Shown: piece after piece, positions 1 through 64,000 of the stretch | How the letters are laid out: the number at the start of each line of letters is the position of its first letter | Position numbering within the stretch: the stretch's first letter is position 1 | DNA from: Gammaproteobacteria bacterium | GTDB lineage: Bacteria; Pseudomonadota; Gammaproteobacteria; Ga0077536 | Assembly: GCA_021773835.1 (NCBI GenBank) | Contig: JAJFJQ010000028.1 | Location: forward strand, 310,001 to 374,000 | Direction: 5' to 3' | DNA: 64,000 nucleotides | The notes under the pieces: generated by a model | The model's input: only the letters and a program-made list of their open reading frames with translations | Told to the model about the DNA's origin: nothing | The model's database searches: none | Position numbers and translations under genes: made by a program

Positions 1-303
1 GATCCCTGGCGGTCGTTCTAATTCACCGACGACAAGGTCTGTTGCGTCCGATTCGGCACCGAATTTATCCCGATATAGGTAATAACCGTCGGCAATGTCC
101 CAGTTGAGCCTCAGCGTACCGTTCGCCTCAAGCACATGGGTAAATTGGAACGCTTCATCTGGATGCAGGAATTCTTGCTCTGAGCCGAAGGCGTTGCTGT
201 CGCCAAGGCGGTCAAGCGCCTCGCGGATGCCAGCACCGGCACTATTGGCGATACCCATCGTCAATGCGATGCATACGCTGATCACTGACGCGCGCCTAAA
301 CAT
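1..303 (-). CDS. dsbD: Thiol:disulfide interchange protein DsbD, N-terminal fragment
   Basis: Partial gene: the ATG is at 303-301 and the reading frame runs off the left edge of the window without a stop (101 codons visible). Residues 1-24 form a signal peptide ending in SAGA. Residues 45-82 carry the pattern of the periplasmic alpha domain of DsbD, including FLHPDEAF and the segment WDIADGYYLYRDKF. In the DsbD family this domain passes electrons from the membrane core to periplasmic DsbC/DsbG and CcmG. The transmembrane and thioredoxin-like domains would lie outside the window. It is divergent from fxsA across 138 bases. The assignment rests on the N-terminal domain only, but the aromatic DGYYLYRD motif is characteristic. 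Confidence 0.82.
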   Translation of the reverse strand, partial: MFRRASVISVCIALTMGIANSAGAGIREALDRLGDSNAFGSEQEFLHPDEAFQFTHVLEANGTLRLNWDIADGYYLYRDKFGAESDATDLVVGELERPPGI

Positions 304-441
304 TCGATTCCGTGCTCTTGTTCCTGGTTCGGTAGGGACCACGATGCCTATCCAGAGTTCATCGCGGAGCCTGATTAACGCGACCCTTCAATTATCGCGG
401 GAGCTATTGTATTCCGACAGCTACGCCCCATATAGTGAGCT

Positions 442-897
442 ATGGCTGCGAACCGAATTTCTCCATTCGCGATCTTGTTGTTTCTGCTGATCAGCATCCC
501 CTTACTCGAAATATACCTCTTGATCTCCGTCGGGCGGGTAATCGGGGCCGGGTCTACCGTGTTGGTAGTGATCGTGACGGCGATAATTGGTGCGTGGCTG
601 TTGCGCTTACAAGGTTTGCATACGCTCGCGAAGGTGCAATCGGCAACCGAGGCCGGCAAATTACCGGCCGTGGAATTAGTCGAAGGCGTGATCTTGCTAG
701 TGTGTGGCGTTGCATTATTAACGCCGGGGTTTTTTACCGATGCAATTGGCTTCATCGCCTTGGTGCCAAACATCCGCGGGCGCGTCGCTGAAGGATTGCT
801 GCGCCACTTTTTGAATCGGCCGGGCGTACATGTCGACATGCGGACCCAGGGGCACCAACCAAATACCATCGAAGGAACTTACCGGCGCGAAGATTAG
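442..897 (+). CDS. fxsA: FxsA family membrane protein
   Basis: 151-residue inner-membrane protein with hydrophobic stretches near residues 8-30, 34-55 and 75-100, and the family-typical LLTPGFFTDAIG segment near residues 92-103. In E. coli, overproduced FxsA relieves exclusion of phage T7 by F; its normal role is unknown. In many gammaproteobacteria fxsA sits just before groES-groEL, but here it is followed after 21 bases by a metallopeptidase gene, so the chaperonin link is lost locally. The start is the ATG after a weak GTGAGC-like site. Confidence 0.85.
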   Translation: MAANRISPFAILLFLLISIPLLEIYLLISVGRVIGAGSTVLVVIVTAIIGAWLLRLQGLHTLAKVQSATEAGKLPAVELVEGVILLVCGVALLTPGFFTDAIGFIALVPNIRGRVAEGLLRHFLNRPGVHVDMRTQGHQPNTIEGTYRRED

Positions 898-918
898 ACG
901 CCTGCTAGTATTTAGGCC

Positions 919-1950
919 ATGGCTGGGCGCGAAAAAAAATACCCTTGGGAAAAGCTAAGCGATGATGCGTTACTCGATACTCGCTTTTGCGATCTTAATC
1001 TTCGACTTGAAAATACGCCGCTCGCTGAACGCACGCAACGCCTGAATTGCGAGTTAGAGCGTCGGAAGATCGTATTTCGTCCGCACTTTTGGTTATCCGA
1101 AGAATGGTTTTCCCCTGACGGAGTGCCAGGGGTCGCGATCCCTTTTTATCTCGCGCATCCGCGCTTGTCCAAGCTCGAATACCAGCAAATGTTCGAAGTG
1201 GAAGGCGGCACCGAACGTTGGTGCATGCAATTGTTGCGGCACGAAACCGGACACGCCATCGACACCGCCTATCGGCTCCATCGGCGTAAAGTTTGGCGCA
1301 AATCATTCGGCGCCTTTACCCGTCGCTACCCGAAGTACTATACGCCACGGCCACAAAGTCGCAGTTACGTACTGCATTTAGATTGGTGGTACACACAAAG
1401 CCACCCAGCAGAAGACTACGCCGAAACGTTCGCGGTATGGCTGAAACCAGGATCCAAGTGGCGCAAGGACTATGCCGAGTGGCCTGCGCTTAGAAAGCTC
1501 CAGGCGGTCGACGCAATGATGACCTCCATCGCTGGAACGACCGCACCGGTGCGCAGCCGACGCCAGGTCGACCCCTTATCGAAAAACACCAAAACCTTGC
1601 GCCAGCATTACGCGGAGAAGCGGCGTCATTACGGCATTCAGGTGCCGGCATTCTACGACGGCGATTTGCAGCGAGTGTTCTGTCGCAATCCGACGCGCAG
1701 TAAAAAACGTCGCTCCGCGGCTGCGTTTTTACGCCGCTCCACGCCTGAGTTATGCCAGCTATGCGCGCACGGCACCGGCGAACCGCCCTATATGATCGAA
1801 CAGCTGATCCAAGAAATGGTGCGCCGCTGTCGTGAAATGAAACTCTATGTTGATGCACCAGAACGCCAAGTAATGCTCGACGTGGCGGTATTGATAACCG
1901 TTCTAACGGTCAATTACCTACACAAAGCGCACCACAAGGTGCCAGTATGA
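919..1950 (+). CDS. Putative zinc metallopeptidase paired with an ATP-grasp enzyme
   Basis: 343-residue soluble protein without signal peptide. It contains the zincin motif HETGH at residues 108-112 (His108, Glu109, His112) and, about 55 residues later, HPAEDYAETFAVWL (162-175). Glu165 or Glu169 could be the third zinc ligand. This matches the family usually annotated as putative zinc-binding metallopeptidase. The C-terminal 150 residues are basic and cysteine-containing (RSKKRRS, ELCQLC) and unrecognised. The stop overlaps the ATG of the next gene by 4 bases (ATGA), which implies translational coupling. Substrate unknown; catalysis is inferred from the motif alone. Confidence 0.7.
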   Translation: MAGREKKYPWEKLSDDALLDTRFCDLNLRLENTPLAERTQRLNCELERRKIVFRPHFWLSEEWFSPDGVPGVAIPFYLAHPRLSKLEYQQMFEVEGGTERWCMQLLRHETGHAIDTAYRLHRRKVWRKSFGAFTRRYPKYYTPRPQSRSYVLHLDWWYTQSHPAEDYAETFAVWLKPGSKWRKDYAEWPALRKLQAVDAMMTSIAGTTAPVRSRRQVDPLSKNTKTLRQHYAEKRRHYGIQVPAFYDGDLQRVFCRNPTRSKKRRSAAAFLRRSTPELCQLCAHGTGEPPYMIEQLIQEMVRRCREMKLYVDAPERQVMLDVAVLITVLTVNYLHKAHHKVPV

Positions 1951-2966
1951 AAAGCTTACGGATCCTTGTCTTGGTACATGAAGACCTGATCCCGCCCGCA
2001 AGCATCCAGGGCTATCCGGACGAAGAAATCGTTCAATGGAAGACCGAATACGATGTCGTTACAACGCTTGAGCAACTCGGACACGACGTCAAAGTGCTTG
2101 GCGTGCGCGCCGATTTAGGGGTGATTCGCGAGGCATTAATCGAGTTTAAACCGGACATTGCCTTCAATCTGCTCGAAGAGTTTCACGACAACCCGCTCTA
2201 CGACCACCATGTCGCCGGCTATCTCGAGCTGATGCAACAATGCTACACGGGCTGCAACCCGCGCGGTCTACTGATCGCCCACGATAAGGCGCTATCAAAG
2301 AAAATATTGACCTACCATCGCATCCGGGTACCCAAATTTGCCGTCTATCCGCGAGGACGCAAACCACGCTTGCCAAGCAAGCTGAGCTATCCCTTGATCG
2401 TGAAATCCTTGTACGAGGAAGGATCTTACGGGATATCGCAGGCCTCGATTGTACACACGGCCGAAAAATGTCTAGAACGGGTCCAATATTTGCACGAAAA
2501 GTTGCGAACTCCGGTGATTGTCGAGGAATTCGTTGAAGGGCGAGAGCTCTACCTGTCGATTATCGGGAACCAGCGAGTCGAGGTACTACCGTTGGTCGAA
2601 TTGACGTTCGGCAACCTCCCAGACGGGGCCTATCCGATCGCGACCTCCAAGATAAAGTGGGACTGGAAGTATCAGCAGGAACGAGAAATCGAGCTCAAGA
2701 TCCCGACCGATCTCGACGAGGCGGTATTGAGAAAGCTGAAGCGCCTTGGGCGGCGGATTTATCGGGTTTTGGACCTAACGGGCTACGCGCGGATTGACGT
2801 CCGATTACGCGACAATGGGGAAGTATACGTGCTCGAGGCAAATGCGAACCCAGATATCGGCTATGGCGAGGAATTATCGGTGGCGGCCGAGGCCGTGGGG
2901 ATTGAGTATCCGCAATTGCTACAAAAAATCGTGGGCCTTGGGCTTCGCTACCATCAGGTCACCTAA
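1947..2966 (+). CDS. ATP-grasp ligase (D-Ala-D-Ala ligase/RimK-like)
   Basis: 339-residue protein with ATP-grasp architecture: an N-terminal Rossmann-like half (RILVLVHEDL, residues 5-14), the middle subdomain with IVKSLYEEGSYG near 150-163, the substrate/ATP segment VEEFVEGRELYLS near 191-203, and the metal-binding end DVRLRDNGEVYVLEANANP near 283-300, where the Asp, Glu and Asn fit the usual Mg ligands. ATP-grasp enzymes form amide or peptide bonds through an acyl phosphate. It is not Ddl: it lacks the Ddl gene context and starts in an overlap with a metallopeptidase. A peptide or amino-acid ligation whose product is handled by the peptidase is a plausible inference; substrates cannot be read from sequence. 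Confidence 0.75.
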   Translation: MKSLRILVLVHEDLIPPASIQGYPDEEIVQWKTEYDVVTTLEQLGHDVKVLGVRADLGVIREALIEFKPDIAFNLLEEFHDNPLYDHHVAGYLELMQQCYTGCNPRGLLIAHDKALSKKILTYHRIRVPKFAVYPRGRKPRLPSKLSYPLIVKSLYEEGSYGISQASIVHTAEKCLERVQYLHEKLRTPVIVEEFVEGRELYLSIIGNQRVEVLPLVELTFGNLPDGAYPIATSKIKWDWKYQQEREIELKIPTDLDEAVLRKLKRLGRRIYRVLDLTGYARIDVRLRDNGEVYVLEANANPDIGYGEELSVAAEAVGIEYPQLLQKIVGLGLRYHQVT

Positions 2967-3019
2967 GCAACGGTCTGTGAGGGTCCATCGTGGGCACTCT
3001 TTCACAGAGCTACCGGCGT

Positions 3020-3060
3020 TAGCGGAACATGTTGATAAATTACAACACATGCCTCCGCTA
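3020..3060. repeat. Imperfect inverted repeat upstream of the Slam-like gene
   Basis: Outer arms TAGCGGA (3020-3026) and TCCGCTA (3054-3060) are exact complements. Inner arms TGTTG (3030-3034) and CAACA (3043-3047) close an AT loop. It lies in the 202-base gap between the ATP-grasp gene and the GTG start at 3169. There is no T-tract, so an operator or mRNA structure is as likely as a terminator. Confidence 0.4.
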
Positions 3061-3168
3061 TGTCGTTCTATGTGCACATTTATGAATAGCACGACCGTGG
3101 CAATTGTGGGACAATCCTCGGCCTATTCCACCAGATTGCGATACGCGTCCATTATCGGAGGGGCCGGA

Positions 3169-4524
3169 GTGCCACAATCGACCGTCATGCGTTTCCTCTT
3201 CTTCATCGCACTAGCCCTCAGCTCGAGCATGGTTTGCGCGGCCGATGAAATCATTCGCCAAGCACAAGCCTTGGTTGATAAAGGCCAACCGCAAGCCGCT
3301 TATGAACTGCTCAAACCGATGGAAGAAGCGCGCGCCGGAGACCCGGAGTTCGATTACATCTATGGGCTTTCCGCACTCGATTCGGGCCGCCCGCTTGAAG
3401 CCGTCTTCGCGCTTGAACGCACGATAGACGCCGCGCCCGAAAACGGACCGGCCCGCGCCGAACTAGCACGAGCCTATCTCGCACTTGGAGATACAGACGA
3501 AGCAAAGGGTGAATTCGACAAGCTCAAGGACATGGATCTGCCATCGGACGTTGAGCGCACCATCGATAGCTACATCTCGTCGATCGATCAGTATCATGAT
3601 AGGTCGCGTTTGCGTTACCGGCCCTACGTTAAGATGGGGCTTGGCTACGACACGAACGTGAATAGCGCGACCGACCAAAACATTATCGCGGTGCCAGCAC
3701 TCGGCGGCTTAGCATTCAACTTGACCGACAGCTCGCGCGAATCCGACTCGCCGATCTGGGATCTTGGGGCAGGACTCAGGATCACCTCGCCGCTGGACTA
3801 TGCCAAGGGTCTCAGCCTATTCATTAACGGCGAGATCGATCATCGCCTCGCGCTCGATGAGGCGGACTTTTCGGCACTGTTGGCCAATGGTCAGGTTGGC
3901 ATTAACTGGCGTCGCAACGAGCGCAATCAGTTTCGATTCTCACTCGACGGCAATACGGTAAGGGTGGAAGGATCGAGTGCCGTGCGCAGCGACCGCGAAG
4001 TCATCGGCACCAGCGGCCAGTGGCAATACACCATGGACGAGGCGAATCAATTCACCCTGTTCGGACAGGCCTCACTGGTGCGCTATCCCGAACAGCGCGT
4101 GCGTGACGTTAATCGCTACACCGGTGGCGTCGGTTGGGGACATGCCTTTCTTGGCGCTGCCTTTGACCCGGTCATATTCATCAGCGCCTTTGGCGGCATT
4201 GAAGATGAGAAAAGCGAATCGCGCGGAAACCATTTTTCACGCGACTTCTTTGGTGTGCGCGGCGGGGGCCAGATCCGGATCAGAAGTAGAGGTACGCTGT
4301 TCGGCACCATCACCTTCCAGGCGAGCAACTACAACGGTACCGACCCGACCTTTCTCGATACCCGTGACGACGACTTCATCGACTTCAATGCCGGCTATCG
4401 CTATCAGTTCGACCGCAACTGGAGCGTGTCGCCGACGGTTGCCTACAACAATAACGACTCGAACTTCGCCACCAGCGACTATGACCGAGTAGAAGTTATG
4501 GTCATGGTGCGCAACGATTTTTGA
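3169..4524 (+). CDS. Slam-like outer-membrane protein: TPR domain plus beta-barrel
   Basis: 451 residues from a GTG at 3169, chosen because GGAGGGG (3157-3163) sits 5 bases upstream; an ATG at 3187 is the alternative, and longer in-frame starts back to 2794 overlap the ATP-grasp gene. Residues 1-24 are a signal peptide ending VCA. Residues 26-125 form TPR-like helices (ALVDKGQPQAAYELL, ARAELARAYLALGDTDEA). From about 148 to the end there are alternating amphipathic strands beginning YVKMGLGYDTNVN and ending in a terminal Phe (VRNDF), typical of outer-membrane barrels. TPR followed by a DUF560-type barrel is the plan of surface lipoprotein assembly modifiers (Slam, type XI secretion). The next gene, 16 bases on, may encode its cargo. 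Exact family unproven. Confidence 0.65.
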   Translation: MPQSTVMRFLFFIALALSSSMVCAADEIIRQAQALVDKGQPQAAYELLKPMEEARAGDPEFDYIYGLSALDSGRPLEAVFALERTIDAAPENGPARAELARAYLALGDTDEAKGEFDKLKDMDLPSDVERTIDSYISSIDQYHDRSRLRYRPYVKMGLGYDTNVNSATDQNIIAVPALGGLAFNLTDSSRESDSPIWDLGAGLRITSPLDYAKGLSLFINGEIDHRLALDEADFSALLANGQVGINWRRNERNQFRFSLDGNTVRVEGSSAVRSDREVIGTSGQWQYTMDEANQFTLFGQASLVRYPEQRVRDVNRYTGGVGWGHAFLGAAFDPVIFISAFGGIEDEKSESRGNHFSRDFFGVRGGGQIRIRSRGTLFGTITFQASNYNGTDPTFLDTRDDDFIDFNAGYRYQFDRNWSVSPTVAYNNNDSNFATSDYDRVEVMVMVRNDF

Positions 4525-4540
4525 GCGAAGGTAACGGCCC

Positions 4541-6946
4541 ATGAAAACATTCCGCCTGACGTTCATCACACTCACCGCGCTACTGTTCGCGGCAAACGGT
4601 TTACAAGCTCACGCCGCCGCCCATGCCGCCAAGATCGTCTATGCCTTCGGCCAAGTCCAAGCCCTCGGTGTCAGCGGCAAAGGGCGCCAGGTACGCAAGG
4701 GCGACCAGATCTTCCCTGGCGAAACAGTCGCAACTGTCCGAGGGCGCGCACAAATAAAATTCACTGACGGCGGCTTCGCCTCATTGCAGCCGAATACGCA
4801 GTACAAGATCGACGACTACAATTTTGAGGGCGAGGCCGACGGCAAGGAACGCAGCTTTCTAAGCCTTATCAAGGGTAGCGTGCGACTTGTCACTGGGGTG
4901 ATTGGCAGAGCCAACCGCAACAACTTTCGTCTGAAAACCAAGGTTGCAACGATCGGCATTCGCGGCACCTTAGGCAAAGCCAGCCATTGCGATAGCGACT
5001 GCGGAAATCTACCTGTTGGCACCTACATGCAAGGCTATGGCGGTAAGTGGCTTCTAAACTCAGGCAGCTTTTCCGGCCTAGTCGAATCCGGAGACGCCTA
5101 TCTATGTAACGGCGCCACTTGCAACCAGGTGCAAGGTGGGATTGTGCAACGTGAAGACGTTGGCGAATTTGAGGACGAGGAAGAAGACGAAGACCGGTAT
5201 CAGCAAGGCCAACAAGTCGACGGGGACGGGGTTCTTTGTGATCTCGGCGGCGCCTGTGGCGACAGCCTCGTATTGCTCGACCAGGTCGGCGCGCTCGCAT
5301 TTCAGGGCTCGCCCGGTGATGCGTCATCCGGACCGTTGATCGTGGTGACGTCGGCAAGCGGGCCAATCGCCGGTTTATTCTTTGAGGAGGACTCCGACGG
5401 CGAACATGTTCGATTGGAAACGATCAATATCGATCTCTTTCGCGCCGCTCTCAATGCATTTCCTGATGCGGATGTTGTGTCTGTCGGCAATTTAATCCTA
5501 GACGAGGTCGATCCGGAGATACTTGCTGACTTGCGCGCTATGCCCGCGTCGGTCGCGCCGGAGGATTTCGGACCAACCTCCGACGGCTTACTCACCAAGG
5601 GTCGCTGGACCAATGGTTATGTACTAGAAGTCGAAGCATGGCTCGATTCCGAAGACGTGGAGGTAACGCTTCGGAATTTGACCGATTTTCAAAGCGAACA
5701 TTTTATCTATGGGACACAGCCTGGGGAGATGCCGACTGGCGGCAGCGCCAGCTACCATTTCACCGGTAGTACGTTTTCGACTGCGACCGACGGGTCCAGC
5801 ATTGGCGAGGGCGTAACCGACGGCATGCTGACCTGGGATTTCGGGCTGGCGAGCGGTACGGTTGATTTCGACGTCGTGCACGGCCCAGAAACGTTTGATG
5901 TTAGCGGGACGATCGAGACCTCTGGCGTACATACATTTTTTGAAGACTCGGTATCCGCGTTGTCAAGCGGCATGTCTTATTCGGTGTTTTTACACGGGGT
6001 TTTCGCGGGCCCGAATCCCGGGGGGGCACCGAATGCAGCGGGTCTGTCCTATGTGATCGACATGTTCTCATCGCGCGGCTACGACCTTATCGGTACGGCA
6101 GGCTTCGGCTTGTGGGCGGATGATTCTACGTCGACGGCAGTTGTTACCGGCGTCATCGGCCCCGCGCCGACCGGCACTTACATCGCCGCCGGCCATGCCT
6201 TCGGGGATGGCTTCGTGAACAACAGTAATAGTTGGGATTTTATTGTTGGCGGTGCAAACACCGCTACGTTGATAGATTGGAGCGTCAAAGATTTTTTCGC
6301 GTCCACGTCTGATTTTGTATGCACCCCGAGCTGTAGTTTCGATTCGGGTACTGCGACCCAGGTCGAGTCTGGAAGCGTTGCGAGTATCGGTGCATCTTGG
6401 GTGGGTTGGGGACCCGGCCACACGTTCGTACACCCCGGCTTTGTATCTCCCCTTGGGCGTGCTCACGTGGTCAAACTCGATGCGCCGGCGACTCCGCTCC
6501 CGACCGGGGTGATGGGCACTTATACGTTGGGGGTTGGGGGTGGTACTGGTGCGACCACTCCGACAATGAACTCTGGGCCGGGCGGCGCGACCTTCGAAGT
6601 AGCGTCAAGCTCCACGCACACCTTGGTCGCAAACTTCGTCACCGGCAACCTGTCTTCCGTGCACGATATAGCCTTCCCAAGCGGCACGCTCGTGCATCTG
6701 CAGGGTAGCGTTGTCGGCGCCGCACTCGGCGTCCAGAACGTGATCAATTACAACCCTGCTCTAAGTACTATCACCGGCGTCGGCTGTACCGGATGCATAT
6801 TTGGCCACGACCATTTTACCTTCGGCGGTGTTGGTGCGACCCACGTCGTCGGTGCTGGGCAATTTAATACCAGTGGCGCTTCTACGGACGAGATAGCAGG
6901 CGCTTTCACCTTTATCCTTCCGGGGTCCCTCGCGCCCTATCCGTGA
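4541..6946 (+). CDS. Exported FecR-domain protein with two TbpB-like barrel segments
   Basis: 801 residues. A signal peptide (1-29, ending HAAAHA, no lipobox cysteine) is followed by a FecR-type domain (about 45-165) with GDQIFPGETVAT, FTDGGFASLQPNTQY and KVATIGIRGT. A very acidic linker follows (208-220). The Gly/Thr/Ser-rich remainder appears to contain two similar units. The first, near 396-490, starts MPTGGSASYHFTGS and ends AGPNPGGAPNAAGLSYVI; the second, near 652-801, starts LPTGVMGTYTLG and ends in GQFNTSGASTDEIAGAF. Both resemble the C-terminal eight-strand barrel of TbpB-type proteins, which Slam translocons recognise. This is not a sigma-factor regulator of the FecI/FecR kind: it has no transmembrane anchor and no sigma gene nearby. 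It is probably co-transcribed with the upstream barrel protein. Function unknown. Confidence 0.65.
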   Translation: MKTFRLTFITLTALLFAANGLQAHAAAHAAKIVYAFGQVQALGVSGKGRQVRKGDQIFPGETVATVRGRAQIKFTDGGFASLQPNTQYKIDDYNFEGEADGKERSFLSLIKGSVRLVTGVIGRANRNNFRLKTKVATIGIRGTLGKASHCDSDCGNLPVGTYMQGYGGKWLLNSGSFSGLVESGDAYLCNGATCNQVQGGIVQREDVGEFEDEEEDEDRYQQGQQVDGDGVLCDLGGACGDSLVLLDQVGALAFQGSPGDASSGPLIVVTSASGPIAGLFFEEDSDGEHVRLETINIDLFRAALNAFPDADVVSVGNLILDEVDPEILADLRAMPASVAPEDFGPTSDGLLTKGRWTNGYVLEVEAWLDSEDVEVTLRNLTDFQSEHFIYGTQPGEMPTGGSASYHFTGSTFSTATDGSSIGEGVTDGMLTWDFGLASGTVDFDVVHGPETFDVSGTIETSGVHTFFEDSVSALSSGMSYSVFLHGVFAGPNPGGAPNAAGLSYVIDMFSSRGYDLIGTAGFGLWADDSTSTAVVTGVIGPAPTGTYIAAGHAFGDGFVNNSNSWDFIVGGANTATLIDWSVKDFFASTSDFVCTPSCSFDSGTATQVESGSVASIGASWVGWGPGHTFVHPGFVSPLGRAHVVKLDAPATPLPTGVMGTYTLGVGGGTGATTPTMNSGPGGATFEVASSSTHTLVANFVTGNLSSVHDIAFPSGTLVHLQGSVVGAALGVQNVINYNPALSTITGVGCTGCIFGHDHFTFGGVGATHVVGAGQFNTSGASTDEIAGAFTFILPGSLAPYP

Positions 6947-7012
6947 GTCGTAGCGGAGTGTCCATCTACCCATTGGTTATGCGACTAGAACGGCAACGGG
7001 TAATTCGGTCTA

Positions 7013-7030
7013 CTTAAATTTAGATTTAAG
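7013..7030. repeat. Perfect 7-bp palindrome before glnE
   Basis: CTTAAAT (7013-7019), a 4-base spacer TTAG, then ATTTAAG (7024-7030). It lies 16 bases upstream of the glnE start codon in an AT-rich patch. It could be an operator or simply part of the promoter/leader; no T-tract follows. Confidence 0.35.
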
Positions 7031-7046
7031 CCGAGGCGCAACGCCA

Positions 7047-9959
7047 ATGCCCGGTCTCCGTCCGCGAAGATGGCGCGAATCCCTCGAGATGCGGCAAATT
7101 AACCACGATATTCCGACACTTCTGCACGACGAGATTGAACGCTTCACCGAGCGCTTCTTTGCCGCCTGCCAAGCAGCCCCTCTCAATATTTCTGCGGTTG
7201 ACATCATTTCTGTACAACGGGCGTGGGCCGTCAGTCCGTTCATCGCCGAGGTGGCGATCACCGATCCAGTATGGTTCGTTGACGAAATCGTTAGTGCCAA
7301 CGAATCACCGCGGGAAACAACGCATTATCTAAATGCACTAGCGAATGGATTCGCAGATGCGGACGAAGCCGGCGCTTTCTCTTTAATCCGTCGTGTTCGC
7401 AACCGAGAACTCGCTCGCATTGCATGGCGCGATATCGTGTGTGGTGCTGCGGTCATGGAAGTTACAGCCGAACTTAGTGCATTGGCAGATGCGTGTATCG
7501 TGAACGGAGTGTCGTGGGCTTCAGAACAGCTTGCGGATCGTTTTGGACGTCCTTGTGCTAGCGATGGCAAACCCGTTTCAATGAACGTCATCGGCATGGG
7601 CAAGCTCGGCGCGAACGAGCTGAACTTCTCTTCAGATATCGATTTGATCTTCACTTTTCCCGCCGCCGGATCGACTCAAGGTGGCCGCCGAGAAATTTCT
7701 AATCAAGAGTATTTCGACAAGCTTGGTCAGCGCTTAATAGCATTGTTGAATGAAAAGACCGGCGATGGCTTTGTCTTTAGAGTCGACATGCGCCTGCGCC
7801 CATTTGGTGACAGCGGTCCTTTGACCTCAAACTTCGATGCCTTGGAACACTACTACCAGTTGCACGGTCGCGATTGGGAACGTTATGCCATGATCAAGGG
7901 CAGGATCATCACCGGCGCCCCTCATGAGCAAGACAAACTCCAGGCCATGCTCAAGCCCTTCGTCTACCGCCGCTACCTGGACTTCGGCGCGCTTGAAGCC
8001 GTGCGCGAAATGAAGGCCTTGATTGATAGCGAGGTTCAACGCCGGGAATTACAAGACAACGTGAAACTCGGCTCCGGCGGAATCCGCGAAATCGAGTTTA
8101 TTGGGCAGACCTACCAACTGATCCGCGGCGGTCGTGAGCCGAGTTTACAAAGGCGTGAAATTGTACCGGTCATCGAAGCTTGTGCCGCCCTAAATCTTAT
8201 CGACCTCGCCGATGCACGCGCACTCGTAGAAGCTTATTATTTTCTGCGCCGAACGGAACATCGGCTGCAGCAAGTCGGTGACCATCAAACCCATCAATTG
8301 CCGCATGAGGACATAGAACAGGAACGCCTCGCGTTCGGCATGGGCTATCCTTCTTACGAGGCTTTTGCGGCGGCACTGTCCGCGCATCGCGACAATGTAC
8401 GGCGTTGTTTCCGCGAACTGTTGAGCCCGGACGAGAGCACCAGCGCCACCCCCGCGGAAGATCCATCCAGCGCCGCGGCACTGTGGAAAAATCAGGAACA
8501 AGACCTGGACGGCCTGGCGGCGCTCGGCTTCGACGAACCAAGCGTCAGCTACGAGGTCATTGAGCGGTTAAGGGAACCGCGGTTCCTCGCACAACTGAGT
8601 CGCGAGGCGCTCGACCGGCTTAACCGTGTCATGCCTCGGCTGATTGAGGCGACCGGCGAACGTACGCGCAACACCGCCACCTTGGCACGCTTGGCCGAAC
8701 TCATTGGGGCAATCGCACGGCGTTCGGTGTACTTGTCACTCCTAGCCGACCATCCCGCAGCCTTACACCGACTTATCGACTTGTACGATAGAAGTCCCTG
8801 GATTGCGCGGCAAATTACCCAGCACCCGCTCCTGCTCGATGAATTGCTCGATCCCCGGGTTTTATTTGCTCCTCCCGGTCGCGACAAGCTAATCGATCAA
8901 CTCGGCACCAAGCTTGCTGCGCACGCGCCGGACGATATTGAACGGATGATGGATACCTTGCGCGATTTTAAAAACCAGCAAGTATTGCGGGTTGCCGCGA
9001 GCGACATGATGGATCAATTTCCCGTTGCCGAGGTTAGTAATCAACTGTCTTTTATTGCCACCGCGCTATTGCACCATGCGCTTGAAACGGCCGAACACGT
9101 CATGCAAGCAAAACACGGCGAACCCTGTTGCATCGTGGACGGCGAGTCTAGGAAGGTGGCGTTCGCGATCGTCGCCTATGGAAAGCTCGGCGGCTTGGAA
9201 CTCGGCTATGGATCCGACCTCGACCTAGTTTTCCTACATGACGGTAGCGGCGAAGGACAAGTAACCAACGGGCCAAGGTCGGTCGACAACAGCGTCTATT
9301 TCACCCGCTTAACCCAACGCATCATCCATTATATGAGTACCCAAACCGCGGCCGGCCGGGCGTATGAGATCGATACGCGGCTGCGACCAAGCGGAGAATC
9401 CGGGCTACTTGTCAGCTCGGTATCCGCCTTCCGGGAATACCAACTAAACAGCGCATGGACGTGGGAACATCAAGCGTTGATTCGTGCCCGTACTGTCGTT
9501 GGTTCGCCCGATGTCGCGGCTGAATTCGACCGTGTGCGTAATGAAACCCTGGCTCGAAGTCGTGACGAGCAAAAACTTCGGGCCGATATAATCGAGATGC
9601 GCGAACGTATGCGTAGCGAACTCGACCGATCTGATGCAAGTTTCTTCGATTTAAAACAAGGTGTCGGAGGTATCACTGATATCGAATTTATGGTGCAATA
9701 CGGCGTCCTGCGTTGGGCTCACGATCATCACGAACTTCTAGCGTTTACCGATAACCTGCGGTTGCTCGAAGTCCTCACTCGCCTTGGGTTTCTAAGCGCT
9801 GAGGGTGGCGCGACATTGCACGATGCCTATTTTGCGTATCGAGCCGAGATCCACCGATGCGTCCTGCAGGAAATCGATGGATTGGTTAGCGATGCAGCAT
9901 TCCGTAAACACCGCACCGCCGCTACGAAACTTTGGCAGGAAATATTTAACACGCACTAA
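7047..9959 (+). CDS. glnE: Glutamine synthetase adenylyltransferase/adenylyl-removing enzyme
   Basis: 970 residues, close to the usual 946 of E. coli GlnE. It has two nucleotidyltransferase domains in tandem. The N-terminal deadenylylating domain carries GMGKLGANELNFSSDIDL near residue 183; the C-terminal adenylylating domain carries YGKLGGLELGYGSDLDL near residue 711. Each shows the G-S-D-x-D metal site. The enzyme sets glutamine synthetase activity in response to PII and glutamine. Start uncertain: ATG at 7047 gives a 14-residue basic leader, and ATG at 7089 (MRQINHDIP) is also possible; neither has a strong ribosome site. It is followed by ilvE after 48 bases, a linkage I recall from Pseudomonas. 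Confidence 0.97.
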   Translation: MPGLRPRRWRESLEMRQINHDIPTLLHDEIERFTERFFAACQAAPLNISAVDIISVQRAWAVSPFIAEVAITDPVWFVDEIVSANESPRETTHYLNALANGFADADEAGAFSLIRRVRNRELARIAWRDIVCGAAVMEVTAELSALADACIVNGVSWASEQLADRFGRPCASDGKPVSMNVIGMGKLGANELNFSSDIDLIFTFPAAGSTQGGRREISNQEYFDKLGQRLIALLNEKTGDGFVFRVDMRLRPFGDSGPLTSNFDALEHYYQLHGRDWERYAMIKGRIITGAPHEQDKLQAMLKPFVYRRYLDFGALEAVREMKALIDSEVQRRELQDNVKLGSGGIREIEFIGQTYQLIRGGREPSLQRREIVPVIEACAALNLIDLADARALVEAYYFLRRTEHRLQQVGDHQTHQLPHEDIEQERLAFGMGYPSYEAFAAALSAHRDNVRRCFRELLSPDESTSATPAEDPSSAAALWKNQEQDLDGLAALGFDEPSVSYEVIERLREPRFLAQLSREALDRLNRVMPRLIEATGERTRNTATLARLAELIGAIARRSVYLSLLADHPAALHRLIDLYDRSPWIARQITQHPLLLDELLDPRVLFAPPGRDKLIDQLGTKLAAHAPDDIERMMDTLRDFKNQQVLRVAASDMMDQFPVAEVSNQLSFIATALLHHALETAEHVMQAKHGEPCCIVDGESRKVAFAIVAYGKLGGLELGYGSDLDLVFLHDGSGEGQVTNGPRSVDNSVYFTRLTQRIIHYMSTQTAAGRAYEIDTRLRPSGESGLLVSSVSAFREYQLNSAWTWEHQALIRARTVVGSPDVAAEFDRVRNETLARSRDEQKLRADIIEMRERMRSELDRSDASFFDLKQGVGGITDIEFMVQYGVLRWAHDHHELLAFTDNLRLLEVLTRLGFLSAEGGATLHDAYFAYRAEIHRCVLQEIDGLVSDAAFRKHRTAATKLWQEIFNTH

Positions 9960-10007
9960 TATTGCGACCAGCTGGGTATGTGGGACACGCCCTAGGAGAC
10001 GAACAAA

Positions 10008-10928
10008 ATGAGCTACGCCGATAGAGACGGCGTGATTTGGATGGACGGCGAAATGGTGCCGTGGCGCGACGCCCAAGTTCACGTTTTAACCCACACATTG
10101 CATTACGGCGTTGGCGCCTTCGAAGGGATCCGTGCCTATAAAACACCACAAGGTACGGCCATATTCCGTCTCGACGATCATGTGCGGCGCTTGTTTGAGA
10201 CAGCGCATATCTTGGAGATGCCAATTCCATATAGTCGTGAGCAAATCCGCCAGGCGTCTATCGACAGCGTGATCGAGAATCAACTCGACACCGCCTATAT
10301 TCGGCCGTTGGTCTATTTCGGCTCGGAAGGCATGGGCCTCCACGCGGAGAATCTTTCGGTCCATGTGAGTGTTGCAGCGTGGGTTTGGGGCGTCTACTTA
10401 GGGACCGATGCGCTGACCCAAGGGATCCGGATTAAAACTTCTTCCTACACCCGGCATCTTGTCAACAGCGTGATGTGTAAGGCGAAGGCCTGCGGCAACT
10501 ACATCAATTCGATTCTTGCCTTACAGGAAGCTGCCCGCGACGGCTACGACGAGGCGTTGTTGCTAGACAGCGACGGTATGGTTGCAGAGGGCAGTGGCGA
10601 AAATATATTCATTGTGCGCAATGGCGTCATCTATACGCCTGAATTAACCTCGGCACTCGAAGGCATCACGCGTGACACGGTCCTACAGCTTGCCCAGACG
10701 GAAGGCTATGACGTGATTGAAAAGCGGATCACTCGAGATGAAGTTTACATTGCCGACGAGGCTTTTTTTACCGGTACCGCTGCGGAGGTCACCCCTATCC
10801 GCGAGCTCGACAATCGCACTATCGGTGCAGGCACCCCGGGGCCGGTTACGCAGCAGCTGCAATCTGTCTACCTCGATCTCGTTGAGGGCCGCCACCAAGG
10901 CTATAACGATTGGTTGACGGTGGTGTAA
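10008..10928 (+). CDS. ilvE: Branched-chain amino acid aminotransferase
   Basis: 306-residue class IV PLP aminotransferase that interconverts Leu/Ile/Val and their 2-oxo acids. Seen: WMDGEMVPW at the N-terminus, HYGVGAFEGIRAY near residue 36, the lysine-containing segment MCKAKACGNYINSI near 158-171 (the PLP lysine), and SGENIFIV near 198. Length matches E. coli IlvE (309). AGGAGA lies 8 bases before the ATG. It sits between glnE and the surface-glycan genes. Confidence 0.95.
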   Translation: MSYADRDGVIWMDGEMVPWRDAQVHVLTHTLHYGVGAFEGIRAYKTPQGTAIFRLDDHVRRLFETAHILEMPIPYSREQIRQASIDSVIENQLDTAYIRPLVYFGSEGMGLHAENLSVHVSVAAWVWGVYLGTDALTQGIRIKTSSYTRHLVNSVMCKAKACGNYINSILALQEAARDGYDEALLLDSDGMVAEGSGENIFIVRNGVIYTPELTSALEGITRDTVLQLAQTEGYDVIEKRITRDEVYIADEAFFTGTAAEVTPIRELDNRTIGAGTPGPVTQQLQSVYLDLVEGRHQGYNDWLTVV

Positions 10929-10966
10929 CGGCAGCGACCCTATAAAACGGCTCCAACGGCAAACCT

Positions 10967-11896
10967 ATGTTGGTGGTATGGCGACTGCACGACGGCAAAC
11001 CCGGGCACGATCGCCAAAGCCTCGGCTTGGTCCAAGCACTCGATGCTCTCACCCCTATCGAGTCGTTTACGTTTAAGGTTCCCACTCAGCAAGCATCGAT
11101 CCGTCAATTTCTAACACGCCGAGTGGCATTCGCTACCGCAGCCCCGGCACCCGACCTCATTGTCGGCGCTGGCCGGCGTTGCCAATGGCCTATGTTGATT
11201 GCCAAGCGCGCGCGCGGAGGCAACACAATCTATCTTATGAAGCCGCATCTACCGCGTCGGTTTTTCGACCTTTGTTTGGTCCCACGACACGACCAAGTTC
11301 CGGCAACACCGCACACGGTTGTCACTGACGGAGTGCTCAATGATATTTCGCCATCCCTCTCGGGTGGCAACGAAGGTCTGATCCTGATTGGCGGACCATC
11401 GGACCATTATGCTTGGGACCAAGAGCAGCTAATTCTACAAGTTCGCGCCATCGTGGACGCGGACCGTGCGAAAAAATGGACCATCGCCGATTCAAGGCGA
11501 ACACCGCCACCGACTAGCGATGCGCTTAGAACGCTAGCGCAAGACAATATCGCCGTCATCGATCATCGCGAATCCGCCCCCAACATAATATCCGAGCAAC
11601 TCGCGCGAACGGACGTTGTGTGGGTGAGTTGCGATAGTGTGTCGATGGTCTATGAGGCGCTTACAAGTGGTGCGGCGGTGGGTGTGATCGAAATTCCAGC
11701 CAAGCGCACGGACCGGATCACCAGGATCATCGCTGATCTCTCTGCGCGAAAATTGATCACGACCCATACTGAATGGCGCCGTGGAAATAAATTACATGCG
11801 TCTGCTCCTCTCGCTGAAGCTGCACGCTGCGCCAAGATTATTTTGGCGCGTTGGGACCCAAATGCGCGTCGATTGCGCGCGGATCTGCCACAGTGA
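10967..11896 (+). CDS. ELM1/GtrOC1-like putative glycosyltransferase
   Basis: 309 residues. The N-terminal segment LHDGKPGHDRQSLGLVQAL and the later WVSCDSVSMVYEALTSG and GVIEIP segments match the family annotated as mitochondrial fission ELM1 / GtrOC1 (DUF1022), which has a GT-B-like fold. In bacteria these genes usually sit in LPS or O-antigen loci, as here between ilvE and a GT4 glycosyltransferase. The mitochondrial name refers to plant homologues and should not be read as function. Sugar donor and acceptor are unknown. Confidence 0.8.
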   Translation: MLVVWRLHDGKPGHDRQSLGLVQALDALTPIESFTFKVPTQQASIRQFLTRRVAFATAAPAPDLIVGAGRRCQWPMLIAKRARGGNTIYLMKPHLPRRFFDLCLVPRHDQVPATPHTVVTDGVLNDISPSLSGGNEGLILIGGPSDHYAWDQEQLILQVRAIVDADRAKKWTIADSRRTPPPTSDALRTLAQDNIAVIDHRESAPNIISEQLARTDVVWVSCDSVSMVYEALTSGAAVGVIEIPAKRTDRITRIIADLSARKLITTHTEWRRGNKLHASAPLAEAARCAKIILARWDPNARRLRADLPQ

Positions 11897-12005
11897 AGAA
11901 ACGTCGAGCAGCGGTCTACGGTATAGATCATCGTTCAAATCGAAGACGCATTCACCGACCGTTGCTATCAGCGCGTCACCAAAGATGCCAAAGGTGCGAG
12001 CCCCG

Positions 12006-13130
12006 ATGACGCTGACCGTGATGCAATTGCTGCCGGCATTGGAGGTTGGCGGGGTCGAGCGTGGAACACTGGAGATTGCCGCCGCGCTGGTAGCGAACAA
12101 TCACCGCGCGATTGTTGTTTCTGGCGGCGGTCGTCTAGTCGAGGAACTAGAATCGCTTGGCGCGACCCATATCGAATGTGCGATCGGCAACAAGAGTCTG
12201 CGCACCATCGCGTGTATTCGACGTTTGCGTAATATTGTTGAGCACGAGAACGTCGATGTGTTACATGCACGCTCGCGCCTTCCGGCTTGGGTCGGATATC
12301 GTGCACTAGCCGGCATACACGCGCAGCGTCGGCCTCGTTGGGTAACAACGGTGCATGGTCCGTATACCGTCAACGCCTATAGCCGGATCATGGTCAGCGG
12401 CGAGCGCGTGATCGCCATCTCCGAATTCATCGGGGATTACATTCGAGATAACTACCCGGCGGTGCCGGCCTCTCGGATCCGCGTGATCCCTCGCGGGATC
12501 GATGACACAAGGTATCGGCACGACTACACCCCTGACCCTGCGTGGCGGAAGCGTTGGGCAGAGCAGCATCCGGAATTAAGCGGCAAACGCCTACTTGCGC
12601 TACCAGGTCGCCTCACCCGATGGAAGGGGCAGGAAGCGTTTATTGCGTTAATCGACGCTCTCAACGCTCAAGAGATACCAATCCACGGATTGATCGCCGG
12701 TGGCGCCACCGGATCGTCGCGCAAATTCGAAGCTGAATTAAAATCGCTCGTCGCCCAGCGGAAGCTTGAGCACAAGGTCACGTTTCTTGGCCGAAGCGAT
12801 GATCTACGCGAGATCCTACACATTGCGGATATTGCGTATTCTCTAACGCTGGCACCGGAAGCCTTTGGACGCACGACAATCGAGGCCTTAGGTCTTGGCA
12901 CCCCAGTTATCGGCTACGATCATGGCGGCACTGGAGAAATACTACGGCAAGTCTTCCCCCAAGGCTTAGTCCCACCGCAGGATATTGCCGCCGTCGAAGC
13001 GACCACTCGTGCCTTCCTCACCGCGCCGGTCGCCGTACCACCGCAGCATCCGTTCACACTGGCCCGCATGCAAGAGGCCACCATTAAAGTCTACGAAGAG
13101 CTAGGCGCCAGGGGATCCCACCGCGCGTAA
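12006..13130 (+). CDS. Glycosyltransferase family 4
   Basis: 374 residues from ATG 12006 (AAGGTG 9 bases upstream); ATG 11985 is an alternative, and a longer frame back to 11781 would overlap the preceding gene by 116 bases. GT-B fold: N-terminal LLPALEVGGVERGTLEIA, C-terminal donor-binding half with LPGRLTRWKGQEAFI and the retaining-enzyme motif PEAFGRTTIEALGLGTPVIG (E-x7-E). It probably adds a sugar to the lipid A-core or another surface glycan. Its 3' end overlaps the convergent sulfotransferase-like gene by 40 bases. Confidence 0.85.
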   Translation: MTLTVMQLLPALEVGGVERGTLEIAAALVANNHRAIVVSGGGRLVEELESLGATHIECAIGNKSLRTIACIRRLRNIVEHENVDVLHARSRLPAWVGYRALAGIHAQRRPRWVTTVHGPYTVNAYSRIMVSGERVIAISEFIGDYIRDNYPAVPASRIRVIPRGIDDTRYRHDYTPDPAWRKRWAEQHPELSGKRLLALPGRLTRWKGQEAFIALIDALNAQEIPIHGLIAGGATGSSRKFEAELKSLVAQRKLEHKVTFLGRSDDLREILHIADIAYSLTLAPEAFGRTTIEALGLGTPVIGYDHGGTGEILRQVFPQGLVPPQDIAAVEATTRAFLTAPVAVPPQHPFTLARMQEATIKVYEELGARGSHRA

Positions 13131-13918
13131 TCGTAACCGAAAGTCGAGTGTAGGAGGTTTGAACAAACCAAGCTGATAAACGCCCGATCCTCGGCGCCGT
13201 ACGCACTCAGGGGGTCCGCGTCCTGCTGATTGATTTCGCCCGGGGGCCGTGCCGGATCGGAGCGCTCGGCCATCGCCGATTTGGAAGCTGCCTTGACGCC
13301 ATGGTCAATATTCTCTGACGTCAAGGGGATCGATAAGTACTGGGCGATCCTTTCTAATTCAGCATGTGGTTGTTCGCGCAGATCTTCGTAATGAACTACG
13401 TGGCAATTGCCAACGTCAACGACGCGTCCCCATGCGTTCAAAAACCGGATACACCACCAGATATCGCTATTAAATCGGCGACCAGAAGGGTCACCCCGAA
13501 GGTATTCGGAGAACGTGATCGCGTAGCGCGCCTGCCACTTCCTGTAGTTCGACGCGAGGCAAGCACGTAGGTCGCGAACCAAAACGACGCACGGGGGAAG
13601 TTGCAACACGCTTAAAGTGATCGAATTTCGAAAAAGTAACGGCGCGACCGTATGACTACTTTTAATGCGAGGGATCTGTGTATAGATCTCCGGATCCTTA
13701 GGTCCGCCAATGATGTCGTTTGCATGATTGAATTGTGGTGGTGGAATTTCATAGTACGCAGCCATGGCGCTCGCAAGCATGAATTTGAGCCAATGCGTTC
13801 CACCTTGATGCATGCTCACGATCACGCCGTCCGCGCCGCGCAAGCGCAACAGCGAGTAATTGCTCAACTCGTGTCTTAGGCGGTGAAGGTGGTATTGCTT
13901 GGTGGGAAGCGTCGGCAT
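13091..13918 (-). CDS. Sulfotransferase-like protein
   Basis: 275 residues from ATG 13918; the open frame continues upstream to 14104, but that part is low-complexity and overlaps the divergent GT9 gene. Residues 36-44 (MHQGGTHWL) occupy the place of the PAPS 5'-phosphosulfate loop (typically PKSGTTW); the usual Lys is replaced by Gln. Residues 113-125 (LVRDLRACLASNY) match the 3'-phosphate loop with Arg115 and Ser123. This suggests a carbohydrate sulfotransferase or a relative with changed donor binding. Its place among glycosyltransferases suggests modification of a surface glycan. Confidence 0.65.
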   Translation of the reverse strand: MPTLPTKQYHLHRLRHELSNYSLLRLRGADGVIVSMHQGGTHWLKFMLASAMAAYYEIPPPQFNHANDIIGGPKDPEIYTQIPRIKSSHTVAPLLFRNSITLSVLQLPPCVVLVRDLRACLASNYRKWQARYAITFSEYLRGDPSGRRFNSDIWWCIRFLNAWGRVVDVGNCHVVHYEDLREQPHAELERIAQYLSIPLTSENIDHGVKAASKSAMAERSDPARPPGEINQQDADPLSAYGAEDRAFISLVCSNLLHSTFGYDYARWDPLAPSSS

Positions 13919-13957
13919 GGCTGGGCAATCGTCATAGTCACCGTGATCGTAACGTGA

Positions 13958-14968
13958 ATGCCGGGCGCCGTCGCGCACAAGTGCCGCGTTATAATCTCGC
14001 CCTTGAACATTTTGATCATCAAGCTCGGGGCGCTTGGGGACGTTGTCATGGCGACTCCGCTGATCGCCGCTATTCAGCGCGCGCACCCGGACTACACGGT
14101 GCACTTGCTAACGAGTGCACCCTACCGATCTATTTTTACCGATTGGCCCGGTCTACACCTCACCAGCCGACCGCGTCGAGGGCTAAGCAATCTAGTTCGA
14201 ACCTTACGTTGGATCCGGCAGCTCCGGTGCGCGCGGATCTATGACTTGCAGGGCAACGATCGCACCGGGCTATTGTGCGCCCTGTCCGGATCGCCAATAC
14301 GGATCGGCAACCATCCGCGTTTCCCCTATACCCACCACCCACAAAGTGCTTGGACAGGTCAATCCCATATCTTTGAGCGGATGTTAGAGGTGCTCGCATC
14401 TGGAGGTGTCGAAGGCGTTGATCATCTTCCACAGTTACCGATCAGCGATCCTGATCGCGCTGCCGTGGCAGCATGGGCAGATGCGCATGATTTACAAGAG
14501 CGTCGCTATGTATTGCTGCACGCGCACGCAAGTCCGTCACGGCCTGAGAAAAGGTGGCCGTATTTCGAATCGCTCGGACAGCGACTATCCACTTACGGAC
14601 TCACCCCGATCTGGGTCGGAGGACCCGACGACGCTACGGAAAATCGGCGATTGCGCGAGCTTGCTGGCGGCCTCGATGCAACGGCCGAGTTCAGTCTGAC
14701 GGCGTTGGCGCAACTGGCCCGGCGCGCCCGCTTTGCCGTCACCAACGATTCGGGACCGATGCATGTACTGGCTGCAGCGGGGGTCCCTGTATTCGGCCTT
14801 TTCGGCCCAAGCGATTGGCGTCGTAACCATGCCCTTGGCCAACGTGAACACGTGATCGCTTGTGTTGAATGTATTGAAGAATTTCGCGGGCAAGCCACCG
14901 CCGCGTGCCTCGATCAGATCTCCTGTGACATGGTGTGGAGCCACCTCGGCGACTCAGGCGTTCTGTGA
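13958..14968 (+). CDS. Glycosyltransferase family 9 (heptosyltransferase-like)
   Basis: 336 residues from ATG 13958. The family-typical N-terminus (ILIIKLGALGDVVMATPL) begins only at residue 18, so a TTG at 14003 may be the true start; a TATAAT at 13990-13995 just ahead of it would make that mRNA almost leaderless. C-terminal motifs AHASPSRPEKRWP and VTNDSGPMHVLAAAGVPVFGLFGPSDW are the GT9 donor-binding signatures. Homologues transfer heptose to the LPS inner core. Its 3' end overlaps the convergent GT4 gene by 15 bases. Confidence 0.85.
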   Translation: MPGAVAHKCRVIISPLNILIIKLGALGDVVMATPLIAAIQRAHPDYTVHLLTSAPYRSIFTDWPGLHLTSRPRRGLSNLVRTLRWIRQLRCARIYDLQGNDRTGLLCALSGSPIRIGNHPRFPYTHHPQSAWTGQSHIFERMLEVLASGGVEGVDHLPQLPISDPDRAAVAAWADAHDLQERRYVLLHAHASPSRPEKRWPYFESLGQRLSTYGLTPIWVGGPDDATENRRLRELAGGLDATAEFSLTALAQLARRARFAVTNDSGPMHVLAAAGVPVFGLFGPSDWRRNHALGQREHVIACVECIEEFRGQATAACLDQISCDMVWSHLGDSGVL

Positions 14969-16021
14969 TCCAATGTCGGGTTCTATCAAGCTCTCGTAAA
15001 GTTCAAGATACTGGGCAACAACGGCGCCGGCACTGTAGTACTGCTCAAAACGTTTTTGCGCCGCCACCGCCCGCGTAACGGCTTGCTCGGGCTCGGCGGC
15101 TGTTTTTTTTATTGCCGCAGCCAATGCATTCGAGTCCTCCGGGTCGACCAAAAGGGCAGTATCGTCATCCAAGAATTCGCACGGCCCATCGGTGCGGGTT
15201 GCGACAATTGGGATACCTAACGCCATTGCTTCTAGGCATACGATTCCGAAAGGTTCATCACGTGATGACAACACAAACACGTCGGCCTGCTTCAGGCACT
15301 TTTGGATGTCATCTTGCCAACCGACGAAAGTGACGATGTCTTCCAGCTTCAATTCGCGACTTAGGCGCTTTAATGGCGTGCTCTCGGGACCCGACCCAGC
15401 GAGTACTAAGGTCACCTCTAAGTTGTCGTTCCGATTTGCGGCAACAGCTTGTAGCAGTAGGTCGAAGCCTTTTTTGCGAACGAGTCGTCCCACGCCAACA
15501 ATTCGGAGCACGTCTCGCTGCTGCCTCGGCCGCCCACCGTCGATATCCGTAGGTCTAATTGCGGAAAAGTTTGGAATGCGCAAGATACGGTAATCGGGCA
15601 CGCCTTGAGCTCGAAGATACGCTTGCTGTCGTTGGGTCGTTGGGACGAGCGTCGAAATCGCCTGATAGTATTTCAGGTTCACATAATTATGGGTCTTGGC
15701 TACGCTGGGGATCCGTAGGCTGCGAGCTGCGGGACCGGCAATTCGTGCCGCACGGGCAAGATGCATCTGCGCAATATCCGCGTCGAAATTTTCTAAATAC
15801 CGCTTTATCTTACGACGTGCAAACGGATCCCATGATCCGCACACAGTCAGTGATCGGACCGTAATACCGTCGATCTGCTGGATCAACCCTAGCGCCTTCG
15901 ATCGACGTTCGCAGATGGCCAATACCTCGTGCCCACCGCGAGCAAGCGCGTGGCAGAGATCGACAAATGAGCGCTCCGCGCCGCCGAACCGCTTAGCCAG
16001 CATTATTTGGGCGATCCGCAC
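14954..16021 (-). CDS. Glycosyltransferase family 4
   Basis: 355 residues. N-terminal MLAKRFGGAERSFVDLCHAL and C-terminal VGVGRLVRKKGFDLLL and SSRDEPFGIVCLEAMALGIPIVATRTDGP give the GT-B fold and the E-x7-E of retaining GT4 enzymes. It is the last gene of a minus-strand group with two GT9 genes and the DUF6165 gene (17-base gap to the upstream GT9). Probably an LPS-core or capsule hexosyltransferase; specificity cannot be read. Confidence 0.85.
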   Translation of the reverse strand: MRIAQIMLAKRFGGAERSFVDLCHALARGGHEVLAICERRSKALGLIQQIDGITVRSLTVCGSWDPFARRKIKRYLENFDADIAQMHLARAARIAGPAARSLRIPSVAKTHNYVNLKYYQAISTLVPTTQRQQAYLRAQGVPDYRILRIPNFSAIRPTDIDGGRPRQQRDVLRIVGVGRLVRKKGFDLLLQAVAANRNDNLEVTLVLAGSGPESTPLKRLSRELKLEDIVTFVGWQDDIQKCLKQADVFVLSSRDEPFGIVCLEAMALGIPIVATRTDGPCEFLDDDTALLVDPEDSNALAAAIKKTAAEPEQAVTRAVAAQKRFEQYYSAGAVVAQYLELYESLIEPDIGSQNA

Positions 16022-16038
16022 CGTCGAAATTCTTTGAC

Positions 16039-16968
16039 TCAGCGGTCAGTAACGGACAGCTGTGCCAGGTGCTGCCGCAAGGCTTCGGCAACTGTCGCCG
16101 GCTCGATTAATTTCAGGTCTGCGTTCGGCGCCAAGACCACCTCAGCCCGCGCACCCCATGGTCGGTAGCGAGTGGCATTACCGGGCCCGAAAACCGTTAG
16201 CGTAGGCACGTTCAACGCAGCAGCCATATGCCCGAGGCCGGAATCGTTTCCAACAAACGCGTGGGCATCTGCCAGACACGCTGCAACTTCTAATAGCGTT
16301 GTCTTCCCCGCTAAATTTACTGTCGGTAGGGCGCAGGATTGTTCAAGCCGTTGTCCAAGATCGCGGTCTTCGTTTGAGCCAACCACGATGACCCCGTCAA
16401 AATCGGATTGCAGTAAATTGATCAAAGCCCCATATCGATCAATTGGCCAGATCTTGCCCGGCCAATTTGCGCCCGGCGCGATGACCAGTCGGCGCCCGTG
16501 GGGGATCTGTTGGAGTAGCGTAGCGGCCTTTTCCTGCGCCACCGGATCGAGCCACAGTCGTTGTGGGGGGATGTCGACATGTGGTCCGAGAATCGCCGCG
16601 AGCGCGGTGAAATGATGTTGCACCGCATGCGTACCAGCCGAGGTGCCGCGACGTTTGAACCCACGCTGACCACAGCGAATGAGCATGGTTAACAACGCTG
16701 TACGCAGATCGACGGCCACATCATAAGGATACTCTCGCAGCGTCCGTATCAACGAAAAGGTCCCGGACAAGCCCGCATTCTTGTCTTTGTGGACTAAACG
16801 GCCCAGATAGGGGCAAGGCTGCAACAATTCCGATGAGCGCCGATCGGCAACAATATCAATCTTGTGTTCGGGATAGGACAAATGAAGCGCTTCCAGAAGC
16901 GGTGTCGTCATGACGAGATCGCCAATATTACTTAAGGTTATGAACAACAAACGCCGCGGCTCTTTCAC
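16039..16968 (-). CDS. Glycosyltransferase family 9 (heptosyltransferase-like)
   Basis: 309 residues. LLFITLSNIGDLVMTTPLLEAL at the N-terminus, VIAPGANWPGKIWP near 180, and FVGNDSGLGHMAAALNVPTLTVFGPG near 240-265 are GT9 hallmarks. The start codon overlaps the stop of the upstream GT9 gene by 4 bases, so the two are coupled. The acceptor is probably the LPS inner core. Confidence 0.87.
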   Translation of the reverse strand: MKEPRRLLFITLSNIGDLVMTTPLLEALHLSYPEHKIDIVADRRSSELLQPCPYLGRLVHKDKNAGLSGTFSLIRTLREYPYDVAVDLRTALLTMLIRCGQRGFKRRGTSAGTHAVQHHFTALAAILGPHVDIPPQRLWLDPVAQEKAATLLQQIPHGRRLVIAPGANWPGKIWPIDRYGALINLLQSDFDGVIVVGSNEDRDLGQRLEQSCALPTVNLAGKTTLLEVAACLADAHAFVGNDSGLGHMAAALNVPTLTVFGPGNATRYRPWGARAEVVLAPNADLKLIEPATVAEALRQHLAQLSVTDR

Positions 16969-17936
16969 TGACCTGCGTCCTCAACTATCGCCTCTATCTC
17001 TGCAGCAACCCGTGCTACTGGAATTAACGCCATTTCGGTTCCGCCATAGTCATGTGCTGTTATCGCAACCCGAATCCCGTAAGGCGGTTTAAACTTATGT
17101 TCACTCGTGCGGCCAAATAAGGTGATGAGCGGCCGGCCACCGGCCGCCAAGAGATGTCCGCCGCCGGCGTCATTGGCCACGCCCAGCGCAATTCGCTGCG
17201 CTAAGGCAATACTCAATAGGACACTTTGCGGCCCCGTTGCAAGCGCCTCTTGTTCTGGGAATAGGGCCGTGGGGATCGCGCGCGTCAATTCATCTTGCAT
17301 CGATTGCTCGTCGGGACCGAGAAAAAAAACCGGCACCCGACCGTGCCCTACTTGGCTCTGCGCCAGCTCGATGAAACGAGGTAGAGGCCACCGCTTGCGA
17401 GGTCCTGCGGATCCTGGCGCAAGTCCGATATACACGCGGCCCTCAGGTAACAGCTCTCGCGCAGCATCTACGTTTTTTTCACCGACCGCGATGGCCGTAT
17501 CGATCGCCAATTCGCGACCCGCGGCTAGATTTGCGAGGCAACGCATCTGATCAAAAGTAGCGTTTGGAAAATGACTCCCCGGCTTCGGTTTTTTGTCCGA
17601 GAAACGAAAATTAGCGGCGGGTGAGATAAACACCTCGTGCGCTATCCGCCTGAGTAGAATGGCATTGCGAATTTTCGGTTCTGTCGAAATGATGATCTCG
17701 AATTTTCCGGGAAACGGTGGCCGCAATAGCTCCCCCCAACGAACACCCACTCCGGCGAAATCGTGTACTTCGTCGATCACCCCGGCGGCAAGCTCAGCAA
17801 GCGATCCGCGAAACACGCTTTTGCGTAATCCTGCGAGCCACACCAGTCGATGGGCCGGAAACGCGTCTTTTAATGCCGCGATCACCGGCCATTTAATTAA
17901 CGCGTCACCAATGCGATCGCCCGTGACGTGGACCAA
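16965..17936 (-). CDS. Glycosyltransferase family 9-like protein
   Basis: 323 residues starting at a TTG (17936-17934); no better start is visible between it and the upstream gene. HVTGDRIGDALIKWPVIAAL, LAPGSAGPRKRWPLPRFIEL and VANDAGGGHLLAAGGRPLITLFG match GT9 signatures, with NDAGGGH in place of the commoner NDSGxxH. It may be a divergent heptosyltransferase. It lies between the DUF6165 gene (13-base gap) and another GT9 gene (4-base overlap). Confidence 0.8.
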   Translation of the reverse strand: MVHVTGDRIGDALIKWPVIAALKDAFPAHRLVWLAGLRKSVFRGSLAELAAGVIDEVHDFAGVGVRWGELLRPPFPGKFEIIISTEPKIRNAILLRRIAHEVFISPAANFRFSDKKPKPGSHFPNATFDQMRCLANLAAGRELAIDTAIAVGEKNVDAARELLPEGRVYIGLAPGSAGPRKRWPLPRFIELAQSQVGHGRVPVFFLGPDEQSMQDELTRAIPTALFPEQEALATGPQSVLLSIALAQRIALGVANDAGGGHLLAAGGRPLITLFGRTSEHKFKPPYGIRVAITAHDYGGTEMALIPVARVAAEIEAIVEDAGQ

Positions 17937-17949
17937 AATGGCTGGCTGG

Positions 17950-18336
17950 TCAGTACGGCTGATAAGATTTCTCTTCCACCAAGTTCGAGCCGAAACGATC
18001 GTTTATCGCACGCTTCACTACCGAACGTTCGTCATTAGTGCGGTATACACTGCGGGCCAATTCGATGAATTCGTCGTCAAACGCTTTGGCCGCCTCTTTA
18101 CGCCGGATTTCGTCTTCGATATCCCACAACTTTTCATTGATCATTTTTAATGCTCGACGTTCTTCGGCAACCGCCTCGGTATCGACGCCGCTGTTGATCC
18201 AAGCTTGGGTCAGAATAGCCAGTTCGTTTTGAATGTTTTGCAGTTTTGCGGCGTCTGTAATTCGTTCGAATTTGATCTCCAAGATGGTGATCTTGTCGAC
18301 TAACTCGCCGTGGGAAACTTCAATCTCGACACTCAT
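17950..18336 (-). CDS. DUF6165 family protein
   Basis: 128-residue, highly charged, probably helical protein (SHGELVDKITILEIKFERI, EERRALKMINEKLWDIEDEI). I recognise the sequence pattern as DUF6165, short cytosolic proteins often found in glycosyltransferase loci; no function is established. It is the first gene of the minus-strand glycan operon running to 14954. Confidence 0.75.
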   Translation of the reverse strand: MSVEIEVSHGELVDKITILEIKFERITDAAKLQNIQNELAILTQAWINSGVDTEAVAEERRALKMINEKLWDIEDEIRRKEAAKAFDDEFIELARSVYRTNDERSVVKRAINDRFGSNLVEEKSYQPY

Positions 18337-18673
18337 AGCCCGATCAGTTTTGCATTTTTACTACGCATTGCGATTCTATTCACTAGTTTCAATTAGTCGA
18401 TCTTTCGACAACCGATAGGGTAATTCACTATGCGCGAAACTCGCCGTGGATCATCAACGACGTACTCGCCAGGCTATGCTGTCCCCACTCGACTCGGTAG
18501 CAACCTCGGCATCGCCGTTCTTAGCTCAAACGCCAAAAGAAAACCTAGCGTTCAAATTGCCGTGCCGAGGATAATCGCGCAGACTAGAATCTTACAAGCA
18601 ATGCGATCCGGGGGCTATGTAGGCAATGTCTTCTACGGGGTCGATAAGCTAAACTCCAACACGTGAACTCATT
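18337..18673. other. Intergenic region between divergent DUF6165 and protease genes
   Basis: 337 bases that must hold promoters for both directions. The only open frame of note is the 78-codon one at 18430-18666. I see no strong -35/-10 pair, hairpin or repeat. Confidence 0.5.
18430..18666 (+). CDS. Possible small basic protein (uncertain)
   Basis: 78-codon frame beginning MRETRRGSSTTY, with a weak AGGG 8-10 bases upstream of the ATG. It has no recognisable domain, signal peptide or membrane segment. It ends 7 bases before the GTG of the protease gene, which would suit an operon leader, but composition alone does not distinguish it from chance. Confidence 0.2.
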   Translation: MRETRRGSSTTYSPGYAVPTRLGSNLGIAVLSSNAKRKPSVQIAVPRIIAQTRILQAMRSGGYVGNVFYGVDKLNSNT

Positions 18674-19954
18674 GTGATTAATCTACATCGACTGATCTTA
18701 GCTCAGCTCTGCACGCTGCTAACTATAACGATCTCGCCCGCATGGGCCCAAGATGCCACGGCACTGTTTAGCGAATACAGCAACCGCATCCACCAGGTTC
18801 GCATAATCGACCGCTTATCCGGCAAACAAGCGGGACTTGGCTCCGGGTTCTTGATTAACGCAGAAGGTTTATTGGTCACGAACTATCATGTGGTATCCGA
18901 GTACACCGATCATCCGGAACGTTACGACGTCGAGTTTGTGCGCCTTGACGGTGAAAAAGGACCTTTATCGCTGGTAAAAGTCGATGTCGTTAATGATTTG
19001 GCTTTATTGCGGCTTGACCAAGCCCCAGGTTATTTCATTGAACTCGCCACCACGCTACCCGCGCATGGTGAATCCATCTATTCGATCGGCAACCCTCACG
19101 ACCTCGGTTGGACTGTGGTCCCCGGGACGTATAACGGGATCACTGCCCATAGCCTATACGAACGGATTCATTTCTCGGGCTCGGTCAACCCGGGGATGAG
19201 TGGTGGTCCGGTATTGAACCAAGCAGGTCAGGTCATTGGCGTGAATGTCGCGACAGCAGGGAATCAATTAAGTTTTCTCGTGCCACTGAACCGATTGAAC
19301 GAATTCATCGCCCAACCGAGCCCCGAGGCGATCGAGCTCGAATCGCTCGACACCGCTATCGCTACACAACTTAAGGCGAATCAGGCGGAGGTTATCGGGC
19401 ATTTAGTTAATTCTGCCTGGGAAACTGCTGACTTCGGCGATGCCCTTGTGCCTGGCGACATGGCTCCGTATCTCAGTTGTTGGGGCTTCTCCGATGACGA
19501 CCCGGAGATACGGTATTCCCATTCGGCAACGACCTGCAACAGCGAAGAGCAAATCTACCTTTCGCATGATTTCGGCACGGGCAACGTTGCCTATCAATTT
19601 AACTGGCTGGAAACGAACGAACTAAACACCATGCAGTTCTACAACCTGTATCAGGAAAAAATCTCTAACGCCTACCCGGATAACGACGCTGAGAAGGAGG
19701 ATGTCACGGAATTCGAATGCCACGACGACTTTATTCGCTCGCAATCTCTGAGCAACAAGCTCGTGGTGACGAAGGCCGCCTACTGCGTGCGTGAATACAA
19801 GAGGTACCGCGGTCTATACGATGTTTTGTTTCTAGCTGCCTCCGCTCACGCAACCAAGCGCGCGTTGATTAGCCACTTCACCATCGCGGGCGTTGATCAA
19901 GCTTTAGCGCAAAAATTCTTGCGTAAGTTCATTGCGAGCGTTCAATGGAAATAG
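18674..19954 (+). CDS. Exported trypsin-like serine protease
   Basis: 426 residues from a GTG. Signal peptide 1-25 (ending PAWA). The protease domain has a complete triad: His72 (LVTNYHVV), Asp108 (VVNDLALLRL) and Ser176 (NPGMSGGPV). The fold is DegP/HtrA-like, but no PDZ domain is seen. The C-terminal 200 residues (about 225-426) are an unrecognised cysteine-containing domain (AYLSCWGFSDDDP-like and TEFECHDDF segments). It should act in the periplasm or outside. The last 10 bases overlap the FHA-protein gene, so the two are probably co-expressed. Confidence 0.85.
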   Translation: MINLHRLILAQLCTLLTITISPAWAQDATALFSEYSNRIHQVRIIDRLSGKQAGLGSGFLINAEGLLVTNYHVVSEYTDHPERYDVEFVRLDGEKGPLSLVKVDVVNDLALLRLDQAPGYFIELATTLPAHGESIYSIGNPHDLGWTVVPGTYNGITAHSLYERIHFSGSVNPGMSGGPVLNQAGQVIGVNVATAGNQLSFLVPLNRLNEFIAQPSPEAIELESLDTAIATQLKANQAEVIGHLVNSAWETADFGDALVPGDMAPYLSCWGFSDDDPEIRYSHSATTCNSEEQIYLSHDFGTGNVAYQFNWLETNELNTMQFYNLYQEKISNAYPDNDAEKEDVTEFECHDDFIRSQSLSNKLVVTKAAYCVREYKRYRGLYDVLFLAASAHATKRALISHFTIAGVDQALAQKFLRKFIASVQWK

Positions 19955-20904
19955 TCTTCGAGGTCGTTAACCGTGCCGGGCGGGTGCTAGAGCGGCACCG
20001 GGCAAGTGGGCTTGAGGTAACGATAGGTCGCGCGTTCGATAATGCATTAATTTTGTCTGACGAGACAGTAAGCCCACACCACGCACGGATAGAAACTAAT
20101 GCGGAGGGTAAGGTCCTGCTCTGCGATTTGCGAAGTTTAAATGGCATCCGCACCGAACGGCATGAGCGCGTCGAGGGCATTACCGAGCTGAGATCTGGTG
20201 TCGTATACAGCTTCGGCCGCGCACGCGTTCGAATATATAGCACCGCGCACGCCGTTGCCGAGACCGTTCGGATCGGCGGACTGGATTGGCTTGTAAATCG
20301 TCTCAGCAGTACTCAAGTGTTGGCTCTTATAATGCTGCTCGCATCTGTCGTCGCGATCACGCAACAGTGGTTGAATACCTATTCGGTTATCCGTTGGCAG
20401 CAGATGGGGATCAGCGTTTTCGCAGTTCTGACTGTGGCCGCCGTTATCGCGGCATTTTGGGCGATCGTCGGCCGGGTCGTGAAGCACGAAGGGCGATTTA
20501 AGACACACCTTGCACTGGTGTTGCTATATCTACTAGCGCAAAGCGCGATCTATTTTTGCTATGAGTTAATTTTGTTCAATTCTCTAAGCACTATGCCGAG
20601 CGCAGTGTTTGGTCTTGGTTTGAGTTTCGGTTTACTCGGTACCTTGATCTGGTTGAGCCTACACGTTGCTACCAGTCAAAGCGCTGCGCAGCGCTGGAAA
20701 TTCGCGCTCGGGGCGACAAGTATTATGTTGTGTTTGTCGATCTATCCCGAAATCCTCGAGCGGACCGAGTTTTCGACGTCGCCGGATTACGTCAAAGTTA
20801 TGAAACCACCTGTACTACGTTACTCCCAAGGCATTAGCGCCGCGGATTTCGTGGAAAAAAGCGCGGCCACCTACGGCCAAACGAACCATGACAACGAAAT
20901 TTAG
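19945..20904 (+). CDS. FHA-domain multi-pass membrane protein
   Basis: 319 residues. The N-terminal forkhead-associated domain (about 5-100) shows GRAFDNALIL and VSPHHARIE, the phosphothreonine-binding core. Four or more hydrophobic segments follow (about 120-140, 150-180, 187-210, 215-235, 250-265). The FHA domain should face the cytosol and bind a phosphoprotein. It overlaps the secreted protease gene by 10 bases. No Ser/Thr kinase is visible in the window, so the partner is unknown. Confidence 0.8.
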   Translation: MEIVFEVVNRAGRVLERHRASGLEVTIGRAFDNALILSDETVSPHHARIETNAEGKVLLCDLRSLNGIRTERHERVEGITELRSGVVYSFGRARVRIYSTAHAVAETVRIGGLDWLVNRLSSTQVLALIMLLASVVAITQQWLNTYSVIRWQQMGISVFAVLTVAAVIAAFWAIVGRVVKHEGRFKTHLALVLLYLLAQSAIYFCYELILFNSLSTMPSAVFGLGLSFGLLGTLIWLSLHVATSQSAAQRWKFALGATSIMLCLSIYPEILERTEFSTSPDYVKVMKPPVLRYSQGISAADFVEKSAATYGQTNHDNEI

Positions 20905-20942
20905 TCATATTGGAAATCGACTCTGCCACGAGAAATGATAAA

Positions 20943-21422
20943 ATGCGCCAGATGAAAAAGATGCTTTGGATACTGTTCGTATGCCTTTTGCCCGTGCCTG
21001 CCTTGGCCGAAACTCCAAGATTCGAGGCCGACGAAATTCTGCAGGCCAATGCACGTAAATGGGCCGAGGAGTTTATTCAATTTGCCGCCGCGAAGTACGA
21101 CGTCGAACTCGATTTTTCGCGCCAAAGTATTAAATACCTCGATGACATCGTTAATGATCTACATGCCACTTACGTCAGTGAAAGCCCGCCGGACGAACAG
21201 GTCATGCCCCTATCTCGAGGACTAGGTAGCTATGTCGCGGAAGTTTATCGAATCTTCAACGGCGGTAAGTGGGGTTGGTTCTTTCACGAAGACGGCGGGT
21301 TTCCTGGTGTTGAAACGACCACGGGTTCAGAACTCCTCCCGCTGGAAAAGGCCTTTGACCGGATTAAAACGGGTGCCGATCCCGATATCTGGGAATATTA
21401 TCAACAGATGACGACATACTGA
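20943..21422 (+). CDS. Small exported protein of unknown function
   Basis: 159 residues from ATG 20943 (a TTG at 20910 and an ATG at 20952 are alternatives). Signal peptide: MKKMLWILFVCLLPVPALA. The mature part has no recognised domain; it is aromatic- and acid-rich, with WAEEFIQFAAAKYDVELDFS and NGGKWGWFFHEDG. It follows the FHA gene by 38 bases and may complete a three-gene unit with the protease. The 249 bases after it, before the cox operon, hold no gene. Confidence 0.6.
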   Translation: MRQMKKMLWILFVCLLPVPALAETPRFEADEILQANARKWAEEFIQFAAAKYDVELDFSRQSIKYLDDIVNDLHATYVSESPPDEQVMPLSRGLGSYVAEVYRIFNGGKWGWFFHEDGGFPGVETTTGSELLPLEKAFDRIKTGADPDIWEYYQQMTTY

Positions 21423-21671
21423 GAGCACCGACCGCCGATCGAATCGATATCTCCCGAAAAGCCCTCCAGGCGCGTCCGATTTGCAGCTCTGCGCCAGGTA
21501 CCATATACTCGATTTTTCCGCCGCATATGCCTGATAAATGGGGAAGTTCGGGCCGATTCGGGGCTCGGCCCCGCGGGATTGTATCGCCGGAAAACGAAAC
21601 GTAGCTGACACTGGTCCGGGCACCGCCCCGACCTCGAAACAAAAAAACATGAATATAAAGGTGCGCATGGT

Positions 21672-23051
21672 ATGCCGCTAGTAATTGCGTTGGTTCTACT
21701 GGTCATTGGGTCAGTCGTGTTCCACTTCATGAGTCCTTGGTTTTTGACCCCGATAGCGTCCCATTGGGACACCGTCGATGTCACCATCGACATTACCTTC
21801 TGGGTTACCGGCGTCGTTTTTGTAGCGATCAATCTATTTATGGCCTATGCGGTCTATAAATTTCGCTACAACAAGGATCGACGGTCGCTCTACGAACCCG
21901 AAAACAAGAAGCTTGAATGGTGGCTAACTGGCGTGACTGCACTTGGTGTGGCGGCAATGTTGACCCCAGGGTTGTTTGTCTGGGCCGATTTCGTGACCCC
22001 GCCGGAAGATGCGATGATTGTCGAGGCCGTAGGCCAGCAATGGCACTGGAGCTACCGCTTCCCAGGCAAGGATGGGGTGCTTGGCATCGTCGATAACGGT
22101 GCTGTCACGGACGACAACCCGTTCGGTATGAATCCGGATGATCCCAACGGGCAAGATGACATACTTATCGCGAGCCCGGAGGTCCATCTACCACTCGGCG
22201 TTCCGGTAAAGGCCCTATTACGATCAAAAGACGTTTTACATAATTTCACCGTGACGCAGTTCCGGGTAAAAATGGATCTCGTCCCAGGTCTTGTTTCTTA
22301 TCAATGGTTTACCCCAACAGTGGCGGGGCGTTACGAGCTCTTGTGTGAGGAATTATGCGGGATTGGACACCATACGATGCGCGGCCATGTAGTGGTTGAA
22401 GAGCCAGCAGCGTTTGAAGCCTGGCTCGATGCGCAACCGACCTACGCCGAGCTCCTCGCCAAAGCCCCAGGTGATGCCGCCGCCGGCGCACCCTTGTACG
22501 CCGTGTGCACTGCCTGTCACGGCGCCCAAGGCGAAGGCAATCCGTTACTGAATGCACCAAAACTAGCCGGGCAAGGTGCCTGGTACATGAAACGCCAACT
22601 TGAGTACTTCAAGTCCGGCGTTCGGGGCTCACACGAGTTAGATGTATTTGGCCAACAAATGGCACCGATGGCCGCAGTATTGGCGGATGAAACCGCCATC
22701 AACAATGTCGTCGCGTATATCCAAACACTACCGGATGTTCCGGCCATTTCCACGGTAATGGGAGATGTTGAGCACGGCGAAGACATTTACGAGACTTGCG
22801 CCTATTGCCACGCCGCCGATGGTTCCGGCATACAGTCGCTTAACGCGCCGCGCCAAGCCGGCATGAGTGACTGGTATCTGGTGACGCAGTTAAAGAACTT
22901 CAAACAAGGGATACGCGGGCAGCATCCAGATGATGGCTACGGGCCACAAATGGGGTTAATGGCGAACATTTTGCCTGATGATCAAGCGATCAACGATTTG
23001 GTCGCCTACATCAACACCTTGGAAATTAAAGACGCGGAAGCGTCCGAGTAG
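21672..23051 (+). CDS. coxB: Cytochrome c oxidase subunit II fused to two cytochrome c domains
   Basis: 459 residues. Two N-terminal membrane segments (about 3-22 and 42-65), then the cupredoxin domain with HNFTVTQFRVKMDLVPG and the complete CuA site C225-EEL-C229-GIGHHTM. Two class I cytochrome c domains follow, with heme motifs CTACH (279-283) and CAYCH (376-380). The CuA centre takes electrons from the attached hemes and passes them to subunit I. A diheme extension is unusual; single-heme caa3 forms are commoner. First gene of the cox operon. Confidence 0.93.
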   Translation: MPLVIALVLLVIGSVVFHFMSPWFLTPIASHWDTVDVTIDITFWVTGVVFVAINLFMAYAVYKFRYNKDRRSLYEPENKKLEWWLTGVTALGVAAMLTPGLFVWADFVTPPEDAMIVEAVGQQWHWSYRFPGKDGVLGIVDNGAVTDDNPFGMNPDDPNGQDDILIASPEVHLPLGVPVKALLRSKDVLHNFTVTQFRVKMDLVPGLVSYQWFTPTVAGRYELLCEELCGIGHHTMRGHVVVEEPAAFEAWLDAQPTYAELLAKAPGDAAAGAPLYAVCTACHGAQGEGNPLLNAPKLAGQGAWYMKRQLEYFKSGVRGSHELDVFGQQMAPMAAVLADETAINNVVAYIQTLPDVPAISTVMGDVEHGEDIYETCAYCHAADGSGIQSLNAPRQAGMSDWYLVTQLKNFKQGIRGQHPDDGYGPQMGLMANILPDDQAINDLVAYINTLEIKDAEASE

Positions 23052-23084
23052 ACAAATTTAAGGTTTCGAAGAGAGGATATTGGG

Positions 23085-24863
23085 ATGGCATACGTCGCGC
23101 ATGACGAAACAGCATACGTCGCACCGTTAGAGGTCGAAGAGGAACATCTGTATCACGCGAAGACCTGGCTTGGAAAATATGTCTTTTGTCAGGATGCAAA
23201 AGTCATTGCGATCCAATACGCCTGTACTGCCATGGGCATTGGTTTGGTGGCGCTGGTGTTTTCACTAATTATGCGCTTGCAGCTTGGATTTCCTAATACC
23301 TTCGCCTTTATCGCACCGGAAGATTACTACCAGTACGTAACCATGCACGGCATGATCATGGTTATCTACCTGTTAACGGCCTTGTTCCTTGGCGGTTTCG
23401 GCAACTACCTCATTCCATTGATGGTGGGGGCCCGCGATATGGTGTTCCCCTACGTCAATATGATCAGTTTTTGGGTGTATTTCCTCGCTGTATTGATTTT
23501 GGTCGCAAGCATGTTCGTGCCAGGCGGCGCGACCGGCTCTGGCTGGACCTTGTATCCACCACAGGCGGTTACCTCGGGGACCCCGGGTTCGGACCTTGGC
23601 ATTATTCTGATGCTGGTTTCACTCATCGTTTTTATCATCGGTTTCACCATGGGTGGCCTGAATTACGTGGTAACGGTTTTGCAAGGCCGTACGCGGGGTA
23701 TGACCTTGATGCGTATGCCGCTGACCATATGGGGTATTTTCATGGCGACGGTGCTGGCCTTACTCGCCTTCCCCGCGTTACTGGTCGCCTGCATCATGAT
23801 GCTGTTCGATAAGATCATCGGCACGAGCTTTTTCATGCCGGCAGTAATATCGATGGGTGAACAGCTCCCACATACGGGCGGTAGTCCGGTCCTGTTTGAG
23901 CATCTATTCTGGTTTTTTGGCCACCCTGAGGTCTACATCGTTGCCTTGCCCGCATTCGGCATTGTGTCAGACCTGCTGAGCACGCATGCGCGTAAGACCA
24001 TCTTCGGCTACCGGATGATGGTGTGGGCGATCGTGGTAATTGGAGGCCTGAGTTTCATCGTCTGGGCTCACCATATGTATGTCAGCGGCATGAATCCCTA
24101 CTTCGGCTTCTTTTTCGCTACGACGACCCTAATTATCGCCATTCCCACCGCTATCAAGGTCTACAACTGGGTTTTGACGCTGTGGCACGGCAACATCCGA
24201 CTTAACGTGCCGATGATGTTCGCCATTGGCTTTATCTTCACCTTCATCAACGGCGGGCTGACGGGCCTATTTTTAGGTAATGTCACGGTCGACTTGCCGC
24301 TTTCGGACACCTATTTCGTGGTCGCTCATTTCCACATGGTCATGGCTGTCTCGCCGGTGTTGGTGGTGTTTGGTGCGATCTACCACTGGTATCCCAAAAT
24401 GACTGGACGGATGCTGAACGACAGCCTTGGTAAGGTGCACTTCTGGATTACCTTCCTCGGGACTTATGCCATTTACTATCCGATGCATTATCTCGGTTTT
24501 CTTGGCCTACCACGACGCTATTATGCGATGGGGCCGACCGAGTTCATGCCGGCGTCTGCGCAAAGTCTGAATCAATTCATTACGATAGCCGCTTTGGTGG
24601 TGGGTGCCGCACAACTGATCTTTCTCTATAACCTGATCACAAGCTATCGCAACGGCAAGGAATCTGGTGATAATCCGTGGGAGTCGACTACGCTTGAGTG
24701 GCAAACTGCCGAGACACCGCCAGGACATGGCAACTTCGGCAAGGACCTGCCGCTGGTCTACCGGTGGGCATACGATTACAGCGTACCAGGCGCGCCGTCA
24801 GACTTTTTGCCACAGAACCTACCACCACAAGGTGGTAGCGCCGAAGGTATCAAAGAAGACTAG
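23085..24863 (+). CDS. coxA: Cytochrome c oxidase subunit I (heme-copper oxidase)
   Basis: 592 residues with about 12-13 membrane segments. Seen: heme-ligand region MHGMIMVIYL, the CuB/crosslink motif GHPEVYI with His280 and Tyr284 (the Glu before Val is the D-channel glutamate position), WAHHMYVSGM with the two adjacent CuB His ligands, and VVAHFHMVM, the heme a3/heme a ligand pair. This is an A-type oxygen reductase that reduces O2 to water and pumps protons. GAGAGGA lies upstream of the ATG. Confidence 0.97.
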   Translation: MAYVAHDETAYVAPLEVEEEHLYHAKTWLGKYVFCQDAKVIAIQYACTAMGIGLVALVFSLIMRLQLGFPNTFAFIAPEDYYQYVTMHGMIMVIYLLTALFLGGFGNYLIPLMVGARDMVFPYVNMISFWVYFLAVLILVASMFVPGGATGSGWTLYPPQAVTSGTPGSDLGIILMLVSLIVFIIGFTMGGLNYVVTVLQGRTRGMTLMRMPLTIWGIFMATVLALLAFPALLVACIMMLFDKIIGTSFFMPAVISMGEQLPHTGGSPVLFEHLFWFFGHPEVYIVALPAFGIVSDLLSTHARKTIFGYRMMVWAIVVIGGLSFIVWAHHMYVSGMNPYFGFFFATTTLIIAIPTAIKVYNWVLTLWHGNIRLNVPMMFAIGFIFTFINGGLTGLFLGNVTVDLPLSDTYFVVAHFHMVMAVSPVLVVFGAIYHWYPKMTGRMLNDSLGKVHFWITFLGTYAIYYPMHYLGFLGLPRRYYAMGPTEFMPASAQSLNQFITIAALVVGAAQLIFLYNLITSYRNGKESGDNPWESTTLEWQTAETPPGHGNFGKDLPLVYRWAYDYSVPGAPSDFLPQNLPPQGGSAEGIKED

Positions 24864-24887
24864 GCGGGCTAAGTCCAGGGATCCATC

Positions 24888-25550
24888 ATGGGTATTTCTG
24901 TCGGCATAATGTTCTTTATCATGGCGGTGGTCGCCGGGTGGTTGCTGAAGCAATCATTCAGCACACGGCCGTGGATAGCACGTACCACGATCGTTGAAGG
25001 GCATAGCGGCTCATTCCCACAGCCCTCGGCCAAAATTGGTCTATGGGTCTTCCTAGCTGTTGTCACGTCGTTGTTTGCGCTGTTTATCAGCGCCTATACG
25101 ACTCGCATGGAACTTGGCGATTGGCGGCCACTACCGGAACCGCCGCTACTGTGGTTTAACACTGCCATCTTGATCTTGAGCAGTATTGCATTGCAGTGGG
25201 CACGGCATTCGGCCGATAGCGAGGAAATCGGCGGCGTTCGCAAAGGTCTGGCGGCCGGGGGCTTGTTGACGATCGGGTTCATGATCGGTCAGCTCGTCGC
25301 CTGGCAGCAGCTTGGTGACCTCGGCTATCACGCCAGTTCGAATCCGGCGAACGGGTTTTTCTACTTAATTACCGGTTTGCACGGCTTGCACATGCTTGGC
25401 GGTCTAGTCGCATGGGGCCGCACGTCAATTAAAGTATGGCGTGGTTGTGAGCCCGCGGAAGTCCGCTTGAGTGTCGAACTATGTACCGCTTACTGGCACT
25501 TCTTGCTGGTTATTTGGTTTGTATTATTTGGTCTGATGTTATCGACCTAA
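24888..25550 (+). CDS. Cytochrome c oxidase subunit III family protein (first copy)
   Basis: 220-residue multi-pass membrane protein. ISAYTTRMELGDWRP, NTAILILSSIALQWAR and ITGLHGLHMLGGLVAWGRT fit the subunit III fold, and YWHFLLVIWFVLFGLM is the typical C-terminal segment. It lies 24 bases after coxA and is followed by a second subunit III-like gene, so the operon encodes two different subunit III proteins. Confidence 0.88.
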   Translation: MGISVGIMFFIMAVVAGWLLKQSFSTRPWIARTTIVEGHSGSFPQPSAKIGLWVFLAVVTSLFALFISAYTTRMELGDWRPLPEPPLLWFNTAILILSSIALQWARHSADSEEIGGVRKGLAAGGLLTIGFMIGQLVAWQQLGDLGYHASSNPANGFFYLITGLHGLHMLGGLVAWGRTSIKVWRGCEPAEVRLSVELCTAYWHFLLVIWFVLFGLMLST

Positions 25551-25570
25551 CAACATAAGGATCCACATAA

Positions 25571-26296
25571 GTGTCGAATGAGATAGCAGTAGAAACCGGG
25601 CGATCGATCGACCTGGTTGAGGGACTACCGGGCATCGTTTCCGATTGGTCCTCGGATCAACGCGCGTTTAAGCGTGTGCCATGGGGCAAGGCAATGATGT
25701 GGATCTTCCTGTTGAGTGACACATTCATTTTTTCATGCTTTCTATTGAGTTACATGAAGGTCCGGATGACCACGGTTGTGCCGTGGCCAAATCCGAGTGA
25801 GGTGTTTGCGCTAACCATCGGCGGCCACCATATACCGCTGGTCCTCATCGCCATCATGACTTTTATCCTCATTAGCAGCAGCGGCACCATGGCCATGGCG
25901 GTGATGTTCGGCTACCGCAAGAACAAAAAGGTTACCGGTTGGTTAATCATCTTAACCGCCTTGTTCGGCGCTTCTTTTGTGGGCATGCAGGCCTTCGAGT
26001 GGACTAAATTGATTGTTGAAGAGGGTGTGCGTCCCTGGGGCAACCCCATGGGTGCGGCGCAGTTCGGCGCGTGCTTCTTTATGATCACCGGATTTCATGG
26101 CTTTCACGTCTCGATCGGGGTTGTGTTCCTGGTGATTATGGCCGTGAAGGTGTTTCGCGGTAGCCTCGATATTGGTCGCCCTGGCTTATTTACCCACCGA
26201 CCGGGGGACTATGAAGAAATAGAGATCATGGGCCTTTACTGGCATTTCGTTGACCTCGTGTGGGTGTTCATTTTCGCGTTTTTTTACCTTTGGTAG
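25571..26296 (+). CDS. Cytochrome c oxidase subunit III family protein (second copy)
   Basis: 241 residues from GTG 25571, with AAGGA about 10 bases upstream. LLSDTFIFSCFLLSYMKVR, ASFVGMQAFEWTKL, ITGFHGFHVSIGVVFLV and YWHFVDLVWVFIFAFFYLW are strong subunit III signatures; the last is more canonical than in the first copy. Together with the preceding gene it gives two subunit III homologues in one oxidase operon. Confidence 0.9.
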   Translation: MSNEIAVETGRSIDLVEGLPGIVSDWSSDQRAFKRVPWGKAMMWIFLLSDTFIFSCFLLSYMKVRMTTVVPWPNPSEVFALTIGGHHIPLVLIAIMTFILISSSGTMAMAVMFGYRKNKKVTGWLIILTALFGASFVGMQAFEWTKLIVEEGVRPWGNPMGAAQFGACFFMITGFHGFHVSIGVVFLVIMAVKVFRGSLDIGRPGLFTHRPGDYEEIEIMGLYWHFVDLVWVFIFAFFYLW

Positions 26297-26305
26297 GTTC
26301 CCAAC

Positions 26306-26674
26306 ATGTCAGAAGCAGAAGCAGCAACCATGTCCACGTCAACCGACGCATCCGAAGAACATGTTGAAGGACAAGAGCATCCCATTTCCACCTACCTGTG
26401 GGTATGGCTGCTATTGTTCGTTTTGAGCGTTGGCTCCTACATGGTCGATTACATACAACTGCAGGGACTCCTGCGATGGTCATTGATCCTCATATTCATG
26501 TTCTTAAAGGCGGGGTTCATTATCGCCATCTTCATGCACATGAAATGGGAGCGATTGGCTCTCTCCTTAGCCATCTTATTGCCACCACTGGTCCTGTTGG
26601 TCTTCATCGGGTTGATGTCGTCTGAAGCGAATTACACGTTTCTAACCAGACTAACGTTTTTCGGCGGACCGTAG
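26306..26674 (+). CDS. Cytochrome c oxidase subunit IV family protein
   Basis: 122 residues: an acidic, hydrophilic N-terminus (about 1-28) and three membrane segments (YLWVWLLLFVLSVGSYMV; LILIFMFLKAGFIIAIFMHM; LSLAILLPPLVLLVFIGL). The FLKAGFIIAIFMHMKWE motif is typical of bacterial subunit IV (CtaF/CyoD-like). Last gene of the cox operon. Confidence 0.88.
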   Translation: MSEAEAATMSTSTDASEEHVEGQEHPISTYLWVWLLLFVLSVGSYMVDYIQLQGLLRWSLILIFMFLKAGFIIAIFMHMKWERLALSLAILLPPLVLLVFIGLMSSEANYTFLTRLTFFGGP

Positions 26675-26693
26675 ACTCCCGCTCCCTATCACT

Positions 26694-26720
26694 GCCGACC
26701 ACCCGCACAGGTTGGTCGGC
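26694..26720 (+). terminator. Hairpin after the cox operon
   Basis: Perfect 8-bp stem GCCGACCA (26694-26701) / TGGTCGGC (26713-26720) with an 11-base loop, 20 bases after the subunit IV stop. No clear T-tract follows, so it may stabilise the mRNA end or be a weak terminator. Confidence 0.4.
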
Positions 26721-26834
26721 GGCGCCTTCGTCCGCTAGCTTGCGTCACCAGGCCGTAGCGCACCAGTGGGGCGCCCCGGCCCCACATGTGTGGTCACTGC
26801 GAGCGGGCCCTTAGCCGCAACAAGTCCGCCCATA

Positions 26835-27437
26835 ATGCGTCTCCAATTCCTCGTCTCGTTGATCTCCGTGCTGATGTATTGCCCGTCGGTGCTTGCGCAC
26901 GGCGGCGTTGCCTTCGAGGAGGACAACTGTGTCATTAACATTGGCTTCCTCAAAGCCCATTTTACCGGATACCAACCCCAATCTCGGGGCAACAAGGAAT
27001 TCTGCGAGGACATACCGGATGTCGGAGAAAGCCTGTTTGTGATCGAATATTTACACGAATTCCTGAGCAAAATACCCGTCGACTTCCGCATTATTGAAGA
27101 CGTCAATAACATCGGCGTCTTTGCCAACTGGTCGGATATTGAATCCATCGAAGACATTGAGCGGGTTACCGTCTTCTATCAACCGCCGGTACGGCGGCCT
27201 GGCGGTGTTATGAACGTCGAATACGAGTTTCGCGAGGCTGGTAGCTATATCGGCATCGTCACCGCACCACATCCAACGGAAGACAAAATCTATCGGGCTG
27301 TTTTCCAATTTCAAGTCGGTGGCCGGCGCTTCGGCTACCACCTGCCAATAATTTTCGGATTAATTGTGATCGTTCAGTATGTCTACTGGGTGAATGGCGG
27401 CGGATTGCGACGATTACGTCAGCGCCGATCGATGTGA
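26835..27437 (+). CDS. Periplasmic protein with C-terminal membrane anchor, next to cox operon
   Basis: 200 residues from ATG 26835. Signal peptide ending SVLA, then HGGVAFEEDNCVINIGFLKAHF and two conserved-looking cysteines (DNC, EFC). A single hydrophobic segment near the end (LPIIFGLIVIVQYVYWV) precedes a basic tail. No known domain is recognised; the plan is a periplasmic beta-rich domain held in the membrane. The cox location suggests a role in oxidase assembly or copper/heme delivery, but that is inference. Its 3' end overlaps the convergent subunit II-like gene by 19 bases. Confidence 0.65.
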   Translation: MRLQFLVSLISVLMYCPSVLAHGGVAFEEDNCVINIGFLKAHFTGYQPQSRGNKEFCEDIPDVGESLFVIEYLHEFLSKIPVDFRIIEDVNNIGVFANWSDIESIEDIERVTVFYQPPVRRPGGVMNVEYEFREAGSYIGIVTAPHPTEDKIYRAVFQFQVGGRRFGYHLPIIFGLIVIVQYVYWVNGGGLRRLRQRRSM

Positions 27438-28255
27438 TCCACCGACGCACGCGCTGCGTGTTGGCGATTTACCCATTTTTTGTATTCTAATTCGGTGGTC
27501 GCGACCACGATGATTGGTGCGGATCCCTGCTCATCGGCGCAACTGTCAATTGGATCTCCTCGGTAGGTACCTGGGGCTTCGATCTCAATCCGCTGGTCGC
27601 TGAGCCGTGCCGGCGTCGCATCTTGTTTAACCTTTAAGTCCGGTACCGACCAGGTGTAGACGCGGTCGATTGATGTGAACATCAAATGGATTGTTTTTTG
27701 TATGGGAAGTACTACTGAGCGGTCGTTTCCTAGTAAATCGGAGACATCTTCGACACCCGCGGCTGCCGAAGAACCCGTGTCGAGGTCAATTGAAACGCTA
27801 AAATCGTGGTCTAGATAGTCGTATCTCCAATTACAATTTTCACCCGTAATCCGGAGCCGCATTTCGGATAATTGGGCGGTCTCCCGGTAGAGCAGTGTTT
27901 TTGCTGCCGGAATAGCCATCAGGACTACAATCGCGAAAGGGATAACTGTCCAAATAAACTCCGTCGAGGACCGTTTGTGGAAATTCCCCGCGGCCTCATC
28001 TTGTGATTTTCGATGCGTAAAAATGGAATAGATCATAGCGGCGAACACCGCAACCGCGGCTACTGCGCAGATCCACAAAATAACTATGTGAAGATTGTGA
28101 ATTTTGCTGCTTGCTTGTGTGAGATCGGACGATATGGTGGATAGATCATTAGCGAGTGGCTCCGCTACCCAAACAATTAGGCCTAATAAGCTTGAGCAGA
28201 CGAGAGATGACTTGTGCGAAATGATTCGAAAGCAACGCATAAGATACTGTTTCAC
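27419..28255 (-). CDS. Cytochrome c oxidase subunit II paralogue lacking CuA ligands
   Basis: 278 residues with the subunit II plan: signal/first hydrophobic part, membrane hairpin (about 54-78 and 101-120), and a cupredoxin domain with the aromatic segment CNWRYDYLDHDFSV. It aligns without gaps to the CuA region of canonical subunit II, but the ligands are gone: the first His is Tyr200 (DRVYTWSVP), the first Cys is Pro235, the Glu is Asp237, the second His is Gln243 and the Met is Ala246; only the second Cys (Cys239) remains. It has no cytochrome c domain and no subunit I partner beside it. It therefore cannot bind CuA in the usual way; a structural, assembly or sensing role, or decay, are possible. 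Confidence 0.8.
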   Translation of the reverse strand: MKQYLMRCFRIISHKSSLVCSSLLGLIVWVAEPLANDLSTISSDLTQASSKIHNLHIVILWICAVAAVAVFAAMIYSIFTHRKSQDEAAGNFHKRSSTEFIWTVIPFAIVVLMAIPAAKTLLYRETAQLSEMRLRITGENCNWRYDYLDHDFSVSIDLDTGSSAAAGVEDVSDLLGNDRSVVLPIQKTIHLMFTSIDRVYTWSVPDLKVKQDATPARLSDQRIEIEAPGTYRGDPIDSCADEQGSAPIIVVATTELEYKKWVNRQHAARASVDHIDRR

Positions 28256-28365
28256 ATTTCACTGCTGGTTTGAACGGATGCTGTGCGGGATGGCTGCAAT
28301 TTTGGATTTCTCCGTATTCACCCGGAATACGATTGTTTGTGCTTTGTAGTGTGCACGGGATACTT

Positions 28366-29700
28366 TTACTTACCTATACAAAAAGTGGAAAAAATATCTC
28401 CCAGTAGGTCTTCGTTTGTATATTCCCCGGTGAGCGTTCCCAATGCCCGCATTGCTAAGCGCAGTTGTTCCGCTCCTAGTTCTGGCGAGGCTTGAAAAAG
28501 TGCGCGGTGGCCAAAAGCTAGCGCTTCCTCTGCGGTAAGCAGTTCTACCAAATGGCGTTCACGTGCAAGAAATGTATTGTCAGCGTCACCGTCTATATTG
28601 AAGTAATTTGCAACGGCCGTATGCAGTAAATCAATGCCTAGTTCATGTTTCGCGGAGATTTGCAGGTAAGCACCCGTCGGTCGCGGTTCTAGCATCACGT
28701 CAAGTGCATCCAGGTCTATTTTGTTGCGGATTTTAAACACCGGGATCGTGAGGTCGGCAACATAGTCGTTGAGTTCGTCGTAGTCAGTTGTTACGACAAA
28801 TAACGCGGCATCCGCTTGCTCGATTTTCTGTTTGGCTCGTCGTACGCCCTCTTGTTCAATTGCATTTTCGGTGTCCCGTAATCCTGCTGTATCGTGGAAC
28901 GTTGCAAGCAGGCCACCGAGTTCGACGTCGATTGACAATACGTCACGGGTCGTTCCGGCTTCGCTAGTGACAATAGCACGGTCTTCTCCGGCGAGGACAT
29001 TTAGCAAGGTGGACTTACCGACATTCGGTCGCCCGATTATCACAATGTTCAGACCGGCCCTTATTCTAGCGCCCTGTTCTGCCTGCTGGATTAGACGCGT
29101 TAGTTCAATGGCTACTTCATTAGTCCGTTCGGTGAGTTCACTCAGCACCAAAGGCGGAAGTTCTTCGTCTGGAAAATCGATAGTTGCTTCTAGTTGGATG
29201 TGGATTGACTTTAGACTTTCGACGATAGAATTAACTTGCTGTGAAAACCGGCCTGATAAGGAATTTTGTGCGAGGCGGGCAGAGAGGGTGGTAGAGCTTT
29301 CGATCAGGTCTGCGACCGCTTCGGCTTGGATAAGATCTAATTTTCCGTTTAGAAACGCTCTCTCACTGAATTCCCCTGGGCGAGCCTGACGCGCTCCAGC
29401 AGCAATTGCGGCGCGCATGACTTCGCGAATAATAACGGCCCCACCATGGGTTTGTATTTCGAGAACGTCTTCACCGGTAAATGATTGGGGACCTCGGAAA
29501 TAAATGACGATTGCATTGTCGATGGTTTCGTTTTCAATACCGATTACACGACAATAAGTCGCATTTCTTGCGTCCGGTAGTCGACCAATCAGCCGGGTGG
29601 CAATGTGTCCTAGGTCGTGGCCAGAAATTCGGAGTATCGCGAGTGCACCGCGGCCTGCTGGGGTCGCGACAGCTGCAATCGGATCATTTGATTGGGACAC
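28366..29700 (-). CDS. mnmE: tRNA modification GTPase MnmE
   Basis: 444 residues. N-terminal tetrahydrofolate-binding domain (DPIAAVATPAGRGALAILRI, GEDVLEIQTHGG), then the G domain with P-loop GRPNVGKSTLLN, switch region AGTTRD, DTAGL and NKID, and the C-terminal CIGK with the catalytic cysteine. With MnmG it installs the carboxymethylaminomethyl group at U34 of certain tRNAs. It follows yidC after 20 bases in the conserved rpmH-rnpA-yidC-mnmE order. The 110 bases after it hold no gene. Confidence 0.97.
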   Translation of the reverse strand: MSQSNDPIAAVATPAGRGALAILRISGHDLGHIATRLIGRLPDARNATYCRVIGIENETIDNAIVIYFRGPQSFTGEDVLEIQTHGGAVIIREVMRAAIAAGARQARPGEFSERAFLNGKLDLIQAEAVADLIESSTTLSARLAQNSLSGRFSQQVNSIVESLKSIHIQLEATIDFPDEELPPLVLSELTERTNEVAIELTRLIQQAEQGARIRAGLNIVIIGRPNVGKSTLLNVLAGEDRAIVTSEAGTTRDVLSIDVELGGLLATFHDTAGLRDTENAIEQEGVRRAKQKIEQADAALFVVTTDYDELNDYVADLTIPVFKIRNKIDLDALDVMLEPRPTGAYLQISAKHELGIDLLHTAVANYFNIDGDADNTFLARERHLVELLTAEEALAFGHRALFQASPELGAEQLRLAMRALGTLTGEYTNEDLLGDIFSTFCIGK

Positions 29701-29720
29701 CTGCTGTGCGATATGAAACG

Positions 29721-31376
29721 TTAGGTTTTCGCCGCGTTTTCGATGCTACGGGTAATGTGCCATTGCTGCGCAATCGACAGAATGTTATTCACAACCCAGT
29801 AAAGGACGAGACCGGACGGAAAAAACATGAAGAATATGGTGAACGCTATTGGCAGGATCTGCATGACTTTTTGTTGTACGGGATCGATCGGTGCTGGATT
29901 TAGTTTTTGCTGGATCCACATACTGACCCCCATGATTAACGGGAGAATGTACAGCGGGTCTTTAGACGAAAGGTCTACCAGCCAGAGAGCGAAAGAGGCC
30001 TGACGCAATTCGACGCTTTCGAGAAGAACCCAATACAACGAAATAAATACCGGGATCTGGACCAATATGGGCAAGCATCCGCCGAGTGGGTTTATCTTTT
30101 CTTCTTTGTAGAGCTCCATCATGGCTTGGTTTAGTCGCGCTCGATCTTTACCATAACGTTCCTTCATGGCGAGCATCCGCGGCTGCACTTTTCGCATGTT
30201 GGCCATTGAGCGATAGCCGGCTGCGGACAGGGGATAGAAGGCAAGCTTGAGGAGGAAGGTCAAAATGATGATGGCCCATCCCCAATTACCTGTCGTATCT
30301 TTGATAAATTGTAGGGTGACGAACAGTGGTTTTGCGATGAACCATAAGACGCCGAAATCTACGGTGAGCTCGAGGCCTGGCGCGAGGTCGTGCAGCACCT
30401 CTTGTAATTTAGGTCCGATGAATATCGACGACTGTATCTCGCCGCTATTGCCGGCAGGGATTTCTAACCTAGGACTCCAATAACCCACGACATAGCGTGT
30501 TTGGTCAAGGATCAAAGAATAAAAGTGGCTAAGGTTAGCTGCCGGCGGTATTAAAGCGCTAACAAAATAATGCTCGAGTATTCCGACCCATCCTTCTTTT
30601 ACTTCGAGATTGAGAGGCGCATCCTCTAGATCGTCAAAGTCGTACTTTTCGTAACGTTTTTCTGGCGTTGAAACTGCGGCGCCGGTAAAGGTGTATATAA
30701 GGCTGCGCTTAGAACTGGGTTTCGTTCGTTGTAGCTGTTCATATACACGCCCGGTCCAGTCCTCCGGGGTTTTGTTATCGATTATGTATTCAATGCCGAT
30801 GAGATAACTGCCGCGCTGGAAAGTGTACCGTTTTGTGACCTTCATGCCGCTTTCGGATGACCACTTGAGGTCGACTGTTAGTTCTGCGGCGGTGTCGGCC
30901 ATTTGGTAGGTCGGTTCTGCTGCATTAAAAGATGATCGATGGTTGGGGATATCACCGCTCCCTTTTATGCCGCCTTGATGGATAAAAAATCGTTCATGGG
31001 TTCGGTCAAGTAAAGAGAAATACTCTTCTGGGCGCTCATGGTCCACGGGGTATTGAACTAGGGCCGCGTGGGTAATGCCACCTCCGAGTAGATTGATATC
31101 GACTTCTAATACATCGGTTTTGACTGAAATCGAATCAATTTTTTCATCTGGCGGTTCAAATACCAACGACGCAGCCGACGGGGTAGCGACGGGAGTGGGC
31201 TCTTTCGGTTGAGCGTTTGGCGATTCTTCGATGCTCGGCGCCTCCCTGATGCTGGGTGCTTCACTTGTGACCTGCTCGGCAACAGGAGCTTGGTTGTAGT
31301 CGCTCTGCCAAGCGTCCCACAACATCAACGAGACGAAGGACAACGCTATTACGAGGAATAGTCGCGTGTTATCCAT
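29721..31376 (-). CDS. yidC: Membrane protein insertase YidC
   Basis: 551 residues from ATG 31376 (MDNTRLFLVIALSFV); an upstream in-frame TTG at 31391 is less likely. An N-terminal membrane anchor is followed by a Pro/Glu-rich linker, a large periplasmic beta-supersandwich domain (about 60-330), and the conserved insertase core with GNWGWAIIILTFLLKLAFYP, NPLGGCLPILVQIPVFISLY and FPSGLVLYWVVNN. It inserts and folds inner-membrane proteins, alone or with SecYEG. No yidD is found in the 48 bases between it and rnpA, where that gene usually lies. Confidence 0.97.
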   Translation of the reverse strand: MDNTRLFLVIALSFVSLMLWDAWQSDYNQAPVAEQVTSEAPSIREAPSIEESPNAQPKEPTPVATPSAASLVFEPPDEKIDSISVKTDVLEVDINLLGGGITHAALVQYPVDHERPEEYFSLLDRTHERFFIHQGGIKGSGDIPNHRSSFNAAEPTYQMADTAAELTVDLKWSSESGMKVTKRYTFQRGSYLIGIEYIIDNKTPEDWTGRVYEQLQRTKPSSKRSLIYTFTGAAVSTPEKRYEKYDFDDLEDAPLNLEVKEGWVGILEHYFVSALIPPAANLSHFYSLILDQTRYVVGYWSPRLEIPAGNSGEIQSSIFIGPKLQEVLHDLAPGLELTVDFGVLWFIAKPLFVTLQFIKDTTGNWGWAIIILTFLLKLAFYPLSAAGYRSMANMRKVQPRMLAMKERYGKDRARLNQAMMELYKEEKINPLGGCLPILVQIPVFISLYWVLLESVELRQASFALWLVDLSSKDPLYILPLIMGVSMWIQQKLNPAPIDPVQQKVMQILPIAFTIFFMFFPSGLVLYWVVNNILSIAQQWHITRSIENAAKT

Positions 31377-31424
31377 GTAGAGACGGTTCAATAAGCATTT
31401 TGGTTTCGGCGAAAGACCCGAGTA

Positions 31425-31772
31425 TTATTTTATTTTGAGCCACAGATCGTCGAGCTTGCGCGACAGAAAAGCATTCGGCTGTGTACGTGCTAATGGTGTT
31501 GCCTGGACGACTATATCAAGCGGGTTCATTGTAGGCGCGTTGCGTCGGAAACTCTCGCGAACGACTCGTTTTATACGGTTTCTATCGACCGAGCGGGCGG
31601 CTGCTTTCCGACTGATTGCAAGCCCTAGCCTTGGGTGTTCGAGTTCGTTCGGGTTCGCGACTACGGTGAACGCGGAACACCGTAGACGCTTACCTTTCGC
31701 GAAGGCACGTTTAAACTCCGTCGGTTTTAGCAACCTCATCGTTTTACGAAAAGGCTGCTCACGTGCGAGCAA
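31425..31772 (-). CDS. rnpA: Ribonuclease P protein component
   Basis: 115 residues. RLGLAISRKAAARSVDRNRIKRVVRESFRRN is the RNR-type RNA-binding signature of RnpA, which assists the catalytic RNA in 5' tRNA maturation. The start at 31772 is a TTG; the first residues (REQPFRKTMRLLKPTEF) fit the family N-terminus, so it is preferred over the ATG at 31739. It begins 13 bases after rpmH. Confidence 0.93.
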   Translation of the reverse strand: MLAREQPFRKTMRLLKPTEFKRAFAKGKRLRCSAFTVVANPNELEHPRLGLAISRKAAARSVDRNRIKRVVRESFRRNAPTMNPLDIVVQATPLARTQPNAFLSRKLDDLWLKIK

Positions 31773-31785
31773 AACGGGGTACAGC

Positions 31786-31923
31786 TTAGGCTGGCGTTAG
31801 GCGAGCGCGACCTTTTGCGCGCCGCGCCTTGAGTACGCGACGGCCGGCTTTCGTTGACATTCGGGCGCGGAAACCGTGTCTACGGGCGCGCTTCAATCGA
31901 CTGGGCTGAAATGTTCTTTTCAT
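31786..31923 (-). CDS. rpmH: 50S ribosomal protein L34
   Basis: 45 codons, ATG 31923-31921 to TAA 31788-31786. Starts [18 protein letters not shown], followed by [21 protein letters not shown]: the complete L34 sequence pattern. It is the first gene of the rpmH-rnpA-yidC-mnmE transcript. Confidence 0.97.
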
Positions 31924-31986
31924 GTCTCAAGCTTGCTAAGTTTTCTTTTCTGAATCAATTAGTTTTGTGGTCTCTAAGGCGAGCGG

Positions 31987-32016
31987 ATTGTACGCTTTTG
32001 ACGCTAACAAAGTCAA
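31987..32016 (-). promoter_or_regulatory. Sigma-70 promoter of rpmH operon
   Basis: On the minus strand, -35 TTGACT (32016-32011), an 18-base spacer and -10 TACAAT (31992-31987), about 64 bases before the rpmH ATG. Good match to consensus and at the place of the conserved rpmH promoter. Confidence 0.65.
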
Positions 32017-32038
32017 TTTCTCGGTATCTTTCGGCTAC

Positions 32039-32047
32039 TGTGGATAA
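32039..32047 (-). promoter_or_regulatory. DnaA box upstream of dnaA
   Basis: TGTGGATAA, the exact complement of the consensus TTATCCACA, 64 bases before the dnaA start. A TACACT that could be a -10 lies shortly downstream, so bound DnaA could autoregulate dnaA. Confidence 0.7.
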
Positions 32048-32110
32048 CTCACAAAATGAGCGTTACACTCGCCGCTGCGTAGTGTCATGTGTTAACCAAA
32101 AAGGTAACTC

Positions 32111-33466
32111 TTGTTGAACCCGGCCGTCTGGCAGAAATGCCTTAAACACCTTGAAGCGGAGCTTACTTCGCAACAATACAACACGTGGATACGACCACTT
32201 CAGGTTGTTGAAAAAGAAGATGAATTAGCACTATTTGCGCCAAATAGATTTGTCCTCGATTGGATCAAGGACAAATATTCCGCGCGCATTGAAACCCTGC
32301 TTTTGGAGCTTTCCCCGGAGCACCCAGTGTCAATGTCTTTCTCGGTCGGAGCACAGGCTAGTGAGCTTGTGGAAGCCGTAGCGACAGTCGCCGCACCGAA
32401 GGTACCGGTGGTGGAGACTGTGCGGGCTGCAAAAAACAGCAAATACACCACGCGGTTAAAAGGCGATTTTACGTTTGATAATTTTGTTGAAGGCAAATCA
32501 AACCAATTAGCCCGCGCGGCTTCATTGCAGATCGCGGAGAATCCTGGAAAAGCCTATAACCCCTTGTTTATCTGCGGTGGCGTCGGGCTCGGCAAAACCC
32601 ACTTGATGCATGCCGTTGGTAACCACCTCGTCGGCGAGCGGCCTAATGCGAAGGTCGTCTACCTTCATTCGGAGCGGTTCGTCGCCGACATGGTCAAGGG
32701 CTTGCAACATAACTCTATAAATGACTTCAAACGGTTCTATCGCTCGGTCGATGCATTGCTCATCGACGATATCCAGTTTTTCGCCGGCAAAGAGCGCTCT
32801 CAAGAGGAATTCTTCCACACTTTCAATGCTTTACTCGAGGGTCAGCAGCAGATAATTTTGACCTGTGACCGTTATCCCAAGGAAGTTTCCGGTGTTGAAG
32901 AGCGACTTAAATCACGCTTTGGTTGGGGACTCACCGTTGCAATCGAACCACCGGAATTGGAAACACGGGTAGCAATTTTAAAGAGTAAGGCTTTGCAGAC
33001 AGGTGTGTCTTTCCCGGATGAAGTCGCTTTTTTCGTCGCTAAACGTTTTAAGTCGAATATACGCGAACTAGAAGGCGCACTACATAGATTAATAGCAAAC
33101 GCTCACTTCACCGGACAGCCAATCACACTGGAATTTGCTAAGGCCGCGCTTAAAGATCTACTCGCCTTACAGGACAAGATGGTCACGATCGAGAATATCC
33201 AGAAAACAGTTGCCGAATACTACAAGATGCGAGTCGCCGATTTGTTGTCTAAGCGACGAAGTCGTTCTATTGCGCGACCGCGGCAAGTTGCAATGGCACT
33301 TTCGAAGGAATTGACCAATCACAGTCTACCGGAGATAGGCGATGCGTTTGGGGGCCGCGATCACACGACTGTTATCCATGCGTGTAGAAAAATTGCTGAT
33401 CTGCGTCGGAGTGAATCTCGCATTAACGAAGACTTTATTAATTTGGAACGTATTCTAACCACCTAG
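32111..33466 (+). CDS. dnaA: Chromosomal replication initiator DnaA
   Basis: 451 residues from TTG 32111 (a second TTG follows at 32114; AAGGTAA lies 5-8 bases upstream). Domain [23 protein letters not shown]; linker about 80-115; AAA+ domain III with Walker [14 protein letters not shown] and Walker [14 protein letters not shown]; domain IV with the DnaA signature [15 protein letters not shown]. It binds the boxes on both sides of its gene, unwinds oriC and loads the helicase. The order dnaA-dnaN-recF-gyrB is the ancestral bacterial one. Confidence 0.98.
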
Positions 33467-33656
33467 TATCGTGTGTATAAAAAGAACGGTGCAAGATCGA
33501 TACGCTTTATCCACAATCTATACACAGCACCGCAGTTGGATCTACCGAGATTATACATTGCTTTGGGATACTGTAATTCTTTGAAAAATAGGCATTAGAT
33601 GACGTTATACACAGAATTGTTCACGCTATATAACTACAATAAATGGTAGTAAATTA
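33467..33656. other. oriC: Replication origin (oriC) candidate
   Basis: 190 AT-rich bases between dnaA and dnaN with a cluster of DnaA boxes: TGTGTATAA (33472-33480, complement of TTATACACA), the perfect TTATCCACA (33507-33515), the weaker CTATACACA (33518-33526) and TTATACACA (33605-33613). AT-rich stretches around 33540-33600 and 33620-33656 could be the unwinding element. With the box at 32039 the origin may be split around dnaA. Parts also serve as the dnaN promoter region. Confidence 0.75.
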
Positions 33657-34760
33657 ATGAAAATTACTATTAATAGAGAGAATCTTCTTGGTCCGCTTCA
33701 AGCGATAAACAATGTCGTCGAGCGTCGCCAAACATTACCAATACTTGGTAATGTCTTAGTCGTTGCCGAGCCAGGGGGCGGCATCGCGCTGACGGCGACT
33801 GACATGGAAGTCGAAATCGTCGTGAAGTTAGATGCGACGACGGAGCAGGCGGGATCAATCACCGTGCCGGCGCGCAAATTTCTGGACATTACCCGGGCGT
33901 TACCAAGTGACGCGACGATCACCTTTGCGATAAATGAAGATAAGGTCAAGATTCAATCCGGACGCAGTCGATTTCTTCTTACAACGCAACCGGCGACCGA
34001 GTTTCCGAGCATCGGGACATTCGCGCCGCTCATTGAATTCGATCTACCTAGCAGTACGCTCGCGGCGCTGGTGGAAGGTACCCAGTTCGCGATGGCACAT
34101 CAGGACGTGCGCTATTACCTTAATGGTTTGCTATTTGAGTTCAGTCCGGAATTAATTCGGGCAGTGGCGACCGATGGACATCGCCTAGCACTTTGTGACC
34201 GTCCAGTCGATATTGGTGGCGCTGACCCACTTCAAATCATTGTGCCGAGAAAGGGCGTGGTTGAAATCATGCGGATGCTCGGCGGATCGGAAGAGCGTAT
34301 CCGCATAGCCATCGGTAGTAACCATATGACGGTGAATACAGCAGGGCAATCGTTGACAACGAAACTCGTTGATGGGCGCTTCCCGGATTACGAGCGTGTT
34401 ATCCCTAGAGCCGGTGAAAAGTGCGTATCTGCGGACCGAGAAGTCCTAAAGGCCGGTCTAGCCCGGGCTTCAATCTTGTCAAACGAAAAGTTTCGAGGTG
34501 TTCGAGTAGTACTGAGTAACAACCAACTGACAGCAATTGCCCATAATCCGGAGCAAGAGGAAGCGGAAGAAGAGATAGAGGTCGAGTACCAGGGAGATGA
34601 GCTTGAAATAGGATTCAATGTTTCATATCTACTGGACGTCTTAACCGTGCTGAAATGTCCTACCGTGAGCGTAGATTTTATTGACTCTAACAGCTCTTGT
34701 TTGATTCACGATCCGGAAGATGCAATGGCACGCTACGTCATTATGCCTATGCGCCTTTAA
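33657..34760 (+). CDS. dnaN: DNA polymerase III beta sliding clamp
   Basis: 367 residues, the usual length (E. coli 366). Starts MKITINRENLLGPLQAI; RRQTLPILGNVLV, RYYLNGLLFEF, ATDGHRLALC and the C-terminal YVIMPMRL are beta-clamp signatures. The dimeric ring tethers polymerases to DNA. Preceded by oriC and followed by recF after 25 bases. Confidence 0.98.
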   Translation: MKITINRENLLGPLQAINNVVERRQTLPILGNVLVVAEPGGGIALTATDMEVEIVVKLDATTEQAGSITVPARKFLDITRALPSDATITFAINEDKVKIQSGRSRFLLTTQPATEFPSIGTFAPLIEFDLPSSTLAALVEGTQFAMAHQDVRYYLNGLLFEFSPELIRAVATDGHRLALCDRPVDIGGADPLQIIVPRKGVVEIMRMLGGSEERIRIAIGSNHMTVNTAGQSLTTKLVDGRFPDYERVIPRAGEKCVSADREVLKAGLARASILSNEKFRGVRVVLSNNQLTAIAHNPEQEEAEEEIEVEYQGDELEIGFNVSYLLDVLTVLKCPTVSVDFIDSNSSCLIHDPEDAMARYVIMPMRL

Positions 34761-34785
34761 TAACGCCGGATATGGAAGATAAGGC

Positions 34786-35871
34786 ATGCAGTTGACCGCA
34801 TTGTCGGTTCAGCACGTCCGACGTATTCGCGAAGCACAAATATATCCGTCGAACGAGACAAATCTGATAAGTGGCCGCAATGGAAGCGGTAAGACAAGTT
34901 TGCTGGAGTGCATCCACTATCTAGCGACAGCTCGCTCATTCAGGACCACGCGTGCTTCGAACGTTATCTCCCACGGACAACTCGCGCTGGTCGTTAGTGG
35001 TGAGTTAACCGATGCGGCCGGGCAGGCTAATCGAGTAGGGGTCGAGAAAACACGTAATACGACACGCCTCAAGCTAAATGGTGAGGTTGTGACCATCGCT
35101 TCGAAAATTGCTCGGATGGTTCCCGTTCTCACATTTAACACGGAGTCATACTTACTATTAGACGGCGGACCAGCCAATAGAAGGGCACTGCTGGATCGAT
35201 TGTTGTTCCACGTGGAACATGAGTATCTCGACGTGCTCAAAGCTTATCATCGGGGATTGAAACAACGTAATTCACTTCTTCGGTCACGGGCGAGTCGCGA
35301 ACAAGTGAGTTTGTGGGATCATCAACTTTCGCCGATCGCGGCAAAGATTGATCGTTGGCGTAGTGACTGTGTTGCGGCTTTGAATAACTACTTAGGGCAA
35401 TCCGAACTAATTGATGCCTGCGGGTCGTTGCGATTGGAGTACCATCGAGGGTGGCACCCTGATCAAGAATTTGAAACGCTATTAGGGGTGAATTTCTCTA
35501 AAGATCAGGATGCCGGTGTGACGGCGATTGGTCCCCACCGGGCAGAGCTGCGGATCAAAATTGAGGACAAATTGGCCAAAACGATCGTATCCCGAGGCCA
35601 AGGAAAGCTTATAATAGCGGCTATTGTATGTGCGCAAGCCAAGTACTTAAGTGACCGCGGACAGGAAGATCCAATTCTACTTATCGATGATCTCGCATCC
35701 GAGCTTGATCCCACGGCGAGGAGCTTAGCGGCTAACACCTTATTGGGCACGAAGGCGCAAATTTTCTTTACAGCAATTGAGACGACTGATCTACCTTGCG
35801 AGGTGCGAGATTCCGCTCGCTTGTTCCACGTGGAACAGGGACGGGTGAACCCTTTGACGACGACTGGATAA
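34786..35871 (+). CDS. recF: DNA replication and repair protein RecF
   Basis: 361 residues. Walker A GRNGSGKTSLLECIHYL near 30-46, the signature region RGQGKLIIAAI, and Walker B PILLIDDLASELD near 300-312 give the SMC-like ATPase RecF, which loads RecA at single-strand gaps with RecO and RecR. The coding sequence contains two perfect parS palindromes (separate entries), so its DNA has a second role in segregation. 16-base gap to gyrB. Confidence 0.97.
   Translation: MQLTALSVQHVRRIREAQIYPSNETNLISGRNGSGKTSLLECIHYLATARSFRTTRASNVISHGQLALVVSGELTDAAGQANRVGVEKTRNTTRLKLNGEVVTIASKIARMVPVLTFNTESYLLLDGGPANRRALLDRLLFHVEHEYLDVLKAYHRGLKQRNSLLRSRASREQVSLWDHQLSPIAAKIDRWRSDCVAALNNYLGQSELIDACGSLRLEYHRGWHPDQEFETLLGVNFSKDQDAGVTAIGPHRAELRIKIEDKLAKTIVSRGQGKLIIAAIVCAQAKYLSDRGQEDPILLIDDLASELDPTARSLAANTLLGTKAQIFFTAIETTDLPCEVRDSARLFHVEQGRVNPLTTTG
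35204..35219. promoter_or_regulatory. parS: parS centromere site 1, inside recF
   Basis: TGTTCCACGTGGAACA, a perfect 16-bp palindrome that fits the bacterial ParB-binding consensus TGTTNCACGTGNAACA and matches the form I recall from Pseudomonas. It is about 1.6 kb from oriC. ParB would load here to drive ParA-dependent origin segregation. Confidence 0.88.
35822..35837. promoter_or_regulatory. parS: parS centromere site 2, inside recF
   Basis: Second identical TGTTCCACGTGGAACA, 618 bases after the first, near the 3' end of recF. In the reading frame it encodes LFHVEQ; the first copy encodes LFHVEH, so both sites use the same frame and the same peptide. Confidence 0.88.
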
Positions 35872-35884
35872 CGGCTAGGAGTGA

Positions 35885-38991
<3,107 letters not shown>

Positions 38992-39043
38992 TATTCGACA
39001 TCCTTATCGATTTCCGTCAGTTTTTATTATGGAGAGCAACCGT

Positions 39044-40036
39044 ATGGCATCCGCGGTAGGTGTTCAAGCGCACACAAAAATAAGTGACCCAACGCAAGCT
39101 ATCCGTTGGGCCGTCTCCGACGTCATGGCCTTGTTGCAACAACCGCTGAACGATTTGCTGTTTGAAGCCCATAGCGTTCATCGGTCTAACTTCAATCCGA
39201 ACGAAGTTCAGCTCAGTACGCTTTTGAATATAAAGACCGGCGGTTGCCCGGAAGACTGCGCATACTGTCCGCAGAGCGCGCGTTATGACACGGGTGTTGA
39301 ATCGGAGACGCTGCTTGATGTTGAGGCAGTCCGGAAAGCGGCCGAGAACGCCAAAGCGAATGGTGCTACACGTTTTTGTATGGGCGCCGCATGGCGCTCG
39401 CCAAAAGAGCGAGATCTTGACAAAGTCATCCCGCTTATCGAGGCGGTAAAGGATCTCGGGATGGAGTCCTGTGTAACCTTAGGCATGTTGAAATCTACCC
39501 AAGCGGAACGCCTAAAATCGGCAGGGCTCGATTACTACAATCACAACCTCGATACCTCGCCTGAGTTTTACGGTGACATCATTACGACCAGAACCTACCA
39601 GGATCGGCTAGACACCCTAGACCACGTACGTGACGCCGGTATCAGCGTTTGTTGCGGCGGTATTGTCGGTATGGGTGAGTCGATCGCAGACCGCGCCGGA
39701 CTTCTGTCGAACCTGGCAAATCTTCCCGAGCCGCCAGAGAGCGTGCCGATTAATATGCTCGTGAAAGTGCAGGGCACGCCGTTAGATAAGATCGCCGATG
39801 TCGATACACTAGACATTGTCCGCATGGTCGCTGCCGCTCGTATTATGATGCCAAATTCTTATGTCAGGCTGTCGGCAGGACGTGAGGAAATGAACGATGA
39901 AGCTCAAGCCCTGTGCTTTTTCGCCGGCGCAAACTCCATCTTCTACGGCGAACAGTTATTGACGACGCCTAACCCAATCGCAGACTCCGACCGCGCTCTG
40001 TTTACCAAGCTCGGGATTAAACCGAGCGCACTGTAG
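39044..40036 (+). CDS. bioB: Biotin synthase
   Basis: 330 residues from ATG 39044, chosen because GGAGAG lies 7 bases upstream; an in-frame ATG at 39029 precedes that site. Radical-SAM cluster motif [10 protein letters not shown] with its three cysteines, then [14 protein letters not shown] and [12 protein letters not shown] are BioB signatures. It inserts sulfur into dethiobiotin, using a second [2Fe-2S] cluster. First gene of bioBFCD; no BirA-type operator is evident upstream. Confidence 0.97.
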
Positions 40037-40047
40037 AGTAGAAATCA

Positions 40048-41220
40048 ATGTTGAGCGCGTTCGATGAACGCCTTGAAAAGATCTTGGATGATCACCGGCG
40101 CAATGACCGCTTGCGCACCCTCGAGCCGCTCGAAACATGCCAAGGCCGGCACATCGCGATTGGGCAAGAACGATTAATCAATTTCTCCAGTAACGATTAC
40201 CTAGGTCTAAGCGCACATCCAAATCTGCGCGCTGCCTCGGTCGACGCCGTTGGACTATACGGCGTTGGTAGTGGCGCCTCGGCGCTGCTATCTGGCCGTA
40301 GTCGAGTGCATGTAGAGCTTGAACAACGAGTAGCGCAATTCATGCGGCGTGACCGTGCGCTATTGTTCTCTTCAGGGTATCTCGCCAACATCGGTGCCAT
40401 CAATGCGCTTGTCCGGCGCAAAGACCACATTTTTCATGACCGTCTGAATCACGCGTCGCTAATTGATGCAGTCACGCTAACCCGAGCGAAGAGTACCCGC
40501 TATCCGCATTTAGATTTGGAAAAACTGGACGCCGCACTTGCGGCGGACGAGTCGCCGGCACGGTGGATCGTTACCGATACAATATTCAGCATGGATGGTG
40601 ACCGTGCGCCATTAGGTGAGTTAGCAACTTTAGCGAAACGACACGAAGCGATTTTGATCGGGGACGACGCACACGGCTTCGGCATAGAGGCCGAAGGCCG
40701 AGGAACTGCCGTGGCTGTCGGAATGTCGCAGGCGGAGATGCCGATTCAAATCGTCACTTTCGGTAAGGCCTTGGGAACAGCCGGCGCGGCAGTCGTCGGT
40801 AGCGAAGCGCTGATCGAGGCCTTGATTCAATCTAGCCGTACGTTTACCTATGACACGGCACCGCCGCCCATGATTGCCGCAGCAACACTCGCGGCGTTGG
40901 ACCTGTTAACTCATGATGATTCTCTGCTGCGAAATCTACAGAAAAATATCGCGCATTTCCGAAGCGCGGCAAGCACGCTGCCACTGCTGCCTTCGAGTTC
41001 ACCCATTCAGCCGGTGATGATTGGTAGCGAAACTGCCGCGCTAGCGATATCCACGGAATTGCGCCGCGCGGGAATTTACGCCCGCGCGATTCGGCCACCG
41101 ACCGTACCTGCGGGAACGGCGCGTCTACGAATTTGTATAAGCGCAGCCCATTCCGGCGACGATATCGATCAACTCGTCGCAACAATGTTGGCCGCATTCG
41201 CCAAGCACGCACTATGTTAG
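40048..41220 (+). CDS. bioF: 8-amino-7-oxononanoate synthase
   Basis: 390-residue PLP enzyme. NFSSNDYLGLSAHP near the N-terminus, HDRLNHASLIDA, DDAHGFG and the PLP lysine in TFGKALGTAGAA near 238-249. It condenses pimeloyl-ACP with alanine. 11 bases after bioB; its last codons overlap the bioC start. Confidence 0.97.
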   Translation: MLSAFDERLEKILDDHRRNDRLRTLEPLETCQGRHIAIGQERLINFSSNDYLGLSAHPNLRAASVDAVGLYGVGSGASALLSGRSRVHVELEQRVAQFMRRDRALLFSSGYLANIGAINALVRRKDHIFHDRLNHASLIDAVTLTRAKSTRYPHLDLEKLDAALAADESPARWIVTDTIFSMDGDRAPLGELATLAKRHEAILIGDDAHGFGIEAEGRGTAVAVGMSQAEMPIQIVTFGKALGTAGAAVVGSEALIEALIQSSRTFTYDTAPPPMIAAATLAALDLLTHDDSLLRNLQKNIAHFRSAASTLPLLPSSSPIQPVMIGSETAALAISTELRRAGIYARAIRPPTVPAGTARLRICISAAHSGDDIDQLVATMLAAFAKHALC

Positions 41221-42095
41221 AAGACACCGAGATCTCTATCGATAAAAAGCGCGCGCGTGAATCATTTGATCGCGCCGTAGAGACATACGACGCGCACGCC
41301 GCGCTTCAACGAATGGTCGTTGACAACATGATCGATAGTCTCGACATCATTCGCGTCGCACCAAAAACCATTTTGGACATCGGTGCCGGAACCGGTTACT
41401 GCGCCAGATCGTTAGAGCGACTATTCCCTCGCGCACAAACGATATTGCTCGATCTATCGCCATCGATGCTCGCCTATGCGAGCTCTAAAGACAATCGCTG
41501 GCGTAAGCGTCAACGTTATCTATGTGCGGATGCTGAGTCGTTGCCGATCGCGGATGGCACTATCGATTTCGTGTTCTCAAGTCTCACGTTTCAGTGGTGC
41601 AACGATCTCGATAAATTGTTCGCCGAGTGTCGCCGCATTCTAAAACCAGAGGGTTTGTTACTCTTCTCAAGCCTCGGACCAGACACACTACGCGAACTTC
41701 GCGGCGCTTGGGCCGCGGTCGATCAGTCCCCGCATATCAATCAGTTTATCGATATGCATGATGTCGGTGATGCGATGATTAGGGCCGGATTTGCTAGCCC
41801 GGTTTTGGAGTGCGACATGACAACGGTCAACTACGACGATGTGTTTGGCGTCATGCGGGACTTGCGCGGTATCGGCGCAGTCAATGCCTTGAGCGGACGG
41901 CGCCGTGGTTTGTCAACGCCAAGGACAATTAAACGTATGTCGGCGCATTACGAGGCGCATCGCCGCGACGGCAAGCTCCCAGCGACCTACGAAATAGTCT
42001 ATGGCCACGCATGGTGTCCAGATCCTGGAAGCCGCGCGCAAGATGGTAGTACGGTCGCGACATTCCCGTTTGCCGATATTCGAAAAAGAAAATGA
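41214..42095 (+). CDS. bioC: Malonyl-ACP O-methyltransferase
   Basis: 293 residues from ATG 41214, inside the bioF stop (ATGTTAG); an open frame back to 41133 is not needed. SAM-binding motifs ILDIGAGTGYCARSL and DAESLPIADGTIDFVFSSLTFQW are typical of BioC, which methylates malonyl-ACP so that fatty-acid enzymes can build the pimeloyl chain. The matching esterase gene bioH, which I recall between bioF and bioC in Pseudomonas, is absent here. Confidence 0.93.
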   Translation: MLEDTEISIDKKRARESFDRAVETYDAHAALQRMVVDNMIDSLDIIRVAPKTILDIGAGTGYCARSLERLFPRAQTILLDLSPSMLAYASSKDNRWRKRQRYLCADAESLPIADGTIDFVFSSLTFQWCNDLDKLFAECRRILKPEGLLLFSSLGPDTLRELRGAWAAVDQSPHINQFIDMHDVGDAMIRAGFASPVLECDMTTVNYDDVFGVMRDLRGIGAVNALSGRRRGLSTPRTIKRMSAHYEAHRRDGKLPATYEIVYGHAWCPDPGSRAQDGSTVATFPFADIRKRK

Positions 42096-42778
42096 TCAAA
42101 GCCGCTTTCATTGCCGGTACCGACACGGAGGTAGGAAAAACGGTAATCACCTGCGCCTTACTGCGGACGCTGATTGGCGCAGGCCACACGGCAGTGGGCA
42201 TGAAGCCGGTAGCGAGCGGAGCAGAGAAAACCATTGCGGGCCTACGCAACGACGATGCCTTGCAATTAATACAGAATTCCAAACCAAAGCTCAGTTATGA
42301 CGTGATAAACCCATGCGTCTACTTAGAACCCACATCACCGAACATTGCCGCCGCGCGCATGGGCGCAGAGGTAGAGCTCTCAGTCATCGACAACGCCTTC
42401 AAAGCGTGTCGTGCAGCCGCAGACATTGTGCTGGTGGAGGGCATCGGCGGCTGGCGCGTCCCCTTGAGCGACACGCTTCAAACGGTCGATCTGGTACGCT
42501 ATCTGAAGCTGCCGGTCATACTCGTGTGCGGCATTCGCCTGGGCGCTATTAACCATGCCCTGCTTAGTGCTGACGTCATCCTCGGCGACGGGGTGACGCT
42601 GCTTGGTTGGGTAGCGAATGTCATTGACCCGACTTATAGCTTCCAAGCGGAGACCATCGATGTACTGCAACAACGCATGCCGGCGCCACTGCTGGCCGTC
42701 ACGAGCCGACACGACCCTATCGATGGTGATGCTATCGACAACGCACTAAGCCCCGGCGTAGGCCGTCTATGGGGGTGA
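42092..42778 (+). CDS. bioD: Dethiobiotin synthetase
   Basis: 228 residues. P-loop AGTDTEVGKTVITCALL at the N-terminus, KPVASGA, and VEGIGGWRVPLSD are BioD signatures. It carboxylates 7,8-diaminononanoate, using ATP and CO2. Overlaps bioC by 4 bases; end of the operon. bioA is not in the window. Confidence 0.95.
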   Translation: MIKAAFIAGTDTEVGKTVITCALLRTLIGAGHTAVGMKPVASGAEKTIAGLRNDDALQLIQNSKPKLSYDVINPCVYLEPTSPNIAAARMGAEVELSVIDNAFKACRAAADIVLVEGIGGWRVPLSDTLQTVDLVRYLKLPVILVCGIRLGAINHALLSADVILGDGVTLLGWVANVIDPTYSFQAETIDVLQQRMPAPLLAVTSRHDPIDGDAIDNALSPGVGRLWG

Positions 42779-42877
42779 GAGGCTAGTCTTATAGCGGAGG
42801 TCACCGGTGCCGAACGTCGCACCACCGCAATCGCCGATGCGTCGGCCGGAACGGTTAGAGCGATGCAAGACATGGTG

Positions 42878-42883
42878 TATAAT
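42878..42883 (+). promoter_or_regulatory. Candidate -10 box for ctaB
   Basis: TATAAT at 42878-42883 in the 252-base gap after bioD, about 150 bases before the ctaB start. The -35 region is weak (GTTAGA). The rest of the gap shows no gene or strong hairpin. Confidence 0.4.
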
Positions 42884-43030
42884 CGCGCCGTGTAGAATAT
42901 CGCGACCGTGATCTGCCTAGAAAACTACCGAAATAATACCGTCGGTATCTTGCCGGGCTCCGACAAGAACGATGGTTTCCTGACCTCGGACGGGATCTGA
43001 ATTGGCCCCTTCCCATAAGATGATCGACTG

Positions 43031-43939
43031 ATGAACGACGTTTCCTTATCTGCCCGAATAATACCGACCTGGCGCGAATACCTAGAATTGTGCAAACCGC
43101 GGGTCGTGTCATTGATCGTATTTACCGCGATAGTAGGCATGCTTCTCTCAACCCCGGGCGCGGTTCCTCTCGACATATTCGTATTCGCGACACTTGGAAT
43201 CGCCTTAGCGGCGGGATCGGCCGCAGCGATCAATCACGTCGCGGAATATCGGATCGATGCGTTGATGGCACGCACCCAAGACCGGCCGTTACCTCAGGGG
43301 GAATTGACCCGCACCCACGCGCTGGTATTCGCGCTGCTTATAGGCACCTTGGCAATGTACCTACTCGTTGCCTTCGTTAACGTACTCACCGCCGTACTCA
43401 CCTTTGCGTCACTCATTGGGTACGCAGTGATCTACACGATGTACTTGAAGCATGCGACGCCCCAGAACATCGTTATCGGCGGTGCCGCCGGTGCCGCGCC
43501 GCCGGTGTTGGGGTGGACCGCCGTGACAGGAAGCGTCGATCCCCATGCGCTATTACTGTTTTTGATCATTTTCGCTTGGACGCCGCCGCACTTTTGGGCG
43601 CTGGCTATATACCGACGTGAAGAGTATGCGAAAGCGTCTGTCCCGATGCTGCCAATTACGCATGGGGTTGATTACACGCGGGTGCAAATTCTGCTCTACA
43701 CGATAGTGTTGACCATCGTTACGATCTTACCGTTTGCCACCTACATGTGCGGGCCCGTTTACTTAGTCGCCGCGCTTCTACTAGACGCTGGTTTTCTGTA
43801 CTACGCTATCCGCATGATGGTAGATCACCGAGATGAACTTGCTAAACAGGCCTTTAGCTACTCCATAGTCTATTTGATGCTGCTATTCATGGTTCTTTTT
43901 ATTGATCATTATCTACCGTTGATTGGCCGTTCTATTTAA
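43031..43939 (+). CDS. ctaB: Protoheme IX farnesyltransferase (heme O synthase)
   Basis: 302-residue UbiA-family prenyltransferase with about eight membrane segments. [34 protein letters not shown] (the polyprenyl-diphosphate/Mg site; the first Asp of the usual NxxxD is Glu) and the second motif [15 protein letters not shown]. It makes heme O, the precursor of heme A used by the oxidase at 21.7-26.7 kb, although the genes are 16 kb apart. Confidence 0.95.
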
Positions 43940-44656
43940 TTGCACGATGCCTTTGTGGTGATCACCTCCGGTAGTCCGCACGACGAACGCTTGCCGAGTT
44001 GGCTTTGGTTGTGGTTCCCGCCACTGCTGCTGTTGGTGATCATTCCGATCAAGATCCTGGCACCGGAATTTTACACCTTACGGATCGATGGAGAGCTCGG
44101 GCTAATCGAGCTGGCGACACCGGTGATATCGATTGCGGGCGCGGTCGTTGGCTTCCTCTTGTTACGCCGTGCGTCGAAGTTACCGACACGACGACTCCGC
44201 ATCTGGGTATTGTTGACGACCTTAGGCTGTGTGTATTTCGCCGGCGAAGAACTATCGTGGGGACAACATTTATTCGGCTGGAGCACTCCCGAATATATTG
44301 AGGCGGTAAACGATCAGGAAGAGACAAACCTGCACAACGTTAGCAGCTGGTTTGATCAGAAACCGCGAATGTTGCTGGAATTTTGGGTGCTGATTGGCGG
44401 CGTGATCTGGCCGCTATTGGGGCGCTCTGCGGGAACGCCGGAACAAGAGGGTTATTGGTTTTGGCCAACTATTGAGGTCTTCCCGAGCGCAATTTTGGCG
44501 ATCATGATCCGCTTGCCCGAACGCATCAAATCCCTTTTTGACATAGAGCAGTTGCCGCTGGAACTACGCTTTAGCGAACCACAGGAATATTATTTCGCCC
44601 TATTCCTGTTGATCTATTTGGCCTCTATACGGAAGCGATTGTCAGCTAAGGACTGA
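43940..44656 (+). CDS. Membrane protein with EELSWGQ motif, function unknown
   Basis: 238 residues starting at TTG 43940, directly after the ctaB stop. About five hydrophobic segments. Notable polar motifs FAGEELSWGQHLFGW near 94-108 and DQEETNLHNV near 119-128; I recall similar EEISWGQ/ETNLHN patterns in uncharacterised bacterial membrane proteins. The conserved Glu, His and Asn suggest a functional or metal-binding site. Probably co-transcribed with ctaB. It ends 6 bases before the convergent rpoH stop. Confidence 0.65.
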   Translation: MHDAFVVITSGSPHDERLPSWLWLWFPPLLLLVIIPIKILAPEFYTLRIDGELGLIELATPVISIAGAVVGFLLLRRASKLPTRRLRIWVLLTTLGCVYFAGEELSWGQHLFGWSTPEYIEAVNDQEETNLHNVSSWFDQKPRMLLEFWVLIGGVIWPLLGRSAGTPEQEGYWFWPTIEVFPSAILAIMIRLPERIKSLFDIEQLPLELRFSEPQEYYFALFLLIYLASIRKRLSAKD

Positions 44657-44662
44657 CTCATT

Positions 44663-45535
44663 TTAGGCGGATTCGTCGGTCAGCTGATATACGCCGGACA
44701 TCGCGCCACGTATCGCGTTGAACGCGTTCTTTTCGATCTGGCGGACCCGTTCGGCAGAGATTTCATACTTTTCAGCAAGTTCTTTCAACGTTTGCTTCGG
44801 ATCACACAACCAGCGCTGCGTCACGATGTCCCGGCTACGTTCGTCGAGGTTTTCGAGCGCGGCTAAGAGCTGTTCTTTATTATTTTCATCGGTTTGCTGC
44901 GATTCGAGCTGCTGCGACGGCTCATACCGCATATCCGAATAATATGCCGCAGGTGCAACCTGGTCATCGTCTTCAGAAGGATTTGAATCGAAGGCGGCGT
45001 CGTGGGCGCTGAGCCGCTGTTCCATCAACAGCACGTCTTTTGGTTCGACATTGAGGTCTTTCGCAACAGCGGCGACCTCTTCATTATTTAGCCAGCCAAG
45101 CCGCTTCTTGGAGCTGCGCAAATTAAAAAAAAGCTTTCGCTGTGATTTTGTCGTGGCGACTTTAACGATGCGCCAGTTGCGCAAAATGAATTCATGCATT
45201 TCTGCGCGAACCCAATGTACGGCAAACGACACCAAGCGCACGCCGATTGAAGGATCAAAGCGTTTCACCGCTTTCATCAGGCCGATATTTCCTTCTTGGA
45301 TTAAATCACCTAATTGAAGCCCATAACCGGAGTAGCCGCGTGCGACTCGAACAACAAAGCGCAAGTGAGACAGCACTAGCTGGCGGGCGGCGTCGATGTC
45401 CCCATTTTCACGAAACAGCGTTGCCAGCGCCTGCTCTTTCTCTAAACTCAACATTGGCACGGAATTCACGGCGGTCACATAGGCTTCTAGTGAGCCGGTC
45501 GGAAGCGGCATCTGAATGTCCAGTGCAGTACTCAT
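44663..45535 (-). CDS. rpoH: RNA polymerase heat-shock sigma factor RpoH (sigma-32)
   Basis: 290 residues. Region 2 with SHLRFVVRVARGY and GDLIQEGNIGLMKAVKRFDP; RpoH box QRKLFFNLR at 132-140, diagnostic for sigma-32; region 4.2 with TLKELAEKYEISAERVRQIE. GGAGGAG lies about 10 bases before the ATG. A perfect CIRCE operator lies 39 bases upstream of the start, so the gene is probably repressed by HrcA and induced by heat. Confidence 0.97.
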   Translation of the reverse strand: MSTALDIQMPLPTGSLEAYVTAVNSVPMLSLEKEQALATLFRENGDIDAARQLVLSHLRFVVRVARGYSGYGLQLGDLIQEGNIGLMKAVKRFDPSIGVRLVSFAVHWVRAEMHEFILRNWRIVKVATTKSQRKLFFNLRSSKKRLGWLNNEEVAAVAKDLNVEPKDVLLMEQRLSAHDAAFDSNPSEDDDQVAPAAYYSDMRYEPSQQLESQQTDENNKEQLLAALENLDERSRDIVTQRWLCDPKQTLKELAEKYEISAERVRQIEKNAFNAIRGAMSGVYQLTDESA

Positions 45536-45573
45536 GTTAGATCAACTCCTCCACGCACAGATTAGCGTCAATT

Positions 45574-45600
45574 TTAGCACTCTATGTTTAAGAGTGCTAA
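45574..45600. promoter_or_regulatory. Perfect CIRCE operator (HrcA site) upstream of rpoH
   Basis: TTAGCACTC, 9 bases, GAGTGCTAA: an exact match to the CIRCE consensus, between rpoH (start 45535, minus) and the ftsX 3' end (45648). On the minus strand TTAGCA and TAAAAT, 18 bases apart, could be a sigma-70 promoter embedded in the CIRCE arms, so HrcA binding would block it. Confidence 0.93.
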
Positions 45601-45647
45601 TAACCTGTTTGGTTCCCTATGGCCTGCCAGATCAAGCCGTTTGGAGC

Positions 45648-46619
45648 TCAGACACCTCGCGTAAGGTCGATCTGCCGCAGGTAGATAGCAACCGCTATCC
45701 AGGCCCCAATCAAGCCCAAGGCGGCGCCGGATACTAGTACTGTTAAGATAGAAAATATAGAAATATTAATAAGTTGCAGATCGCTGCCGTATAACGCAGC
45801 GAGCCTCGCGGAGGGCCCGCTAAGTGATGCTACGGCACCTGCGACGACCGTGAGCGCCACCACCGCTCCAAACAGGCCTTGAACCGCCCCGCTATAGAGA
45901 AAGGGTCGCCTTACGAAAGCGTCCGTCGCGCCGCAAAGTTTTGCGACCTCGATTTCATCGCGTCGGCCGTGGATGCCAACGCGGATCGTGTTTCCCGTGA
46001 TCAGTACCACCCCGATACTAAGGATTACTGCAAACACCGCGGCCGTGCGGGCCGCCACATCTGCAATCGCGCCGAGTCGCCGGATCCAGGTAATATCAAA
46101 TTGCGCGTGGGCGACATGTGGCAATTCTTCCAACTCCCGTTGCAGGCGCATCCCCTTCTCGCCCTCGAATTCGCCCGCGCCAACGGTGACGACGATCGTG
46201 TAGGGCAAAGGGTTTTCCGCCAGGCTAGCGATCACCTCACGCATATTGGAAGCCTCCGCGAACTCGGCCAAGGCCGTGCTTTTGTCGATGATCCGAACCT
46301 CATCTATCCTGGCGTCGCTACTGAGCGAGTTTGCGAGCGCTTCGGCCTCGTCCCTGTTTGCATTAGTCTCAAGAAATAGACTGGCCTGCGGTTGTGACCC
46401 GAGCCCGACGACCACATTGAGAAAGTTGTTCTGGAGTACGTGCAAACCCAGCGGCAAGGACAATGTGAATCCAATGACCAGCACACTTAAGATAACAGCG
46501 CTTCGATTCGAGCGTAGATTAGTAAAGGTATCGCGGATCGAGTCACGATGCTGCCGCAACCACGCACGATAGGCGCTCGGTTTAGTGCGCCGTGCAGCGG
46601 GCCGGTGATGGTCGTTCAT
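45648..46619 (-). CDS. ftsX: Cell division ABC-type permease FtsX
   Basis: 323 residues: cytosolic N-terminus, four membrane segments (about 42-65, 192-215, 243-270, 295-315) and an extracytoplasmic loop between the first two that in FtsX activates EnvC-type amidase activators. LRSNRSAVILSVLVIGFTLSLP and IRVGIHGRRDEIEVAKLCGATDAFVRRPFLYSG are typical. Ten bases after ftsE. Confidence 0.94.
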   Translation of the reverse strand: MNDHHRPAARRTKPSAYRAWLRQHRDSIRDTFTNLRSNRSAVILSVLVIGFTLSLPLGLHVLQNNFLNVVVGLGSQPQASLFLETNANRDEAEALANSLSSDARIDEVRIIDKSTALAEFAEASNMREVIASLAENPLPYTIVVTVGAGEFEGEKGMRLQRELEELPHVAHAQFDITWIRRLGAIADVAARTAAVFAVILSIGVVLITGNTIRVGIHGRRDEIEVAKLCGATDAFVRRPFLYSGAVQGLFGAVVALTVVAGAVASLSGPSARLAALYGSDLQLINISIFSILTVLVSGAALGLIGAWIAVAIYLRQIDLTRGV

Positions 46620-46628
46620 ATCGTCGGT

Positions 46629-47288
46629 TTAACCGGAGGCTACTACTTGCCCGGCGGCCAGCGCGATCCTGCGATGACGTTCGTGTCGGATCAGTTCGAC
46701 GTCATGGGTAGCGATCAAGACCGTCACGCCAACGTCATTGAATTGGCCGAACAGTTTAAGGATCTCTAATGACAATGTGGGGTCAAGATTTCCCGTTGGC
46801 TCATCCGCCAACAATATCTGCGGACGATTAACGACGGCCCTCGCAATTCCCACTCGCTGTTGTTCCCCGCTGGATAAAATGCGGGGCAACACCTTTTCTT
46901 TATTCAACAAACCGACTTTATCAAGCGCGGCGCGGACTCTTTTTTGCGTTTCGGATGTCCGATGGCCGGCAACCACTAAGGGCATGGCGACATTGTCAAA
47001 GACCGAGCGGTCGGGCAGAAGCCGGTGTTCCTGGAAGATAACGCCGACACGGCGTCGATAGAAAGGCACTTGACGCCGTGGCACCCGTTCTAGATTGCGA
47101 CCATCGACAATCACCTGGCCGCGGGACGCCTGTTCTATCAGCGCAATTAGCCGCAATAAGGTACTTTTGCCGGCGCCGGAATGTCCGGTTAGAAAAACAA
47201 ATTCACCTTTTTCAATTTTCAACGAAACATTTTTTAACGCATCCTGGCCAGACTCATAAGTTTTGTAAACGCTGTCGAACTGGATCAT
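46629..47288 (-). CDS. ftsE: Cell division ATP-binding protein FtsE
   Basis: 219 residues. Walker A GHSGAGKSTLLRL near 35-47, Walker B ILLADEPTGNLD near 158-169, and the ABC signature, which reads LSSGEQQRV rather than the usual LSGGEQQRV. FtsE powers FtsX to control septal peptidoglycan hydrolysis. Overlaps ftsY by 4 bases; the order ftsY-ftsE-ftsX-rpoH is the gammaproteobacterial one. Confidence 0.95.
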   Translation of the reverse strand: MIQFDSVYKTYESGQDALKNVSLKIEKGEFVFLTGHSGAGKSTLLRLIALIEQASRGQVIVDGRNLERVPRRQVPFYRRRVGVIFQEHRLLPDRSVFDNVAMPLVVAGHRTSETQKRVRAALDKVGLLNKEKVLPRILSSGEQQRVGIARAVVNRPQILLADEPTGNLDPTLSLEILKLFGQFNDVGVTVLIATHDVELIRHERHRRIALAAGQVVASG

Positions 47289-48217
47289 TTCGAAGCCGGT
47301 GGTGTCGTAACAGGTGTATCTACTAGTACCGCTTCGGCGAAATCACGCGCGTCAAATGTTTGTAAATCGTCATAGGCCTCTCCAACCCCGACAAAACGGA
47401 TCGGCAGACCCAGGCTCGAGGCTAAGGCGAACACAATGCCTCCCTTCGCCGTGCCGTCTAACTTCGTTAGCGTAATCGAATCCAATTCGACTTGTTCATG
47501 AAAAAGTTTGGCCTGGCTAAGGGCGTTCTGCCCCATCGTTGAATCTACGATCAACATGGTTTCGTGTGGCGCGCTGGCGTCAAACTTCTTTACTACACGT
47601 TTTACCTTCTCCAATTCGGCCATTAGGTTTGATTGGGTATGTAATCGACCTGCGGTATCGGCGATCAGAACATCGATTCCACGCGCGGTTGCCGCCGAGC
47701 AGGCGTCAAATATTACCGAAGCCGGGTCCGCACCATCGGCTTGAGCGATCACGGGGATGTCCAGGCGCGTACCCCACTCGGTCAATTGATCGACCGCAGC
47801 GGCGCGGAAAGTGTCCCCGGCAGCAAACATGACCGTCAATCCGTTCTCTTTAAGCCGTCTACCAATCTTCGCGATTGTTGTCGTTTTGCCGGCGCCATTT
47901 ACTCCAACGATAAGCATCACAAAAGGTCGCGGAGCAGCGACAGAGATCTCTAAGGGTGCTTCGCAATCCTTAAGAATAGCCGTCATCTCCTCGACGACGG
48001 ATTCAATCAGATTCGACTCGGTGGACGATGTCCGTGACTTGACCCCGGCGATTATTCGAGCGGTTGCATCAATCCCACAATCGGAGATGAGTAGCGAAGA
48101 CTCGAGCGCATCGATGGTAGCGGCATCTATGGCTTTGCCATGACCGAGAACCGACTTCAACCCGTCTAAGAGGTTATTTCGGGTTCGGGCTATCCCTTTG
48201 GCGAGACGCTTAAACAT
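47285..48217 (-). CDS. ftsY: Signal recognition particle receptor FtsY
   Basis: 310 residues: NG domain with P-loop GVNGAGKTTTIAKIG, DTAGRLHTQ and TKLDGTAKGG. The long acidic A domain of E. coli FtsY (497 aa) is missing, so only the NG core with a short basic N-terminus is present. It receives ribosome-SRP complexes at the membrane. Divergent from the M16 peptidase pair across 163 bases. Confidence 0.96.
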   Translation of the reverse strand: MFKRLAKGIARTRNNLLDGLKSVLGHGKAIDAATIDALESSLLISDCGIDATARIIAGVKSRTSSTESNLIESVVEEMTAILKDCEAPLEISVAAPRPFVMLIVGVNGAGKTTTIAKIGRRLKENGLTVMFAAGDTFRAAAVDQLTEWGTRLDIPVIAQADGADPASVIFDACSAATARGIDVLIADTAGRLHTQSNLMAELEKVKRVVKKFDASAPHETMLIVDSTMGQNALSQAKLFHEQVELDSITLTKLDGTAKGGIVFALASSLGLPIRFVGVGEAYDDLQTFDARDFAEAVLVDTPVTTPPASK

Positions 48218-48380
48218 CGATTGTTAGAATTTCCACGGCTAGATTCTGCAGGGCGACGGTGTTGTGCAGGGTTGTAATCGGATATCCTACCACCCCCGCT
48301 GAGCCGTGCCATCGGCGGAACCAAACCGCCTTGCCCGCGGTCATGCAGTGTAACTGCGATCGCTAACCCGGAGATTAACC

Positions 48381-49730
48381 TTGCGCCAATTTGCTAGCTT
48401 GCTCGTCATCTGTCTGCTGTTTCCATTCAATCAAGCGGGCGCAGCCGACCGTACACATGAGTATAAGCTAGACAATGGGCTAAAACTTATTGTGGCCGAA
48501 GATCATCGAGCACCCGTGGCCGTCGTCCAAGTGTGGTACAGAGTCGGTTCGAGTTTCGAATACGACGGCATCACAGGTGTCTCCCACGCCTTAGAGCACA
48601 TGATGTTCAAGGGTACGGAAAAGATCCCATCAGGCAAGTTTTCTGAAATCGTCTCTGCACAAGGTGGCGAGGAAAACGCATTTACAAGTACGGATTACAC
48701 CGCGTACTTCCAAACATGGTCCGCCGACAACGTCGGACTAAGCTTCAAGCTTGAGGCCGATCGAATGCGCAACCTGGTCCTAAGCGAAGCTGAATTTAAA
48801 AACGAAATTCGGGTGGTGCTCGAGGAGCGGCGGTTGCGAACCGACGATAATCCTCGTGCGCTACTAGGCGAAACGGCGCGCTCAATCGCCTACCAAACGA
48901 GTCCATACCGCCAACCGGTGATCGGCTGGGCCGCGGATCTTCAAGGGATGGAAATAGACGACCTGCGGACCTGGTATTCGCGTTGGTATGCGCCGAATAA
49001 CGCAACCGTAGTTGTTGTCGGTGACGTCGTACCTGGACAAGTATTTGCGCTGGCCAAAAAACATTTTGGGCCGTTGTCCTCGCAATCGCCCAAAGCGCCG
49101 AAAAACCGGCCGGAAGTCGAACAACAAGGCACCAAGACCGTTACCGTAACAAGTAACAAGACGCGAGTGCCGCAGCTTTATATGGGTTACAAAGTTCCTG
49201 TGTTGAACAACGCGCTTGCCCAAAATAGTCAATACAAAGAATGGGAGATTTATGCACTCGATGTATTGTCTGGAACCTTAGACGGCGGACCTAGCGCGCG
49301 TTTACCGCGTGAGCTTGTGCGCGAAGCAAAGATCGCCGCCAGCGTTGGGGCAGATTACTCCGGCGCATCCCGGCTAGCGTCGCTGTTTAGTTTCAGTGCC
49401 GCACCGAGTGCTGAGCACACCCTGGAAGAATTGAAGACAGCCATTATCGCTCAGATTGAAAGACTGAAAAAGGAACCGCCGACGGTGGCCGAACTTGAGC
49501 GCATAAAGACACAAGTCGTCGCGGATCGCATTTTCCAACGCGACTCCATGTTTTACCAGGGACTCATTATCGGAACCTTAGATTCCGTAGGCTTAGATTG
49601 GCGCCTAAACGACAAATACGTCGAGAAGATTTCCGCCGTAACGCCAGAGCAAGTTCAAGCGGTCGCCGTTAAGTACCTGGTACCGGAACGTTTGACCATT
49701 GCTAAACTCTTACCTCGTGCAGGGGAGTAA
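48381..49730 (+). CDS. M16 family zinc peptidase, catalytic subunit
   Basis: 449 residues from TTG 48381 (CCGGAG upstream). Signal peptide (1-21, ending QAGA). Inverted zincin motif HALEH near 66-70 in SHALEHMMFKGT, and the downstream glutamate in NEIRVVLEERR complete the M16 zinc site. A periplasmic peptidase. The next gene encodes a homologue without the zinc motif; such pairs form heterodimers. Confidence 0.93.
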   Translation: MRQFASLLVICLLFPFNQAGAADRTHEYKLDNGLKLIVAEDHRAPVAVVQVWYRVGSSFEYDGITGVSHALEHMMFKGTEKIPSGKFSEIVSAQGGEENAFTSTDYTAYFQTWSADNVGLSFKLEADRMRNLVLSEAEFKNEIRVVLEERRLRTDDNPRALLGETARSIAYQTSPYRQPVIGWAADLQGMEIDDLRTWYSRWYAPNNATVVVVGDVVPGQVFALAKKHFGPLSSQSPKAPKNRPEVEQQGTKTVTVTSNKTRVPQLYMGYKVPVLNNALAQNSQYKEWEIYALDVLSGTLDGGPSARLPRELVREAKIAASVGADYSGASRLASLFSFSAAPSAEHTLEELKTAIIAQIERLKKEPPTVAELERIKTQVVADRIFQRDSMFYQGLIIGTLDSVGLDWRLNDKYVEKISAVTPEQVQAVAVKYLVPERLTIAKLLPRAGE

Positions 49731-49734
49731 CGGC

Positions 49735-51054
49735 GTGAAACATTACCTGACAACGATTATTTTTTGTGTGTCACTGTGCTTAAGCTTAGCGGTCCACGCC
49801 ACCCCGGAAATACAACACTGGGTCACCGACAATGGTGCTCGAGTCTACTTCGTCGAAGCCCCCGAAATCCCGATCTTGGACGTGCGCTTTGTATTTGATG
49901 CAGGCAGTTCCCGCGATGGCTTAGAAACCGGCTTGGCACAATTAACAAGCAGTCTATTGGGTGAGGGCGCAGGCGAATTTGACGCAAACGTCTTTAAAGA
50001 AATGGTGGCGGATACTGGCGCGATGTTCTCGACTGGCGCACTGCGCGACATGGCGTGGATATCGCTGCGATCGCTGGCGGACAAAAAATATTTGGCTCCG
50101 GCACTCGCGTTAATGGAGTCGGTACTGAGTAAACCTAGATTTGATGATGATACGGTACAACGACGAAAAGCGAATACGCTGGTGCGCATCAAACAGGAAA
50201 AACAATCACCTTCAGCAATCGCATCGAAAGCGTTCTACAAGGCGCTATACGACAAGCATCCGTACGCGGCCGAGATGTCCGGTACTGAGGCATCGGTTAC
50301 GGCACTCTCGCGGGACAATATTGTAAGCTTTCATCGCAAATATTACGTTGCGAAAAATGCGACGATTGCGATAGTTGGTGCCGTCACAACCGAACAAGCC
50401 AAGAAAATCGCGACCCAGTTGAGCAAAGGTATCGCCGCCGGTAAACCTGCACCGCCGCTTCCAGCCGTCGGATCCTTGGCGGCAGCCAGCAGCGAGCACG
50501 TTGAGTTTCCGTCGATCCAAAGCCATATAAAAATAGGCCAACCCGGCATTAAGCGTGGTGATCCGGATTATTTCCCCTTGCTCGTAGGAAACCATGTCCT
50601 CGGCGGTGGCGGCTTGGTCTCAATCTTATTCGACGAGATCCGCGATAAGCGCGGATTGTCCTACAGCGTAAACAGCCACTTCACACCAATGGCAGAGCTC
50701 GGGCCATTTACGGCGTCTCTACAAACCGATAACTCGCAGGTCGAAGAGGCGATCTCCGTGCTACGCGAGCAAATTAGCAAATTTGTGAGCGATGGTCCGA
50801 CGCCGCAGGCCCTTGAAGCGGCGAAGCAAAATCTGATTGGTGGGTTTCCGCTGCGCATCGCCAGCAATTCTAAAATACTCGAATATTTGGGCATGATCGG
50901 CTTCTATCGACTACCCCTTGATTACCTGACTACCTTCCCCGATCACGTGGCCGAGGTCACCGCCGATGATGTGCGAACTGCGTTTCAGCGGCGCTTGAAC
51001 CCTGAAAAGATGGTTCTTGTAGTGGTAGGACGCGCAGACACGAAGGACGAATAA
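49735..51054 (+). CDS. M16 family protein, non-catalytic subunit
   Basis: 439 residues from GTG 49735, 4 bases after the previous stop, with GGGGAG upstream. Signal peptide ending LAVHA. M16 fold, but the HxxEH site is replaced (QLTSSLLGEGAG), so it cannot bind zinc there. The C-terminal half retains RDKRGLSYSVNSHF, the Arg/Tyr substrate-binding segment. It presumably completes the chamber with the catalytic partner. Confidence 0.92.
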   Translation: MKHYLTTIIFCVSLCLSLAVHATPEIQHWVTDNGARVYFVEAPEIPILDVRFVFDAGSSRDGLETGLAQLTSSLLGEGAGEFDANVFKEMVADTGAMFSTGALRDMAWISLRSLADKKYLAPALALMESVLSKPRFDDDTVQRRKANTLVRIKQEKQSPSAIASKAFYKALYDKHPYAAEMSGTEASVTALSRDNIVSFHRKYYVAKNATIAIVGAVTTEQAKKIATQLSKGIAAGKPAPPLPAVGSLAAASSEHVEFPSIQSHIKIGQPGIKRGDPDYFPLLVGNHVLGGGGLVSILFDEIRDKRGLSYSVNSHFTPMAELGPFTASLQTDNSQVEEAISVLREQISKFVSDGPTPQALEAAKQNLIGGFPLRIASNSKILEYLGMIGFYRLPLDYLTTFPDHVAEVTADDVRTAFQRRLNPEKMVLVVVGRADTKDE

Positions 51055-51104
51055 GCCGTGTTACGACAACAGCAGGTAGCGCGTTCTTTGAGGTCAGCGT
51101 TTGC

Positions 51105-54254
<3,150 letters not shown>

Positions 54255-54264
<10 letters not shown>

Positions 54265-55070
54265 CAGCGAGGGCAATAAAAGCTTGAGCGTTGTCCTATC
54301 ACGATCTGGCGAATGAGCCCGCCTTGGCACTCACACGGTTCACCCGCACGACCGTAGACCCTTAGCCTTACACGGAAATAGCCCGGTTCGCCGTCACTAT
54401 GAACGAAATCTCGTAAGGTCGTTCCGCCAAGCTCAAGTGCCTCTTCCAGTACTTCTCGAACGGCCACAACAATGGCATCGTATCGCGTTCTGCTGATCCG
54501 CCCAGCGGCGCGATTGGGGTGGACTCCAGCACGATAGAGCGATTCACTCGCGTAGATGTTGCCCACCCCAACGACGATTCGGCTATCCATGATGTAGTTC
54601 TTAACCGCCGCCTGCCGCCGCCGCGCGCCCGCATGTAGATACGCCCCACTAAATTGTTCATCCCAGGGTTCGGGGCCGAGATGCCTTAGTAACGCATGAT
54701 CTTTCGGCGGTTCTTCGGTCCAGACCATCAAACCAAAACGTCGCGGGTCGTGCAGCCGCAGACAATGAGTAGCATCGAAAGTAATTTCGACATGGTCGTG
54801 CTTTCTAAATGCAGTTCGTGGTTCGACGATACGGAGACTGCCAGACATACCCAAGTGCACGATAAGAAAGCCGTTGTCAAAACGGAACAATAAGTATTTT
54901 GCGCGGCGCTCAACGGCTCGTAATGTTAGCCCGGTGAGTCGCTGTGGTAACGATGCGAGCACCGGTTGCCGTAAATTTGGATTTCGGACATTTACCGCTG
55001 AGACGCGTCGCCCCTCCAGTAATGGACCGACCCCACGGCGCGTGGTCTCGACCTCGGGTAGCTCAGGCAC
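54255..55070 (-). CDS. mutM: Formamidopyrimidine-DNA glycosylase
   Basis: 271 residues. PELPEVET with catalytic Pro2 and Glu3, Lys in AKYLLF near 57, GVGNIYASE, and a C-terminal zinc finger. The finger reads CEC...CPRC: the first pair is C-x-C instead of the usual C-x2-C, with the flanking residues still aligned. Removes oxidised purines. Overlaps the end of the upstream gldG-like gene by 8 bases. Confidence 0.95.
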
Positions 55071-56409
55071 GCCGTCTTCGCCACCAGATGAGCAAGCCGT
55101 TTAAAACGAATGCAAATGGTAAGACTATTAGGAACCCAAAACCGATAACTGCCTTGTGCCAATCCTTTAGTTCTAAGATGTCGTCCTCGGCTACGCGGCT
55201 CGGAATAGAGATCATGCCATCGTCGTGCGACAGCCACTCGACCAGACGTACGCCCAAGTCTTGATTCCCGCTATTTTGTAGATAGGCGTTTGCGAGGAAA
55301 TCACCGTCACCCACGACGACGAGGCGCTGTTGGTGTTGTGGCAGGTCGCGCGACATTGCGACGGCAACCGGTATGGGCCCGAGGAAATCTGCGCCATCGT
55401 CGTAGCCCACATTACCGTCCAAGGGGTCGGTTTCACTCCATGCTTTGTCGCCGCTGAAGATCAAGCGTTCTGCTACCCATCCGTCCGGTGCGCGGATGTG
55501 AACGCCAACGGCATAGAACATTATTGTTGTGTAGTTAAACCCCGATAAAGCTGGGTGTTTGGCGTACTGGTTGAGCAAAATAAAGGCGGGATTATCGACC
55601 CCCTGGGCCAGCGAGACGGGATCAACAATCGTTCCCGGAATCGGTTTGAACCCGATAACTTGCTCCAATGCGCCCAGTGTTGTTGGGTGATCCGGATCGG
55701 TTAACCACAAAAGACTGCCGCCCGCTTCGATGTATTCAACGATCGCGTTGGTCTCGATTGGTTGAAAATCGACTTGTGGGCTCGCAAGCACGACAACATT
55801 TGCGTTATCGGGAACCGTGCGAAATTCGGCGAGGTTTATTTCCTGCACGTTGAAGCCCCGGCGCTCCAGCACGGATGCCCAATCCGACACATCGTGGTTT
55901 GCATTACGCCGCGAGCTACGCTCACCGTGGCCAGAAATAAAAACAATCCATTTATCCTCGGCGCGTGCGAGGCGCGATAAGGCCTCGGTGATCCCTCGTT
56001 CGCTGTACGCGGTCGTACGCTCTTGACGGGCTTCTCTTTGCACAATGATCTCGCCGTCGCGGATCTCCTCGCTACGGACGCGATCGGGCTCCGTTGCTGG
56101 ATCTACAATGTCAAACCTGATATCGGGTCGGTGGCGGCGGTAGCGTTCGATCAGCGGTTTAAGTTGCTCGCGCCTAAGATCGTTCGGTGGCAAAAAAGCG
56201 GTGATCGCGACCGGACCGGTAAAGGCTTCCAGTACCGCCAAGCTGGCCTCGGACAAGGTATGCGATTGCGCTCTGGTCACATCGAAACTTGGTGGGTTTC
56301 GAGTGCTAAGCCATGCCAATGTCACCGCCACAACTAAGGCGATAATAAAGCGCCCGGCGTGCGCAATACGTGCACGCCGACGTGGGGAATTAAAGGGGTT
56401 TACGGTCAC
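55063..56409 (-). CDS. GldG-like ABC-associated membrane protein
   Basis: 448 residues: an N-terminal membrane segment (about 17-36), a large extracytoplasmic region and a C-terminal membrane segment (IGFGFLIVLPFAFVLNGLLIWW) with a basic tail. Features include FDVTRAQSHTLSEASLAVL, FISGHGERS and a GGSLLWLTDPDHPTTL segment, typical of Gldg-family proteins (class I glutamine-amidotransferase-like). Third gene of an ATPase-permease-GldG set named after gliding-motility homologues; the role outside Bacteroidetes is unknown. The DUF4340 gene I expect next in such sets is replaced by mutM. Confidence 0.85.
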   Translation of the reverse strand: MTVNPFNSPRRRARIAHAGRFIIALVVAVTLAWLSTRNPPSFDVTRAQSHTLSEASLAVLEAFTGPVAITAFLPPNDLRREQLKPLIERYRRHRPDIRFDIVDPATEPDRVRSEEIRDGEIIVQREARQERTTAYSERGITEALSRLARAEDKWIVFISGHGERSSRRNANHDVSDWASVLERRGFNVQEINLAEFRTVPDNANVVVLASPQVDFQPIETNAIVEYIEAGGSLLWLTDPDHPTTLGALEQVIGFKPIPGTIVDPVSLAQGVDNPAFILLNQYAKHPALSGFNYTTIMFYAVGVHIRAPDGWVAERLIFSGDKAWSETDPLDGNVGYDDGADFLGPIPVAVAMSRDLPQHQQRLVVVGDGDFLANAYLQNSGNQDLGVRLVEWLSHDDGMISIPSRVAEDDILELKDWHKAVIGFGFLIVLPFAFVLNGLLIWWRRRRA

Positions 56410-57139
56410 CGTCTAAACGCCAAGTAGTGAGGTACAGCGTGCTGGCAATGATTATCATGAAATACGCGAGATCTGTTGTAACCAGCATGCCATGGGCTAG
56501 GCGTTGAAAATGGTTGAGGCTTGATAAGTAGTTGAACAGTGTGACGTCTTGTCCGAGGCGGGTTGCCCAATCGATCAGCCATAAGCCGCTTAAAACGCCG
56601 AAAGTCATGATCGCCGCCACGGATGAATGTGCAAACATCGCCGAGAACATAAGACCTACGGCGGCATAGGTGGACATCAGCAAAAACAGAGCCAGCAGAC
56701 CGGCCAGGTATAGACCAAAATCGATGGCCGCCCCCCACGCCAAGGTCAACGGCATCAGCGCAACGATCACCCAAAGTACGGCCAGCAACGCGCTGATACC
56801 AAGATACTTGCCGGCGACAATCTGCCATGACGTCACCGGTGAGCTATACAGCAGCGCTAGTGTTCCGCTGCGGCGCTCTGTGCTCAAGCTCGACATCGTG
56901 ATCACTGGAATAAAAAATAGCATCAACACCGCGCTAACCCCAATAGTTGGCGTCATTATGACCTCAGTAACACCAGGGGCTTCCGGCATCTTGCGGAGCT
57001 TATCTGCGAAATGCAGGTAGGTTTCAATTTGCGCTAAAAATTGAAAAGCGAGCACGAACTGGGCCATGGCCAGCACAGACCAAGCCAAGGGGCTACGGAA
57101 TAAAGCGGTTGCTTCACGAAGGGCGATGATTCGGATCAT
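56390..57139 (-). CDS. ABC-2 type permease (GldF-like)
   Basis: 249 residues with six hydrophobic segments. TMSSLSTERRSGTLALLYSSPV and IVAGKYLGISALLAV are hallmarks of ABC-2 permeases of the GldF/NosY kind. Overlaps the ATPase gene by 4 bases and the GldG-like gene by 20, so the three are translationally coupled. Confidence 0.9.
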   Translation of the reverse strand: MIRIIALREATALFRSPLAWSVLAMAQFVLAFQFLAQIETYLHFADKLRKMPEAPGVTEVIMTPTIGVSAVLMLFFIPVITMSSLSTERRSGTLALLYSSPVTSWQIVAGKYLGISALLAVLWVIVALMPLTLAWGAAIDFGLYLAGLLALFLLMSTYAAVGLMFSAMFAHSSVAAIMTFGVLSGLWLIDWATRLGQDVTLFNYLSSLNHFQRLAHGMLVTTDLAYFMIIIASTLYLTTWRLDGDRKPL

Positions 57140-58062
57140 GCGAAATCCGATTCATCATTGCAGGTCAGATCAACAAAAACCTGTTCCAATGGAGAGGCAT
57201 CGCGGGATAGTTCACGCAGGGCTAAATTCTGTTCGACCGCAAGCCGGGTTACCGCATCTGCCGCCGCATCGAAATCGGTGACCTCCAACCGGTAACGACC
57301 GTTACCGAGCGATTCGCCGTTGCGGACGCCGGCGACCTGATCCCATTGTAGTCCGGGCGCAGCGCCAGCCAGGTGAATCTGCATGGCGTCGGGCGTCTGA
57401 TCAATACGCTGATTAAATGCAATGCGCCCATGATGAAGTATCGCCACGCGGGAACACAACGCTTGCACTTCGGATAACACATGGGTCGATAAGATCACCG
57501 CGTGGTTTTGCGTCAGTGCCAAAATTGTAGCGCGCACGGCACGGATCTGGTTCGGATCGAGCCCGCTTGTCGGCTCGTCCAATATAACCACTTGTGGCCC
57601 GTGCAGCAGTGCTTGGGCAATCCCAACGCGTTGCCTGAATCCTTTCGAAAGGTTTCGGATGAGGCGCGAGCCGACGCTGGTGAGATCGCATTCTTTTTTA
57701 GATTTGACCATGGCGGCGGCGGCCTGCGATCGGTCGAGCCCACGTAGGCCAGCACAATATTGAAGATACTCGTCGACCGTCGCGTCCAAATAAAGGGGTG
57801 GGACCTCGGGCAGATAACCGAGTTGACCTTTCGCCAGACGCGGGTGTTGGGTCATGTCGTGTCCGCAAATGCTAACGCGTCCCTGGTGTGGCGCTAAAAC
57901 ACCGCTGAGAATGTTCATGGTCGTCGATTTCCCCGCGCCGTTCGGACCCAAAAACCCGAGAACTTCCCCACGGTGCAACTCGAGATCAATACCGTGAAGA
58001 ACCTGTCTGCCGTGGTAGTAGCGGATTAGGTTTTGAGCGCGGAGCAAGGGGTCGTCGACCAT
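57136..58062 (-). CDS. ABC transporter ATP-binding protein (GldA-like)
   Basis: 308 residues from ATG 58062; an open frame continues upstream to 58158 but the added residues are not family-like. Walker A GPNGAGKSTTMNIL, signature LSKGFRQRVGIAQALL (LSKG in place of LSGG, usual for this class), Walker B VVILDEPTSGLDP, and switch His in STHVL. The C-terminal 80 residues resemble the extra domain of GldA/NatA-type ATPases. Confidence 0.9.
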   Translation of the reverse strand: MVDDPLLRAQNLIRYYHGRQVLHGIDLELHRGEVLGFLGPNGAGKSTTMNILSGVLAPHQGRVSICGHDMTQHPRLAKGQLGYLPEVPPLYLDATVDEYLQYCAGLRGLDRSQAAAAMVKSKKECDLTSVGSRLIRNLSKGFRQRVGIAQALLHGPQVVILDEPTSGLDPNQIRAVRATILALTQNHAVILSTHVLSEVQALCSRVAILHHGRIAFNQRIDQTPDAMQIHLAGAAPGLQWDQVAGVRNGESLGNGRYRLEVTDFDAAADAVTRLAVEQNLALRELSRDASPLEQVFVDLTCNDESDFA

Positions 58063-58277
58063 GGGAGCGACATTATTCGCGAGCGTGGGGCGCTTGCCAA
58101 GGGGCGCTCCGGGTATCTTAAAGCCAGCGTTGACTCCAGGGTTTTTGGAAACCAGCATCGATACTGGAAATCACACACACATGAGTTCGAATTGCTCAGG
58201 GTTTTAAATCCAGCACGAATTGCGAGAAGATAGTGGGGCGCCGTCGTTCACGGTTTAATTTGGGACTAACGCTTACC

Positions 58278-59459
58278 ATGTCTATGTATCACGGAATCTT
58301 GGAGCTCCCTTGGTGGGGCTACGTTATGGTCGCGTTAGGACTGACGCATATTACAATCGCCGCGGTCACGATCTATTTGCACCGCCACCAAGCTCATCGA
58401 GCGATCGAATTACATTTTCTACCGGCATTGTTCTTTCGTAGCTGGCTGTGGTTAACCACCGGTATGACGACGAAGAAGTGGACCGCTATCCATCGAAAGC
58501 ATCATGCCTTAGTCGATCGCGAAGGCGATCCGCATAGCCCCCAAACGCTAGGTTTAAAGAAAGTCTTGCGCGAGGGTGCAGAACTTTATCGGGCCGCCGG
58601 TAAGGATCCCGAGATAATCGAGGCCTACGGGTATGGCACACCCACGGATTGGCTCGAACGAAAAATATTTGAGCCGCATGATCGGATCGGCATTTTTATG
58701 ATGTTGGCTATCGATATCGTCTTGTTTGGTCCTATTGGCCTGACCATATGGGCTGTCCAGATGGCGTGGATACCTATTTTTGCCGCAGGTATCGTCAACG
58801 GCATAGGTCATTGGAGTGGCTACCGGAATTTCGAAACGGCCGACGCGTCGACCAATTTCGCCCCGTGGGGAGTTCTCATAGGCGGCGAGGAGCTGCACAA
58901 CAACCATCATGCGTTTGCGAGTTCAGCACGTTTTTCGAGCAAATCGTGGGAGTTCGACGTTGGCTGGCTCTATATCCGTGGGCTGGCTGCGATGCGCTTA
59001 GCCAAAGTAAAAAAACTGGCGCCAGTACCGTATTATGACCATGCGAAAGCAATGGTTGATTTAGATACCTTAAGCGCCGTTATAAGCGGGCGTTTTCACG
59101 TGATGGCGGATTACGCCAAGCATGTTATTAAGCAAGTCCACCGGGAAGAAGTTAAAAACGCCGGCGTCGCGGGGCGGAAAGTACTTAAACCAACGCGCGC
59201 GCTGCTGGTGAAAGAACAATCTCTAATGGACGAAAAGCAACGCACACTACTCCAAACCTGCCTTCAACACAGCGCGGCCCTCGCCGAGGTCTACGAATTT
59301 CGCCAACAGCTACAACAGATATTTTCCGAGCGAAGCGCGACCCCGGAACGTTTGCTCCTGCAACTGCAGGAATGGTGTCGACGTGCCGAGGCGACCGGTA
59401 TTGCGGCACTTGAAGACTTTGCGATTTCAATGCGCTGTTATTCGCTAGTGCGCGCATAA
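58278..59459 (+). CDS. Membrane fatty-acid desaturase
   Basis: 393 residues from ATG 58278 (MSMYHGILELPWWGYV); a GTG at 58233 adds 15 basic residues. Three histidine boxes of the di-iron desaturases: HRHQAH, HRKHHALVDREGDPH and HNNHHAF, with WLTTGMTTKKWTAIH between. Four membrane segments. It introduces a double bond into acyl chains, adjusting membrane fluidity. A C-terminal extension of about 120 residues is charged and helical. A strong hairpin follows the stop. Confidence 0.9.
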   Translation: MSMYHGILELPWWGYVMVALGLTHITIAAVTIYLHRHQAHRAIELHFLPALFFRSWLWLTTGMTTKKWTAIHRKHHALVDREGDPHSPQTLGLKKVLREGAELYRAAGKDPEIIEAYGYGTPTDWLERKIFEPHDRIGIFMMLAIDIVLFGPIGLTIWAVQMAWIPIFAAGIVNGIGHWSGYRNFETADASTNFAPWGVLIGGEELHNNHHAFASSARFSSKSWEFDVGWLYIRGLAAMRLAKVKKLAPVPYYDHAKAMVDLDTLSAVISGRFHVMADYAKHVIKQVHREEVKNAGVAGRKVLKPTRALLVKEQSLMDEKQRTLLQTCLQHSAALAEVYEFRQQLQQIFSERSATPERLLLQLQEWCRRAEATGIAALEDFAISMRCYSLVRA

Positions 59460-59460
59460 A

Positions 59461-59485
59461 AAAGCCCGCAAATTAAGCGGGCTTT
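59461..59485. terminator. Bidirectional rho-independent terminator
   Basis: AAAGCCCGC (59461-59469), 7-base loop, GCGGGCTTT (59477-59485): a perfect 9-bp stem. On the minus strand it runs on into TTTTTT, so it ends the rpmB-rpmG transcript; on the plus strand it sits 1 base after the desaturase stop. Confidence 0.85.
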
Positions 59486-59510
59486 GATCGCGGGTGGGCA
59501 GGCAGGCTGC

Positions 59511-59666
59511 TTATTTAATTTTTGCTTCCTTGTACGGCACGTGCTTACGCACCACGGGATCATATTTGTTGCGCTCCAGTTTTTCAGGATGCGTGCGCTT
59601 GTTCTTTGCCGTCGTGTAGTAGTGCCCGGTACCCGCCGAGGAGACAAGTTTGATTTTTTCCAGCAT
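59511..59666 (-). CDS. rpmG: 50S ribosomal protein L33
   Basis: 51 codons, ATG 59666 to TAA 59511. [19 protein letters not shown], then [19 protein letters not shown] and [11 protein letters not shown]33 throughout. The usual leading MAKGIR is shortened. No zinc-binding cysteines, so it is the C-minus (zinc-free) form. AAGGGG upstream; 11 bases after rpmB. Confidence 0.96.
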
Positions 59667-59677
59667 GATGGCGCCCC

Positions 59678-59914
59678 TTAAATTCTGGTTCCTTTCGCAC
59701 GAATGTCGGCCAGGACTTTATCGATCCCTAGCTTATCAATGATGCGCAAACCTTTTGTGCTGATCCGAAGTTTGACCCAGCGGTTCTCACTTTCAACCCA
59801 AAAACGATGGACTTGAAGGTTCGGCAAGAATCGTCGACGAGTTTTATTATGTGCATGTGACACATTGTTTCCGGCGACGGGCCGTTTACCGGTGACCTGA
59901 CAAACGCGAGACAT
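59678..59914 (-). CDS. rpmB: 50S ribosomal protein L28
   Basis: 78 residues, the usual length: [20 protein letters not shown], then [17 protein letters not shown] and the C-terminal [19 protein letters not shown]. Zinc-free version apart from Cys5. First gene of rpmB-rpmG. Confidence 0.97.
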
Positions 59915-59947
59915 CTTAATTCCATACCTGTACCTGTGGGGCGCGCA

Positions 59948-59976
59948 ATTCTAGCGGTTTTCGCCGTACAGGCCAA
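59948..59976 (-). promoter_or_regulatory. Candidate promoter of rpmB-rpmG
   Basis: On the minus strand TTGGCC (59976-59971), 17 bases, TAGAAT (59953-59948), 34 bases before the rpmB ATG. The -10 is good, the -35 half-matches; position suits a ribosomal-protein promoter. Confidence 0.45.
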
Positions 59977-59991
59977 GTTCAAGCGCAGAGG

Positions 59992-60669
59992 TCACTCCAG
60001 CAGTCCGAGATCCGCAAAAGACGCGATTTCGTTGTTGGCGACGACTAGATGGTCTAAGACCCGGACATCGATCAGTTTCAAGGCCTGGCACAAAGTTCGT
60101 GTCAAACTGGCGTCAGCGGTACTCGGTTCGCTCACCCCGGAGGGGTGATTATGGGCAAATATAACTGCCGCGGCATTGATTTCGATGACTCGCCTCAATA
60201 CTTCGCGGGGATGCACGGTGGCGCTGTCGATCGTGCCAAGGGCAAGTGTTTCGAATGTAATTACGCGGTGCCGGGTATCTAGAAAGAGTGCGCAGAAGGC
60301 CTCCCGGGTCTTAAATCCAAGTTCGGCGATGAGGAAGCGCTTCGCCCCCGCAGCGTCCACGATGGGGCAGCCTAGCTCCATTTGATGGCGCAAAATGCGC
60401 CGCCCAATCTCAATACCCGCCTGTAATGCACAAAACTTTGCGTCGCCAAGGCCAGGAAATTTGGTAAATCGGTGTCGCTCCAGGGCTGCTAGCCTGGAGA
60501 TTCCGCCGGTAGCGGTCAGCACTGTGCGTGCTAGGTTCACGGCATCGGTTCCGGACACGCCGCGACCGAAGACGATCGCCAGTAGCTCAGCATCCGTCAA
60601 TGCCGCGATACCACGGTCGAAGAGTTTCTCGCGCGGCCGCTCAGCAGCGGGCCAATCCTTTATAGCCAT
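59992..60669 (-). CDS. radC: RadC family JAB-domain protein
   Basis: 225 residues from ATG 60669 (AAGGAAG upstream); an upstream in-frame start at 60690 lacks a site. N-terminal UPF0758 helix-hairpin-helix part (LTDAELLAIVFGRG, FPGLGDAKF) and the JAMM metal motif HNHPSG...D near 175-186. The historical repair role is not supported by later work; function is unclear. Divergent from coaBC. Confidence 0.93.
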   Translation of the reverse strand: MAIKDWPAAERPREKLFDRGIAALTDAELLAIVFGRGVSGTDAVNLARTVLTATGGISRLAALERHRFTKFPGLGDAKFCALQAGIEIGRRILRHQMELGCPIVDAAGAKRFLIAELGFKTREAFCALFLDTRHRVITFETLALGTIDSATVHPREVLRRVIEINAAAVIFAHNHPSGVSEPSTADASLTRTLCQALKLIDVRVLDHLVVANNEIASFADLGLLE

Positions 60670-60762
60670 GTAAACTTCCTTGTCTAACATGTTATTTTTA
60701 CGGTGTTTGGAGTATATGAATATCCTTCGTTCAGGTAAAATCGGCTGCCGAGCGAGGGACCC

Positions 60763-61977
60763 ATGAGCAACTTACACAACAAACGTATCGTTCTTATCGT
60801 AAGCGGAGGTATCGCTGCGTATAAGGCCTTGGAGCTGGTGCGGCGCCTACGGGACGATGGCGCCATGGTTCGGGTTGTGATGACTCAAGCCGCAACCCAG
60901 TTCGTCGGTGAATTAAGTTTCCAGGCACTTTCTGGTGAACCCGTGCACCGCGACCTGCTCGATGCGAACGCTGAAGCGGCGATGGGGCATATCGAATTAG
61001 CGCGCTGGGCCGATGCTGTCGTCGTCGCGCCCGCAACGGCCGATTTCATGGCGCGTTTGCGCTATGGGTTAGCCGATGACCTTGCAACAACGCTGTGTCT
61101 GGCGAGCGCCGTACCGCTCCTTCTTGCGCCCGCCATGAACCAGCAAATGTGGCAAAACCAGGCGACCCAAGAAAATGCTTCGACCTTGGCGGCCCGCGGT
61201 ATTCTGTCGATTGGCCCGGATTCAGGCCTTCAGGCGTGTGGTGAAATTGGGCCTGGACGCATGGCCGAGCCTGCGGCAATTACGACCGCGCTCAGTCAGT
61301 TATTTGCGACCGCCAGCATGGCCGGTCGGCGCGTCATGGTAACTGCTGGACCGACCCGCGAGGCGATCGACCCCGTGCGCTATTTGAGCAACCGTAGTTC
61401 AGGAAAAATGGGCTATGCCATCGCCCAGGCCGCGGTAGAAGCCGGTGCCGCGGTAACCCTGATTAGCGGCCCGGTCGCGCTGCATCCTCCCGCAGGCGTT
61501 CGGACGACTGACGTGGAATCGGCCGATCAGATGTTCAAGGCCGTGACCAGCGGCATCGATGAGATTGACATCTTTATCGCTTGCGCCGCGGTCGCAGACT
61601 ATTGCATCGAGGCCCCAAGCGCGCAAAAGCGAAAAAAGAATGACGAGAGTTTGAGCCTGACTCTAACCCCCACAAGGGATATACTACGCTCCGTCACAAC
61701 ACGGCCTAGCCCTCCGTTTGCGGTCGGATTTGCAGCGGAAACGGAGAACCTCGTTCTCAACGCACGTGCGAAACTCGAAGCCAAGTCGCTCGATATGATC
61801 GCGGCCAATGAGGTCGGTGGCCCAGGACTCGGGTTTGAAAGTAATGAAAACGAGTTACACGTGCTTTGGAATGGGGGCGAGCAGCGCTTGGCGAAAGCAC
61901 CGAAAGATTTGATAGCCAGGCAGCTAATTAGTCTCATCGCTGAATGCTACCGCCGCGGCCATGACGATATTCATTAA
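60763..61977 (+). CDS. coaBC: Bifunctional phosphopantothenoylcysteine decarboxylase/synthetase
   Basis: 404 residues. The N-terminal flavoprotein CoaC half has VSGGIAAYKALELVRRL, APAMNQQMW and the catalytic Cys in QACGEIGPGRM; the CoaB half begins VTAGPTREAIDPVRYLSNRSSGKMG. Second and third steps of CoA synthesis from pantothenate; coaD is at 51.8 kb. In Pseudomonas dut follows, but here the next gene is algC after 39 bases. Confidence 0.96.
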   Translation: MSNLHNKRIVLIVSGGIAAYKALELVRRLRDDGAMVRVVMTQAATQFVGELSFQALSGEPVHRDLLDANAEAAMGHIELARWADAVVVAPATADFMARLRYGLADDLATTLCLASAVPLLLAPAMNQQMWQNQATQENASTLAARGILSIGPDSGLQACGEIGPGRMAEPAAITTALSQLFATASMAGRRVMVTAGPTREAIDPVRYLSNRSSGKMGYAIAQAAVEAGAAVTLISGPVALHPPAGVRTTDVESADQMFKAVTSGIDEIDIFIACAAVADYCIEAPSAQKRKKNDESLSLTLTPTRDILRSVTTRPSPPFAVGFAAETENLVLNARAKLEAKSLDMIAANEVGGPGLGFESNENELHVLWNGGEQRLAKAPKDLIARQLISLIAECYRRGHDDIH

Positions 61978-62016
61978 CCGCGGTGGCTGCATACGTAATT
62001 TTGCTAACGCAATGCG

Positions 62017-64000
62017 ATGATTAAACTACCGTCACCCGAAGGCCTATCCGCCGCGCTCCCGAAACGTGAATTTATTCTCGCCGGTATCGGTGTGTTGGCG
62101 GTCATTTTGGTCGTGTACGGTATTTCTCAGGTCTATCAGAAAATTGATGCCGCCAAGCGCCAGGAGCAATTAAACGCCAATCAGGTCCTGGTTGAGGATC
62201 TGGCGCGCGAGTTCGGCGCCACCTTGGAGCCACCGCGGATTAAACTCAAAGCGCTGGCGCAGAAACCATCTATCGTCGCGGCGCTGAGTGCGGATAAAAA
62301 AACGCGCGATAAAGTCGCACTTGAGGAGCAATCGGAAATCCCCTTGGCCTTGCTGTTACGGCTATTGCCGCGGGGCGCAGATCACATCGATCCAGATTCG
62401 AAACCGCCGTTGACTTTCGCCTCGGTAGACATGCTGCATAGCGCCGCCGGAAGCGACAAAGATGTCAACGTAGAATTGCATTTAAGCGGCACCGAAAACG
62501 AGCACGTCGTGATGATCCAGCGAGTGCCATTAAGCGGGCCAGTCGTTGGGTTCTTACATCTCAGCTTGAGTTCCGACGCGGTTAAGGCTGCCGTACTAGA
62601 TAATGCCCCGGGTGTTGGAGAAGTTGAAGTTCGCCAACCAGTACCAAAGGCGGCACCGCTAATCATCGCAAAGTCCGGCTCGGCAAGTGGTGACTTTCCG
62701 GCGGCCCTCAGCGGGATCCGCGGCACAAAATGGGTCGTTTCCTACCGTACCGGTGACGCCGGCGCAAACACCGGATCAGGCTTTGGCGGAATTGTATCGA
62801 TCGTGGGGATACTGGCAGTGCTCGGTGCCGTTATGGGCTTGATCGTGTTCGCCCGCGGCCGCCTTAATCAATCCGTAGCGTCGAGTGCGGTGACCTATCA
62901 AGGCGCAATCAAATCCATCCTCGAAGGCGCACACCCTGGCCTTGAGCAGTTACTCCCTGGGATGGCGGGCACCGGCCCGGTTGAATTCGGATCGATGTCT
63001 GAGGGGCTCGAGGGGGACGACATCACAACGTTCAGTAAACCGCAGGCAGAGGCTGGTTCAGAGGACCCCACGGTTCCTCAGACAATTGATATTACTCAAG
63101 ACGGCCCGCCCACTGGGATCGAAGTAGTGGAGGAGCCCGCCATCGACCAAGGCGTCGAAATTGACCCTTCGATATTTCGGAGCTATGACATCCGTGGCGT
63201 GGTTGGTGAGACATTGACGCTCGAAGGGGTGTACGAGATTGGGCGGGCGCTTGGATCAGAGGCGGCGGCCCGCGGACAGCAGAGCATCGTCACAGCTCGC
63301 GATGGGCGAAACTCCAGTCAGGAATTACGCGATGCCCTAATCGAAGGCCTTCGCGACGCCGGGCGCGACGTGCTCGATATCGGCCTAACGCCAACACCAG
63401 TACTGTACTTCGCTACGCATTATCTGGACACCCACAGTGGCGTAATGATCACCGGAAGTCACAATCCACCGGAATACAACGGACTGAAAATTGTACTCGA
63501 CGGTGAAACGCTGTCCGGTGAAGCAATCCAAGCGATTCGTTCGCGGGTGGAAACACAGGACTACACGGTCGGCGAAGGGACGATGCAATCCACCGAAATT
63601 ATTCCCGATTACATCAGGCGAATCAGCGAAGAGATCCCGGTGTCCTTGGGCAACGCTCTCAAAGTGGTGGTCGACTGTGGGAATAGCGTGCCGGGAATAG
63701 CGGCGCCGCATATATTACGCGCGATCGGTCACGACGTGATCGAACTGTTCTGTGAGGTCGACGGAAATTTCCCTAACCATCATCCCGACCCGAGCCAGCC
63801 GGAAAACCTTCGTGATTTGATTCAAATGGTGCAAGACGAAGACGCGGATCTTGGTCTGGCATTCGATGGCGACGGCGATCGACTTGGGGTCGTCGATACG
63901 CAAGGCAATATTATCTGGCCGGATCGGCAAATGATATTGTTCGCCCGCGATGTGTTGTCGCGTAATCCCGGCGCGAAAATCATCTACGACGTGAAGTGTT
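62017..64000 (+). CDS. algC: Phosphomannomutase/phosphoglucomutase AlgC, long membrane-anchored form (3' end missing)
   Basis: 661 codons visible; it runs off the window. ATG 62017 is chosen because the frame is open from there and begins with a membrane segment (FILAGIGVLAVILVVYGI, about 19-37). An extracytoplasmic domain of about 210 residues, a second membrane segment (about 250-272) and an acidic linker lead to the mutase domain near residue 382 (IFRSYDIRGVVG). Phosphoserine loop TGSHNPPEYNG near 478-488 and Mg loop DGDGDR near 618. It interconverts sugar 1- and 6-phosphates for LPS, alginate-type and nucleotide-sugar synthesis. The long N-terminal form is known from Pseudomonas. Confidence 0.92.
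   Translation, partial: MIKLPSPEGLSAALPKREFILAGIGVLAVILVVYGISQVYQKIDAAKRQEQLNANQVLVEDLAREFGATLEPPRIKLKALAQKPSIVAALSADKKTRDKVALEEQSEIPLALLLRLLPRGADHIDPDSKPPLTFASVDMLHSAAGSDKDVNVELHLSGTENEHVVMIQRVPLSGPVVGFLHLSLSSDAVKAAVLDNAPGVGEVEVRQPVPKAAPLIIAKSGSASGDFPAALSGIRGTKWVVSYRTGDAGANTGSGFGGIVSIVGILAVLGAVMGLIVFARGRLNQSVASSAVTYQGAIKSILEGAHPGLEQLLPGMAGTGPVEFGSMSEGLEGDDITTFSKPQAEAGSEDPTVPQTIDITQDGPPTGIEVVEEPAIDQGVEIDPSIFRSYDIRGVVGETLTLEGVYEIGRALGSEAAARGQQSIVTARDGRNSSQELRDALIEGLRDAGRDVLDIGLTPTPVLYFATHYLDTHSGVMITGSHNPPEYNGLKIVLDGETLSGEAIQAIRSRVETQDYTVGEGTMQSTEIIPDYIRRISEEIPVSLGNALKVVVDCGNSVPGIAAPHILRAIGHDVIELFCEVDGNFPNHHPDPSQPENLRDLIQMVQDEDADLGLAFDGDGDRLGVVDTQGNIIWPDRQMILFARDVLSRNPGAKIIYDVKC

Follow-up and report, generated by a model that had tools for sequence, protein, structure and literature searches.

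A FecR-domain protein with TbpB-type barrel modules, encoded beside a Slam-like outer-membrane channel: a candidate type XI-like secretion pair

Two adjacent genes on the forward strand of a 64,000-nucleotide stretch of gammaproteobacterial DNA (hereafter the window) raise the question of whether a Slam-like channel carries a FecR-domain protein across the outer membrane, and on which side of that membrane the FecR domain would end up. The upstream gene (3169-4524; GTG start, with an alternative ATG start at 3187) encodes a Slam-like outer-membrane protein of 451 residues, and the downstream gene (4541-6946) its proposed cargo of 801 residues, hereafter the partner. With the stop codon of the first ending at 4524 and the following ATG at 4541, the two are separated by an operon-like gap (4525-4540) of exactly the 16 bases given in the initial annotation. 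A promoter and terminator scan returned no more than chance.

The channel protein ends in Phe and combines a predicted periplasmic TPR domain at residues of about 25-146 (3241-3606; Pfam TPR_19, PF14559, 3.3e-12) with a 14-strand beta-barrel at residues 147-451 (3607-4521), supported by AF2 strands, VIA and barrel-only hhalign. The AF2 model, built from a 54-row alignment, has a pLDDT of 93.4 and shows seven helices followed by 14 long strands, the number of strands of T11SS channels (PMC8406197). The C-terminal strands match the barrel family BBP2_2 (PF10082) with 28.7 bits for a cut-off of 23.7, while Pfam gives no match to SlipAM (PF04575) at E<=1 and none to TonB-dependent receptors. The Pfam TPR match, the barrel-family match and the AF2 model thus bear out the TPR and barrel protein ending in Phe that had been described initially. 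The best PDB matches of the barrel (residues 146/147-451) by VIA are CymA (Z 22) and OmpG (Z 20.9), and the top Foldseek match of the channel is BcsC. As Slam entries are absent from the top PDB fold matches in both Foldseek and VIA, the structural comparison of the channel rests on its strand count and on 14-strand porins. Sequence searches of the PDB with the channel and partner proteins returned TPR matches only, or nothing useful.

Profile comparisons relate the channel family to Slam. Against genuine Slams from the same class, the FecR-linked family aligns over 399 columns (hhalign 100%, E 1.7e-41), spanning the TPR domain and the barrel up to the last residue. A barrel-only comparison, made to check that the TPR part was not behind this match, again retrieves Slam (99.8%, score 197.5) ahead of BBP2_2 (score 129); Slam and BBP2_2 compared with each other score 82. 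The Slam HMM matches all 59 family members and outscores the BBP2_2 HMM in all 56 full-length ones, with 61.6 versus 33.2 bits for the window channel. At E<0.01, SlipAM matches 30 of 54 family members and TPR_Slam 13 of 54, and two channel paralogues in the same genome exceed the SlipAM cut-off. The likeness to Slam claimed in the initial annotation is thus upheld by full-length and barrel-only profiles and by HMM scores, and a grouping with unrelated outer-membrane protein families is not borne out. In a quick tree, the FecR-linked channels form one group (support 98), the Slams another (97) and BBP2_2 a third (100); these separately supported groups place the FecR-linked channels, as judged from their sequences, in a sister clade of the classical Slams, outside the Slam clade itself. 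Like Slam, or type XI, channels (DUF560, SlipAM PF04575; Slam1, NilB, HrpB), the window channel has an N-terminal TPR domain and a 14-strand barrel, and, as at Slam loci, it lies beside a gene whose product ends in an eight-strand barrel. Unlike Slam, it belongs to a separate clade, falls below SlipAM detection and is accompanied by a near-obligatory FecR partner, which in the window has no lipobox. Its barrel homology to BBP2_2 is detectable but weaker than that to Slam, and BBP2_2 has neither the TPR domain nor a comparable FecR partner.

The partner begins with a signal-peptide-like N-terminus (MKTFRLTFITLTALLFAANGLQAHAA; 4541-4618), judged by eye, in which a pattern check found no lipobox. 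The FecR core follows at residues 66-143 (4736-4969; PF04773, 34.6 bits, cut-off 24) and the acidic linker EFEDEEEDEDR at residues 209-219 (5165-5197); the FecR domain and the acidic linker described initially for this 801-residue protein are thus present. More than 600 residues extend past the FecR core. They hold two modules of about 180-185 residues, the first at residues 347-534 (5579-6142) and predicted to consist of two strands and an eight-strand TbpB/hemophilin-type barrel, the second copy at the very C-terminus (residues 613-801; 6377-6943). An iterated HMM built from relatives locates the first at residues 348-531 with 135 bits and the second at 614-799 with 70 bits, and the motif P-T-G-x4-Y occurs exactly twice in the partner, at residues 398 and 654. 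The two C-terminal repeats of the initial annotation are therefore real, and they begin somewhat ahead of the residue 390 given there.

Structure prediction was applied to module 1, using an alignment of 53 modules. The model (pLDDT 93.1) has two leading strands and eight more. Its ten best Foldseek matches in the PDB are HphA (hemophilin; E 9.6e-6), TbpB, NHBA and HpuA, and nothing else close was found there beyond Slam-type barrel proteins. VIA superposes the module on NHBA with a Z of 15.4 (rmsd 2.8, 149 of 152 residues) and on fHbp, TbpB and HpuA with Z of 12 to 13, the leading strands included; the matches to OmpX (11.9) and Ail (11.4) cover the eight strands only. For module 1, AF2, Foldseek and VIA thus agree on the TbpB-type eight-strand barrel that had been foreseen. 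Pfam does not recognise the C-terminal module of the partners, and TbpB_B_D (PF01298) matches neither window module at E<=10. Aligned by hhalign with TbpB_B_D proteins, the module reaches 75% (E 2.6e-5, 109 columns in register), compared with about 0.1% for control families, and one sequence from another genome (G162) is matched by the module profile and also by Pfam TbpB_B_D; this suggests a TbpB-type module through a sequence signal that is weak but independent of structure. As in TbpB_B_D-type cargo (TbpB, NHBA, HpuA, fHbp, HphA), the eight-strand barrel of the partner is C-terminal, preceded by extra strands and present in at least one copy. Such cargo, however, carries a ligand-binding handle where the window partner has its FecR domain; in addition, the window modules are undetected by PF01298 and the partner has no lipobox.

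Searching other genomes for the same gene pair showed that it recurs. The channel is present in 13 of 36 genomes of the order and in 56 of 369 genomes of the class, and a same-strand FecR gene lies directly downstream at 54 of 58 loci; at 35 of the 54 the two genes are separated by -20 to +30 bases. The four exceptions include one truncated channel gene and one locus at a contig edge. This recurrence makes the pairing more than chance; the host genome (6.1 Mb) has only nine FecR matches. Two more channel-FecR pairs occur in that genome, at C68 and C71, and their channel genes are its sole SlipAM matches. FecR was found in the 1.5-kb flanks of none of 12 genuine Slam loci, eight of which have a TbpB-type barrel in their flanks, and at two of 30 BBP2_2 loci, one of the two being itself a member of the FecR-linked clade. 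Of the 46 genomes of the class in which the module occurs, 43 carry the channel as well. In a search of the phylum, most loci scoring higher with the FecR-linked clade have an adjoining FecR gene; those that score better with Slam have none and often have TbpB-type cargo. A pattern scan of genome contigs returned one relative only, because the patterns suit close relatives, and a plasmid search with the partner gave no match. The word FecR is absent from the main texts of two T11SS surveys (PMC8406197, PMC12282271), and our search of the main texts of openly available papers found none linking FecR with Slam or DUF560.

Comparison of the partners separates a constant from a variable part. The iterated HMM finds the module in 41 of the 54, in one, two or four copies; in one further partner (L150) it is visible by eye, and three of the partners in which the HMM finds no module are truncated at the end of a contig. 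In complete partners, the last copy extends to the C-terminus. FecR partners without a module are L013, in the host genome, L116, L117 and L125-L127, and in the genomes of five module-less partners (G044, G139, G192, G252 and G345) no module was found anywhere. Outside the class, too, several loci have module-less FecR partners, these with Pro/Gly-rich tails. At the other extreme, L285 and L286, with three modules apiece, escape the FecR HMM, yet keep a degenerate FecR-like N-terminus (92.8%). Since FecR persists in this form, and in partners without modules, while the number of modules varies from 0 to 4, it is FecR that stays nearly invariant among the partners. This reverses the rule for cluster 1 T11SS cargo, in which a common C-terminal barrel is joined to a variable N-terminus (PMC12282271). 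The existence of barrel-less FecR partners also means that the barrel cannot be the sole reason for the pairing, and the idea that a TbpB-like barrel alone defines it was dropped once such partners had been found.

Taken together, the pair is most likely a two-gene type XI (Slam)-like secretion unit belonging to a separate, FecR-linked clade. In our view it is more likely than not that the FecR-barrel protein is exported through this channel in the way TbpB is exported through Slam. Homology, gene pairing, domain architecture and fold are well supported by computation; we infer the transport step, the mode of recognition and where FecR ends up. Both proteins would cross the inner membrane via Sec, as their signal-peptide-like starts suggest. 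The channel, whose structure is confidently predicted, would then insert in the outer membrane with its 14-strand barrel, the TPR domain facing the periplasm. The partner would stay unfolded in the periplasm, comparable to the Slam cargo TbpB, for which unfolding is a requirement and Skp a helper (PMC9090332). What the channel recognises could be the FecR part of the partner, the C-terminal barrels or a combination of the two. The partner would pass the channel and, by analogy, its C-terminal modules would fold outside into eight-strand barrels. Because the window protein has no lipid anchor, it would probably leave the cell or be retained on its surface through some other part. The near-invariance of FecR, the variability of the modules and the links to CHASE2 and LysM described below leave two roles for the FecR half, which may be a surface passenger or a periplasmic signalling part.

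A periplasmic FecR is indeed a serious alternative to the extracellular one proposed in the initial annotation. The channel might thread only the barrel modules to the surface, or hold the partner at the pore, as parts of a trans-envelope sensor whose periplasmic FecR domain signals to proteins of the inner membrane, for example CHASE2 cyclases or kinases, much as FecR does for FecA in iron-citrate signalling. We consider this a possible but doubtful arrangement for the window pair. Known Slam cargo crosses completely, N-terminus included, which speaks against partial threading, and the window pair is flanked by an ATP-grasp ligase-like gene and glnE, with no adjoining CHASE2, kinase or sigma gene and no LysM or other anchor in its partner. 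Findings at other loci speak for it, besides the contrast between a near-invariant FecR, kept in degenerate form in L285 and L286, and 0 to 4 modules. Of the 58 loci, 11 have a CHASE2 gene in the flanks retrieved, and CHASE2 genes adjoin the pair at several loci outside the class (L277, L278, L280, L281); two such neighbours tested with Pfam are a cyclase and a hybrid histidine kinase. Some FecR partners have a LysM domain at the N-terminus, as detected by Pfam or, in others, by eye. The accessible text of two earlier reports describes related arrangements: gene clusters of Campylobacterota with a CHASE2 cyclase, a FecR outer-membrane protein and a TPR protein (PMC9239204), and operons with a LysM-FecR protein and a CHASE2 kinase (PMC5192318). 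As far as that text goes, these operons share with the FecR-linked loci an exported FecR protein and a TPR protein in the cluster and, in some lineages, LysM in the partner and CHASE2 nearby; they differ in that neither a Slam-like channel nor cargo barrels are described there, and the window locus differs from them in having no CHASE2 gene. On a wider scale, the Slam-like clade of the Pseudomonadota and its FecR partners could act as surface-to-cytoplasm sensors, with barrels outside, FecR in the periplasm and CHASE2 readers in some lineages, an idea that we hold slightly more loosely still. If the sensor reading were true, machinery for secreting proteins would have been recruited for signalling. 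The module-less partners are counted against secretion, as are LysM and CHASE2, which suggest a periplasmic role in some lineages, and the lack of PF04575 and PF01298 matches in the window proteins.

Secretion of the partner also has to be weighed against two readings in which the channel is not a translocon. The channel could be a porin or a polysaccharide-export channel of the BBP2_2/PgaA/BcsC sort, with the FecR protein as an unrelated periplasmic accessory. The above-threshold BBP2_2 match of the window channel, the top rank of BcsC in Foldseek and a midpoint-rooted tree, which draws the FecR-linked clade nearer BBP2_2 than Slam, all lean this way. Slam is nevertheless the better match, both full-length and barrel-only, BBP2_2 has no TPR domain, and the barrels of the partner are of the cargo type that marks T11SS loci; we therefore judge this reading improbable. 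An ordinary FecR-type anti-sigma regulator beside an outer-membrane receptor would account for the FecR domain and for an outer-membrane barrel as its partner, but a signal-peptide-like start replaces the cytoplasmic anti-sigma segment, the adjoining ATP-grasp and glnE genes include no sigma factor, the barrel has 14 strands and a TPR domain with no TonB-dependent receptor match, and the partner runs on for more than 600 residues after the FecR core. It is very hard to reconcile with the locus.

The locus places FecR domains in a setting apart from sigma regulation. All verified secretins lie in T11SS cluster 1 (PMC12282271), most T11SS sequence clusters are without known cargo, and the window locus points to a widespread sister clade. 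The FecR partner is near-obligatory and easily recognised, so that experiments can address channel and cargo together. The modules also place cargo-type barrels, invisible to Pfam, in genomes not previously examined for such barrels. A Legionella study counts a FecR-domain protein among those whose level in supernatants is higher for the wild type than for a T2SS mutant (PMC12239567).

The number of TbpB/hemophilin-type barrel modules varies among the FecR partners. At locus L139 (G265:C1, 5397-11501), two FecR genes lie in tandem, the first encoding a 1334-aa protein with four modules and the second following it with further module matches, and this arrangement is a local expansion of the partner. 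Three modules are present in proteins of 1020 aa (L285, 7180-10242) and 1206 aa (L286, 6635-10255), both of which have an N-terminus that resembles a degenerate FecR domain and also contain Pro-rich stretches, and their paired channels belong to the FecR-linked Slam-like clade. At L123 (G067:C1, about 3100-5808), in a genome consisting of one contig, the module lies just 3' of the FecR partner in a different reading frame, which could reflect a frameshift or phase variation. Directly after the FecR core, the FecR protein of the window carries a closely spaced Cys pair (residues about 149-198; window about 4985-5135), a feature also seen in other partners (22/54 overall), which could serve as a disulphide or a metal site.

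Elsewhere in the window's genome, a TPR-barrel protein distantly related to the channel clade (85.6 bits with the clade HMM) is encoded at L291 (G000:C31, 3837-7151), followed by a 566-aa protein without a Pfam match; the two possibly form another channel-partner pair. Upstream of the C68 channel and FecR pair, L012 (56-4345) encodes an FHA-cyclase and a large, repeat-containing kinase, neighbours that may connect the pair with signalling in the window's genome. FecR genes may also accompany outer-membrane secretion more broadly, as at the two-partner secretion loci L014 and L015. These loci hold two additional FecR genes of the same genome, one adjoining a ShlB/FhaC channel (L014, G000:C39, 3383-6572) and the other with a ShlB/FhaC channel and a TPS-domain exoprotein (L015, G000:C59, 3-5030).
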